Origin: Planctomycetaceae bacterium
GTDB lineage: Bacteria > Planctomycetota > Planctomycetia > Planctomycetales > Planctomycetaceae
Length of the DNA stretch: 49,537 bases
NCBI GenBank assembly: GCA_947476295.1
Contig: CANJQC010000028.1
Location: 1 to 49,537, forward strand
Direction of reading: 5' to 3'
Shown: positions 1 to 49,537 of the stretch, one piece after another
Position numbering within the stretch: position 1 is the first letter of the stretch
Layout of the letters: each line of letters opens with the position of its first letter
Program-made: the position numbers and the translations under genes
Notes under the pieces: model-generated
Seen by the model: only the letters and a program-made list of their open reading frames with translations
Told to the model about the DNA's origin: nothing
Databases searched by the model: none

Positions 1-83
1 GAACTTGGGTCAGTGAAAATCTGGGCACAACGCTCGCCTCAAAGCGACAAACCGCCTAAGCCCAATTCAAAACAGCCGCATGA

Positions 84-416
84 TCATGCACAAAACAAAA
101 ACCTGATTTTTACTACGTTCATCAGGACAGTCCGAGGCTGTTCGCAGTGCGGCGCTTTCGCGGCGTTCGGATCGGCGGCGATGACGCGGAACTTGATTTC
201 GCCGGTCGATAGTTTACCGACAAACGGTTCGATGCGTGCTTTGTTCTGCAGTCGTTGAATGAGTCTGGCCAGAACATCAGGAGAGTTGTCGATGAGAAAG
301 TCATGCAGCTCGCCTTGTTGCGGAGGCTCTCCGAACAGATCCTGAGTGACTCGACGAAGCAGTTGTTCCCGGCCTGCTTTATGCACAATGCAGGAGAGCC
401 ACCGGCAACGGTTCAA
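84..416 (-). pseudogene. unrecognised coding remnant, probably the 3' end of a larger gene
   Basis: This 110-codon open frame has a coherent helical-looking middle (FLIDNSPDVLARLIQRL) followed by GEIKFRVIAADPNAAKAP, which reads like genuine protein. It has no ribosome binding site and no convincing start. Just after AADPNAAKAP the frame runs into less plausible sequence, while the neighbouring frame continues as RTANSLGLS and stops near 122, so a one-base frameshift near 150-160 is likely. I do not recognise the family. It lies downstream of trpC on the same strand, separated by the large inverted repeat at 465-532. It could instead be a short real gene; confidence is low. Confidence 0.3.
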
Positions 417-464
417 GAGACCGGCGGCAAGCGGGGTGTTGTTTTAGTCACTCGGATCAAGTTT

Positions 465-532
465 TCGTTTAACGGCAAGCCGCAGGCGACTGTTTCCATG
501 AACGCCGACGCCTGCGGCTTGCCGTTAAACGA
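465..532. repeat. perfect 24-bp inverted repeat, large intergenic hairpin
   Basis: Arms at 465-488 and 509-532 are exact reverse complements around a 20-base loop. The core reads CGCCTGCGGCTTGCCG on one arm. A second small hairpin (ACGGC-TAAT-GCCGT, 545-558) follows. The element lies downstream of trpC on the minus strand and could end its transcript, although no T-run is present. The size and perfection of the palindrome fit a dispersed repetitive extragenic palindrome better than a simple terminator. Confidence 0.8.
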
Positions 533-614
533 TTAAATCAATAGACGGCTAATGCCGTGCCGCTCACGGGGAAAAGGCCATTGGCCATTCAGGATTCGAG
601 ATTTCAGATTCTCT

Positions 615-1448
615 CTACGTCGTCCCCATGAGTTCTCTCACGGCGTTACCGATGTCCGGTTGTCTCATCAATGATTCGCCCACGAGTACTGCCCCGATAC
701 CTTCGGACCGCAGGCGCTGGATGTGTGCATTGGTGCTGATGCCGCTTTCACTGACGAGCAGCACGTCGTCGGGGATTTGTTGCTTGACCTTGAATGTGTG
801 TTCCAGCGACGTTACGAAAGTCCGCAGGTCTCGGTTGTTGATACCCAGGAGTTTCGTTCCTGTCGCCAGCACGCGCGGAACGTTTTCTAGGTCGTACAAT
901 TCTATGAGCGCGTCCATGCCCAGACTGTGAGCGTATCCATACAGGTCGTGTAATTGAGCATCATCCAAGCATTCTGCGATCAGCAACACGCAGTCGGCAC
1001 CAGCAACGCGCGCTTCGGCAATCTGATAGCGGTCAATGATGAATTCCTTGCGCATCACCGGGATGCGCACGATCTGGCGGATGTCACGCAGATAGTCGAG
1101 GTGTCCCTCGAAGAAGTGTTCGTCCGTAAGCACGCTCAGGCAGGTGGCTCCGGCGACTTCGTACTGACGAGCAATCGTGACAGGATCAAAATCTGGACGA
1201 ATTATTCCGGCGGACGGCGACGCTTTCTTGACTTCTGCGATCAAGCCAGGGCGTTCTGCGGATTTCAAAGCTGCCAGGAATCCTCGCACTGGTGGCGCCG
1301 ACGGGATTCGGGCTTCGAGGGACTCAAAAGCCACTCGATCGCGCGCAGCGGCAATTTCCCGGTGCTTCTGGGCAAGGATTTCGTCAAGAATGGTCGACAA
1401 GGGATGGACTCCGCGTTCTGATACTCGACGGGATGGTATTGTGATCAT
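615..1448 (-). CDS. trpC: indole-3-glycerol phosphate synthase
   Basis: TrpC closes the indole ring in tryptophan synthesis, converting carboxyphenylamino-deoxyribulose phosphate to indole-3-glycerol phosphate in the cytoplasm. The 277-residue product has the family's TIM-barrel landmarks in order: GLIAEVKKASPSAGI (catalytic Lys on the first strands), LSVLTDEHFFEG, IPVMRKEFIID, ADCVLLIAECL, GINNRDLRTF and SESGI near the end. Length is normal apart from a short N-terminal extension. The ATG at 1448 is the annotated start; a TTG at about 1400, preceded by GCGGAG, would start right at STILDEILAQK, where family members usually begin, and may be the true start. No other trp gene is adjacent, so trpC is isolated here, as is common in planctomycetes. 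Confidence 0.95.
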   Translation of the reverse strand: MITIPSRRVSERGVHPLSTILDEILAQKHREIAAARDRVAFESLEARIPSAPPVRGFLAALKSAERPGLIAEVKKASPSAGIIRPDFDPVTIARQYEVAGATCLSVLTDEHFFEGHLDYLRDIRQIVRIPVMRKEFIIDRYQIAEARVAGADCVLLIAECLDDAQLHDLYGYAHSLGMDALIELYDLENVPRVLATGTKLLGINNRDLRTFVTSLEHTFKVKQQIPDDVLLVSESGISTNAHIQRLRSEGIGAVLVGESLMRQPDIGNAVRELMGTT

Positions 1449-1560
1449 GGATGCTGGTCGAGGCTCTGTGACAAATTGCTAGGCAATCGCCGTCAAATTA
1501 CGTCCGCTGAGTCAAACGGTATCCACGGAACTCTCTGTTACCCTCCTTTGAAGCTGCCGC

Positions 1561-2967
1561 ATGATGTCACTTCTGAACCCGATTCTTGCTCAGGCCGCGG
1601 CCGCACCGGAAGAAGTCACTGTCGGCGGAATCATCACCGCGATTATGTTTGTAATGACCGCCTTGGGCAGCATGGCGATGATCGTCGCCTGGGTTATTCG
1701 TTATAGCCAGACGGGACATGCATTGCCCGCAGCTCAGCGCGGTGTGCTCCGAGTTCCGTTGCCACTCACGCTCGTTGCTATTTTCCTGTCCGTTCTGTTC
1801 ACGCTGCTTGTGCTGGTTTCGTCGTTCAGCGTTGATCCTGCGACCGCTGTGAACATCGTCGTGGACGGTAATCCAACTGAAGCAGAAAAAGGTCCCGCCG
1901 ACAGTGACGCCGGTGGAGACGAAAAGCAGGCGGAGGCAACCGAGACAGAAACCGAAGCCTCTTCAGACACCAACGGAAAAGACACCACAACGTCGGCCAG
2001 GTCGCCGGGCATCAGCCCTGCTAAGATGCAGAACGCTCTGATTCAGACAATCGCGATGGATCTGATGCTGCTGCTGGCTTTTGGTGCCGTGGTCCTGGTG
2101 GCCAGCCAAGCCGGTCGAGTGTACCTGAAGAAATCAACGGATCAGCATCGCAAGCCGACAACTGGTACCCTTACGATACCTCGTCAGCGAGACCGCACGG
2201 CTGGTGTCGGGATGGGGTTCGGCTCACCGTGGCCTGATCTGGACGATGCTTCTTTCATCCCGCAGATGCCGGGCTACGACATTTTGGGAAATAGCGTCGT
2301 GTACGATCCGGAACGAAATGCGAACGAAATCGTCTCGGAACCGACAGCGTTGCCGAAACCTTCAGCATTCAATTCTCACCAACCGCCACTGAATTCGGCG
2401 GATCACAATCCATTTGCTGTCGTGCTTGAGGGCGAACAGTTCGGGACCGATCCCAATGCCACCATCCCCACCGCAGATGAACCGTGTATTGAGGATGAGC
2501 CATTTTCGTTTACCCGGGAATTGCGTTTTGCAACAGAGGTCTTTCTGGCAGCTTATCTTCCGACGGCGGCTATGAAGTTACTCATCGTGCTCATTTCTAT
2601 GAGCATCGCTGGTGAGCCACCAAAGTCGCATCCGTTTCTGGAGATGCTTGAGGCCGGTGTCAGCGTGTCAATGATTGCCGTGATCCTGATCATGGCCGTG
2701 TTCGTGGCCCCGATCGTGGAAGAATTACAGTTTCGTGTCGTCGTTTTGGGAGGCATCGCGCAGCTTGGTCGGCCAAAGCTGGCCTTGATCGCATCTTCGA
2801 TGCTGTTTGCATTCGCTCACGGGTTTCCCGATTCAATCGCCCTGATCCCGCTGGCTTTCGCACTCGGATACACCTACCTCCGCCGCCGCAGCTATGTGAC
2901 GGTGATGCTCGTTCATTTCCTGTTCAACGGCTTCAACATGGTCTTGGCCCTGGTTGCGCTGCTGTGA
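1561..2967 (+). CDS. CPBP-family intramembrane metalloprotease (CAAX protease / Abi)
   Basis: The 468-residue membrane protein carries the three motifs of the CPBP (Rce1-like) protease family in its C-terminal third: EELQFR (E387-R392, the EExxxR motif), FxxxH ending at H420, and HFLFN (H452-N456). These residues bind metal and activate water inside the membrane. N-terminal hydrophobic segments lie at about residues 20-45 and 58-83, followed by a Glu/Thr-rich acidic linker (about 100-150), a third segment near 165-185, and a soluble linker before the protease domain. The extended N-terminal half is longer than in typical family members. The gene is divergent from trpC with a gap of about 110 bases. 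The substrate is unknown; family members process prenylated proteins in eukaryotes and have been linked to bacteriocin self-immunity in bacteria. Confidence 0.88.
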   Translation: MMSLLNPILAQAAAAPEEVTVGGIITAIMFVMTALGSMAMIVAWVIRYSQTGHALPAAQRGVLRVPLPLTLVAIFLSVLFTLLVLVSSFSVDPATAVNIVVDGNPTEAEKGPADSDAGGDEKQAEATETETEASSDTNGKDTTTSARSPGISPAKMQNALIQTIAMDLMLLLAFGAVVLVASQAGRVYLKKSTDQHRKPTTGTLTIPRQRDRTAGVGMGFGSPWPDLDDASFIPQMPGYDILGNSVVYDPERNANEIVSEPTALPKPSAFNSHQPPLNSADHNPFAVVLEGEQFGTDPNATIPTADEPCIEDEPFSFTRELRFATEVFLAAYLPTAAMKLLIVLISMSIAGEPPKSHPFLEMLEAGVSVSMIAVILIMAVFVAPIVEELQFRVVVLGGIAQLGRPKLALIASSMLFAFAHGFPDSIALIPLAFALGYTYLRRRSYVTVMLVHFLFNGFNMVLALVALL

Positions 2968-3301
2968 GCGGAACAGAGCCTTCCGTTTTTCCACACCGCT
3001 CATCAGTCCGACTTGACCATGCGTCTCTCGCGATGAATCTTGAACTAACTTTTGGGATTTCCGCTGCGGACAGAGTTTTTTCCTGCTGCCCTCCGCGCAA
3101 CTTTCGCAGATTCCCGCCTTCTTGTCTTTGACGTAACCGGACTGGAGAGCCAGCATTCCCGGAAGAATAAGACTCTTCGTCGCAACTGTTTTCTCAGTAG
3201 CAATCGTTTCCGCCGATACGATGACAGGGCTTCGTTCCTTTACGCACGATTGCGTGATGGATTCGAAGAGGGGTAAGGCTAGGTTCTGGAAGGCGCGTGA
3301 T
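2968..3301. other. intergenic stretch without a recognisable gene
   Basis: These 334 bases lie between the CPBP protease and the acidic lipoprotein. Short open frames on both strands show no protein-like composition. GGAAGG at about 3287-3292 is the likely ribosome binding site of the downstream gene. I see no clear promoter or hairpin. Confidence 0.5.
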
Positions 3302-5029
3302 ATGTATCAGAAACATAAACTCATCTGCACCGGTCTGTCTGTATTCTTTGCGGCCACTCACGCTGGCTGTGCCGGGAGCGGCCTGAAGAATATGTTTACA
3401 AGAAACGAGACCGATGGATATCATTCGCTTGACGAACTGTCAGTCGAAGAACGAGCAGTCGCCGAGGCCGAAAAATCTGAAGACGAAGAAGGGGCACCGA
3501 CAATGGTGGCTCGACTCGCATCGTGGCGTCCGTTCGGCAAGGCTGAGCCGGATGAGGAACCGGATGAGGAAGAAGTGTCTGCGTCCGGCGAAGCTCTGAC
3601 TTCTGAAAGTGACTCGGACCAGACCGCCAAGAGCCCACGCCTTCTGGGTCGGGCCTTTTCAAAGCGAGATTCTGTCGAGCCAGATCCATTTCTGGGTACG
3701 GAACCAAATCGATCCGATGGTCCTGAGTTTCCAGCGTTCAAAACCGCAGCCGATCAGAAGATAGCGAAGACCGACAACAAGCCGATCGAAGCGGATGATG
3801 AGTCTTCGACTGAGCCCGATCCGATACCGGACGACAGCAAAGACGGTGACACCGATGCTGTTGCTTTGGGGGCTTCGCGAGAACCCAGTTCCGCCAGCAG
3901 CAACAGCGAAGATGAAGACAACGCACTTGCAAAGCGATTTGAAGACCATTTCCTGCTGAACTCAGTTGGGACGATGGCGAAAACCGAAGCCAACGCGACT
4001 GCGGCCGGGACGGATCTAAAGCAGAAAGCCGCAACCGCTGCGAGGATGGCTGAGTCGAGAAAACGTGATCGCTCAAGCATTGCCGATCGCCAAATCGATG
4101 CGTTTGAGAAACTCCTGGCAGCCGATCCTGACCACAATGGAAAGAATTCCGGATTCCGCCGTAACCCCGAAGCCACACCGTTGAAAACTTCGGACAACAA
4201 TGATTTGAAATCAGAAAACTCGCACGACGCATTTGATCAGCTCGTGGGTGCAGAAGGCAGCGCCGCCAGCCGCGAGGCATCTCATATGACACACAAAGCT
4301 ACACTGAGTCCAAAGGAGAGCGCTGCCGCGATGAACATCGAAGTGGCCGACGCAGAAGCACTCTTCGGAGCGGCAGCCGCTCGTCAGGATATTCGCACGC
4401 AACACGCTGAAGATGCACCTCGTTCTAAGCCGGCGGGTCACGACCTGGCTCGTTCCGGCACCTCGTCGCAGACATCGGACAGTTCGGATAGATTCCAGTG
4501 GAACGAGTCAAGACAAGCTAAGCCAGGATCTGAACCTGACAGCAACCGTGAGGACGTCTCAAGTGCCTTTGCGCGTCACTCACAAGGTAACTCGGGTGCC
4601 GACAAACAACGCCGTCACGACACGGCATTCGGTATACCAACTGTGTCTGCCGGAGATGTTGATGGCGAAGATCGTTCGACTGTGGAAGGGGCAGACATTC
4701 GTCTGAGCAACGCATCGGCCTCCGCTACCGGCCATAGAATTGTCACAGCAAACTACGGAACGGTTCACGCCTGCCCTGTCACTCCGCCCGTCTCAACAGA
4801 AATCCCGGCGGTTGGCGATACCCACTTTACTGCGGCTCCTGTCGCGCCGGTTTCCGACGCGGAATCCAGCGGCGAAGTTGTTTCCGCGGCAACTCGGCCA
4901 GGGCTTGTGCAGTCATTCTCAACACGTAACTGGCTGCTGCTTATCGGTGGCATTATCGTCATCGCCCTGCTGTTCGCGCCAAGCCGCACAAAACCTCTGA
5001 CTATGAATGGCCGACCGGTAAACGGCTAG
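3302..5029 (+). CDS. acidic low-complexity lipoprotein with C-terminal membrane anchor, function unknown
   Basis: The open frame begins at 3221, but the ATG at 3302 is preferred. It follows GGAAGG at good spacing and gives a signal peptide (MYQKHKLICTGLSVFFAA) ending in a lipobox-like HAGC. The mature protein of about 550 residues is dominated by Asp, Glu, Ser and Ala with Lys/Arg-rich patches and looks disordered; no catalytic domain is recognisable. Near the C-terminus a hydrophobic segment (NWLLLIGGIIVIALLFA) followed by basic residues forms a membrane anchor. A molecule tethered at both ends could span or line a periplasm-like space, but this is inference. I do not recognise a family. Low-complexity secreted proteins of this sort are common in planctomycete genomes. 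Confidence 0.7.
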   Translation: MYQKHKLICTGLSVFFAATHAGCAGSGLKNMFTRNETDGYHSLDELSVEERAVAEAEKSEDEEGAPTMVARLASWRPFGKAEPDEEPDEEEVSASGEALTSESDSDQTAKSPRLLGRAFSKRDSVEPDPFLGTEPNRSDGPEFPAFKTAADQKIAKTDNKPIEADDESSTEPDPIPDDSKDGDTDAVALGASREPSSASSNSEDEDNALAKRFEDHFLLNSVGTMAKTEANATAAGTDLKQKAATAARMAESRKRDRSSIADRQIDAFEKLLAADPDHNGKNSGFRRNPEATPLKTSDNNDLKSENSHDAFDQLVGAEGSAASREASHMTHKATLSPKESAAAMNIEVADAEALFGAAAARQDIRTQHAEDAPRSKPAGHDLARSGTSSQTSDSSDRFQWNESRQAKPGSEPDSNREDVSSAFARHSQGNSGADKQRRHDTAFGIPTVSAGDVDGEDRSTVEGADIRLSNASASATGHRIVTANYGTVHACPVTPPVSTEIPAVGDTHFTAAPVAPVSDAESSGEVVSAATRPGLVQSFSTRNWLLLIGGIIVIALLFAPSRTKPLTMNGRPVNG

Positions 5030-5191
5030 TAGAATACCGGAATTTTGATCAGGACTCTCAGCTGAGGGCACAGTGCGACGTAGAGTTGCCATCATGAGCC
5101 GCGACGTATTTGTGGTCGCTCGGCAGCACTATGAGACAAAATCAGCTGGCCAACCATTCCGCGTCGCCGGAATTGCAGCAGGAGTTTCCTG

Positions 5192-5545
5192 ATGACTCAA
5201 GATCCCTGGAGCCGTCCAACGATCGATGACCTTCGCCGAATTCTTGAGAGCATCGGAAAGGTGAATGTTTCGAACAACCGCGCTAACGAGCGTCTTGAAC
5301 TGTCGGTGCCCGCAGAAATTCGTACTCAGCGTGGCAACACCATTGCTGCGATGACGCGTGAAATCAGCCGCACAGGAATCGGCATGCTGCATCGCGGAGC
5401 TGTCACGCCCGGCGATGTCATCGTCCGGATGGCCAGCGACACCCGTGAATTCCAGTACAATGTCCGCGTCGAATGGTGCTCGCCCTGCGACAACGGCATG
5501 TTCATGAGCGGTGGCCGGTTTCTGCCGAATTCGACAGACACCTAG
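5192..5545 (+). CDS. PilZ-domain protein, putative cyclic-di-GMP receptor
   Basis: The 117-residue protein is a single PilZ domain. It has the RxxxR motif (R30 to R34, RANER) and, about 25 residues later, a variant of the (D/N)xSxxG motif with Glu in the first position (EISRTG, E57-G62). Beta-strand-like segments follow (GDVIVRMASDT, FQYNVRVEW). PilZ domains bind cyclic-di-GMP between these two motifs and pass the signal to motility, adhesion or polysaccharide machinery. An N-terminal helix (IDDLRRILESIG) precedes the domain. The gene is convergent with recJ and the two stop codons share the CTAG at 5542-5545. The exopolysaccharide genes at 8790-12649 are a tempting but unproven output. Confidence 0.8.
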   Translation: MTQDPWSRPTIDDLRRILESIGKVNVSNNRANERLELSVPAEIRTQRGNTIAAMTREISRTGIGMLHRGAVTPGDVIVRMASDTREFQYNVRVEWCSPCDNGMFMSGGRFLPNSTDT

Positions 5546-7302
5546 CCCGCTGCATGTTGAGCTGTCGTGGCTGGTTTCCAGTCGATCAATTGCAGCTCCA
5601 CTTTGTTGAAGCCACGAAACGTGTTGATCACCGGTGCGAACGTCACTGAGAATGGCCCGACCGTCGATTGCAGTTGTTCGGCCCAGTCACCCCGACCGAA
5701 CGCAACACCGCGCATGGTAGTTCCCTGCTGACGGACTTTGATCGCCAGATGTCGATCACCTTCGCCCATCGTCTTCGGTGGTTCAGCCAGCTCAACGCGC
5801 GACGCGACGAAACGTGGCTGAGGATTCTCCTGACCAAACGGGCCCAATCGTTCGAGTTCGCGCACGGCGGGAAAAGTGACCTCCGAAAGCAGTACTTCGG
5901 CATCGATTCGAAGCTCCGTGTCCGCAGCCGTGGGATGAAAATTCTCCGCTGCCCAGGACGCCAGCGTTTCTCGCACATCACCAATTGCGGCAGCTTTCAA
6001 TCGCACGCCGGCAGCCGCTTTGTGACCACCGAAACTGACGACATGTTCGCGACATGATGCAAGGCCCGCATACAGATCAAAGCCTGCCCACGAACGGCCT
6101 GATCCCTGTCCTGTTCCATCGTCGCGCAAAGCAATCAAAACCGTCGGCTTGCCGAATTCTTCCGTCACGCGACTGGCGACGATCCCAATCACGCCGGGAT
6201 GCCAGTCGTGATGCGCGAGGACAAGCGTCTTGTGCTTCTCCCATTCCGGATTTTCCACCACCATCTCTCTGGCCTGTTTCAGAATTCGTCGCTCAACTGT
6301 TTTGCGATTGTTATTGAGCGTGTCCAGATATTCCGCCAGCTTTGTGGCACGTTCGCCATTTTCGGTCGTGAGCAATTCCACAGCCAGCCGAGCTTGACCC
6401 AATCGACCTGCCGCATTGATCCGTGGCCCCAATCCAAAACCGATATCATCCGCCCGAAGTTCCGGCTTGTCGAACAAACCTGCCACGCGCATTAACGCTT
6501 TCATTCCCAGCGAAGACTGTTCGCGAACCGTCTGCAGACCATAACGGACGATGACTCGATTTTCTCCCAGCAGTGGGACAACGTCGGCGACGGTCCCGAG
6601 GGCAGCCAATCCCACGGCCTGCTTGAGAAATTCCTTCATTCTCGGGCTGGCTTTCTTCCCATCGCCCAGTCGCTGGCAGATCGCCCACGCCAGTTTGAAA
6701 GCGACTCCCGCACCACAAAGTTCACCAAACGGATAAGTGGATCCTGGCAAGCGAGGATGGACGAGTACCAGCGCGTCCGGAAGCCGGGAACCGATCGTGT
6801 GGTGATCGGTGATGATCAGATCGAGGCCTATGGATTTCGCCATGGCGGCTTCTTCAACACTCGCGATGCCACAATCGACGGACACGACTAGTCGCCGCGG
6901 ATCTTCTTCGTGCAGCGCCTGCAGAGCAGCGATGTTGAGGCCGTAGCCTTCGTTCATGCGACAGGGAATATAATAGTCAACCGTCGCGTTGCTCAGCTGC
7001 AGACAGTGCCACAGAATGCTGGTGCCCGTGACGCCATCGACGTCATAGTCTCCGTAAATCGTGATGCGGCGTTTGTCCTGAATTGCCTGAACGATCAAAT
7101 CGGCAGCCGTGTTGACGCCGGGAAGTTCAGACGGATCGTGCAGGTCGCTGAGCTTCGCGTCGAGGAACTCCCGAGCCGAATCCACCTGTGAGATGCCTCG
7201 CGCGATGAGCACCTGAGCCAGCAGCGGAGAAACTTTCAACTGCCCGCACAGACGACGTATGCCCGCTTCATCGTGCGGATGAAACGTCCATTTTCTTTCC
7301 AC
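5542..7302 (-). CDS. recJ: single-stranded-DNA-specific exonuclease RecJ
   Basis: RecJ degrades single-stranded DNA 5' to 3' in recombination, mismatch and base-excision repair. The 586-residue product has the DHH phosphoesterase motifs in order: YGDYDVDGVTG near residue 85, VSVDCGIAS, the DHH triad itself (IITDHHTIG), then LCGAGVAFKL, GRINAAGRLG-type sequence, and in the DHHA1 domain SFGGHKAAAG. A C-terminal OB-like segment ends at about 586. Length is normal for bacterial RecJ (550-600). The ATG at 7302 gives MERKWTFHPHDE, a typical RecJ N-terminus. The gene stands alone on its strand. Hairpins at 7363-7385 and 7417-7446 lie in its upstream region. Confidence 0.96.
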   Translation of the reverse strand: MERKWTFHPHDEAGIRRLCGQLKVSPLLAQVLIARGISQVDSAREFLDAKLSDLHDPSELPGVNTAADLIVQAIQDKRRITIYGDYDVDGVTGTSILWHCLQLSNATVDYYIPCRMNEGYGLNIAALQALHEEDPRRLVVSVDCGIASVEEAAMAKSIGLDLIITDHHTIGSRLPDALVLVHPRLPGSTYPFGELCGAGVAFKLAWAICQRLGDGKKASPRMKEFLKQAVGLAALGTVADVVPLLGENRVIVRYGLQTVREQSSLGMKALMRVAGLFDKPELRADDIGFGLGPRINAAGRLGQARLAVELLTTENGERATKLAEYLDTLNNNRKTVERRILKQAREMVVENPEWEKHKTLVLAHHDWHPGVIGIVASRVTEEFGKPTVLIALRDDGTGQGSGRSWAGFDLYAGLASCREHVVSFGGHKAAAGVRLKAAAIGDVRETLASWAAENFHPTAADTELRIDAEVLLSEVTFPAVRELERLGPFGQENPQPRFVASRVELAEPPKTMGEGDRHLAIKVRQQGTTMRGVAFGRGDWAEQLQSTVGPFSVTFAPVINTFRGFNKVELQLIDWKPATTAQHAAG

Positions 7303-7362
7303 GCGCTTCGCTCCCTCTTAACTTGACTGACGAATCCGAGTTGTAGTGTAGTGCGCAAGAAG

Positions 7363-7446
7363 GCTGGCGTGAATTGACCGCCAGCAGCGTGGGCCATTGG
7401 CTTCCAGCCTGCCAGATTTCTTAGGAAGTTTACAATCCTTAAGAAA
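7363..7446. repeat. two inverted repeats upstream of recJ
   Basis: GCTGGCG (7363-7369) pairs with CGCCAGC (7379-7385) around nine bases. A second near-perfect palindrome pairs TTTCTTAGGA (7417-7426) with TCCTTAAGAAA (7436-7446), with one bulged base. Both lie 60-145 bases upstream of the recJ start in the 7303-7818 intergenic region. The second could be an operator or the foot of an unannotated transcript; no T-run adjoins either. Confidence 0.55.
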
Positions 7447-7690
7447 TAAATTGTGAATGCCGCGCTTGCAGTGGCCATCGGTTCGGCTAGGTAAGCTTAG
7501 TCATGGTGTCATTCAGAATGTCGAAGAAACCCTTGAGGCTTGCCTTCGTACTTTTCTCTCATCGGGGTTGAGCCGAATGCGATAAACCTGCCTGCGACTT
7601 ACCTGCGCTCCTATACGGCAGAACACCACCGCGTCCTAAATCTGTTTGACAAGAGATAATGCGTAAAATGAACACTCTGCGATGTTTAGT

Positions 7691-7718
7691 GGAACTTTTA
7701 GTTATCGGATGATTCTGC
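7691..7718 (+). promoter_or_regulatory. candidate ECF-type promoter upstream of the 7819 lipoprotein gene
   Basis: GGAACTT (7691-7697) followed 16 bases later by TCTGC (7714-7718) resembles the sigma-E/ECF promoter pattern (GGAACTT, N15-17, TCTGA). It would put the transcript start about 95 bases before the ATG at 7819. A TTGACA at 7646-7651 has no well-spaced -10 box. This is only a pattern match. Confidence 0.25.
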
Positions 7719-7818
7719 AGATAAAATCGAGCAAACACGAAACGCTTGAAATCACGGCTCGCTCCAAAACTAGCCGATGTTCTTGTCGTTAGTCATTAGA
7801 GAAACAGGAGTCTCTACA

Positions 7819-8628
7819 ATGTGGAACAAGGTTGTTTCCAATGGGCGTTTGGGTGCGTTTGCACTTTTCCTCTCCCTTTCGGGCTGCACAGCGCTCAGCG
7901 ACTGTAAATACGAAGTTGGGCAGAAAATCCGGACGCATCAGGCATGGCATGAATTCGATGGTTGCCATTCTCAGTGCTTTACCGGCGACTACAGAAACGG
8001 CTGGAAAACCGGTTATTACGACGTCGCCACCGGCGGTGAAGGTCGCCCGCCGGTAATCGCCCCTAAAAAATACTGGAAGCCACCGGTGTTTGTTGAATAT
8101 GACCCCTCGCGACGCGACGATTGGTACTGTGGCTTTCAGGACGGTGCCGCCTGTGCGAAGTCCCAGCCGGACCATCACTATCTGCAGGCTTATCTGTCCC
8201 CTCGAACCTGCTGCCCGGTGCAGTCCGCTTCTTATCCTGAGGTCTTTGAAGAGCCAGCGGATTTTCCTCTCGAGCATATCCACGGAGATGCGGCCCTCGA
8301 TACCGCACCAACTGAAGGTAGTGCAGCACCAGTCGAAACCGCACCGGTCGAAGCCGCACCAGTGCAACTAGGGCAGCCTGATGCGGAGCAGCCAGCGACG
8401 GAACAGGCACCAGATCCAGCACCAGCTCCAGAAGCCGCAGAAATCTACGAACAAGATCCTGAACCAGCGAGTACTCAAAACGCGCCCTCAGCAAATTCGA
8501 CTCCTCGCCAGCGGCTCGTCAGACAGTATCAGGAGCAACAGCAACAGCAGGCAAAAGTTGTCAGCGACTCGCGGTTGCAACAGTTGGTGCTGAATGCTGG
8601 CCAGCCATCTGCGGACACTGGTTTTTGA
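7819..8628 (+). CDS. small secreted Cys-rich lipoprotein with Pro/Ala/Glu-rich tail, function unknown
   Basis: The ATG at 7819 is chosen over the frame's first codon at 7777 because AGGAG (7806-7810) precedes it and it opens a lipoprotein signal (LGAFALFLSLSGC). The N-terminal half of the 269-residue product is compact and rich in aromatic residues, Gly and Cys (FDGCHSQCFTGDYRNGW, KTGYYD, DDWYCGFQDGAACAK). This resembles a recurrent planctomycete family of short surface lipoproteins with a GWKxGYYD-like core; I know of no assigned function. The C-terminal half is low-complexity, with short repeats such as PVETAPVEAAPVQ and a Gln run (QQQQQ). The gene lies just upstream of, and codirectional with, the Wza-like export lipoprotein, 161 bases away. 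Confidence 0.72.
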   Translation: MWNKVVSNGRLGAFALFLSLSGCTALSDCKYEVGQKIRTHQAWHEFDGCHSQCFTGDYRNGWKTGYYDVATGGEGRPPVIAPKKYWKPPVFVEYDPSRRDDWYCGFQDGAACAKSQPDHHYLQAYLSPRTCCPVQSASYPEVFEEPADFPLEHIHGDAALDTAPTEGSAAPVETAPVEAAPVQLGQPDAEQPATEQAPDPAPAPEAAEIYEQDPEPASTQNAPSANSTPRQRLVRQYQEQQQQQAKVVSDSRLQQLVLNAGQPSADTGF

Positions 8629-8789
8629 TGTCATAGCGAAAGTCGGCATTCAATTTTAAATTCAAACTCGGTAGTCATCAGGGTTCGACTCACGCGACGG
8701 CAGGACAGCCATTTCGGGATGAATCCAGACAATCTCTCAGGCGATCATGTGTTAACAGTTCCGCCGCTTCGGCTGGCACTGCATCAAGG

Positions 8790-10112
8790 ATGATACGAAT
8801 GAACAACGCATCTTTCTCCGGAAAACTAACGGCATTTCTTGTCAGCAGCTTTGGGGCGCTCACGCTGGTGTCCTCCGTCGGATGCCATGCGATCACGGAT
8901 GTGCATCAGTCCATTCCGGCCAGCAGGTTGCCTGGTGAGCTCTGCACAGAGCCACGCGAAGGTCGATCCGTGTTTCCCTTCACGGCGCTGGGACAGGAAA
9001 AACCAAAGGCCCACATGATTGGTGCGGGAGACCAGTTGAGTATCTACGTGTTCGGTGTCGTTCCTCCCGGCGTGGACGAGACGCCTGTGCTGCAAAGGAC
9101 ACAGCCCGTCAATCAGCGTTATTATCCGCCGAATGGCAGCGTGATTGGTGCTACCACCGGCCTGCCTGTCGAAGTCGATCATACGGGCAGTGTGGAGTTG
9201 CCTCTGGTGGGAAGAATTGAGTTAGCTGGACTGACCGTGCCGGAAGCCACCGAAGCCATCAAAAAGGTCTACCGCGATAAGAAGATCACCAAAGAAGACA
9301 CAGAACGTGTGCAGGTGTCACTGATCTCTGCGCGCGTGCATCGCATCGTTGTGCTTCGGGAAGACACACCCACAACGTCGGTCGCACTTGTTCAGCCAGG
9401 AGTGATGGATCGGATTCATCGTGGCTCTGCTGACGTGGTGGACCTGCCGGCCTACGAAAATGACCTGCTCCATGCCCTCGCCGTCACGGGAGGACTGCCA
9501 GGTACCGATGCCGCCCGCGAAATCTGGATTTTTAAACGCAGTGGACTTCAGGATCCTCACGCCATCTGTGCTGAAGAACTTCAAGCACAAACAGCCAACT
9601 ATGTAGAAGGCGAAGCCTGCGACAACCAGGTCGTGCGGATTCCTCTGACAGGCAGCCCTGGCGAAGGGTTGCCTTTCACACAGGCGGACATTCAGCTTGA
9701 CAACGGAGACGTGGTCTACGTACCTCGCCGCGATGAATACTTCTACATCGGTGGTCTGATCACTGGTGCCAAGATTCCGCTGCCGCGGGATGAGGACATT
9801 GATGTGATCGAAGCGATCGCTCTGGCCAATGGTGCGGTGGGTGGTCCACTGGGTCAATCAGGTCAAGCACTGGCTGGTGGCACACCCGGTCACATGGTGC
9901 GGCCAACACGGGTGATCATCCTGCGAGAAATGCCGGACGGACGGCAACTGCCGATTCGAGTCGATCTGGCTCGCGCCATGACTGATCAGAAAGAACGCAT
10001 CCTGATCCAGTCGAACGACGTCGTAATGCTGCAGTTCAAACCGCATCAGGCGGTGGCTAACGGAGTTCTTAACTTCGTCGGTCTCAGCTTCCTGATCAAT
10101 CCGGGAAAATAG
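8790..10112 (+). CDS. polysaccharide export lipoprotein, Wza-like, with SLBB domains
   Basis: This 440-residue protein matches outer-membrane polysaccharide export proteins. A signal peptide ends in a lipobox (LVSSVGC), then the Poly_export domain starts at MIGAGDQLSIYVFGVV and continues through HTGSVELPLVGRIELAGLTVPEATEAI. SLBB-type segments follow, including DLPAYENDLLHALAVTGGLPG and, after DNGDVVYVPRRDEYFYIGG, a second one. Such proteins form the channel through which capsular or exopolysaccharide leaves the cell, working with a Wzc-type tyrosine kinase. That partner lies immediately downstream on the opposite strand (10214-12649). The ATG at 8790 follows AAGGATG. Polysaccharide glycosyltransferases and Wzx/Wzy are not in the window. 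Confidence 0.9.
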   Translation: MIRMNNASFSGKLTAFLVSSFGALTLVSSVGCHAITDVHQSIPASRLPGELCTEPREGRSVFPFTALGQEKPKAHMIGAGDQLSIYVFGVVPPGVDETPVLQRTQPVNQRYYPPNGSVIGATTGLPVEVDHTGSVELPLVGRIELAGLTVPEATEAIKKVYRDKKITKEDTERVQVSLISARVHRIVVLREDTPTTSVALVQPGVMDRIHRGSADVVDLPAYENDLLHALAVTGGLPGTDAAREIWIFKRSGLQDPHAICAEELQAQTANYVEGEACDNQVVRIPLTGSPGEGLPFTQADIQLDNGDVVYVPRRDEYFYIGGLITGAKIPLPRDEDIDVIEAIALANGAVGGPLGQSGQALAGGTPGHMVRPTRVIILREMPDGRQLPIRVDLARAMTDQKERILIQSNDVVMLQFKPHQAVANGVLNFVGLSFLINPGK

Positions 10113-10136
10113 TTGGCCCTGAATGACTGAAGAAAC

Positions 10137-10182
10137 ACAAGAGGACGCGATGAATCTGGATAGATTTCATCGCGTCCTTTGT
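10137..10182. terminator. bidirectional hairpin terminator between the convergent export genes
   Basis: A 13-bp perfect stem pairs AGGACGCGATGAA (10142-10154) with TTCATCGCGTCCT (10166-10178). After one bulged G, the stem is extended by ACAA/TTGT. It lies 24 bases after the stop of the Wza-like gene and about 30 bases after the stop of the Wzc-like gene, so it can serve both converging transcripts. Confidence 0.75.
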
Positions 10183-10213
10183 CGTAAGTTCCGTCCGTGG
10201 TTCGCGATCAACC

Positions 10214-12649
10214 TCAGGTATTCTTAATCCCTTTTCGTGACGCTTTAATCCGAGCGGCAGCATCGACGCCGTTTCCAGCGCGATCCGCAGAATAGTATGA
10301 TCCGTAGTAGCCGCGACGTTCGAAACCGTCACCGCTGCCGTAGGTGTTGACCACGCAGCCAAGCAGATTTGCCTTGGCCGCCCGCAGCGTCTCCACTGTC
10401 TCCGTGACCTGCTGCCGAGAATCATTTGAAGATCGCACAACCAACAGTATACCATCGGATTTCTGTGCGACAATGATGGGGTCAGCGACGGCAAGGACTG
10501 GGCCGACATCAATCATCACCAGTTGAAAGCGTTCCTTCAAAGTTGCCAGAATTCGATCAAAGCTTTCGCCCTGCAGAAGCTCCGATGGATTTGTGACTCC
10601 TGCGCCTGCTGTGATCAGCGACAGATTTGGGACACCCGAAGGAACAACAACATCACCAACAGTTGCCGTTTCTTTCAGCAAATCGGACAGTCCAGCGGAA
10701 GCTGGCACACCGAATCGCTTGTGGAACGTTGGCCGACGCATGTCCGCTTCGATCAGTACAACACTCATGTCCAGTTTAGCAAATGCCGCCGCCAAATTCG
10801 CAACAATTGTGGACTTACCGTCCTGGGGTAACGGACTGGTGGCCGACAGGATTTTCAGACGCCCTTCTCGCACGTCGCCAATTAACAATGTCCGCAGGAT
10901 GCGGAACGATTCTCCATCTGGCGAATTATCCGGAACAATTGGAAGCTTGCCATCGGTTTTCATGTGCCCGACCCGCATCAGAAGTGGAATCCCGATCGCA
11001 CTGTCAATTTCTTGCGAGGTACGGAATCTATTATCCTGCTGGTCGTTCACGACTCCGAAGAACAGGCCCGCCATGAGTCCCATCATCAGGCCGCCAATTC
11101 CGCACAGACTCAATTTTGGCCAGACTTTTTCCCCCCGTCGCGGAGTCGCCAGTATTTCGTGAATATAACCTCGCATTCCCGAGGCGAGGTCCAGATCACG
11201 CAGTTGTTCCACAACGCCGTCGAACAACAACTGAGTTCTGTCAACTCGCGACCGCAGAATCCCTTCCTGCAACTCAAACTCAACCAGCGTCCGAGCCTGC
11301 TTTTCCGCGTCCGCCAGCAGAGTTTCCATCTCCCGCCGCCGTTCGTCCGCTGAAATCAAATCGTTTTCAAGAAATCCGATGTACGCTTTCATCAGAAGTC
11401 CCGGTGTGAGTGCCGCTTCGGATGGTATTATTCCGAGCGTTTCCTGTTTTTCAGCGACAAAGCTTTTCACCAAAGCGATTTCGTCCTGAAGCTTGCGTAC
11501 CTCCGGATGCCCTTCTCCGAAATCCGCTTTCAGACGTTGCTCCTGCGACATCAGCGTCAGCATATTGGAATACTGAGTCCTAGCTTCCTCAAGCCGCTGT
11601 GGCTGCTCTGCGAGGAACTCAGCTGATCTTCCCGCATTGGCCTGCAGTCCGGCAAAGACACTCAAACGCTGCAGGCTTTCCGGGTCGATGACTCCCAATG
11701 CTTCTAGGTCGATGGTCTTTCCATCCAGTTCTGCCTGCACCAGTTCTTTGGCTTTCGCCAAGCGTGTTTTAACGGTGGATTGCTGGATATCCAGCGTCAG
11801 CAGTTCCTCATGCAACCGCTTGTATTGTTCAAGAAATACGTTCCCACTCCCTGCCCCCTGGAATAACACGGGCGCTTTCTGCCGGGCATCGACGTATTCA
11901 TTCTGAGCATCCTCAAGGGCCGTTTCCAGATTGCTCTGAGCATCTTCGACCAGCCGCCCTGCTTCCGACATTGCCTGCGATAACTGAGAGCCAAGAAACA
12001 TCTGATATTCAACCAGAATTGCTTCCAGAATTAACTTTGCATCATCTGGATCTGAGTGGTCAAAGCTGATCGAAAGAACTCTGGCATCCTTCGCAGTGCC
12101 TTCTCCACCTCGTGTTAGTTTAAGATGGTCAATCACATATTCTGCTGCATCAACCTCGGGCTCCAGTTGAGCTTTGATAGACTCGATGTCTAGGAGTCCG
12201 TGTCGTTTTAGTGCGGTTTCGACGATTCGGCGACTTCTGACGATTTCCATGTGATTTGCCAAGACATCTTCATCGACCATCGATACGTCCGAGCTGCTCG
12301 ACGAATCAACGGAAGTGATCTGCGGACTCCTCTGACTCACCATGACTTTGGCTTGGGACTCATATCTCACCGCAGCGTTGACCCAATACAATGACGCCAG
12401 CGCACATCCCAGACTGACGCATGCCAGAATCAGCCACATTTGGCGCTGCAGGATGTCACCCAGCCGTAAGGATGTGCCCGAATGCGATGAATCAGCGAGC
12501 ACAAGCGTCCCCATCCGAGACGAATCATGGGACTTTCCATTTCTGTGGACTGCAGGCGAATTCACCATTTCTGTGTGCCGCTGGGTTAGCCAGCTCTCCT
12601 TTAAGTGATCCATCTGAATTAGATGCAAATGCTGGCTGTCAATCGACAA
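10214..12649 (-). CDS. polysaccharide chain-length regulator fused to BY-type tyrosine kinase (Wzc-like)
   Basis: The 811-residue protein has the full Wzc architecture. There is a first membrane segment near residues 70-92, a long coiled-coil periplasmic Wzz part (about 100-500) and a second membrane segment (about 513-535). The cytoplasmic BY-kinase has Walker A (PLPQDGKST, 606-614), Walker A' (VVLIEADMRRP, 630-640) and Walker B (VMIDVGP, 711-717). The usual DTPP of the last motif is DVGP here. The C-terminus carries a compact tyrosine cluster (RGYYGSYYS, Y781, Y782, Y785, Y786), the likely autophosphorylation site. The kinase works with the Wza-like channel encoded convergently at 8790-10112. 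A roughly 65-residue hydrophilic N-terminus precedes the first membrane segment; an internal Met at residue 13 is an alternative start. Confidence 0.93.
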   Translation of the reverse strand: MSIDSQHLHLIQMDHLKESWLTQRHTEMVNSPAVHRNGKSHDSSRMGTLVLADSSHSGTSLRLGDILQRQMWLILACVSLGCALASLYWVNAAVRYESQAKVMVSQRSPQITSVDSSSSSDVSMVDEDVLANHMEIVRSRRIVETALKRHGLLDIESIKAQLEPEVDAAEYVIDHLKLTRGGEGTAKDARVLSISFDHSDPDDAKLILEAILVEYQMFLGSQLSQAMSEAGRLVEDAQSNLETALEDAQNEYVDARQKAPVLFQGAGSGNVFLEQYKRLHEELLTLDIQQSTVKTRLAKAKELVQAELDGKTIDLEALGVIDPESLQRLSVFAGLQANAGRSAEFLAEQPQRLEEARTQYSNMLTLMSQEQRLKADFGEGHPEVRKLQDEIALVKSFVAEKQETLGIIPSEAALTPGLLMKAYIGFLENDLISADERRREMETLLADAEKQARTLVEFELQEGILRSRVDRTQLLFDGVVEQLRDLDLASGMRGYIHEILATPRRGEKVWPKLSLCGIGGLMMGLMAGLFFGVVNDQQDNRFRTSQEIDSAIGIPLLMRVGHMKTDGKLPIVPDNSPDGESFRILRTLLIGDVREGRLKILSATSPLPQDGKSTIVANLAAAFAKLDMSVVLIEADMRRPTFHKRFGVPASAGLSDLLKETATVGDVVVPSGVPNLSLITAGAGVTNPSELLQGESFDRILATLKERFQLVMIDVGPVLAVADPIIVAQKSDGILLVVRSSNDSRQQVTETVETLRAAKANLLGCVVNTYGSGDGFERRGYYGSYYSADRAGNGVDAAARIKASRKGIKNT

Positions 12650-12752
12650 CGCTTCGAAAAACTCTACATCTAATTACCGAGGCACTATGTCCCATAGCAA
12701 GCAGAATCCCAAACTCCTAGCAGAAATCGCATTCTACGGGATCGGCATACTC

Positions 12753-12793
12753 AAAAACGCCCCTAGATTCGTTAAAACACTACGAAATCTAGG
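12753..12793 (-). terminator. Rho-independent terminator of the PSD1/PPC operon
   Basis: Read on the minus strand, CCTAGATTTCG (12793 to 12783) pairs with CGAATCTAGG (12771 to 12762) with one bulged T. It is followed by GGGC and a run of five T (complement of 12753-12757). It lies about 30 bases after the stop codon at 12823 and upstream of the Wzc gene start at 12649, separating the two transcription units. Confidence 0.75.
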
Positions 12794-12822
12794 TAAAAAC
12801 AGAGACCGATCATATTGCCCGA

Positions 12823-15252
12823 TCAATGCTGGAACAGAAATTCCTTGCTGTTGATGACAGCCCAAGCGATGTCTTCGAGGGCTCGGGTGCGGTCTTCGTT
12901 AGACTTAATGTGTGACTGAGCGGTTTGTTGCTCTTCTGCAAGTGGCTGGCGGCTGAGGGCCGTCAGATAGAGCAGGTCAATGATTTCGGTGTCAGTTTTT
13001 CCGCCTGCGATCCATTGATGCACGCTGCCTGCATCGGATCGCAGTTTGTTGTGGACGGTTGGCCCGTTGATTAGCTGCAGCGCCTGTGACAAATTGCTGT
13101 CGGTAGATCGTTCGCACTCGCAGGGTAATTCTCGCTGAGGCTGTCCGAAGACCTGGAGAAACTTGTGACCTTCCGGCGGATCGACAAGGCCAACAGCCTT
13201 CGTGCCACCCGGCATTCCGGAAAATTCTTCGGACTGACCAGTGACGGTACAGATGGAATCCAGAAGTTGTTCAGCCGTTAACATCCGCGTCGTCGCATGG
13301 CTGAAGTAGATTTCATCATCCGCATTGTATTTGTTTCGCTGCGAACTGAGTTGATACACGCGGCTGTTCATAATCGTACGAATCAAATGCCGCGACGAGA
13401 AGCCACTCCTAAGCAGTTCATCCGCCAGATACGTCAGCAGTTCCGGATTGGACGGAGGATTCGAATCGCGGAAGTCATCCACTGGATCCACAATTCCCTT
13501 GCCGACGACATGGCCCCAGATGCGGTTCGACAGCGAACGGGCGAAAAACGGATTGCTGTTATTCGTCAGCCAATTTGCGAAAACCACTCGACGATCCTGA
13601 TCAGCCGGGACATCGACGTCACCTTCCAGCAGCAGACGCACTTTCATCTGCTTGCCGGTGCGGGGCTGAGTTACCTCACCCCCAGCGCTGACGAAAATCA
13701 TCTCGTCATCAGGCAGGCCGGTTTCCTTTCTCCCCACTCGTTTGAACGCCGCCGCTGTGCCGTAGTAGTCATCCTGAGTCCATTTTTCGAACGGATGATT
13801 GTGGCACTTTGCACACTGAATGCGAATGCCCAGAAACAGTTGCGCGGTGGTTTCGGTGGCGTCGATTTCATCGCGGCTGGCTTTCCAGTATCCAGCAGCC
13901 GCATTTTGCTGCGTACTTCCAGTCGCGGTGAGCAGTTCGCGGGCAAACTGATCCAAGGGTACATCGTTCTTGACAATATCAAACAACCAGCGACGAAACT
14001 TATGCACTCCGGTTTTCGTCAGGCGCTTGCTGTTGCACCGCAGCAGATCAGACCACTTCAACGACCAGAATCGTGCATAGTCATCGGTCTCCAGCAGTCG
14101 ATCAATCACGGCAGCGCGTTTGGTTGATGACTGGTCAGCCAAGAACTGTTGCGATTCTTCAGGCGTTGGCAGGCGGCCCGTCAGGTCCAGCGTTGCGCGA
14201 CGCAGAAAGTCCGTGTCGCTGCAAAGTTCGGACGGCTGAATCTGAAGCTGCTTCAATTTACCAAAGACCAATTGGTCGATCCTTGTCTCCTCCGGCGGAG
14301 CAGGCCACTGGAAGTCCGGGCGATCAGTAAGGAACGTCAATTGTGTCGTAGAAACTTTGTCCAGATATCGAGCCAGCACCGTCACTTCGCCACGGCCCTG
14401 TTGGGAAACCACTCCTGACGGCGAAATCATACCGATGCCTTCGTCTGACGAATCGAAAGACGTCAGCGCCGTGATGTCGCGGACTGTGCCGTTGCTAAAA
14501 TGGCCGTTAACGATCAACTGCTGACGCTCGGCACCGTCCCGGAGCACACGCGGCGACGGAAGCAGCTCAATCCGAGCCAGCGTCGGAGCACCATCCGGTT
14601 CAACCTTCATTCCTTCGGCTATCCAGTCATGCAGTACCTGATGAGTCGGACTGCCGTGTTGCAAGCGTCGTCCACCGCCGTGAGCGACTTCCATCAACGG
14701 CTTTCTCAGGAGCAGACTTTCGTCAGGATTGAGTACATTCGATCGACGATTGAAGTATTCGCCGCGCAACGTTACCAGATCCACCGTTGGATCGTAGCCT
14801 CGCAGCGACAGCCGGAATCCTCCTTTGCCGGAGGGAGATCCATGACACGCGCCCATGTTACAGCCGGACTTTGTCAAAGAGGCCAGTATCTCTGTGTGAA
14901 ATGCGACCGGCGACGGTATTTCGAAATTCGTGACCGTGACCTTAGCCGTCGCTTCGTGACCTCCCCGAGTGACATGAATTGTCGTTGTGCCGTTACCTTT
15001 AGCGAGTACCGTACCGTTCTCGATCACCGCGACTGCGGCATCGTCGGACCTGTATTCCGCGACATTCGTGGCATCGTGTATCGTGGCTGCTTCGGCGTTG
15101 GCTGTGACGATCAATTGCTGAACGCCACGCGGCCCGTCGAAGCTGAACTCAGCGGGCTGTACTTGAAGCGACGTTGTCGGCAATTCCTCCGCGAGTGCGG
15201 CAGAGGAAACACCAACGACGGCAGTCAGCATCAGACAGGTTGAACGAATCAT
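12823..15252 (-). CDS. PSD1-type cytochrome-domain protein (BIG2 + DUF1549 + DUF1553)
   Basis: The 809-residue secreted protein is a classic planctomycete DUF1549/DUF1553 protein of unknown biochemical role. In order it has a signal peptide (to about residue 21), a bacterial Ig-like (BIG2) domain (about 25-110), the signature SGCNMGACHG (131-137 core) followed by GKGGFRLSLRGYDP, and a second Ig-like stretch (about 225-310). DUF1549 (about 324-540) follows, containing a CxxCH-type motif CAKCH at 480-484, then DUF1553 (about 555-800) with NRIWGHVVGKGIVDPVDDF. The CxxCH suggests covalent haem. The gene is second in an operon after the PPC-domain gene (75-base gap) and ends at the terminator at 12753-12793. 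In this group the pair often accompanies secreted polysaccharide- or sulfate-degrading enzymes; the link is inference. Confidence 0.9.
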   Translation of the reverse strand: MIRSTCLMLTAVVGVSSAALAEELPTTSLQVQPAEFSFDGPRGVQQLIVTANAEAATIHDATNVAEYRSDDAAVAVIENGTVLAKGNGTTTIHVTRGGHEATAKVTVTNFEIPSPVAFHTEILASLTKSGCNMGACHGSPSGKGGFRLSLRGYDPTVDLVTLRGEYFNRRSNVLNPDESLLLRKPLMEVAHGGGRRLQHGSPTHQVLHDWIAEGMKVEPDGAPTLARIELLPSPRVLRDGAERQQLIVNGHFSNGTVRDITALTSFDSSDEGIGMISPSGVVSQQGRGEVTVLARYLDKVSTTQLTFLTDRPDFQWPAPPEETRIDQLVFGKLKQLQIQPSELCSDTDFLRRATLDLTGRLPTPEESQQFLADQSSTKRAAVIDRLLETDDYARFWSLKWSDLLRCNSKRLTKTGVHKFRRWLFDIVKNDVPLDQFARELLTATGSTQQNAAAGYWKASRDEIDATETTAQLFLGIRIQCAKCHNHPFEKWTQDDYYGTAAAFKRVGRKETGLPDDEMIFVSAGGEVTQPRTGKQMKVRLLLEGDVDVPADQDRRVVFANWLTNNSNPFFARSLSNRIWGHVVGKGIVDPVDDFRDSNPPSNPELLTYLADELLRSGFSSRHLIRTIMNSRVYQLSSQRNKYNADDEIYFSHATTRMLTAEQLLDSICTVTGQSEEFSGMPGGTKAVGLVDPPEGHKFLQVFGQPQRELPCECERSTDSNLSQALQLINGPTVHNKLRSDAGSVHQWIAGGKTDTEIIDLLYLTALSRQPLAEEQQTAQSHIKSNEDRTRALEDIAWAVINSKEFLFQH

Positions 15253-15327
15253 GATAAGTCCTTCGAATTCTGCTTTGATCTTCGAAATTCGGGATATACG
15301 CGGGTGGGCACGCGGTTAAACGAATTA

Positions 15328-17343
15328 CTACGGAGCTTTTACTTCAATACCAATTGCAGGAACAGGATGCACGGGTTCAACATTATCCTTCTTGGCTTTA
15401 CCCTGAAGGAACACAGTAAACGGACCAACCGCTGCGTCAGCCGCTGCGGCAATAGTGATTGCAAGTTCGCCGGCGGCCATTGAACCAGCGGTTACGGTGA
15501 TGCCCGGTGGCAATTGATCGGCGGGTGTGGACAGAGCGATCTCGATGGGCATCGTCCAATCCGCCGCACGAGTCGAACGAATGGTGACGGTGGCGGTAGC
15601 TCCCTGAGTCACAGTGGCCGTTGCAGGATCGGCGACGAACGAGAATTGAGCAACGGGCTGCACTGCAGTGAAAAGATCCGCTCGCAGACGAGCGCTTCGA
15701 AATACTTCAGTATCCAGTTTCTTGGGTGCTGGCGGTGCCAATTGGAATTCTGCAGGAGGAATCATCGAACCGTCAGGAGCCGAAATTCTGAAGCTCACCG
15801 GTGCCCAGTCTGCATCGGAACTTACTGCCGCCGGATCAGTCGCCGTCAGCACAACCGGAGCGGTGCTTTGTTTGGCACCCAGCCAGAAAGGAGCCATTTG
15901 AATCGCTGCAGGCAAACCGACGGCTTCCACTTTGAGCGGCCCGTCGCAGTGAATCCGGCGCACGGTCAACGGCATCGCGGCGCTGCCACCTCGAGGCACA
16001 TTGATGCGATCAAGCGGTGCGGTGACTCGTACGGCCTTGCGACCCTGATATACATCCAGAGTATAAGTCCAAGCAGCTCCGCCACGTCCCGCGATCTCCG
16101 AAACTTTGAGATAGAACTCACCGGCCCCTGGCAACTGCGCGGCAAGTTCTGCATCGCGCGGCCCGTCGTCGTCGCTCTCAACGATCTTGCCTCCATCTGC
16201 GTTATAAAGTTCCAGCATCACATCGGTCGGACTACTGCAGTCGCGAGTGTGGGTTGTCACCAGCAGCGGAGTTGGTTCAGTTGCGGAAAATTTGAACCAG
16301 TCAACGTCGCCTTTTTCCTGCAAGGTGCCCGTCAGCACCTGAGTCTCCGCAGTAACGGCCGTAGCTGCTGGGCGATCATTGTTTGGTTCGGCCTCAGGCT
16401 GCGTGGCGTGATTTGTCAGTAACACAGAACTCAATGCGCTGCCATCGGACTCGGTCGCCCGAAACATCACAGGGACTAACGAACCTGTCAATCCAGGAGC
16501 GTTGTGCAGAGTGGCCTCACCGAGAATTTCGCCAGTCGTTCCGATCAATGACACATTGTGCCCAATCTGAGCAATTCGCGGCGAGACAGCAGTCACCATC
16601 GGCAGCTTGCCAAGTCGCAGATGAAAAAAGTGACGCACACTGCCGGAATAACGCACGTCGCGAACTTCGATGCGGTATTCGCCATCGACAGCGGCAGTGA
16701 ACAGCAATTGAGTATCCCCTTCCGCACCTGGCATGTCGTCGCGATAGGCGACTTCATGTCCGTCAGGACCAGTGACGCAGAGGACGGGATCAAGATCCGA
16801 TCCAAGACGCCGTGCGAAGACTTCCACATTCACACTTTGGCCAGTAGTCATTGCGACTCGGAAGAATCTTGAAAGCACGGGATTGAGCTGCCCATCGATG
16901 CAACAGGGCGGCGTTATCAACTGCCCGGATTTGCGATCTTCGCTTTCGGCTGCTGCGGCGACGGATGGAAGATCATCGACGACCACAAATGCGGCTTCGG
17001 AACAGCCGTGATTTGTCACTAGGCGCACAGGGTAAATTCCCGGAATGACATCAGCAGCAATCATACCTTCCAGCGTCACCGGCTGATCCTTGGTCAGATC
17101 CTGCCCAACTTTCGGGAGCAGTACACCGACTGGCGTCCACAGACTCACGGTACCGGCCAACTGCTTGCCACTGACGACAACCGAAGTTGTTTGGCCGGGA
17201 CGCAGGTTGCTGGCATCCATGCGATCGATGATCGGCTCCTGAGCGACTGCGATTTCGGAAGCAGTCATTGCAGTCGCAACGAGACCCAATGTCACAACAG
17301 CGACACGGAGAAAACGATCAGTTTGCAGGTAAGAAACAGCCAT
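15328..17343 (-). CDS. secreted PPC-domain protein, operon partner of the PSD1 protein
   Basis: The product (671 residues from the ATG at 17343; a GTG at 17367 would add eight) has a signal peptide ending near ASEIAVAQ. It is then built from beta-rich Ig/Calx-like modules. A pre-peptidase C-terminal (PPC) domain is clear at about residues 330-440: EAEPNNDRPAATAV, GDVDWFKFSA, LYNADGGKIVESDDDG, GEFYLKVSEI. An earlier module (NVEVFARRLGSDLDPVL to GEYRIEVRDVRYSG) is a second PPC-like copy. Such proteins are usually encoded next to PSD1 proteins in planctomycetes, as here (12823-15252). Catalytic residues are absent, so an adhesive or scaffold role is likely. A strong promoter lies at 17400-17428. 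Confidence 0.82.
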   Translation of the reverse strand: MAVSYLQTDRFLRVAVVTLGLVATAMTASEIAVAQEPIIDRMDASNLRPGQTTSVVVSGKQLAGTVSLWTPVGVLLPKVGQDLTKDQPVTLEGMIAADVIPGIYPVRLVTNHGCSEAAFVVVDDLPSVAAAAESEDRKSGQLITPPCCIDGQLNPVLSRFFRVAMTTGQSVNVEVFARRLGSDLDPVLCVTGPDGHEVAYRDDMPGAEGDTQLLFTAAVDGEYRIEVRDVRYSGSVRHFFHLRLGKLPMVTAVSPRIAQIGHNVSLIGTTGEILGEATLHNAPGLTGSLVPVMFRATESDGSALSSVLLTNHATQPEAEPNNDRPAATAVTAETQVLTGTLQEKGDVDWFKFSATEPTPLLVTTHTRDCSSPTDVMLELYNADGGKIVESDDDGPRDAELAAQLPGAGEFYLKVSEIAGRGGAAWTYTLDVYQGRKAVRVTAPLDRINVPRGGSAAMPLTVRRIHCDGPLKVEAVGLPAAIQMAPFWLGAKQSTAPVVLTATDPAAVSSDADWAPVSFRISAPDGSMIPPAEFQLAPPAPKKLDTEVFRSARLRADLFTAVQPVAQFSFVADPATATVTQGATATVTIRSTRAADWTMPIEIALSTPADQLPPGITVTAGSMAAGELAITIAAAADAAVGPFTVFLQGKAKKDNVEPVHPVPAIGIEVKAP

Positions 17344-17399
17344 CAGGGTAGGTTTTCTGAAAAGCACACGGCTGGAAAGCCGCGTAGGGGCGGATCCCC

Positions 17400-17428
17400 A
17401 GTGTAAACAGGCGGGAGAGTGTCGTCAA
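17400..17428 (-). promoter_or_regulatory. sigma-70 promoter of the PPC-PSD1 operon
   Basis: On the minus strand TTGACG (complement of 17423-17428) is followed after exactly 17 bases by TACACT (complement of 17400-17405). Both boxes match the housekeeping consensus closely. Transcription would begin near 17393, about 50 bases before the ATG at 17343, which favours that start over the GTG at 17367. Confidence 0.65.
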
Positions 17429-17478
17429 AGCGAAACGCAATGTTTTGCAAGTCTCCCCGTAACCTGGCTCTGAGAAGT

Positions 17479-17509
17479 TTGGTTACGAAGTGTTCTGAAA
17501 TGTTATACT
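17479..17509 (+). promoter_or_regulatory. candidate extended -10 promoter for the di-haem cytochrome gene
   Basis: TGTTATACT (17501-17509) is an extended -10 element (TGn plus TATACT), with TTGGTT (17479-17484) 19 bases before the hexamer. It would leave a leader of about 280 bases before the GTG at 17794. It is divergent from the promoter at 17400-17428. Confidence 0.4.
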
Positions 17510-17793
17510 CCGTAAGACATCGCAAGGCGTTTGTTTAGCCTGCACGTCATTAGCATAAGCACCATTCCATGGTCGTACTTTGCATGCCTGCGGACCAGCG
17601 CGCGATCGACCAACAGTACGTGTTTTCACGGGAATGGTGCTCGGCACTGCAATTAGCTCGTGCATTTTGATAAGGTAACCCGACACCGACGGCGATTGCC
17701 CTACAGTTCGCGGTGCGCCCTGACAGAGACCGCCAAGCTGGGTTGAAATACCTCTTGTATATCGAGTACTCCCAACGTCCCGGAGTGTGTTTC

Positions 17794-19629
17794 GTGTTCC
17801 TTCGACAACTATTCACGGTCACACTTTGGCTATCGGCCATCGTCATCACACTACCAGTCGTCAACGCCACGCTGCCACCCGAAGTGCGCAAAGAGTTGTC
17901 TGAGTTGATGAAAGAACTCAAGGACGTGAACAGCCACGTCAAAAAGAAAGAAGTGGATCAGGCGAAGGAGATCATCAGGAAGACCGAAGATCGAATCAAA
18001 GAACTGGCCATCGCCGACGACGAAAAAGATCGCACTTTCTCAACACTCAAAGGTCTGTTGCAGAAAGCAAAGAATCTGATTCCTGTCAGTTTCGAACTCG
18101 AAGTCGCACCGATCCTCAAAGACAACTGTGTGCGGTGTCATGGAGAAACGCAAGCCCGCTCCAATCTGCGGATGGACACGTTCAACGGGATCGTCAAAGG
18201 CGGCCGCAGTGGAGTTCCCGTCACACCGCGATTGCCAGCCCGCAGCGGAATCGTGCTTCGTATGGCATCGGACGATGCTCAAACTCGAATGCCCAAAGGT
18301 GGCGAAAAGCTGAAAGACACGGACATCATGACTGTCGCGCGATGGATCGAACAGGGAGCCAACTACGATGGCACCGATCGAGATGCGCCGATTGGCGATT
18401 CGACGGTGGAAAAGAAAGACCCCGTCAAAAAAGACTTAGTCAAAGTCGTAATGGCGGACGGATCTGAAACAGTGTCCTTCAAGGACGATATCGCTCCGTG
18501 GCTGGTTAACATCTGCATGGGATGTCACTCTGGAAATAACCCCCGCGGAAATTTTGGATTCACCACATTTGAACAATTGCTGCAGGGAGGTCCGACCGGC
18601 AGCACAATCGTACCCGGTAAGCCGGATGAAAGTTATATCGTGGACCTGGTCCTGCGTCAGGAACCACTGAAGATGCCCGCCGGTCAGGCTCAGTTGAAGC
18701 GATCTCAGGCCATGGCGCTTGAAACATGGATTAAAGAAGGATCGCATTTTGACGGCAATGATGCCAGGGCTCCGCTGCGAGATCTCGTTCCGACAGAAGC
18801 CCAGCTGAATGCGGCGCGACTTTCCAAAATGACCGACGATGAATTCGCGGCGCGGCGTATCACCGAGACCGCCGCCCTATGGATTCGCATCTCACCGAAA
18901 ACCGAGGGCGTTTCTGCTACATCCACAAACTTCTACTTCTACGGAACCGTGTCTGAGGATCGTCTGAAGCAGTTAAGCGACGTCTCGGAGTTGCATCTTG
19001 CAGAATTGGCAAAACGCTATCCGCTGCCTGACGGTGAGCAGGCGTTTCGCGGACGACTGACTGTTTTCGTCGCGAAAGATCGCTTCGACTATGAAGAATT
19101 CAATACGGTACTTATGAATCGCCGGACTCCAAAATCCGTGTCCGGACATTCGGTTATCAACGCAAACTTTGAAACTGCGTATATCGCAATGCATGATGTG
19201 AGCGATACCGAATCCGCCATTTTTCTGACGACCGAACAACTGATGACGTCACTGCTGAGTCAATCTTATCTGACTCGTGACGGATCCAGTCTTCCGGACT
19301 GGCTTAAGCAGGGTTTCGGCATGTTGGAATCCAGTCTGAAGTCGGACTCTGTCTACGTAAAAGCGATTCCCGGCAGAGCTGCCAAAGCTGTTGCAACCAT
19401 CAGCGACGCCGGCACGCTGTTCGACGACGGCACACTCGTTCCTGACGAAACAGGTGATGTCGGCTACCTGCTGGTCAAATTCCTGCAAAGTCATGGGGGA
19501 CCTGCCCGCTTCCAGCAACTCGTCGGCGAACTCCGGCAAAACCCTAACGCCGCCCTCGCTGTTGAAAAGATATACAGCACTCCCGCAGGTGAGTTGGGGC
19601 AGCTGTTTCTTCGGAGTGCCGGGAAGTAG
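17794..19629 (+). CDS. secreted di-haem cytochrome-c protein with degenerate peptidase-like C-terminal domain
   Basis: The start is taken at the GTG at 17794: CGGAG (17781-17785) lies eight bases upstream, and the product then opens with a clean signal peptide (FLRQLFTVTLWLSAIVITL). A charged coiled-coil stretch follows (LSELMKELKDVNSHVKKKEVDQAKEII). Then come two planctomycete cytochrome-c (PSCyt1-like) domains with haem motifs CVRCH (112-116) and CMGCH (241-245); the segments after them are visibly duplicated (ARSNLRMDTF / PRGNFGFTTF; MPKGGEKL / MPAGQAQL). The last 200 residues resemble DUF1570-type gluzincin peptidases (LPDWLKQGFGMLESS). However, where HExxH is expected the protein has TTEQLMTS, so the zinc site seems lost. 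It is divergent from the PPC-PSD1 operon, which also carries a CxxCH motif. Confidence 0.85.
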   Translation: MFLRQLFTVTLWLSAIVITLPVVNATLPPEVRKELSELMKELKDVNSHVKKKEVDQAKEIIRKTEDRIKELAIADDEKDRTFSTLKGLLQKAKNLIPVSFELEVAPILKDNCVRCHGETQARSNLRMDTFNGIVKGGRSGVPVTPRLPARSGIVLRMASDDAQTRMPKGGEKLKDTDIMTVARWIEQGANYDGTDRDAPIGDSTVEKKDPVKKDLVKVVMADGSETVSFKDDIAPWLVNICMGCHSGNNPRGNFGFTTFEQLLQGGPTGSTIVPGKPDESYIVDLVLRQEPLKMPAGQAQLKRSQAMALETWIKEGSHFDGNDARAPLRDLVPTEAQLNAARLSKMTDDEFAARRITETAALWIRISPKTEGVSATSTNFYFYGTVSEDRLKQLSDVSELHLAELAKRYPLPDGEQAFRGRLTVFVAKDRFDYEEFNTVLMNRRTPKSVSGHSVINANFETAYIAMHDVSDTESAIFLTTEQLMTSLLSQSYLTRDGSSLPDWLKQGFGMLESSLKSDSVYVKAIPGRAAKAVATISDAGTLFDDGTLVPDETGDVGYLLVKFLQSHGGPARFQQLVGELRQNPNAALAVEKIYSTPAGELGQLFLRSAGK

Positions 19630-20007
19630 GTATGGACATGACCTCACCGGGAAACACCGCCTCCGAAGTAGGCGTGAAGGCCTTCCTGCGGTACGGACGG
19701 AGCGTAAAGGTCGTGGACTGGGTCCGTGCTGACGTGTCCGGTACAAACGAATTTTTCATCTGCATTGAAGACATATTACCGGGTCCCTGTGTTCGGAAAA
19801 TGCCGCACAATGGCACGAATGGTTGTCGCTGACCTACATCGGGCTAAAGTCGCCGAATGCTGTTTCATGGACTTGATACCGTCCTCCAGGATGACCGAAG
19901 ACACTCTGCGAGCAGGTTGCGATTATGCTTGGAGGCCACGTATCGACTGTTCACTTTGGCTGGGAGGCCGAAGTTTGGATGGAGTCATCACTCAAAAGGA
20001 CGTCCTC
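19630..20007 (+). other. intergenic stretch before the BBP7-like gene
   Basis: The open frame that continues upstream from the BBP7-like gene to 19726 has no protein-like features before 20008. AAAAGGA at 19994-20000 is the likely ribosome binding site for the ATG at 20008. I see no hairpin with a T-run and no well-spaced promoter. Confidence 0.45.
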
Positions 20008-20454
20008 ATGTCCCTCAAGCGTTTTCTTGCGGCCACTGTCGGTTCACTTGCAATCGCCGTTTCGAGTCTGTTCGCTCAGGATCCTTCACTCTACACTGAG
20101 CTTGAGCCGACGACGATTTTCAGCGGTGGTGCGCAGTACCTAGTGATGAACCGTGACAGCAATCTTTGCACAGAAGCTCGGGTTATCAACGGACCTGATT
20201 CGGGCAATGTGGGATTTCTGAACACCAGCTTCAGCTATACCGCCGCATTCGTTGGTACAGTCGGATTGCAGTCGAGCGTCCCGCTCAGCAATCACTGGAG
20301 TCTCATCGGCGGCTATGAAGCGACCTTCATTCACGGTGTCGCGCTGGCCCCCGACCAAAACATGACTGGCAGCACGGGCAGCACATACAGCATCGACACC
20401 CACGGCAACGTTCTCGTCCACGGTGCCGACGCTGGCCTGCAGTTCATGTACTAA
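20008..20454 (+). CDS. short secreted beta-barrel-like protein resembling the C-terminus of BBP7 proteins
   Basis: The ATG at 20008 follows AAAAGGA and opens a signal peptide (SLKRFLAATVGSLAIAVSSLFAQ) in a 148-residue product. The mature part has alternating hydrophobic residues typical of outer-membrane strands: FLNTSFSYTAAFVGTVGLQ, NHWSLIGGYEATFIHGVALAP and, at the end, GNVLVHGADAGLQFMY with a terminal aromatic. The GGYEATFIHGVALAPDQ and VHGADAGL signatures are close to the last strands of planctomycete BBP7-family barrels, which are normally 350-450 residues. This is either a compact member or a shortened one with its own signal peptide. The assignment is from memory of motif shape and is moderately secure. 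Confidence 0.6.
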   Translation: MSLKRFLAATVGSLAIAVSSLFAQDPSLYTELEPTTIFSGGAQYLVMNRDSNLCTEARVINGPDSGNVGFLNTSFSYTAAFVGTVGLQSSVPLSNHWSLIGGYEATFIHGVALAPDQNMTGSTGSTYSIDTHGNVLVHGADAGLQFMY

Positions 20455-20667
20455 ACGTCGCTTTTCCCGGTCCGCATTTGCATCGCAACTGTTGTACGTC
20501 TTTCCGCCATTGAGTCTTCTGGTTGTGGCGGATATGCCGCTCAGTGTGGCGAGGCAAAACCATCCGTGGGTACCAGCAGATTCTGCACGTCTCCGCGTGA
20601 ATGCTGCGGGAATTGCCTCCGATATAAGGAGAGGATTCTTTGCCGTTCCTTCCGCAGGCTGACAAGC

Positions 20668-21522
20668 ATGACTCAGACGACTCGACAGAAGCGATCCACC
20701 ACATCCTCTTCAAGGCTCCAGACACCTCTGGAAACCTATCTCAGGGAGATCAATGAGACCGCGCTGCTGACCGCAAACGATGAGAAGGAACTCTCAAACC
20801 GCATTTCTGCGGGCGACGGCGCCGCTCGCGACCGTATGGTGCGTGCCAACCTGCGACTGGTTGTGAACATTGCCCGGGGATACTCGGGGAAGGGCCTGCC
20901 GCTGCAGGACCTGATCGAAGAAGGTAACCTCGGACTCCTTCGCGCTGTCGAAGGCTTCGATCCGAACATGAACACCAGATTCAGCACCTATGCCAGCTAT
21001 TGGATCAAGCAATCCATCAAGCGGGCTCTTGTCAATTCGGCCAAGACGATTCGTATTCCTGCGTACATGGTGGAACTGCTGTCCAAATGGCGACGCGCCT
21101 CTGCAAAACTGGCGGATGAGCTCAATCGCACGCCGACGGCGGAAGACATCGCAAAAGAATTGGGGATTCCGAAGAAAAAACTACGGATCGTCAAGAAGGC
21201 GATCACGCTGTACAACGCTTCGCCGCAGTCTGAACAGGAAGAGTCCGGAATGACTCTGGGTGACATCATCCCGGATGATCGAGTGCGCGGTCCGGAAGAT
21301 GAACTCATCAATAACGACAATCTGACACATGTCTCCAGACTGCTGGATGAAATGGATCCCCGGGAAGCCACGATTCTGCGAATGCGATTTGGTCTGGATG
21401 ACCGTGAACCTCAGACGCTGAAAGAAATCGGCGAATCACTCGGACTGACTCGCGAGCGTGTTCGTCAGATTGAAAGTGAAGCGCTCCGCAGACTGTATCG
21501 CAGCCTGAGCGGTGATGCGTAA
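20668..21522 (+). CDS. sigma-70 family RNA polymerase sigma factor (group 2, RpoD-like)
   Basis: The 284-residue product has regions 1.2 to 4 without the long region 1.1 of the primary sigma factor. Region 1.2 begins PLETYLREINETALLTANDE. Region 2 runs MVRANLRLVVNIARGYSGKG, LPLQDLIEEGNLGLLRAVE and NTRFSTYASYWIKQSIKRAL (DNA melting and -10 recognition). Region 3 follows with IRIPAYMVELLSKW, and region 4 ends TLKEIGESLGLTRERVRQIE with the -35 helix-turn-helix. The ATG at 20668 is chosen because homology starts there; the frame extends upstream to 20566 without similarity. The ribosome binding site is weak. An AAGGAGAGG (20626-20634) sits before an out-of-frame TTG (20640) that opens a 38-codon overlapping frame, possibly a leader peptide. 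It is probably a second, stress- or growth-phase-related vegetative-type sigma factor. Confidence 0.93.
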   Translation: MTQTTRQKRSTTSSSRLQTPLETYLREINETALLTANDEKELSNRISAGDGAARDRMVRANLRLVVNIARGYSGKGLPLQDLIEEGNLGLLRAVEGFDPNMNTRFSTYASYWIKQSIKRALVNSAKTIRIPAYMVELLSKWRRASAKLADELNRTPTAEDIAKELGIPKKKLRIVKKAITLYNASPQSEQEESGMTLGDIIPDDRVRGPEDELINNDNLTHVSRLLDEMDPREATILRMRFGLDDREPQTLKEIGESLGLTRERVRQIESEALRRLYRSLSGDA

Positions 21523-21584
21523 GTCAGGAATGCGAGTCAGTGGAGCGTCGCCGCCGGCGCAGGGCACCGTAAGAACGAATGCCT

Positions 21585-22751
21585 TCAAACAAGGTCTGCA
21601 CCATAATCGGCGGTAACCGGTTCTGGCTGCTCCGGCGGATCGGCTGCACCACCGCGATTGACTTCCGCAATTGGGGTGGGTGTGAAGCCGATGATCAGGA
21701 ATGAAAGAGTCAGCCAGCCAAGAATCGCCCGCCCTGTTCCTAGAGGTTCTGAATCGTTTGATGTGGGGGGATGACGCAGCCCGGTGAGCATAAGCAGGAT
21801 CAACAGCAGACTGAAGGTGTACGTTCCCTGAAAAAACATCATGGCCACACCGGCTGCGATGACAAGAAATGCTACCGCGTGCGCCTTGCGACCGATTAAC
21901 GTGTATAAGATATGGCCTCCGTCCAGTTGGCCCACTGGCAACAGATTCATCGCCGTAATGAAGACGCCGACCCAGCCTGCCAACCCAAGGCTGGTAATCA
22001 TAAATGATTGCCCTGGCAGACCCGGACCATGAATCCAGTGAATGACCCATTGCAGCAATAACGGTTCACCGAACTCCAGCCCACCACTGAGCACGACTTT
22101 TTCGTAGCCCGACTGGTAGATCCCAAGCAACAAAACCGGAATCGTGACCACAAGACCAGCAATCGGGCCGGACACTGCGATGTCGAACATCTGTCGGCGA
22201 GTGGCCACGCCTCGTCCCTGCAGAATAACGGCACCCATCGTACCCAGCGGCGGCAGCGGCAGTGGAATGAAGTACGGAAACGACGCGGGGACACGATGGC
22301 GCACGGACTGCAGATAATGTCCCATCTCGTGACAGAACAGAATTGACATAAGTGGGATTGCATACATCAGACCTGAAAGGACGCTGTCCCACATCAGCGA
22401 GTTTACGGTTTCAGGAGGTTTTCCCGTCTGCAGTGCCTGTTCCAGAATCAAACGTTCCAGTTGCTGTTCATACTGAGGCGAGACTTTTATCGCCAGCCAG
22501 CGAAACGGAACGTACCCGGACGAAACCAAAAATGTACTCAAGAGTGTCAGCACAAACAAAATCACCGACGTGCGGAATTGTCGGCGTTTGTGCGCCTGAT
22601 ATGCGATGCGTTGACGTCGATGTATTTCGCGATCGGCAGAAATTGTGTTGACATATTGATAAGGCGAAGGCTTATCCTGCGGCAGGTAATCCAAACCGTC
22701 ATCCGAGGGCTGCAGCGATCTGCTGTCGGTGTCATCATTTGAACTGGTCAT
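21585..22751 (-). CDS. site-2 protease family membrane metalloprotease (peptidase M50)
   Basis: The protein of 388 residues from the ATG at 22751 is a polytopic membrane protease. Metal ligands are visible as HEMGH (141-145, HExxH) and, in a later membrane segment, NLLPVGQLDGGH (the NxxPxxxLDGG motif). At least six hydrophobic segments are present, with a Gly/Pro-rich loop (PYFIPLPLPPLGTMGA) typical of the S2P group found in planctomycetes, cyanobacteria and plastids (EGY1-like). The ATG at 22751 is preferred over a TTG at 22799 because the latter would overlap the upstream S4 gene, whereas 22751 leaves a 22-base gap. Family members cleave membrane-bound regulators such as anti-sigma factors; no target is encoded nearby. 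Confidence 0.9.
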   Translation of the reverse strand: MTSSNDDTDSRSLQPSDDGLDYLPQDKPSPYQYVNTISADREIHRRQRIAYQAHKRRQFRTSVILFVLTLLSTFLVSSGYVPFRWLAIKVSPQYEQQLERLILEQALQTGKPPETVNSLMWDSVLSGLMYAIPLMSILFCHEMGHYLQSVRHRVPASFPYFIPLPLPPLGTMGAVILQGRGVATRRQMFDIAVSGPIAGLVVTIPVLLLGIYQSGYEKVVLSGGLEFGEPLLLQWVIHWIHGPGLPGQSFMITSLGLAGWVGVFITAMNLLPVGQLDGGHILYTLIGRKAHAVAFLVIAAGVAMMFFQGTYTFSLLLILLMLTGLRHPPTSNDSEPLGTGRAILGWLTLSFLIIGFTPTPIAEVNRGGAADPPEQPEPVTADYGADLV

Positions 22752-22773
22752 GAATGCCGCTTTCTCATCTGAA

Positions 22774-23028
22774 TCACAGTCCGTCAGATTCGATGACAAA
22801 CTGTTCTCCGTTCACTTCGACCAGATCTCCCGGACGCAGTTTTCGGCCTCGGCGCGTTTCCACAGTGCCGTTCACCTGAACCGCCCCCGACTGAATCAAA
22901 TGCTTTGCCGCACCACCCGATGGTACCACCGTGGCCAGCTTCAGGAACATATCCAGCGCAATCGTGTCTTCGGCAGAACTTGCGACTGCCTGATCCGGCG
23001 ATAATTCACCATGGGGTTCGTGCGACAT
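22774..23028 (-). CDS. small S4-domain RNA-binding protein (YaaA/RlbA-like)
   Basis: The 84-residue product is essentially one S4 domain: ALDMFLKLATVVPSGGAAKHLI, then QSGAVQVNGTVETRRGRKL, then RPGDLVEVNGEQFVI. This is the stand-alone S4 form that binds structured RNA, commonly annotated YaaA/YbcJ-like. The ATG at 23028 is chosen because everything further upstream in the open frame overlaps the sulfatase gene's 3' end and lacks protein character. No strong ribosome binding site is visible. It lies 22 bases upstream of the site-2 protease gene on the same strand, so the two are probably cotranscribed. Confidence 0.8.
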   Translation of the reverse strand: MSHEPHGELSPDQAVASSAEDTIALDMFLKLATVVPSGGAAKHLIQSGAVQVNGTVETRRGRKLRPGDLVEVNGEQFVIESDGL

Positions 23029-23191
23029 GGAAAAAGTGACTTGCAGTGAAAGCCAAGAAGCAGACAAGGCCGACAGCGGGCAATTCGCAGGATAGCAGGC
23101 TTCGTCAGTTCCAGGAACGCGCGGATGGCGGGGAATGGAAGTTTTCCCGGCCAGCGTTTGGGTTTGCTCAGCCACACTCTTCCGAGGCGAG

Positions 23192-24694
23192 TTACGGCGG
23201 GGACAACCCGTCGTTTGGCTGATTCCACAGTCTCCAGGGATCATGCAGCCGACGCATTTCAGCCAGCAGCAAGGTTTCCATTTCAGCGAGCTTATCTGCG
23301 TACTTCGGATCACTTGCCAGATTCACCTGATGTGCCGAGGGCGTCGCATGAGACAGCTCAGTGACGGCCACATCGTGATGTTCAGTCAGGAATTCTTCGG
23401 GGTTTTCCTTCAAATTGAAAAGCTGCGTTTCACGGACCTTACCGTCGAGCACATCATATTTGACCAGCTTCCAGTCGCCCTGTTTGACGCACCGCATGCC
23501 GGGCTTTGTGCCGCCGTTGTAGACGCCATACAGCACATCGCGAATCGTCCGCTGCGTTCCGTGCAGGACGGATCGAAAACTCGTACCTTCATTCGTTTCC
23601 GGTGGAGGCACGCTGCTGAGATCGCACAGTGTGGCAAGCATATCGAGCAGGTAAACATTGCCTTCGACACGGCTTCCCGCCTTGATTCCCGGGCCTCTGA
23701 CGATGAGCGGTGTGCGCCATGTGTGCTGATACAGATTCTGTTTGCCCTGCAAACCATGCCGCCCAATTGCCATGCCGTGATCAGCCATGTAGAAGATGTA
23801 GGTGTTGTCGAGTTCTCCCATGGCTTCCAGTCTCTTGAGAACTCGATCAATCTGAATATCAATGTTTTCACTGCAGGCAAATTCACGGCCCAGTTCGTTG
23901 CGAATTGTGCGTTCGGCGCGATTCTCCCAAACGCCACTCACATCAACTTCGTCCCGCAGATCCGGATGCCCATGAGGAAACGGATGTTTCGGCAGATAAT
24001 TGATTGGCAATGCCGGAGCCATCGGATTGGCGGGCGGCAGACTGGCAGGATCGGCATGATTGACGGCACCATACTTCGCGAGCAGTTCCGGTTTTCCGTC
24101 GCGCGTGTCGTGCGGATGCGAAAACCCGAAATAGATCAGAAACGGATCACTGTCTTTTCGAGACTCGCGATCGTGCAGATAATTCAGTACCTGCTCTCCA
24201 TGCCAGGCGCTGCCCGTTGCATCGTCGCCTCCGCGTTTCGTAGCGTCATGGCGAACCGCAAACAGCTTGTTGGCGGCTTCGTAGCTGTTACCAATCTTGC
24301 AGGTCCGCATCGTGTCGTAACCCGCTCGATTGAAAACGGCGGGGATCGTCTGCAATTCAAGATGGTCCGGGCAGCGATTGTTTTTTGTGGCTCCGGGAGA
24401 AATCGGCAAGTGCCAAACCGTTCGTCCACTCATCACCATGTGTCGCGACGGAGTACACACGGCACCGCTGAATGAACCCATATGATAGGCCCCGTCAAAC
24501 ACCATGCCTTCGGCCGCCAGTCGATCCAGCGCTGGTGTTTCCAGCGAAGACTGCGGATTGTAGATCTGCAGGTCGAACGGCGATTGATCATCGACAATGA
24601 TGAACAGGATGTTCGGCCGTTTGACGTCGTCAGCCATGGCGATGACTGAAGTCAAACAGCACAGGGAGATGGTATTCAAGAATCGAATCGACAT
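23192..24694 (-). CDS. secreted sulfatase (arylsulfatase family)
   Basis: The 500-residue protein hydrolyses sulfate esters, in planctomycetes usually on algal or other sulfated polysaccharides. A signal peptide (to about residue 21) precedes the sulfatase core. The metal-binding pair is in FIIVDDQSP (D35, D36), and the formylglycine motif CTPSR (C80) fits CxPxR. Later conserved elements include FLIYFGFSHPHDTRDG, IFYMADHGMAIGRHGLQGK, with a metal-binding Asp-His, and WRTPLIVRGPGI. Length is typical. The Cys-type site needs a formylglycine-generating activity, not encoded here. It is codirectional with the downstream S4 gene but 163 bases away. Confidence 0.95.
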   Translation of the reverse strand: MSIRFLNTISLCCLTSVIAMADDVKRPNILFIIVDDQSPFDLQIYNPQSSLETPALDRLAAEGMVFDGAYHMGSFSGAVCTPSRHMVMSGRTVWHLPISPGATKNNRCPDHLELQTIPAVFNRAGYDTMRTCKIGNSYEAANKLFAVRHDATKRGGDDATGSAWHGEQVLNYLHDRESRKDSDPFLIYFGFSHPHDTRDGKPELLAKYGAVNHADPASLPPANPMAPALPINYLPKHPFPHGHPDLRDEVDVSGVWENRAERTIRNELGREFACSENIDIQIDRVLKRLEAMGELDNTYIFYMADHGMAIGRHGLQGKQNLYQHTWRTPLIVRGPGIKAGSRVEGNVYLLDMLATLCDLSSVPPPETNEGTSFRSVLHGTQRTIRDVLYGVYNGGTKPGMRCVKQGDWKLVKYDVLDGKVRETQLFNLKENPEEFLTEHHDVAVTELSHATPSAHQVNLASDPKYADKLAEMETLLLAEMRRLHDPWRLWNQPNDGLSPP

Positions 24695-24794
24695 GTGGGC
24701 TCAGTTTTTTTACGGGTTTCGAGGGAGCATACGAAATCCGGTTTCAGGCAAAAAAGGTTCAACGTCGGTGACGGGCAAATCGCAAAGATAGGGG

Positions 24795-24975
24795 TCACGC
24801 TCCGCCGTGACGAGCCTTGAACGGGACCACATGAATGGAGCTCTGGCGCTGATTGTCCTTCGGCCCCATGCAGCGATGCTCATCGTGGAATTCTGTCTCG
24901 GTCGATGAATGTCGATTGACAAATGCTCATCACGGCGGAGCGTGATGGCTACTTTGGGTTGCGGGCAAAGCCCGC
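24795..24975. repeat. inverted pair of palindromic (REP-like) elements in the sulfatase upstream region
   Basis: A 21-base element at 24795-24815 recurs inverted at 24925-24945 with one mismatch. Each copy is itself a hairpin of the form TCACG-N6-CGTGA around GCTCCGC or its complement. A further hairpin GCGGGC-AAA-GCCCGC follows at 24961-24975. The 24695-25033 gap between the sulfatase and the isochorismatase-like gene holds no credible gene; a 102-codon frame through it is made of these repeats. Confidence 0.7.
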
Positions 24976-25033
24976 GCTGTTTCCTTGCCGTCCATTTTTC
25001 TGCAGCAATTCTTGACACGGTATTTGACTTCAG

Positions 25034-26476
25034 TCAGCGGGGCTCAAACAGCACATCAGAACCCATGCCAAACTTCGCTGGCAACGGGATATGCGACCAG
25101 GCTGGATCGTCACCGATGCGAAACTGCCAGCGGCCCCTGAGCGAGAAGGTCTTTCCGCCGGGCGGTGAAAAGAGCATGCTTTCAGGCATTGGCAGATGAT
25201 TTTCCTCGGCGTTGAACTCCGAACGAATCACGAGCAGGTTGATGTCATCCGCGACAATAGCTTCTTTCGGGATTCGTATATCGTATGATGGGTCAGAAGC
25301 GGGATGCACAAGAGGCGTACCGTTCATCCACGCAGTCAGTCCGCTGGACCGTTCCGACAACGACAATGTGACAACCTGGTCTTCAATCCGCCTCGTGGAC
25401 AGGCGAATTGTGCATCGCAACCAGACGACTCCACCGTGCTGCTGGATCTTACTCAGCATCGCTTCTTTCCATGCGGTGCCCAACTGCGCGGTCGTCCATT
25501 GATTTTGAAATGTCGAGTCATTGACGTCTGCGACGGGAATACTGATCACATCGCTCTCGGTTCGAGTGTCATATTTTGAGTGAAACGGCGTGCCTCCCAG
25601 AATCTGATCGCTGGTCATCGTCGGACAAACAAAACGTTCGACGTGCGATATGATCAAGTCGTTTCCCGTGAAGTGATCAACAAACGGCCAGCATTTTGGG
25701 TTATACATGCAGTCGGTCACGTCACGCATCAGCACGACGTTTTTACCACTGCGAACCATTTGCCGCAGCCCAAATGGACGTCCGAGTACACACATGTTGG
25801 TATGGACGCCGACCAAAATGACATTTTTGATACCTCGCGACTGCAGAATGTTCCAGACTTCATCGCCTTTGTCGCTGATGTAGTCCTGCTCTCCATCAAT
25901 CTCGATGAGCGGCGACTGCATCTTCCATGGCATTCCAGGGTTGCGTCCAAGCGCGGTCAGCTCCGCCGCCCACTTCGCGTGTTCTGCAGGATTATCGTCT
26001 TCACCACCGTCAGACTGATCAATCGGGTATTCAGCCTCTTCTTCCGTCGGAATCTGAGAACACCAGTATTCGATATCCTTCGGAGCCGATTTATCATGCG
26101 GCACATTGGTCGCCCGTTGTCGCGCAGGATGCATTTCGTACGCCGGCATGCAGTCGCTCGGTGAATGAATAACAGTGGCACCACGACGACGAGCGTCCTT
26201 CAGGACGTCATTCATGCGGGGAGCAAATTCTTCCAGTCGACGCACGGCGTTAAGGCAGTGATGCTTGTCCCAGACATCGCACACGATCACAGCTGTCTCC
26301 GCAGCCGCCCAGGTCTGCTGTTCGGTTGTCCTCGCCCACACTTCGCTACTATCCGAACGATGCTGTGATCGTAGCTCCAGTTTCAGATCGTCGCCATGCA
26401 ACTGCCGGATGCCAGCGGGAAGCGCGATCACCAATAGTATGATTGCCGACAGAAAAGTTGTCGTCGGAATTGTCAT
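25034..26476 (-). CDS. secreted isochorismatase-fold (cysteine hydrolase) protein with C-terminal beta-sandwich
   Basis: From the ATG at 26476 the product has 480 residues, opening with a signal-anchor (TFLSAIILLVIALPAGI). The N-terminal two thirds is a cysteine hydrolase of the isochorismatase/nicotinamidase family. The catalytic Asp is in VIVCDVWDKHHC (about D67), and the nucleophile Cys in ILVGVHTNMCVLGRPFG (about residue 225), with LMRDVTDCMYNP downstream. Family members hydrolyse amides or vinyl ethers. Two long insertions (EYPIDQSDGGEDDNPAEHAK region) distinguish it from the small cytosolic enzymes. The C-terminal 150 residues, ending AWSHIPLPAKFGMGSDV, look like a carbohydrate-binding or galactose-binding-like domain. 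This fused, exported form is frequent in planctomycetes; the substrate is unknown. Confidence 0.82.
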   Translation of the reverse strand: MTIPTTTFLSAIILLVIALPAGIRQLHGDDLKLELRSQHRSDSSEVWARTTEQQTWAAAETAVIVCDVWDKHHCLNAVRRLEEFAPRMNDVLKDARRRGATVIHSPSDCMPAYEMHPARQRATNVPHDKSAPKDIEYWCSQIPTEEEAEYPIDQSDGGEDDNPAEHAKWAAELTALGRNPGMPWKMQSPLIEIDGEQDYISDKGDEVWNILQSRGIKNVILVGVHTNMCVLGRPFGLRQMVRSGKNVVLMRDVTDCMYNPKCWPFVDHFTGNDLIISHVERFVCPTMTSDQILGGTPFHSKYDTRTESDVISIPVADVNDSTFQNQWTTAQLGTAWKEAMLSKIQQHGGVVWLRCTIRLSTRRIEDQVVTLSLSERSSGLTAWMNGTPLVHPASDPSYDIRIPKEAIVADDINLLVIRSEFNAEENHLPMPESMLFSPPGGKTFSLRGRWQFRIGDDPAWSHIPLPAKFGMGSDVLFEPR

Positions 26477-26575
26477 CAAGGAAAACTTCCAAGGTAGACG
26501 TGTCACATGGAATTGAACTGGTAGCAACGCTCCGTTCAAGAACCCGCTTTCGCGGCAGGGTTTTGTCGAGGCGTC

Positions 26576-26672
26576 ATGTTACCGGGAGGCTATGGCGTTT
26601 GGCAATGAGGGCTGCTTTCCGTGCTGCGTTCATACGGTGGGCCCGGTAACATACCGATCCAGTATGGATCGG
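26576..26672. repeat. inverted repeat ATGTTACCGGG and adjacent hairpin
   Basis: ATGTTACCGGG (26576-26586) recurs as its exact complement at 26642-26652. Directly after it, CCGATCCA (26654-26661) pairs with TGGATCGG (26665-26672) around a three-base loop. On the minus strand the second hairpin comes immediately after the stop of the 26676-26909 frame and could terminate it. Confidence 0.6.
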
Positions 26673-26675
26673 GGC

Positions 26676-26909
26676 TTATCCATTAAGCTGCCACAGGGCT
26701 TGCAGCAGATCTGGTTCGGCGAACAATACTTCCAGATTCTCCTGCTGTGAGTTCTCTGCGGTCTGGAGGGATGAGCTGAGTTCCGAGATTTGATTAAATC
26801 CAGCGTCATCCTTCACCGCAGACTTCTTCAGCGTCGACAGCACCGTTGTCCGTCGCTGCTGCAACGTACCCGATGCCAGCTGTGATGCCTGAACAGGAGA
26901 CTCTGACAA
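26676..26909 (-). CDS. possible small protein or 3' gene remnant
   Basis: The 77-codon frame starts with TTG, and the open frame extends a further 15 or so codons upstream to a stop. Its sequence is protein-like: QLASGTLQQRRTTVLSTLKK, SELSSSLQTAENSQQENL, LEVLFAEPDLLQALWQLNG, a string of predicted amphipathic helices. There is no clear ribosome binding site. The stop is followed at once by a hairpin (26654-26672), which supports a real 3' end. I do not recognise the family. It may be what is left of a longer gene. Confidence 0.3.
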   Translation of the reverse strand: MSESPVQASQLASGTLQQRRTTVLSTLKKSAVKDDAGFNQISELSSSLQTAENSQQENLEVLFAEPDLLQALWQLNG

Positions 26910-27413
26910 CAGTCTGGAGAACGCACCTGTCCGCAGATCCGTACGGCTAAGTCATATGGGCGTTCTTAGTGATGAGAGCCTTGCGAGGTTTTCTTATTTT
27001 GATAAAAATTGCTTATCAAATTGCAAAAAAAAGGGCTGCCACGAGGGCTCGTCAACAGACAGTGTAACCGGAGATCGATGCCTGCTGACCCTGTGTTCGC
27101 CGGGGAGTGGATTTTGGGAGCATCCAGAGATTTGTAGCGAAACGGACGCTGGGATTATCGCCGTCGGTTTTGCTTCATCAGTGTCGTCGTGTTTTAGCAT
27201 CAGAGAATGAGAAGCAAACCTCTTTCGTCGTCCGTGGACTCTTTCCCGAACGACAGCATCGTTCAAAAGAACTACGGTGTTCAGCAGCCGCCTGCGGCAG
27301 CGTTAGCAGCGGTTTGATCAACAATCTGCGTTAAACCAGAAAAATGCTGCTAGACCAGCGTTTTTCGAATCCGATGCCAAGGACTTCACGTTAGTGGCGA
27401 AACACCTGACGCT
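26910..27413. other. intergenic stretch, AT-rich hairpin, no gene seen
   Basis: Nothing protein-like is visible on either strand. TTTGATAA (26998-27005) pairs with TTATCAAA (27013-27020) around seven bases, and a run of eight A follows at about 27024-27031. This makes a locally AT-rich patch in otherwise GC-richer sequence. Confidence 0.4.
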
Positions 27414-27443
27414 TTGGTTTCCGCAACGTAGAATTGGTATAAT
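27414..27443 (+). promoter_or_regulatory. sigma-70 promoter with extended -10 for the NfeD-type gene
   Basis: TTGGTT (27414-27419), an 18-base spacer and a perfect TATAAT (27438-27443) preceded by TGG form an extended -10 promoter. Transcription would start near 27450, leaving a leader of about 130 bases before the ATG at 27583. Confidence 0.6.
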
Positions 27444-27582
27444 CAAGCGTCGGATTTGCCGGGAAGTTCCTGGGCTTGACGCTTTGCACTGCCAAACGGC
27501 ACCGACTGTTTCCGAGTTCCGTGAGCGACAGGGAGGCTAACTCTCGGGCCGCTGATGAAGATATCTCACTCAGGATTTTTTC

Positions 27583-29886
27583 ATGCGACGCATTCCTGCA
27601 ACTGCTTTCCTGCTGGCAGGCATTGGTCTTATCAGCCCTTCGCTCGTGTTTGCACAGGTTGACGACAAAGCCGCCGCAGAATCTATTGAGATCCAGAATA
27701 TCGAACCTGTTCTCAAGCCATTCGGACAGTTCGTTACGATCGGTGGCCAGATCGATGATGAACTAGTGAGCCGCCTTACAAATCTGACAAAGGAATTGCA
27801 AACGAAAGCGGTGCGCGAAAAACGACAGGCGATCCTGGTCATGGAGATTTCTGCAGGTTCAAGTCGCCAGGGACAAATCAGCGATCTGGCGAAGGTTCTG
27901 GTCTCACCGGAGCTCAGCAACCTCCGCACGGTCGCATGGATTCCCAAGACACTCGACGGAAATCATGCCATTCTGGCGTTGGCGTGTCATGATATTTTCA
28001 TGCACCCCGCAGCAGCTCTGGGAGACATCGGTCGCGGGACCGCACTACCAGATGTGGAGCAGAATTTTGTGCTGGATATCGTCGATCGCGGCCGCAACCT
28101 TCGCATGTCGCGAGCGATCGCAAAGGCTATGATGGACCCCGCCAGCACGGTCATGCGGGTTACTCTGGAAGGTCGCGACGGCACGACGCGACAACAATTT
28201 CTCACCGCTGCGGAACTGCGCGAGTTGCAAAATCAGGACGTCGTCATTTCGCAGACCGACACCGTAAAAGATCCTGGTCAGCCAGGACTGTTCAAAGGCA
28301 GTGAAGCAGCGCGTTCGGGTTTTCTGGTCGCCGCGACACCAACCAACCGCAATGAAGTCGTCGCTGCGCTCAATCTGCCGCTGGAAGCCATGCGGGAAGT
28401 GGGCGGCAGTAACGCGAAAGTTGTGGCCCGCGTCATTGCAATTAATAACGTCGTCGGAAAACTACTGGCTGACTTTGTCGAACGCGAAACTCAGCGTGCC
28501 ATCGCCGACGGTGTGAATATAATCATTTACGACATCGATACACTCAGCGGTGACAAAGACCATGCACAACACGTTGCCACGCTGATTGCGGAACTCGATC
28601 CCACGCAGGTGACAACGGTGGCATGGGTCAGCAAAGAAGCCACTCAGGCCGGCGCACTTGTGGCGCTGAGTTGCGATCGCATCTTTCTGGCCGAGGACGC
28701 AACGATCGGCAGTATCGATTTGAAAGCCATGCGACTGAACCATGGTCATCGGCTGCCGCCCGCCGGCGAGATTATCCCGGAGGACCTGCAGCGGTTGCTG
28801 ACGCTGATAAATTCGATCGCAAAACGCAAGAACCGTTCTGTATCTTTGATGCAGGCGATGGCCGATTCTTCATTGCCTGTATTCGAAGTGACACACAAGG
28901 AATCCGGTCGGGTGACATGGATGAATGAACCTGAATTGACCGCTCAGCCGGAAGAATGGATTAAAGGCCTCGCGATTCCTGAAGCCCGCGGTGGAAATCT
29001 CCTTATATTAAACGCCAAACGCGCCCACGAGCTGGGGCTGACGGAAACTCCCTGCCACGATCTTGAGCAGTTGCGAACTCGGCTGGGGATTAGTACGACA
29101 GTGGATCTTCGTCCAGTCTCAAAAACGTGGGTCGATAATCTGGTGACGACATTAAATTCCGGATTTGCCGGTTTTCTGCTGATCACCATCGGTATCATCT
29201 GTATCTACCTTGAACTGCACATACCGTCCGGGCTGTTTGTGATCGGAGCGGTGACCAGTTTCTCCCTGTTTTTCTGGAGTCGCTTTCTGGGTGGTGCAGC
29301 AGGAGGTCTTGAGCTGACTCTGTTCATACTTGGAATGGTGCTGCTTGGGCTTGAATTCTTTGTGATTCCAGGTTTCGGCGTGTTCGGCGTTTCTGGAATT
29401 CTAATGACAGTCGTGTCACTCGTGATGGCAAGCAATACGTTTTCAGGAATGTCTGCGACGGAGAGTTTTGAACAATCCATGAGCAGTCTCGGTTCGCTTG
29501 CTGCAGCGTTGATGGTGGTCATTGCAGTCGCTGCCGTGCTGAATCGTTTTCTGCCGTCGATCCCGTTTATCAATCGTCTGATTTTGACTCCGCCTGGCTA
29601 TGCGGCGAACGACAGCGAAGGGTTAAAACTGAAACCATCGCTGCTGAGTCGTATGACGGTCACCGGCTCGATCAGCGTCGGCATGATCGGTACGACGGCA
29701 TCGTCTCTGCGACCGACCGGAAAAGCCATGTTCGGCGACAAGTACGTCGATGTCGTTAGTGATGGTGCGTATATCGATCACGGCACAAAGATCGAAGTTA
29801 TCCGGCTCGCTGGCAATCGCATCATCGTCCGGTCAGTGAACACCGAGGCGACAGAAGCGCAGGAATCGCAGCCCTCGCACTATTGA
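27583..29886 (+). CDS. NfeD-type membrane protein with two ClpP-like domains (apparent pseudoprotease)
   Basis: The 767-residue protein has a signal peptide (to about residue 24) and two tandem ClpP/crotonase-like domains (about 45-250 and 275-500). Four or five membrane segments follow (about 528-655), then a C-terminal NfeD OB-fold (about 690-750, GTTASSLRPTGKAMFGD, VDVVSDGAYIDHGTKIEVI). In active NfeD proteases the nucleophilic Ser lies in a S-AASAG-like turn. The corresponding turns here read KEATQAGALVALSCDRIF (352-369) and KTLDGNHAILALACHDIF (122-139), with no Ser at that place in either. NfeD proteins pair with stomatin-like proteins in membrane quality control; none is encoded in the window. 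CAGGA lies seven bases before the ATG. The 3' end overlaps the DUF457 gene by seven bases. Confidence 0.85.
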   Translation: MRRIPATAFLLAGIGLISPSLVFAQVDDKAAAESIEIQNIEPVLKPFGQFVTIGGQIDDELVSRLTNLTKELQTKAVREKRQAILVMEISAGSSRQGQISDLAKVLVSPELSNLRTVAWIPKTLDGNHAILALACHDIFMHPAAALGDIGRGTALPDVEQNFVLDIVDRGRNLRMSRAIAKAMMDPASTVMRVTLEGRDGTTRQQFLTAAELRELQNQDVVISQTDTVKDPGQPGLFKGSEAARSGFLVAATPTNRNEVVAALNLPLEAMREVGGSNAKVVARVIAINNVVGKLLADFVERETQRAIADGVNIIIYDIDTLSGDKDHAQHVATLIAELDPTQVTTVAWVSKEATQAGALVALSCDRIFLAEDATIGSIDLKAMRLNHGHRLPPAGEIIPEDLQRLLTLINSIAKRKNRSVSLMQAMADSSLPVFEVTHKESGRVTWMNEPELTAQPEEWIKGLAIPEARGGNLLILNAKRAHELGLTETPCHDLEQLRTRLGISTTVDLRPVSKTWVDNLVTTLNSGFAGFLLITIGIICIYLELHIPSGLFVIGAVTSFSLFFWSRFLGGAAGGLELTLFILGMVLLGLEFFVIPGFGVFGVSGILMTVVSLVMASNTFSGMSATESFEQSMSSLGSLAAALMVVIAVAAVLNRFLPSIPFINRLILTPPGYAANDSEGLKLKPSLLSRMTVTGSISVGMIGTTASSLRPTGKAMFGDKYVDVVSDGAYIDHGTKIEVIRLAGNRIIVRSVNTEATEAQESQPSHY

Positions 29887-30623
29887 ATCCTTGTATCGCC
29901 GGGCTCTTTCGCGATGCGGAATGCGGGGGCGTCTTCCAGGTCGGAAGTTACACGTATGGTTTGCGGAGCCGGGACTTTACCAGGATCGTGGACGATTCCG
30001 GCCTCGACCAGGGTCGCATAACTCAGGCACAGCAATAACCCCATCGTAACCCCGTTCGGCAGTGCTTCTGGTCCAAAAAATTTCATTGCACTGCCTGACG
30101 ATTTTGCAAGACGCACTTTCATACCGTCCCACTGCACGCTGTACATTTCGTCCAGTACGAGATGCGACAGAAATCCGATGCCAACACCGACGGCCATCAA
30201 CACGCGTACTCGCAGCTCGTCACTGTGATAGCAGAGAAACACAAGTTCTGAAGCGATCAATAATGCCGGAATACTGTGAAACATACCACGGTGAACGGTC
30301 AGCTTTCCCAGCAGAAATGCGCCACCGTACTTTACGACCGCGTAAGAAATAATTGCGAACAGCATCGCTCGGTCGCCGCGAACACCGACGGCCTGAGCGT
30401 TGTGCAGCAGCAACAATGGAGCGAATGCTGCAACGACTCCGGACAGTTCACGGATCGGCCGGCCGCTCTCAGAATCTAGGTCCGGCAACATTCCTGCAAC
30501 CCATGTGAGTACACCAACAATTGCGGCCTGCACCAGACTGTAACCGAACAGAAAGACCGCTGCGGAAGCGTACGCAACGCCCAGAATGCCGCTGACGGTG
30601 ATGTGTTCGCGATACGCTGCCAT
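29880..30623 (-). CDS. DUF457 (YdjM-like) membrane-bound metal-dependent hydrolase
   Basis: The 247-residue polytopic membrane protein has the motif set of the DUF457/YdjM family: an early His (REHITVSGILG), PDLD in a loop (GMLPDLDSESG), HRGMFHS and SHLVLDEMYS. The conserved Asp and His residues suggest a metal site at the membrane surface. Members are annotated as putative phospholipase- or lipid-related hydrolases, without a proven substrate. Five or six hydrophobic segments are present, and the C-terminal 60 residues are soluble. AGGAG lies about 12 bases before the ATG at 30623. It is convergent with the NfeD-type gene, with a seven-base overlap of coding ends. Confidence 0.82.
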   Translation of the reverse strand: MAAYREHITVSGILGVAYASAAVFLFGYSLVQAAIVGVLTWVAGMLPDLDSESGRPIRELSGVVAAFAPLLLLHNAQAVGVRGDRAMLFAIISYAVVKYGGAFLLGKLTVHRGMFHSIPALLIASELVFLCYHSDELRVRVLMAVGVGIGFLSHLVLDEMYSVQWDGMKVRLAKSSGSAMKFFGPEALPNGVTMGLLLCLSYATLVEAGIVHDPGKVPAPQTIRVTSDLEDAPAFRIAKEPGDTRIQ

Positions 30624-31041
30624 GAGAAGTCTTTACTCCTGTTAGATTTTGCGGCTGTCAGTCGTTCAACTTGTAATCACAGATCAGACTTTGATCAAAG
30701 GCCATCAGTCTTGGTGAGGTCGATCACCGTGTTGATTATCGTCAAAGGCAGCATTATCGGCGCAGCTTTCCACAAGTATTGATGCAGAGAGCCGGATTTT
30801 CTCACGCAGCGTCTTCGACGCAAGCGGACAATATAAGGCAAATCAATTGCTGCAACCGGCAGAAACTGCCACACCGGGAGTGAGACGACATCGTCACGAT
30901 CGACACAATCGATATGTTTCATCAAAAGCGATCTCTTCGACATCAACTTCGGTCACTGCCGGTTTTCTGACCACTGTTCAGAAGGCACAATTCAGCGCCG
31001 CGTTGCTGAACTGTGTGTTTCCCCTGGGCAGAGTTTTCTAC
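30624..31041. other. intergenic stretch before the surface hydrolase
   Basis: An open frame extends from 30847 into the hydrolase gene, but its first 65 codons are Arg/His/Ser/Thr-rich, without a signal peptide or similarity, so it is treated as noncoding. I see no strong promoter or terminator. Confidence 0.4.
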
Positions 31042-34000
31042 ATGTTGAGCCTCGATCGAATATGCCGCATGCTTGCGAAGGCACGCCGCGTGTATGCCCT
31101 CTCGCATCGCAGACGTCTGCGACATATTCCCGTGATCTCAGAACTCCTTGAAAGTCGCCAACTGCTGGCAGCATCCGGATTGCTGGTACAGCATCGATCA
31201 GGGCAGAGTTTCGTCACATGGCAGGAAGATACGAACGTTGGCGGCGAGGGCTATCACGTCTATCGCTCAGCGTCGCCGATCATCACAGCCAACATCGGAC
31301 AGGCGCAGAAGCTGACCTCAAAATGGGGGGCGCTGGATGACAACACGTCGCAACATGCTCTGACAGGTGTCGGGGCTCCGGCAAACTTTGTAATTCAGGA
31401 TCTGGGGTTGCCACTGTCGAATGAACAGGGGTTGTTTGTGTACACGATCCCGGCGGGAGGGGCGGGAAACTGGTACTATGCGGTCACCGAAGTCATCAAC
31501 GGTGTGGAGAATCAGACGCTGACCGCCGGATCGAATTCACTATCAAGTGCAATCGCTGATACAGTCGCCACGCCCCAGCCGGTTTTGATCTCTACGATCA
31601 ACAACGGCCATGGTCGTGTCTACACCCAATTTATGGATTACAATAACTGGAATCCAACGTTTGAAGGATATGCTTACAACTACAGTGTCGCGTTGCCGGT
31701 GAATTATGACCCAAACGCAGCATGGCCCATGCGACTGATGCCTCATGCATACGGCGAACGCTATCGTTTGGAAGCCTATTCGGACTTCAACTGGCCAGTG
31801 ATCGAAGTCTTTCCGGACGATGCTGGCGCTCAGTCAGGTTATCTCAACACCTGGTGGTACGGATTTGCTGCAGATCATAACTACAAGACCGATGGCCCGA
31901 TTCCGACGAGTGGTCATATTGAAAACTTCACCGAGCAGCGACTGTTGCAGATGATGGATCAGGTGAAGGCAAATTTCAATGTGGACTCACAGGCAGTTCA
32001 TATTCAGGGCCATTCCATGGGAGCGTCCGGTGCTTTATCGCTCGGAATGCGATACGGTGACTATTTCGCCTGGGCTTTTTCCAGCGAACCGATGACCAAC
32101 TATGGCACAAATCCACTGTTTCAGGGTCAGTTCGAAAGCCTGTGGGGAACTCAGGCGTCGAACCTGCCTGTTATCAATAGGGGTCCGTATGCATCCAGAC
32201 TTACAAAGTACAACGGCACGGGTGTTTATGACTGGATGAATCATCAGGAGATGCTCAACATCATGCGCAATGAGCCGATGGCGATGTTGATGGTAGGGCA
32301 CGGGAAGGTCGATGATGTGATCGACTGGCAGACTCAGGGACGTCCGATCATCGCCGCATTGAACAACGCACATGTCGCATTCACGGCCGAGCAGCGCGGC
32401 AACTGGGATCACAACTGGATGGGCTTCGATTACATGAATGAGGCCATGTTCGGCGTCCCGAATGTTAGTCGGACGGACTGGGTTTTCCGCAAAGACAGCA
32501 GCCTGATCGCATTCTCCAACGCTTCCGGTTCAGGTCCTCTGGTCCCCGGAACGATCGGCACCAACTTCTACAATTTCGCACTGGACTGGTCTGTTTCGTG
32601 GAATAACTTTGGAGCAGCCATCGTTGATGCCGTCAATCAATATGAAGTCACTCTGCGTTCGCGCGCGGGGACTCAGACAGCCGATGTGACGCCGCAGAAA
32701 ACTACCGCGTTTAACATGGCCCCTGGGGCAACGGTGACGTGGCAGAACATCAATGTCGGCACAACTCTGATGATTCAGTCCGGCACTGTGACTGCAGATT
32801 CCGGCGGCTTGGTGACGATTCCCGGTGTCCAGATTCTCACGAACGCTGGCAACCGGCTGATTCTGAATGCCGGCGTTTCCACGCCAACCGTGCAGGCTCC
32901 GATCGGAGCGACGACACTTCAGGCTCCAGCGATAACATGGTTAGGAAGTAATGGTGCAGCCAGTTACGACGTTTGGATTAACAATCTGAGTACCGGCCAG
33001 AGTCCGGTAATTCTGACAAACGTCAGCGACACAAGCTATACGTCCCCAAACCCAATGGGAATCGGACGTTATCGCGTCTGGGTACGCGCGAAAACTGTTG
33101 GCGGAGCACTGACAGCATGGTCAGCGCCAAAGGATTTTCAGATTAAGACGCCTGTCGTGATCGACAACCTGCCCGCGACTTTCAATGATGCTGTCTTAGT
33201 GAGCTGGGCTCCTTTACTAGGTGCTGTAAAATACGATCTCTGGATCAATAACCTCACAAACGGCCAGTCGCAGGTTGTCCGCCAGACGGCACTGACGACG
33301 ACCTCGTATCAAATTCCCGGCAATCTGCCGCTCGGAAAATACGGTGTCTGGGTGCGCGGGATCGACGCCGGAAATACGGTGGCTGAATGGTCGCTTGCAA
33401 AGCAATTCAATACCGCCCCACGAACAATTATCACGTCGCCGTCAACGCCAGGCTTCAATAATCTGCCTGTCTTTCAATGGCAGGCACTCGCCGGAGCGAC
33501 ACAGTACCAAATCTACGTCCAGAATCGTACGACAAATGCAGTGACCCTGAGTCAAACGAACATCACTGCAACCAGTTTTACCCCAACTTCGGCATTGCCG
33601 ACCGGTGACTACCGTTGGTGGGCGCGTGGCTCGAACAACTCGGGGATCGTTGGCGGCTGGAGCGTGCAACTGGACTTTAATGTCGGTGGCAAACCGATTG
33701 TGCTCACGCCAATCGGTACGACATCAAATCGTACGCCAACGTTTTCGTGGACTCCAGTGCAGGGAGCAGATCACTTTGAACTGTGGGTCTCAAAACGCGA
33801 TGGCACTGGCGTCGTCATCAACCTCACAAACATCACGGCTGCCAGCTATACCCCGACGACCAGTCTGGCACCGCATGCATACCGTATCTGGGTACGAGCA
33901 GTGACATCGACGGGTGCGTTCAGTGCATGGAGTGCGTATGTTGACTTGACCGTGACGGATACTTCATTCGAACTCGTAACTCCGGAGGATCTGTCATCGA

Positions 34001-34095
34001 TTCTGGTCTCGGTGCTTTCACAGGAAGAATATCCTGTGGTATCTGAACCGAAAAAAGCTGATTACTCAGGATACTCAACTTCAACCAGCGGCTGA
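31042..34095 (+). CDS. large surface-exposed esterase/peptidase-like protein with LESRQLLAA leader and four Fn3-like repeats
   Basis: The 1017-residue product (ATG at 31042) opens with the basic planctomycete leader, in which an Arg/His-rich stretch runs into ELLESRQLLAAS, the LExRxLLAA signature of their exported surface proteins. An Ig/Fn3-like module follows (FVTWQEDTNVGGEGYHVYRS). Then comes an alpha/beta hydrolase domain: the nucleophile elbow GHSMGAS has S325, a candidate acid is D424 or D425 (GKVDDVIDW), and a candidate His is H457 (GNWDHNWMG), in the normal order. The C-terminal third has four repeats of 85-90 residues (about 32895-33147, 33148-33411, 33412-33687 and 33688-33960). Each has the form W..l.GA..Y.lWi.n...g..., T.Y.....lp.G.YrvWVRa and saWS. 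The substrate is unknown; a secreted carbohydrate or ester hydrolase is likely. Confidence 0.82.
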   Translation: MLSLDRICRMLAKARRVYALSHRRRLRHIPVISELLESRQLLAASGLLVQHRSGQSFVTWQEDTNVGGEGYHVYRSASPIITANIGQAQKLTSKWGALDDNTSQHALTGVGAPANFVIQDLGLPLSNEQGLFVYTIPAGGAGNWYYAVTEVINGVENQTLTAGSNSLSSAIADTVATPQPVLISTINNGHGRVYTQFMDYNNWNPTFEGYAYNYSVALPVNYDPNAAWPMRLMPHAYGERYRLEAYSDFNWPVIEVFPDDAGAQSGYLNTWWYGFAADHNYKTDGPIPTSGHIENFTEQRLLQMMDQVKANFNVDSQAVHIQGHSMGASGALSLGMRYGDYFAWAFSSEPMTNYGTNPLFQGQFESLWGTQASNLPVINRGPYASRLTKYNGTGVYDWMNHQEMLNIMRNEPMAMLMVGHGKVDDVIDWQTQGRPIIAALNNAHVAFTAEQRGNWDHNWMGFDYMNEAMFGVPNVSRTDWVFRKDSSLIAFSNASGSGPLVPGTIGTNFYNFALDWSVSWNNFGAAIVDAVNQYEVTLRSRAGTQTADVTPQKTTAFNMAPGATVTWQNINVGTTLMIQSGTVTADSGGLVTIPGVQILTNAGNRLILNAGVSTPTVQAPIGATTLQAPAITWLGSNGAASYDVWINNLSTGQSPVILTNVSDTSYTSPNPMGIGRYRVWVRAKTVGGALTAWSAPKDFQIKTPVVIDNLPATFNDAVLVSWAPLLGAVKYDLWINNLTNGQSQVVRQTALTTTSYQIPGNLPLGKYGVWVRGIDAGNTVAEWSLAKQFNTAPRTIITSPSTPGFNNLPVFQWQALAGATQYQIYVQNRTTNAVTLSQTNITATSFTPTSALPTGDYRWWARGSNNSGIVGGWSVQLDFNVGGKPIVLTPIGTTSNRTPTFSWTPVQGADHFELWVSKRDGTGVVINLTNITAASYTPTTSLAPHAYRIWVRAVTSTGAFSAWSAYVDLTVTDTSFELVTPEDLSSILVSVLSQEEYPVVSEPKKADYSGYSTSTSG

Positions 34096-36068
34096 AGCAG
34101 TCCGCCCTTCAAGGGAATTCGGCCGTAGACAGATTCGTCCCACGTGTGCAGCCCAAGGACGGCCCGAGAGATCGTCGGGGCCACCAGACTCCGGTACACC
34201 AGCACCTGATGATCTCCGATGCGGATTCGGAAACCGCTGGCTTCGTGAGTGCCCGCAGTGCGACGCGATTCGGTCACTGTCAATCGAGTCCAGTCGGCCG
34301 GTTGATCGATTCGCTTTGGATGCCAGTCCAGAGCCAATGGCAGCGTCACGCCGCCTTTGCCGACTCCGGCGAGTTCCAGCTGCCCGTCATGCTCCCGATA
34401 GCTGCCCAGCGTGTGCTGGATTCGATCGTCCTCCAGCCACAGCGGAAACGTCCGAACTGTGCGCGGCCCGACCGACAGTGTTAGTTCGCGCGTCACGGCG
34501 TCCGTTGTACAGGCAGCTTCGTCCACAAGCGGCACAGATGTGACCAACTGGACTTTGCGTTCCGGGTCGTTACTGGTGACGCTGTCGGTCATCATGGCAA
34601 AACGATCGCATGGTGCCAGCAGCAATTGTCGCACCTGCTTCACGGATGTGGCATCTTCCGCTTCCAGCTCCACAAAGACTGTTTCCGGATCAAGGAACCA
34701 GCAACTGCACTTCCACGCAGTCGGCGAAGGCAGAACTTCGTCATCCAACTGCACGGACCAGCTCCACGTTCCAGACAGGACTGGGACACCGGCTGCTGCG
34801 ACCATGACCTGAGGACTATTGGAATGCCATTCCAGCGTGAGCGCGTCCGCGTCCGGGTCTAACGATGATCGCAGGATTGCAAGGCAGCCTGAGTCGGATT
34901 GCCATGACACCTCCGGCTTCGGCTTCTTCTCAATGCGCTTGCGGTTTGCTTCTTTCTGCTGCTCCTCAGCATTATCTGACGAGTCGCACGTTGCCGATTG
35001 ACCGGGCGGAAGGTCAACCACGCCCGCATCATCGTCGGTCTTCGTCTTCTTCAGTTTCTTCGGGCGCGTGACTTCACCGGCCGGTTGGCGGCACCCATTG
35101 ATGAGTTTCATTAAACGTTTTTCCTGCGTTGAACCAGACGCCGGAATCAGAAGTTCCAGAATGTCCGCAAGTGAAGGTTCCAACTTATTCGGAGCGGCGT
35201 CGGTCTGATGATGCGTAGATGGCAGCATGAGCAACGCAGCACGCTCCGTCACCAGAGTAAGCCGTTCCGCACTGTCATTGCTCCACAGCGGTTCATGAAA
35301 AGCATCAGCCCAGATCGTGCATCGCGTGAGTGGGGCCAGCCATTCAGGCAGCCGAGTCAGCAGCGATCCATGCACCAGCCCTTGTGCATCCGTGCATTCC
35401 AGCAGCACCTTTCGCAGCGATTCTGTTGCCGACTTCGCGAGCGTTTGCACGCCTCCGAGAGGACTCAGCAGCAAACTGCAGATCCAGGGCGATTCACCCT
35501 GCTGAATTATTTGACGGATTGTGTCGTTTTCTTCTGTCGCGGTCGGTGAATCAAACAGCCCTCCTGAAGATTCGCGGAGCGCTGCGTCGGCGAGGACGGC
35601 GAGCGCCTGAGTAAAATTCTCGGAAGACAGGGCCGCACCCTCGCGAAACAGTATCTCGGCGACTGCAATCGTTTCCCACGGACCTGGCGCGATGCCAACT
35701 TCCACCAGCCAGTTTGTAATGACCTCGTCATATTTTGACGGGACTTTGGCCTGCTTTCTTTTCTTGCCTTTAATTTTTACCGTCGCACGGGACTGCTTCG
35801 TCGAATGCGGAGACATGTCGTCCAGCGCTGCCGCGAGTTCTCGTTCACGCCCGCTCAAATCGACTGCATCAACCGACCATGAGGCTAGCAGGGAAGTATG
35901 CCTCAGTTGTTTACGAAGTCGCTTCATTGGCTTCGCAAGCACAGCCAGAAACGCATTCTGAAACGCGGCAGGATCATCCGCCGCCACAGCAGCTCGCAAA
36001 GCAGGATCGGCTTTGCGCCCCAGAGGAATCGAACGCAGTAGTTTCTTGAGTAACGTCGCTGTTGCCAT
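34062..36068 (-). CDS. large cytoplasmic protein of unknown function
   Basis: I do not recognise this 668-residue protein. From the ATG at 36068 (a second ATG at 36113 is possible) it begins with a basic helix (TATLLKKLLRSIPLGRK) and has no signal peptide or membrane segment. The N-terminal 400 residues are helical. A Lys/Glu-rich linker with short repeats (PKKLKKTKTDDDAG, NAEEQQKEANRKRIEKKPKP) follows. The C-terminal half is beta-rich and Trp-rich (SGTWSWSVQLDDE, CWFLDPETVFVELEAEDA, VTLPLALDWHPKR), faintly like the beta-sandwich end of heparinase II/III-type proteins. Its 3' end overlaps the convergent hydrolase gene by 34 bases, a long overlap for two full-length genes. Codon pattern looks normal, so it is probably expressed. 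Confidence 0.65.
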   Translation of the reverse strand: MATATLLKKLLRSIPLGRKADPALRAAVAADDPAAFQNAFLAVLAKPMKRLRKQLRHTSLLASWSVDAVDLSGRERELAAALDDMSPHSTKQSRATVKIKGKKRKQAKVPSKYDEVITNWLVEVGIAPGPWETIAVAEILFREGAALSSENFTQALAVLADAALRESSGGLFDSPTATEENDTIRQIIQQGESPWICSLLLSPLGGVQTLAKSATESLRKVLLECTDAQGLVHGSLLTRLPEWLAPLTRCTIWADAFHEPLWSNDSAERLTLVTERAALLMLPSTHHQTDAAPNKLEPSLADILELLIPASGSTQEKRLMKLINGCRQPAGEVTRPKKLKKTKTDDDAGVVDLPPGQSATCDSSDNAEEQQKEANRKRIEKKPKPEVSWQSDSGCLAILRSSLDPDADALTLEWHSNSPQVMVAAAGVPVLSGTWSWSVQLDDEVLPSPTAWKCSCWFLDPETVFVELEAEDATSVKQVRQLLLAPCDRFAMMTDSVTSNDPERKVQLVTSVPLVDEAACTTDAVTRELTLSVGPRTVRTFPLWLEDDRIQHTLGSYREHDGQLELAGVGKGGVTLPLALDWHPKRIDQPADWTRLTVTESRRTAGTHEASGFRIRIGDHQVLVYRSLVAPTISRAVLGLHTWDESVYGRIPLKGGLLQPLVEVEYPE

Positions 36069-36153
36069 GACTGTAACCTGACGAAAAAGCCCGAAAAAAT
36101 TCAGTCGTTCCATCGACTACAGTTTTTAGTTCTCGACTCGCAAATCCGTTCCT

Positions 36154-36966
36154 CTAAATCGTCGTCGATGAAAACCCGCCATCCACCACGATATTCTGCC
36201 CTGTCACGAACGACGACGCCCTTTGCGATGCCAGCCACACCACGGCGCCGTCCAGTTCCTGCGCCTCACCAAAACGCGCCATCGGAGTATGACCGATGAT
36301 CTGGCCTCCGCGTTCAGTGTAAGACCCGTCGTCCTTAAACAGCAACGCGCGGTTTTGATCCGCAGGAAAGAAGCCGGGGCTGATCGCATTGACACGAACA
36401 CCGCGTGTCGCCCATTCCCGAGCAAGAAATTTTGTGAAATTGATCACAGCGGCTTTCGCTGCGGAATACGCAACGACTCGTGAAAGTGGAATCATCCCGG
36501 CCATCGATGCGATGTTGATGATACTGCCCTTTTTTTGAGCGAGCATCGTTTCTCCGAACACTTGAGCCGGCAATAACGCACCGCCAACCAGATTCAGATC
36601 GAACACACTGTTCCAGCCGTCTCGCGATAGTTTGCAAAAGTCGCTTCCCGGCGGCAACGTGGCATCCGGACGATTTCCACCGGCAGCCGAAACCAGAATG
36701 CTGACCGAACCCAGCCTGCCGATAATCGCATCTCGTGCCTCAGTCAATGAAGCAGCATCCAGAGCGTCCGCTGATTGAAAAATGCCAGTACCACCCGCAG
36801 ATTCAATTTGCTTCACTCGTGCCATGCCACGTTCTTCGCTGCGTCCGACGATGGCAACTTTCGCGCCTGCTGCCGCTAAGGCCGCGGCCATGCCGCCGCC
36901 GAGAACTCCCGTACCGCCAAGAACCACCGCAGTCTCGCCGCTCAGATCGAAGATCGATGTTTTCAT
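36154..36966 (-). CDS. short-chain dehydrogenase/reductase (mannonate/fructuronate oxidoreductase-like)
   Basis: The 270-residue SDR enzyme has a Rossmann glycine motif (VVLGGTGVLGGGMA), the central SAAGGNRPDATLPPG loop replacing NNAG, a catalytic Ser in INIASMAGM, YSAAK (catalytic Tyr and Lys) and GVRVNAISPGFFPADQNR. The GGNRPDAT and PADQNR elements are typical of the subgroup annotated D-mannonate or fructuronate oxidoreductase, acting in hexuronate breakdown. The ATG at 36966 is chosen because the homology starts at KTSIFDLSG; the open frame extends upstream to 37119 without sense. No other hexuronate gene is adjacent, so the substrate is uncertain. Confidence 0.88.
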   Translation of the reverse strand: MKTSIFDLSGETAVVLGGTGVLGGGMAAALAAAGAKVAIVGRSEERGMARVKQIESAGGTGIFQSADALDAASLTEARDAIIGRLGSVSILVSAAGGNRPDATLPPGSDFCKLSRDGWNSVFDLNLVGGALLPAQVFGETMLAQKKGSIINIASMAGMIPLSRVVAYSAAKAAVINFTKFLAREWATRGVRVNAISPGFFPADQNRALLFKDDGSYTERGGQIIGHTPMARFGEAQELDGAVVWLASQRASSFVTGQNIVVDGGFSSTTI

Positions 36967-37364
36967 TGTGTTGTATCGCTTATGTTTCGCAGTGCTTTCA
37001 ACCAGATCCCCCGATTTTTGCCAAACCACCCACCATTGTTCACCACCAACGCCCTTTAAAGTTGAACTTTCGCCCACGTTGTCGTTCAACGGACAACTCC
37101 GGACCTTGCCGAATTCCATGATTTCTCACTCCTCGAAACTCGCGATGTTTAGGAATTCCGGAAGCGGACGACCAAATTGTTCGGGTTCGGCAAGAATGCA
37201 GCCACGCTCCATTGAGACCAAGGGGTCTGTCCTGTATGAAGTACTTCCTGAAAGACGGGGCTTTCAGTGACCCCGTGGCAGCGAAGCCCCTATTTGAGCC
37301 GAGCGCCGTCAGCAGCCCATTCTGAACGCGGGACTTTCACCGCTGACAGGAACGCAGGTGAATT
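36967..37364 (+). other. intergenic region before pyrG, with a hairpin
   Basis: GGGGCTT (37257-37263) pairs with AAGCCCC (37284-37290), and a shorter CGGGG/CCCCG stem nests at its left edge. The hairpin sits 75 bases before the pyrG ATG, where an attenuator would lie in some bacteria, but no T-run follows. The rest holds no gene. CAGGTGA just before 37365 is the pyrG ribosome binding site. Confidence 0.4.
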
Positions 37365-39008
37365 ATGAGTCGGCATATTTTCGTCACAGGCGGCGTCGTT
37401 AGTTCTCTTGGAAAAGGCCTGACGTCCGCATCGATCGGGATGCTGCTGGAACGTCGTGGCCTCAAGGTCCGGATGCAGAAACTGGACCCGTACCTTAATG
37501 TCGATCCAGGTACGATGAGTCCCTATCAGCACGGTGAGGTTTACGTGCTGGACGACGGCTCAGAAACCGACCTTGACCTCGGCCATTACGAACGCTTCAC
37601 TTCCGGCGAGCTCAATCGGCATTCGAACTACACGACCGGTCAGATTTATCTGTCCGTGATCGAAAAAGAACGCCGTGGCGAATATCTCGGTCACACCGTT
37701 CAGGTTGTGCCGCACATCACCGACGAGATCAAAGCGTGCATCCTGAGCCTAGCCACTCCGGACGTGGATGTTGTCATCACGGAACTCGGTGGCACAGTTG
37801 GTGACATTGAGGGCCTGCCGTTTCTGGAAGCCATTCGCCAGATTCCGCTCGACATCGGCAAAGAGAACGTCATGTTCATTCACCTGACGCTGGTCCCTTA
37901 TCTGAAAGCCGCACGAGAAGCCAAGACCAAACCAACGCAGCACAGCGTGCAGCAGCTTCGTGAAATTGGCATTCAGCCAGACATTCTGATTGTGCGAACT
38001 GAGCGGCCAATTGGTCGAGAGCACACCGACAAGATTGCCCTCTTCTGCAATGTAGAAAAGAAGGCCGTGATTGAAGAGGTCGATAAAGAATTCTCAATCT
38101 ACGAAGTGCCGATCGGCCTCATCGAACATGGTCTGGATGAACTGATTTGCCAGAAGCTGCATCTCAACGCCGGCTCCTTGAAGATGGACGACTACCGCGC
38201 GCTGGTGCATCGTATTCGTAATCCCTTAAATGAAGTCACGATCGCAGTCGTGGGCAAATACATCGAACACCGCGATGCGTACAAATCGATCTACGAATCA
38301 CTCGACCATGCTGGCTTTGCACATTCCACACAGATCAACGTCAAACGTATTGAAGCGGAGGAACTGGAACGGCAGGAACCAGAATTATTACTCAAGGGCG
38401 TCGATGGCCTCCTAATTCCCGGTGGTTTCGGAATGCGAGGCATAGAAGGTAAGATCCAGGCGATTCAGTTCGCTCGTGAATTCGAAATCCCATTCTTCGG
38501 CATTTGCCTTGGCATGCAGTGCGCCGTGATTGAGTTCGCACGCAACGTGCTTGGCCTTGCCGATGCAAACAGCAGTGAGTTCTCCAGTGATACCCAGCAT
38601 CCGGTCATTTGCCTGCTGGAAGGCCAGAAGGGAATTCGCTACAAAGGTGGCACGATGCGCCTCGGCGCGCAGCCCTGCGTGATCACTTCAGGTACTCGAA
38701 CTTCGGCAGCATACGGCAAGGACGAAATCAGCGAACGTCATCGCCATCGCTATGAATTCAACCCGGACTACCGCAAAGAATTCAGCGACGCCGGCATGAC
38801 CATCGCCGGCACCAGCCCCGATGGCGGCCTTGTGGAAATTGTGGAACTTGCATCACATCCATGGTTCGTGGCGGTGCAGTATCATCCCGAATTCAAATCC
38901 CAGCCTCACAACGCTCATCCGCTCTTCAAAGGCTTCATCGAAGCCGCATTGCTCCGCCGCCAACAGCGATCAAGCAATATGTCTGCTGGTTCTTCGCATG
39001 CAGAATAA
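37365..39008 (+). CDS. pyrG: CTP synthase
   Basis: PyrG makes CTP from UTP using ATP and glutamine. The 547-residue product shows the amidoligase N-terminus ([20 protein letters not shown] with the P-loop, [29 protein letters not shown]) and the class I glutaminase domain. The oxyanion/nucleophile regions are IPGGFGMRG and [18 protein letters not shown] (nucleophile Cys in GICLGMQ), and the His-Glu pair is in VQYHPEF. Length matches the family (530-560). The last 15 or so residues ([17 protein letters not shown]) form an unconserved tail. It is a single housekeeping gene between the SDR and murA, convergent with murA. Confidence 0.98.
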
Positions 39009-39047
39009 GTCTGCGCGGATTCAGGAATTCGGTTTGCGATTCAGACC

Positions 39048-39207
39048 TTCAGTCGTTTCGGCACAGTTTCTGGTGCTGTAGGTACCACCGAGTTCCATCT
39101 GACCCACACGTTTAAAGGCGTTGGATACCGGTGTGCAAATTCGCGTTACGGATGACGATGGCAAACGCGGCAGTCTGGACCTGACGGTTCTCGTTCGTCG
39201 TCAATGA
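39048..39207 (+). pseudogene. remnant of a PKD-domain protein, frameshifted
   Basis: Between pyrG and murA one frame reads FGTVSGAVGTTEFHLTHTF (from about 39057), the second half of a PKD domain. About 39117-39130 the reading moves by one base, and GVQIRVTDDDGKRGSLDLTV continues to a TGA at 39207. HTF, a short gap, then VTDDDG is the PKD hallmark. No start, signal peptide or upstream part is left, so this is the 3' stump of a lost surface protein. The rest of the 301-base gap holds nothing I can identify. Confidence 0.6.
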
Positions 39208-39309
39208 TCTTTGAGATTCGTCAGCCCGACTTCGTGTCAGCTCCGACTCCTGATGCACAACATCCTTCGCTTCGGAGGTCTGTTTTGGTCATGTGACGGA
39301 CATGAATGT

Positions 39310-40674
39310 CTACATATGATCACCTGGTTCAGTATGACGATAGCTGATTCGTTGTTTTTCAGGTTGCAATGAATCCAGATGCGGACGCGGGACGACGTTT
39401 TGTGGTCCATCGTTTGTGCGTTGAATTTTTGCACCCAGTTGATTCAGTTTCTGCTCGAACGCATGGTAGCCGCGATCAAGATGATACACGCGGCGAATTT
39501 CGGAACGACCTTCTGCCGCCAACGCCGCCAGTACCAATGCGGCGCTGGCACGCAGGTCTGATGCCATCACGGGTGCTGCCGATAGTCGCGTGACACCGTG
39601 GATGATGGCCGAATTGCCCTGGATCCGGATGTTGGCTCCCATTCGTACAAGTTCTGCCGCGTGCATGAATCGTTCCGGAAAGACGGTATCGGTGATCAGA
39701 CTTTTGCCAGCGATTGTGGACAACAATGCCATGAATTGTGCCTGGCAATCTGTAGGCAATCCCGGATACGGTTCAGCCGTCAATCGCGCCGGACGCTGTA
39801 TGGAAGCGGCGCGGATGCGTAGCGTGTCGTGCGTTGCTTCGATCGGAATGCCGATCAGGTTGAACGCATTCAGAACGTACGTCATATGAGTCGTCGGTGC
39901 GTTCAGGATTGTCACGTCACCGTGAGTGATCGCCGCCGCGAGCGCCAGAGTCGTTGCTTCGATGCGATCGGGAATGACCGTATGACGGACGTCGTGCAGT
40001 TGTGCTACGCCGTCAATTTCTACGATCGACGTACCGGCACCGAAAATTTTCGCGCCAGCGGCATTCAGAAATCGAGCAAAGTCCTCGACCTCCGGTTCTT
40101 TGGCTGCGGCACGAATAATCGTGCGGCCTTTGGCCAGCGTGGCGGCAATCAGGATGTTGCAGGTTCCAGTGACAGTGGGGCCATGCGGTCCGCACAGGTC
40201 GATGTCGGCTCCGCGAAGTTTTGAGCCCTCGGCAACAATGTATCCAGCCTCCAGTCGAATGTCAGCCCCCAAAGCAGCCAGACCTCGCAGATGCAGATCG
40301 ATTGGACGATGACCAATGTTGCAGCCGCCCGGCAGGGAAACTCGCGCGGTTCCGAATCGCGCCAACAGCGGACCGAGCACGCAGACACTGGCTCGCATCT
40401 GTCGTACTAATTCGTATGGGGCAGCGGACGATCGCACATCACGGGCATCGACACATATGGTTCCGTCGGTATGCTGTTCCACCGCTGCACCAATCGACTG
40501 CAGCAGCTGTTGCATTGTGGCGACATCCTGCAACTGCGGAACCTGCTCAAGGATCACTTCACCGTCAATCGCCAGAGTTGCCGCCATGATCGGCAGTGAT
40601 GCGTTCTTGCTGCCGTCAACGCTGACAGTTCCACGCAGCGAATGGCCGCCTTCTACACAGAACATATCCATCAT
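39310..40674 (-). CDS. murA: UDP-N-acetylglucosamine 1-carboxyvinyltransferase
   Basis: MurA transfers enolpyruvate from PEP to UDP-GlcNAc, the first committed step of peptidoglycan synthesis. The 454-residue protein has the catalytic Lys/Asn (DGSKNASLPIMAA, K23, N24), the active-site Cys in the mobile loop (LPGGCNIGHRPIDLH, C118) and the standard repeats of the EPT fold. Because Cys, not Asp, is present, the enzyme should be fosfomycin-sensitive. The last 30 residues (after LNQLGAKIQRTNDGP) extend beyond the usual 420-residue length without similarity. An intact murA agrees with peptidoglycan now being accepted in planctomycetes. It is 25 bases downstream of prmC on the same strand, forming a two-gene unit. 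Confidence 0.97.
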   Translation of the reverse strand: MMDMFCVEGGHSLRGTVSVDGSKNASLPIMAATLAIDGEVILEQVPQLQDVATMQQLLQSIGAAVEQHTDGTICVDARDVRSSAAPYELVRQMRASVCVLGPLLARFGTARVSLPGGCNIGHRPIDLHLRGLAALGADIRLEAGYIVAEGSKLRGADIDLCGPHGPTVTGTCNILIAATLAKGRTIIRAAAKEPEVEDFARFLNAAGAKIFGAGTSIVEIDGVAQLHDVRHTVIPDRIEATTLALAAAITHGDVTILNAPTTHMTYVLNAFNLIGIPIEATHDTLRIRAASIQRPARLTAEPYPGLPTDCQAQFMALLSTIAGKSLITDTVFPERFMHAAELVRMGANIRIQGNSAIIHGVTRLSAAPVMASDLRASAALVLAALAAEGRSEIRRVYHLDRGYHAFEQKLNQLGAKIQRTNDGPQNVVPRPHLDSLQPEKQRISYRHTEPGDHM

Positions 40675-40699
40675 CAGCTTCCTTTCTGATCACACTGTC

Positions 40700-41587
40700 T
40701 TACAGAATTCCTTCGACAATTCGCTCATGACCACTGAGATCGCGGCGGATACTTGTGGATGCGAATCCTGACATTCTCAACAGTGTTGCGACGGTCACAC
40801 ATTGTGCCGGATCAAGTTCCAGTGCGATGAACGCGCCGGGTTTGAGAACCTTTGAAGCGTCGGCTGCAATTCGTCGGACGATGTCCAGGCCGTCCTTTCC
40901 CGCAAACAATGCTTCCGCAGGTTCGTGCTGTTCAACTTCCGGCTGCAGGGAGTCGCGTTCGTCGTCTCGAATATACGGTGGATTGCTGATGAGTCCATCA
41001 AACACGCGACCGAATGCCAGCAGCGGTTGCAGCACATCGCCCGCCAACAACGTGACGCGGTCTGCCGCCTCCAGTTTCTGGACATTGCGAGTTGCAATCT
41101 CCATCGCTCGCTGTGATAAGTCCGTCGCCACGACTTTGCACAAAGGTCGTTGTCGGGCGATGGTAATCGCAATACACCCGGAACCGAATCCGATCTCTGC
41201 AACGGAACGAGGCTGATCTTTCGGGATGCGTTCCAGGCACACGTCAACAAGCGTTTCGGTTTCCGGACGCGGAATGAGCACGCCCGGTCCGACTTCAAAA
41301 CTGCGACCGTAGAACTCACGTGATCCGATGATGTAAGCAAGTGGTTCACGCTTCGCGCGACGCTGAACGGCTTCTCGCATCTGAGTTCGCTCGGATTCAG
41401 TCAGTTCGTTGTCAATGTCTGTGTATAACCGGATTCTCTGGCACTGGCGGGCGTGGGCGAGCAATAATTCCGCTTCCAGTCGCGGCGATTCAACACCTTT
41501 CTGTTTCAGGAATCCGGCGGTCCATTCCAGAATTCGCCGCACAGTCCATACGTCAGCACTTGCAGGTTTGTTGCCAGGTGTTGACAT
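40700..41587 (-). CDS. prmC: peptide chain release factor N5-glutamine methyltransferase
   Basis: PrmC methylates the Gln of the GGQ motif in release factors, using S-adenosylmethionine. The 295-residue product has the helical N-terminal domain (RRILEWTAGFLKQKGVESPRLEAELLLAH), the linker YIIGSREFYGRSFEVGPGVLIPRPETE, the SAM-binding VAEIGFGSGCIAI and the catalytic NPPY (LISNPPYIRDDE). The ATG at 41587 (MSTPGNKP) is preferred over one five codons upstream because conservation begins shortly after it. No prfA gene is adjacent in the window; the downstream partner is murA, a common planctomycete neighbour. Confidence 0.96.
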   Translation of the reverse strand: MSTPGNKPASADVWTVRRILEWTAGFLKQKGVESPRLEAELLLAHARQCQRIRLYTDIDNELTESERTQMREAVQRRAKREPLAYIIGSREFYGRSFEVGPGVLIPRPETETLVDVCLERIPKDQPRSVAEIGFGSGCIAITIARQRPLCKVVATDLSQRAMEIATRNVQKLEAADRVTLLAGDVLQPLLAFGRVFDGLISNPPYIRDDERDSLQPEVEQHEPAEALFAGKDGLDIVRRIAADASKVLKPGAFIALELDPAQCVTVATLLRMSGFASTSIRRDLSGHERIVEGIL

Positions 41588-41642
41588 AAGAGGCGAATAC
41601 AATCAATGGGCGATTGAGTATGTAGGGCGTATTTCCATTTTC

Positions 41643-41719
41643 TCGTAGCCGGATTCGTAAGAATTCGGAGCCCCAGACCCTGCGTAAAGGCCCCAGAATT
41701 CTCACGAATTCTGCTGCGA
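41643..41719. repeat. inverted pair of palindromic elements between rtcB and prmC
   Basis: A 24-base element at 41696-41719, with the palindrome GAATTC-TCAC-GAATTC at its core, recurs inverted at 41643-41666 with a few changes. The shared pattern is GAATTCTYACGAATYC followed by KGCTRCGA. CAGAATTC/GAATTCTG is a perfect 8-bp stem with a four-base loop. The pair sits in the 218-base gap between rtcB and prmC. This fits a REP-type mobile palindrome doublet. Confidence 0.7.
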
Positions 41720-41805
41720 AATTTTGAAAAATGCCCCAGATGTTTGTGCGTGGCCGGGATGATAGTTCGAACCACGAAATTGTTCTACTGCTCTCATGCG
41801 GCGTC

Positions 41806-43194
<1,389 letters not shown>

Positions 43195-43364
43195 GAATGT
43201 AGATCCATTGTTTAACCCGATGCCGAAGGCGGGGCCATTGTTCTGATCCAACGTCAGTATTGCACAGACACAGCTTGCTGTGAAAGGCTCACGACTATTC
43301 TAACGCTAAACCAAGGGTGATCACGAATCTAAAATTCAAGGCACTTCCCATACAATTTCGTTGA

Positions 43365-43664
43365 CCGCAGTGGTCTCATGACGGCAAGACGATTGTCGTG
43401 GACTCCACGCCTCAAACGGATCAAGTCTCTCTGAGTCGCATTTGGGTGTACGGTATGGCCGGTCCGTTTCAGGGAATGATTCGGCACCTCGGCGCAGGTA
43501 ACACGCCAACGTGGTCACCAGACGATTCCCAGATCGCCTATATGGTTGCGGCCGATGGAAACAGTGAACCAAAATTGCTCGAAGGCACAAAAATCGGCAC
43601 GATCAATCGCAGCATGGAATGGTCCCCCGACGGCTCGAAGATTATTTTTTCGAGCGAACGCTGA
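43365..43664 (+). pseudogene. fragment of a TolB-like (PD40) beta-propeller protein
   Basis: The frame opens after a stop at 43362-43364 and reads WSHDGKTIVVDSTPQ, TPTWSPDDSQIAYMVAADG and SMEWSPDGSKIIFSSER before a TGA at 43664. These are three PD40 propeller blades (WSPDG..I.F). A full propeller has six or more blades and a signal peptide, so this is a fragment, although an ATG at 43398 would allow an 88-residue peptide. It lies at the start of a run of broken genes. Confidence 0.6.
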
Positions 43665-43716
43665 AGAAGAGCTCACAGCAGCAGGGGTCGCGTCTAAGAA
43701 CCCAGAGTGTTTTCCC

Positions 43717-44034
43717 TCACCTGAATGCCTGTCGCAACTGGAACTGCGTGTCCATATTGTTGTGACTTCGCGGTCGATCGGCACCGCCACCCGTCGAGTT
43801 CACACGACTGATCTTCTTTGGCAACGGCATATCGCCTTCAGACCAAAGCACGTATTGCAGTTCCTGGTGTGTCGGACCGAGGTCGTTCGAGTTATCAGTA
43901 AAGCTTGCATGGGTCGAGCCAACCGAAGCTGTGGTGACTCCTCGCTTGATGGCAGCAGGCGTAAACCTCAACCGAATCGAGATTGTGGACGGCCTCGGTT
44001 CATCCTGCGATGAGGGGGAAATTCTCTCAGACAT
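43717..44034 (-). pseudogene. possible gene remnant, minus strand
   Basis: The middle of this 105-codon frame (TDNSNDLGPTHQELQYVLWS, EGDMPLPKK) looks protein-like, but I recognise no family and there is no convincing start or ribosome binding site. It overlaps the plus-strand remnant at 43892-44071, and at most one of the two is real over the shared bases. Confidence 0.2.
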
Positions 44035-44071
44035 AGACCCGGATGAAGTGATGGCTCGGGCCTTCGCCTAG
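43892..44071 (+). pseudogene. possible remnant of a RepA-like AAA ATPase of mobile elements
   Basis: One plus-strand frame reads EPTEAVVTPRLMAAGVNLNR, then IEIVDGLGSS and SDIDPDEVMARAFA before a TAG at 44069-44071. A phrase of the type PRLxAAGADLxRVxIVD is typical of the RepA/AAA_25 ATPases of plasmids and prophages. Walker motifs are absent, so only a central piece would remain. It sits between two other broken genes. The assignment rests on one phrase. Confidence 0.4.
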
Positions 44072-44199
44072 AATCAGCGATGCACACCACCTAAAGGCGC
44101 GGCTGGTATTCGGAAATAGGTGCAGGCCATCATTTACCGGGACAAGCACTCAGGTTCAGGGATGCCGGCTCAACCAACCCTGAAGATCTGCTATCAGTT

Positions 44200-44721
44200 T
44201 TGATGCCCGCTAAGCCAACAGCGTCAACGCAAGGCCTTATCACCCGGCGAGCTTCTGAAATTAAGCCTCAGGTTTTGCGGTGGCGCTGGCAGAACAATAT
44301 CCAGCTCGAGGCGGCGAAAAACGCCAGCAATGCTCTGGCAGACAGTCAGGATGTGATCAGCAAGTATCCTAGTCTCAAAGGAATCTTTGGGTTCAGCTCT
44401 GTTTCGTTTCCGGGAGCTGCTGAAGCCGTGGAGCAAAGTGGCAAGGGCGGACAGGTACTGGTCACTGGCCTTTCCACGCCAAACGACATGAAGAAATTTG
44501 TTCACAACGGCAATGTCCGATCGGTGGTCCTGTGGAACACAATCGATCTGGGCTATCTGACGATTCATGTCGCGAAGGCACTGGCGACAGGCGAACTCAA
44601 GGACGAAGCAACATCCATCTAGGCCGGCAGACTTGGCGAAATGTCCATCGTTGGCGACAACGTGATGCTTGGCGACATTATGGTATTCACGAAGGGTAAT
44701 ATCGATCAGTCGGACTTCTGA
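44200..44721 (+). pseudogene. sugar ABC transporter substrate-binding protein, C-terminal part, broken by an in-frame TAG
   Basis: The frame reads DSQDVISKYPSLKGIFGFSS, VLVTGLSTPNDMKKFVHNG, VRSVVLWNTIDLGYLTIHVA and KALATGELKDEATSI, the second lobe of a ribose/rhamnose-type periplasmic binding protein (Peripla_BP_4). A TAG stands at 44620-44622. In the same frame the sequence continues AGRLGEMSIVGDNVMLGDIM and VFTKGNIDQSDF to a TGA at 44719-44721, which is the family's normal C-terminus. The N-terminal lobe and signal peptide are missing upstream. It is therefore a pseudogene with both a 5' truncation and a nonsense mutation. No permease or ATPase remains nearby. Confidence 0.82.
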
Positions 44722-44937
44722 GGCGATAAAGGGGCTGAGGCGAGCGATAAAGGCGGACGCAGCTCATTTTGTTTTCTTAGCTCGTAGAGGCAGCTGAATG
44801 CTTGCATCGTTTGGCGGTCTCGACAAAACTGCCCCTTTGGAAGTGGGTAACTGCGGTATGCGGGGCGAACAAGCGTTAATCCCCTCAGTAGTGACTCAGT
44901 ATCCGCTCACATCGAAAATTCGTCAAGGAGCCATTTC

Positions 44938-46311
44938 ATGCAACGATTGACAGTCGGAATTTCAATTGCAGGATTGCTACTATTGGCGGCTTCACGCATC
45001 GAAGCCGACGAACGCCAAATCACAAAGGGGGCCGCGCACAACCATGCGCTGGACAATAACGATAACTTCTCCCCGGATGATAAATTCCTAGTCTACGCCA
45101 TCAGCGGTCCGGGGGGGCTGGCTGACGCCCGCTTGGTCGCCAAGGTTGAAATCTCGACCGGTAAAGTCACGCCCCTTTACCGTCCCGAAAATCCGAATCA
45201 GTTTGGGCCAGGGGTGATGGCGGCCGGCTTTGCCCATGACCGCAATGAAGTGATCTTCATTCATGGTCCCATGAATCCCACGGGACCAGAAAACAAATAC
45301 GAGAAACACGCTCGCGTCGGCGTCATCGCCAACGGGGATGGTGCCGGCACGGTCAAATTCCTTGACGCGCGAGATATCGAGGCGCCGTACACCGTCGGCG
45401 CCCTGCGCGGTGGAACGCACCGGCATGAATTCTCCGGGGACGGCCAGTGGGTCGGTTTTACTTACAACGATGCCGTGATGCGCGCGCACGGTCTTAAGAC
45501 CGGCAAGAATCTGGACCTGCGTACAATTGGAGTTACCAAACTGGGACAGCCTGTGACCGTACCCAAGACTCCGCAATTCGCTGAGCGCAATGAGGGATTC
45601 TCGGTGGTTGTCGTGGCGGTCACTCCCGATCCCAAGCCCGGGAGCGACGAGATTTCTAATGCCGCGGGGGACAGTTGGGTGGGGCAAAACGGTTATGTTC
45701 GTGCTGACGGAGGCCGGCAAATTGCGCGAGCGTTCATCGGAACAACGAGGGACAAAAACAACCAGCCCCTGGATGAGTTGTACATCGTCGATATCCCCGA
45801 CGACATTACCGCGCCCGGTCCGCTCGGCCCACTGCAAGGGACCGATACGAACCCGCCCATGCCTCCTGCTGGAACCTCCCAAAGACGTCTAACCCACACG
45901 GAAAACTCCGCGCACCCAGGCTGTCAGGGGATTGCCCGTAGTTCGGCAAAGGGAGACCAGATCTCGTTTAAAATGAAAGACGCGAAAGGCCAGTCGCAAA
46001 TCTTCATCATTCCAACGATCGGTGGAACGCCGAAGCAAGCGACCTCCATCGAAGGCGGCGTCACGTCGGACGCCCGCTTTAACCCGTCGGGCAAGGTCAT
46101 TGCGTGCGTGGCAGGTAACAAGATCCTGATTACCAATATCGATCCCGGCCCCCAATTCGGAAAAACCACAGTCCTGAACGATCATACCTCGGCTCCCTTC
46201 GGCTTGGTCTGGAGCCATGATGGCAAGACGCTGGCGTACAACCGCAACGTCGAAACGGACGGCAAACAAATCGGGCAGATCTTCGTCGCCGATTACAAAG
46301 ACGGCAAGTAG
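44938..46311 (+). CDS. secreted beta-propeller protein, DUF3748 (YidR-like)
   Basis: The 457-residue product has a signal peptide (MQRLTVGISIAGLLLLAASR) and a TolB-like propeller with PD40-type blades (DNFSPDDKFLVYAIS, RHEFSGDGQWVGFTYND, ARFNPSGKVIACVAG, LVWSHDGKTLAYNRN). The segment GFTYNDAVMRAHGLKTG to DLRTIGV and TPDPKPGSDEISNAAGDSWV matches the DUF3748 family, known from E. coli YidR; its function is unknown. AAGGAG (44925-44930) lies seven bases before the ATG, so the gene looks intact and translatable. It stands alone between broken genes and may have come in by transfer or be the only survivor of a lost locus. Confidence 0.82.
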   Translation: MQRLTVGISIAGLLLLAASRIEADERQITKGAAHNHALDNNDNFSPDDKFLVYAISGPGGLADARLVAKVEISTGKVTPLYRPENPNQFGPGVMAAGFAHDRNEVIFIHGPMNPTGPENKYEKHARVGVIANGDGAGTVKFLDARDIEAPYTVGALRGGTHRHEFSGDGQWVGFTYNDAVMRAHGLKTGKNLDLRTIGVTKLGQPVTVPKTPQFAERNEGFSVVVVAVTPDPKPGSDEISNAAGDSWVGQNGYVRADGGRQIARAFIGTTRDKNNQPLDELYIVDIPDDITAPGPLGPLQGTDTNPPMPPAGTSQRRLTHTENSAHPGCQGIARSSAKGDQISFKMKDAKGQSQIFIIPTIGGTPKQATSIEGGVTSDARFNPSGKVIACVAGNKILITNIDPGPQFGKTTVLNDHTSAPFGLVWSHDGKTLAYNRNVETDGKQIGQIFVADYKDGK

Positions 46312-46957
46312 ACCTGTGCGACGCGATTAGGAGTCGCGTCTGCGTTCAGATGAGATGGGCAGAAAAGCTGGATGCAAACGGATTCACAAGCCGCGTCTCG
46401 AACCCGGCGTTGCAAAACGCGCGCCTGGGTGGCTTGTGGCGGGTGCCTGTCATCTCGACGGCAACAATTACATTTCTGAGATCATGTTTTTCGACGGCTT
46501 GCTTCAGTGTATTGAATGCGTTTATCGATGCGATGAACGAATCAATCGCTGAAGAGTGGCAAAAGAAACTATCGCAACCACTTCACATGGGAGCCACCAA
46601 GTTGTGTGTGACCAGAGAAATGGCCGCATTTTACATGAGGCACGGTAATGGAATACCCAATGAACTTCGGTAAGCGATTGCCCAAACGACCCGACCAGCG
46701 GAATCTAATTCGACCAACATCTGCCCCCGTTTGAAAACCACCGACCAGAGCTATACAGAATTCAGCATCCTAACCGCACTTTTGGCGGATGCCGTCGCCG
46801 CTTTCCTGAATCATTTCTCTGCCATCATGGCGCACGCGATGCGGCAACACTGAACCGCCATTCTGTCGCAAGAAAGTCTCAAGATACTTTTCACAAGCAA
46901 CCTCCGGACTGATACCGCCACTGGGTAAGATTGATGGTCCCTTGTGGAGGCGCAGCA
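46312..46957 (+). other. intergenic stretch before the recombinase, no identifiable gene
   Basis: Two overlapping frames at 46350-46673 have partly protein-like phrases (SIAEEWQKKLSQPLHMGATK; GACHLDGNNYISEIMFFDG) but no start signals, no recognisable domain and mutual overlap. I treat them as noise or debris. GGAGG at 46946-46950 belongs to the recombinase. Confidence 0.4.
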
Positions 46958-47248
46958 GTGGTAAAAGTTCTGGGGTATGTCCGTGTCAGTACAGAAGAAC
47001 AAAGCGAGTCAGGGCATTCGCTCGGAGCACAGCGGGAGAAACTGAAAGCCTACGCTGCGTTGTATGACTTGGAACTGGTGGAAATTGTTGAAGACGGTGG
47101 CCAGTCAGCAAAGACGCTGAATCGTCCCGGTCTCCAGCGAGCATTGAAGATACTTCGAAACGGTGAAGCGGATGGAATTGTCATCGTCAAGCTGGACCGC
47201 TTGACTCGCTCTGTTGTTAGCAGATTTTCAGCGTGCGCGATGCGTTAG
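46958..47248 (+). pseudogene. serine recombinase, N-terminal catalytic domain only
   Basis: The GTG at 46958 with GGAGG seven bases upstream gives VVKVLGYVRVSTEEQSESG, whose YVRVSTEEQ contains the nucleophile Ser (S11). SLGAQREKLKAYA, EDGGQSAKTLNRPGLQRAL and the active-site IVIVKLDRLTRSV follow, the resolvase/invertase catalytic core. Right after LTRSV (about 47211) the sequence diverges and stops after 14 unrelated codons. The long E-helix and the DNA-binding parts are missing; intact members are 180 to more than 500 residues. The lost part coincides with the 3' end of the convergent DUF2786 gene, marking a rearrangement junction near 47211-47217. Confidence 0.85.
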
Positions 47249-48020
47249 CGTTGTACTTGCCTCCGTCAGTGCGTCCCTGTCCGCGTGCATCGCTGCTGCC
47301 AGTGCTTCCGCCTGCTGACTGCATTCTGAGTTTGATGCCGCCACCTTCCGGGCTGGCAAGCCATGCTTTGGCCAGTGTGGCCTTTTGCTGAATCAGGGCA
47401 TTGCGGCGCTCGACCAGAACCATTGCCGTTGACGTTCCGGTGTAGGTCAAGCGGCGTGCCTCGCTGTACTCTGTTGCTTCGCGTTCCTTGCGCTTCTCTT
47501 CGACACCCGCAACAAATCCTTCGGCGTAGGCTGCGCCGTCTCCGCGTGCCACAGAACCATATCGCAATCGGGCCAGTGCTGAGATAGCTAGACGCAATTC
47601 GCCCCAAAGCTGAATTGCCGTTTCAACGTCTTCTGCGATCCCATAGAAGACAAGCGACGTCGCCTTTGTTGCCTTTCCGTTTGCATCTCGCACGGCAAGG
47701 CCTGCCGCCGTTTGTCGATAAACAGGAGGGCTTACATAATATCCAACGCCGCCGACGATCTTTGCGACAACTCCAGCCAGTGATTTTTCCCATTGCGGCA
47801 TCCGTGCGTTGTCGCTGAACACCTGTGTCTTCGTTCGCGGTGCTGTGCGTGCGTCCTGCTCTTGTTCCTGTGGGCTGGTTTGTAAGTCATCTTCGCTGAG
47901 GTGGTGGCGATCCATGAGCCGCGCTGCGATAGCCAGGGCGTTCTGCACCTCCTGCTCTGATGCTGCGTCGTCGTTGGCGATGCTGAGGATTTTTCGGATT
48001 TGATCTTTTACGTCTGCCAT
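47217..48020 (-). CDS. DUF2786 family protein
   Basis: The 267-residue product has the DUF2786 helix pair at its N-terminus (IRKILSIANDDAASEQEVQN, ALAIAARLMDRHHLSEDDL). A mixed domain of the kind usually following it comes next (MPQWEKSLAGVVAKIVGGVG, TSLVFYGIAEDVETAIQLWG). DUF2786 proteins occur in phages, plasmids and genomic islands; their function is unknown. The C-terminal 50 residues are low-complexity and Gly/Ser/Arg-rich. AGGACC precedes the ATG at 48020. A small broken frame lies upstream on the same strand. The gene's 3' end abuts the truncated recombinase, suggesting it came with an insertion. Confidence 0.78.
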   Translation of the reverse strand: MADVKDQIRKILSIANDDAASEQEVQNALAIAARLMDRHHLSEDDLQTSPQEQEQDARTAPRTKTQVFSDNARMPQWEKSLAGVVAKIVGGVGYYVSPPVYRQTAAGLAVRDANGKATKATSLVFYGIAEDVETAIQLWGELRLAISALARLRYGSVARGDGAAYAEGFVAGVEEKRKEREATEYSEARRLTYTGTSTAMVLVERRNALIQQKATLAKAWLASPEGGGIKLRMQSAGGSTGSSDARGQGRTDGGKYNANASRTLKIC

Positions 48021-48051
48021 GTTTATCGGTCCTGATTGTGGTTGTGGTGGT

Positions 48052-48296
48052 TCAAATTGTGATTGCCTGTGCCAAGTGCGTCAACTAGTGCATGACGTTT
48101 CCGTCTGCGAAGTCCATCTTTCGCAGCATGATAGCAATGGTTGCCTGTTCGTGGCTCGGTGCCTGCTCCATTGCTTCGAGCAAGCAACCGACGGGAATGA
48201 AGTTCATTCCGCTCGGTCCTTTGGCCTCAATCACGTCTTCTCGGTCGATGCCTTTTTTTCGTCGATGAAAGTGTTGAGCCAAGTTGTGAAGTTCAT
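48052..48296 (-). pseudogene. small mobile-element-type protein, split by a -1 frameshift at A AAA AAG
   Basis: From the ATG at 48296 one frame reads MNFTTWLNTFIDEKK and stops a few codons later. One base back, the neighbouring frame reads GIDREDVIEAKGPSGMNFIP, then VGCLLEAMEQAPSHEQATIA and IMLRKMDFADGNVMH, with a TAG at 48085-48087. Together they form one sensible 70-residue protein. The switch falls exactly on A-AAA-AAG (complement of about 48252-48258), the classic -1 slippery heptamer. After the TAG the same frame continues LTHLAQAITI to a TGA at 48052, which looks like the lost C-terminus. It is therefore either decaying (frameshift plus nonsense) or frameshift-translated. It lies 65 bases upstream of DUF2786. 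Confidence 0.6.
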
Positions 48297-48381
48297 TGTG
48301 TTGCGTCCATTTGTGTGGTCGGTGGTTGTCTCCGGACACAGCAGCCCCTCAGCCGAGAGACTGGCGTTTTTTGTTGCATCC

Positions 48382-49227
48382 ATGATGCCGCTCATCGCCA
48401 CCTTCCTCGACGCGGAAACCAGCAAGATCGACGCATTGATCGCGGAGCAGCGTCGGTTGATTGAGTTACTGAAGGAAAAGCGGCAGGCGGTCATCAGTCA
48501 CGCGGTCACCAAAGGCCAGAACCCCGATGCGACGATGAAGGCGTCCGGCATCGAATGGTTGGGCGACGTGCCGGAACATTCGAGCGTCGTGGCACTAAAG
48601 CATTTGGTTTCGCGGCCAATTATCGACGGGCCGCACGTATCGCCACAGAAACATGATCAGGGTGTGCCGTTCATTTCCGCGGAATCCATCGGCAAAGGGT
48701 TTATCGACTTCGATAAGAAATGGGGATATATCTCACCCGAAGATCACAAGGTTTACTCGCAAAGATACTCGCCACAGCGAGGCGACATTCTGATGGTTAA
48801 ATTGGGAGCAACTACCGGAGTTCCAGCCATTGTTGAAACAGATACGGACTTCAGCGTCTGGGTTCCTTTGGCGGCAATTCGTCTTAAAGATCAAATTCAA
48901 CCGTACTTGATCTTTCACGTTCTTCGGTCAAACAACCTTCGAGTGGCTTATCAACTGAGTTGGACATTTGGAACACAACAGACGCTCGGTCTAGGCACGA
49001 TCTCAAACCTGCAAATGCCAGTGCCACCGGCGCAAGAGCTACAGGAGATCGTTAATTACTTGGATGCCGTGTTGCCAGGGTTTGACTCACTCGAAGCCGA
49101 AGCCACGCGCGCCATTGACCTGCTTCAAGAACGCCGCACGGCCCTGATCTCCGCTGCCGTCACCGACAAAATCGACGTGCGTGAAATGTCACGCGGAGGC
49201 GAGGAGAACGCGGAGAAGACGAAATGA
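48382..49227 (+). pseudogene. hsdS: type I restriction-modification specificity subunit HsdS, C-terminal half
   Basis: The frame from the ATG at 48382 (281 residues) starts abruptly inside the HsdS central conserved region (IATFLDAETSKIDALIAEQR, LIELLKEKRQAVISHAVTKG, SGIEWLGDVPEH). It continues with one target-recognition domain (HLVSRPIIDGPHVSPQKHD to TISNLQMPVPPAQE) and the distal conserved helix (EIVNYLDAVLPGFDSLEAE, LLQERRTALISAAVTDKIDV). HsdS normally has two such domains and about 400-450 residues; the first is missing. The upstream part of the open frame (48019-48381) is antisense to other sequence and not HsdS. Half-size HsdS subunits can work as dimers, so activity is not excluded, but there is no good ribosome binding site and hsdM/hsdR are not in the window. 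Its 3' end is tandemly repeated. Confidence 0.78.
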
Positions 49228-49537
49228 ACTTGCTACCATCTCACTCGTCCTCCGCGCCTCCGCGACTCCGCGTGAGCCATCTCTTACAGGCATCTATCCC
49301 CAAGGCCCAGCGTTGCATCGAACTCTGTCAAGAACGCCGCACGGCCCTGATCTCCGCTGCCGTCACCGACAAAATCGACGTGCGTGAAATGTCACGCGGA
49401 GGCGCGGAGAACGCGGAGAAGACTAAATGAGCTTGCTACCATCTCACTTGTCCTCCGCGACTCCGCGTCTCCGCGTGAGCCATCTCTTACAGGCATCTAT
49501 CCCCAAGGCCCAGCGTTGCATCGAACTCTTTCAAGAA
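49125..49537 (+). repeat. tandem direct repeat, 203-bp unit, covering the hsdS 3' end
   Basis: Unit 1 (49125-49327) and unit 2 (49328-49530) differ at about seven positions, and a third unit starts at 49531 where the window ends. Each holds the last 34 or so codons of hsdS plus about 100 bases of following sequence. Within each unit an imperfect palindrome built from CGCGGAG motifs pairs 49189-49206 with 49258-49275, and in unit 2 49392-49409 with 49461-49478. Part of this palindrome encodes the hsdS C-terminal residues SRGGxENAEKTK. Confidence 0.9.
49224..49430 (+). CDS. repeat-borne 68-codon frame carrying the HsdS distal helix
   Basis: The ATG at 49224 overlaps the hsdS TGA as ATGA. The frame reads through the spacer of the repeat (NLLPSHSSSAPPRLRVSHLL, QASIPKAQRCIELC) into QERRTALISAAVTDKIDVRE and stops at 49430, where the next ATGA (49427) opens the same frame again to the window end. 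It is created by the 203-base duplication, whose length is not a multiple of three. Whether it is translated is unknown; there is no separate ribosome binding site, so it would depend on coupling to hsdS. Confidence 0.35.
   Translation: MNLLPSHSSSAPPRLRVSHLLQASIPKAQRCIELCQERRTALISAAVTDKIDVREMSRGGAENAEKTK

Follow-up and report, generated by a model that had tools for sequence, protein, structure and literature searches.

A tandem array at a decaying type I restriction-modification locus of a Planctomycetaceae bacterium, probably duplicated from a gene-less GxxExxY-type hairpin and the 3' end of hsdS

At one end of a contig of a Planctomycetaceae bacterium, short reading frames for the tail of the type I specificity subunit HsdS follow one another, the stop codon of each overlapping the start codon of the next, which raises the question of whether such a chain serves to make HsdS tail peptides or is what duplication left behind at the end of a gene. 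The window, i.e. the whole stretch of 49,537 nucleotides that we analysed, is contig C28 of a 252-contig draft genome (G000:C28). TRF reports one tandem array with a period of 203 at 49125-49537 (2.0 copies, 96% matches, no indels), in agreement with the two full units and the start of a third that a sequence-only reading had described; the array appears as two copies plus a stub because the contig stops at 49537. The ATGA overlaps lie at 49224-49227 and 49427-49430, both where that reading had put them, and the HsdS distal tail it had assigned to each unit is confirmed by a profile match, residues 20-57 of the 68-aa frame corresponding to positions 404-441 of the 448-residue HsdS model (E 1.2e-12). 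The features of the array and its surroundings are as follows.

48382..49227, plus strand: truncated hsdS frame, 281 aa if started at 48382 (HsdS profile 176-442 of 448, E 5.1e-79)
49120..49188, plus strand: HsdS tail copy 1, LLQERRTALISAAVTDKIDVREM (sequence and ORF list)
49125..49537, plus strand: tandem array, period 203, 2.0 copies (TRF; cut by the contig end)
49189..49275, no strand assigned: hairpin 1, a gene-less palindrome with arms TCACGCGGAG.../...CTCCGCGTGA (motif search and folding)
49212..49227, plus strand: GGAG (49212-49215), 8-base spacer and ATGA (49224-49227), in which the stop of frame 1 overlaps the start of frame 2 (sequence)
49224..49430, plus strand: 68-aa frame composed of the hairpin right arm MNLLPSHSSSAPPRLRVSH, HsdS tail copy 2 and the next left arm SRGGAENAEKTK
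49392..49478, no strand assigned: hairpin 2 (motif search and folding)
49415..49430, plus strand: second GGAG and ATGA (49427-49430) (sequence)
49427..49537, plus strand: third chained frame, open at the contig end (frame reading)

The frame at 48382..49227 comprises the central conserved region, the second target-recognition domain and the distal tail, and closes at the first ATGA inside hairpin 1. As it spans profile positions 176-442 of 448, the first target-recognition domain (TRD1) is absent from this hsdS. A longer ORF from 48019 (402 aa) matches Pfam Methylase_S (E 9.8e-6), with its first 121 residues giving no family match in profile scans. The C28 frames do not show the two target-recognition domains together with the central and distal regions that mark a member of the HsdS family and represent an HsdS fragment; the distal conserved region itself is present both here (E 1.2e-12) and in a frame of a related array on contig C90 (E 7.1e-15). 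Near the hsdS fragment, the window holds a truncated N-terminal domain of a serine recombinase (resolvase) at 46931-47248, after which a DUF2786/DUF7168 gene lies on the other strand (47217-48020).

Each 203-bp unit consists of an 87-base palindrome and 116 bases of the hsdS 3' end. Pieces of 93 bases fold as DNA with -32.8 and -36.5 kcal/mol (z -7.5 and -8.8), none of 200 shuffles being as good. The hairpins of the window begin with TCACGCGG and finish with CGCGTGA, and stop, start and a Shine-Dalgarno-like GGAG, the latter 8 bases 5' of each ATG, are located in or beside the loop. The left arm (TCACGCGGAG..CGCGGAG..CGCGGAG) translates as SRGGAENAEKTK and forms the end of the upstream frame, which closes at the TGA of the loop ATGA, while the frame opened by the ATG reads MNLLPSHSSSAPPRLRVSH across the right arm and has the HsdS tail then in frame. 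The left arm is stop-free in all three frames and the right arm has a stop in one. The frames are linked from unit to unit because the unit length equals 2 modulo 3; the arithmetic by which the sequence-only reading had explained the chaining (203 = 3x67+2) is right, but a length of this class arises in one of three cases for any tandem unit. In the whole genome, the arm motif TCNCGCGGAGNCGCGGAG with at most 2 mismatches has 31 matches compared to 2 for a reversed-pattern control, 17 of the 31 sitting in the repeats of C28, C47 and C90 and some being overlapping readings of one arm. An ATG falls within the first 20 loop bases in 19 of 36 palindrome readings (8.5 expected from shuffling), a count that is not independent evidence since a hairpin can enter it once per strand and an array with several of its copies; an ATG is absent from the loop of several hairpins in this family.

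Related units were found on other contigs of the genome. The array on C90 (92% identity over the 413-base query; period 203, 2.3 copies) lies inside a 23-kb contig with both sides, including its right end, present. There, a fusion of the HsdM N-terminus with the HsdS end is followed by ATGA, a unit, ATGA, a unit ending in EFADVEAA and a stop, a PIN-domain gene and an hsdR of 1039 aa. The fusion (L008:626-1474; 282 aa) joins the HsdM N-terminus in frame to the last part of HsdS and is possibly a deletion remnant or a chimera. A third, single unit is found on C47 behind a GxxExxY gene (TIGR04256 / PF13366, E 3.7e-40) with arms of the unit's motif on both sides, and is followed by a hairpin and the start of hsdR. 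The end of C47 overlaps the start of C96 exactly over 149 bases, and the hsdR on C96, behind this unit, has an internal deletion; the right end of C28 overlaps neither the start of C90 nor that of C96. The 33 bases just 5' of the GxxExxY gene match the hsdM end of the congener G081 (94%), and the gene therefore appears to occupy the place of hsdS. Units agree at 106/111 bases within C28 and at 161/164 within C90, and those of C28 agree with C90 at 187/203 and with C47 at 165/170. As the C28 and C47 units are as alike as those within C28, with C90 standing apart, the unit has either spread between loci or arisen once before their separation. A 152-bp array with a related hairpin forms the end of C34, and two motif copies, also with 152-bp spacing, are located at the end of C172; these ends (L048, L056) are perhaps two sides of one array.

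Comparison with relatives provides a locus without the array. In G081, the syntenic locus contains hsdM, a half-size hsdS, a PIN gene and hsdR, shares 92.8% identity with C90 across an alignment of 3012 bases that starts at C90:1783, and has no match to the arm motif in 7.9 kb. Its hsdS (L179, G081:C242), placed between hsdM and the PIN toxin gene and before hsdR, encodes 233 aa with one recognition domain, ends in KIDVREFADVEAA and possibly represents a natural homodimeric specificity subunit (for half-size HsdS see excerpts of PMC6158711). To the right of the hairpin, the sequence is not the one that follows in G081; the comparison therefore does not show a simple insertion at the G081-type point, and no target-site duplication is readable. 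The composite of C28-type tail and hairpin was found in none of 149 other genomes of the family, with at most 5 candidates scored per genome. The exact pattern of arm, GGAG and ATGA, which is too strict to gauge spread, matches in 4 of 294 genomes of the phylum, i.e. at 4 places in the own genome, 2 in G153 and 1 each in G379 and G393; the place in G379 is the start of a GxxExxY gene, and those in G153 and G393 show no HsdS tail by eye. A second, orphan HsdS tail lies ~530 bp behind the hsdS end in G147 (L180, G147:C23, near 43770 and 44300), with no arm motif in 8.7 kb of this locus.

Arrays of the same layout occur at two other hsd loci. In the congener G128 (L029), a 175-bp unit is repeated 4.4 times; its HsdS tail is not that of C28 (profile positions 389-437 of 446, E 1.9e-8), but the hairpin layout is the same. 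Here the tail frames of successive units are not chained, a start reaching the tail frame only two units on, and, judging from the ORF list without profile scans, no long HsdS frame is evident among the ORFs of at least 120 aa around the array. In a Candidatus Nitrotoga (L079), 2.6 copies of a 238-bp unit at 1121-1731 lie between hsdM and hsdS in the order hsdM, 238-bp units, hsdS, GxxExxY, hsdR; this hsdS looks full length, and hsdM and hsdR extend past the stretch examined. HsdM ends with SRGDAENAEEKP at an ATGA in the hairpin, overlapping short frames are readable through the array from hsdM to hsdS, HsdS runs through a left arm and stops at the ATGA starting GxxExxY, and GxxExxY overlaps the start of hsdR. 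To judge by this locus, expression is not necessarily disrupted by an array of this kind. Profile matches running into hairpin-encoded residues (4 of 16 in G128, 1 of 11 in the window) hint that HsdS proteins with hairpin-encoded ends may be among those behind the profile models. TRF finds 14 arrays with a period of at least 60 in 80 GxxExxY loci; the arm motif is contained in 7 of the 14 and missing from the other 7, while random placement gives a mean of 2.5 and reaches 7 or more in 7 of 2000 runs.

The arms around the C47 gene led us to the flanks of GxxExxY genes, which we scored by the best inverted repeat pairing the 200 bp before the gene with the 200 bp after it, at a threshold of at least 13. 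The first sample, biased in that it comprises the best 80 of 304 relatives of the C47 protein, has inverted repeats at this threshold in 59 of 77 loci, 3 of the 80 being dropped for short flanks, compared to 27% of 1540 swapped flanks, 0.6% of 166 distal windows and 1.1% of 1233 windows of the same spacing; the value for swapped flanks is high because arm sequences are common to several loci. The second sample, obtained by searching 40 genomes of the phylum, consists of 27 full-length loci, of which 21 are new and 6 belong to the own genome (C47 as the query of the first sample included; partial matches and matches without a locus left out), and has inverted repeats in 18 of them (14/21 new, 4/6 own), against 25/702 swapped flanks and 2/282 windows elsewhere. 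This leaves 18/77 and 9/27 loci, respectively, with no inverted repeat at the threshold. The arms of the second sample differ widely by locus and mostly retain an iterated layout, e.g. repeated CACGGAG or ACGCAGAT. In loci from many phyla (L069-L148, i.e. the 80 of the first sample; 21 of L181-L207; L059-L064 of the own genome), GxxExxY is mostly bounded by inverted repeats of such iterated units, whose layout varies much less than their sequence.

The right-arm motif starts before the end of the stop codon in 35 of 80 first-sample loci, giving C-termini like HRIVNNLPTSASPRLRVNQ, which the start of the 68-aa frame in the window resembles by eye. The PD-(D/E)XK active site is intact: an alignment of 17 proteins has E28, E78, K80 and Q92 throughout, and D68 nearly throughout. 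In 11 of 78 loci with a start found, a frame of 100 codons or more ends in a stop that overlaps the GxxExxY start (ATGA or GTGA/TTGA), counted with script-chosen starts, stop-to-stop lengths and no background comparison. Among 71 neighbours on each side (E 1e-5), HSDR_N was found in 9 downstream, a share biased upwards because the first sample grew from a GxxExxY gene in an hsd locus, and Methylase_S in 2, N6_Mtase in 2 and N6_N4_Mtase in 4 upstream; the others belong to a wide range of families, 84 on the upstream side and 66 on the downstream side (25 listed for either side), and 52 of the 71 upstream neighbours are oriented like GxxExxY. A GxxExxY element on C140, which has CCACGGAA arms of its own, is missing from the orthologous intergenic site in G081; the matches on either side are separated there by 89 bp, compared to 700 bp on C140. 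This difference is old, as the flanks are only 73-75% identical, and gain and loss are not told apart by it; the orthologous interval of G147 measures 478 bp and has no GxxExxY frame by eye. Matches to GxxExxY number 8 in 72,556 plasmid records and 0 in 50,697 phages, a scarcity that counts against free mobility and would suit a chromosomal, RAYT-like element. The literature searched, with subscription papers and preprints outside reach, yielded no description of flanking inverted repeats linked to GxxExxY, no mention of PDDEXK_3, TIGR04256 or four 15-base arm sequences, and no title on GxxExxY among works on palindromes in Planctomycetes or on REPIN/RAYT. In PMC8934634, a GxxExxY domain is reported to replace cas4 next to a reverse transcriptase gene, and the term GxxExxY and the family PF13366 also occur in PMC12085832 and PMC9756366, respectively.

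These data support a model, to which we assign a probability of about 0.72, according to which the array is a tandem duplication of a gene-less GxxExxY-type hairpin fused to 116 bases of the hsdS 3' end in a decaying type I restriction-modification locus. It builds on the palindrome itself, the likeness of its arms to the repeats around GxxExxY genes, the arrays at two other hsd loci and the syntenic locus of G081 lacking both hairpin and array. The source would plausibly have been an hsd operon with GxxExxY between hsdS and hsdR, from which the GxxExxY gene may have been lost. The leftover hairpin loop would have kept the SD-like GGAG, the start and the overlapping stop, and the ATGA chain would then derive from the hairpin loop. 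Repair or replication slippage at the hairpins may have copied the hairpin together with the adjoining gene end, so that every duplication at the hsdS end would add a tail with a coupled start, and re-initiation at each ATG would make tail peptides. In a deletion-derivative test, the best loop-start scores in this genome are 7 and 9 of 18 (shuffles average 2.6-2.8, s.d. 1.5), a weak result, and the Nitrotoga hairpin, the only strong case, scores 16 of 18. The best reading of the chained frames is that they are mostly a by-product. The sequence-only reading is thereby supported in part: duplication debris at the end of hsdS, one of the two outcomes it had offered, is well supported, and for the other, translationally coupled tails, the anatomy is permissive, with GGAG 8 bases before the ATG and a stop-start overlap, but there is no sign of selection for tail peptides.

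A functional relay in which coupled HsdS tail peptides bind S or M subunits and alter type I assembly or specificity would be in line with frames open through the units of C28, C90 and C47, with the GGAG placed before each ATG in the window, with the overlapping frames spanning the Nitrotoga array from the hsdM end to a full-length hsdS and with the half-size HsdS of G081. We consider it unlikely, as the C28 hsdS is without TRD1, C90 carries an HsdM-HsdS fusion and the hsdR following the C47 unit has lost an internal part; such damage to the hsd genes nearby speaks against the tails having a selected role here. Moreover, the stop-start overlap is supplied by a type of hairpin also found in unrelated places, the G128 start reaches the tail frame only two units on, and open frames come cheaply with a left arm stop-free in three frames and a right arm with a stop in one. 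Judged by its sequence context, a tail peptide, if made, is probably a by-product in a decaying type I locus. It is very unlikely that the repeated tails are a substrate for exchange, recombining with other hsdS copies and moving target-recognition domains. Known phase-variable type I systems shift target-recognition domains by recombination between hsdS copies, and the locus would fit such a role, which the sequence-only reading had suggested, in its related tails on three contigs, the loss of TRD1 in C28, the C90 fusion, the half-size hsdS of G081 and the truncated resolvase N-terminus nearby (46931-47248). However, no exchange via the array was shown and no reservoir of alternative domains was seen, the Methylase_S search of the genome giving only C72 (two domains) and C28, a search that missed the partial domain on C90 and possibly others.

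That the palindromes were amplified as REP or BIME elements by RAYT (Y1) transposases appears quite unlikely. The genome has 11 Y1_Tnp matches, palindromes at gene ends look like a REP layout, and RAYT genes flanked by terminal inverted repeats are on record (PMC3733652), but among the flanks of 8 of the 11 matches 7 are without an arm of the family and one has a single arm-like match. Y1 flanks having inverted repeats carry other sequences, and the arms in the window, which are without the GTAG/CGTC tag, resemble GxxExxY flanks instead; a dedicated Y1 transposase flanked by the hairpin repeat was not found among the 8 checked, which disfavours RAYT-linked REP elements. An assembly artefact at the contig end might be suspected, since the window terminates inside a repeat and C34 and C172 likewise end in hairpin repeats, and the sequence-only reading had allowed for one; it is extremely unlikely because a diverged array lies within C90, with both sides present inside a 23-kb contig.

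Comparison with known systems places the array between several of them. Like the distal tail of HsdS, the 68-aa frames match the last ~40 residues of HsdS profiles, but the tail is detached from the rest of HsdS and has hairpin-encoded residues at both ends. In the type of hsdS represented by EcoR124I and EcoDXXI, short repeats lie between the two recognition domains; here, too, a repeat lies within hsdS, but as a 203-bp unit at its 3' end. For EcoKI, coupling of hsdM and hsdS is treated in excerpts of PMC3510504. With REP/REPIN-RAYT systems, the hairpins share short gene-end palindromes, some of them arrayed, that also flank an associated enzyme gene. In contrast, the enzyme is a PD-(D/E)XK GxxExxY protein, as is the C47 gene beside the third unit, and not a Y1 tyrosine transposase, and the hairpins lack the GTAG or CGTC tag at one palindrome end by which REPs are defined (PMC3733652, in part). 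As in MITEs, a short element with terminal inverted repeats, the 87-base palindrome, has a gene-bearing counterpart with the same ends, the C47 GxxExxY gene between its arms; unlike in MITEs, this counterpart is not a known transposase. At the window hairpin, with its right flank differing from the G081 locus, no target-site duplication is readable.

Beyond the array, we propose, with about even chances of being right, that elements with iterated inverted repeats at their ends form a large family, in which GxxExxY genes are the enzyme-bearing members and gene-less hairpins are derivatives that multiply tandemly together with host gene ends. In such elements, the left arm would carry the ribosome-binding GGAG and be translatable as the final part of the gene before it, the right arm would often form the last codons of the nuclease gene, and stop-start overlaps would let the element sit in operons, e.g. 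hsdS-GxxExxY-hsdR, without breaking them, and gene tails, that of HsdS among them, may in this way be amplified and move between loci. The link of GxxExxY to its own inverted repeats is a more interesting result than the array. An odd repeat thereby becomes a testable connection between palindromic repeats across bacterial genomes and a nuclease family that is common but functionally blank. If GxxExxY proteins do act on these repeats, they would be a second type of enzyme besides RAYTs behind REP-like DNA, which would help to explain hairpins at gene ends inside operons and the origin of tandem gene-tail arrays.
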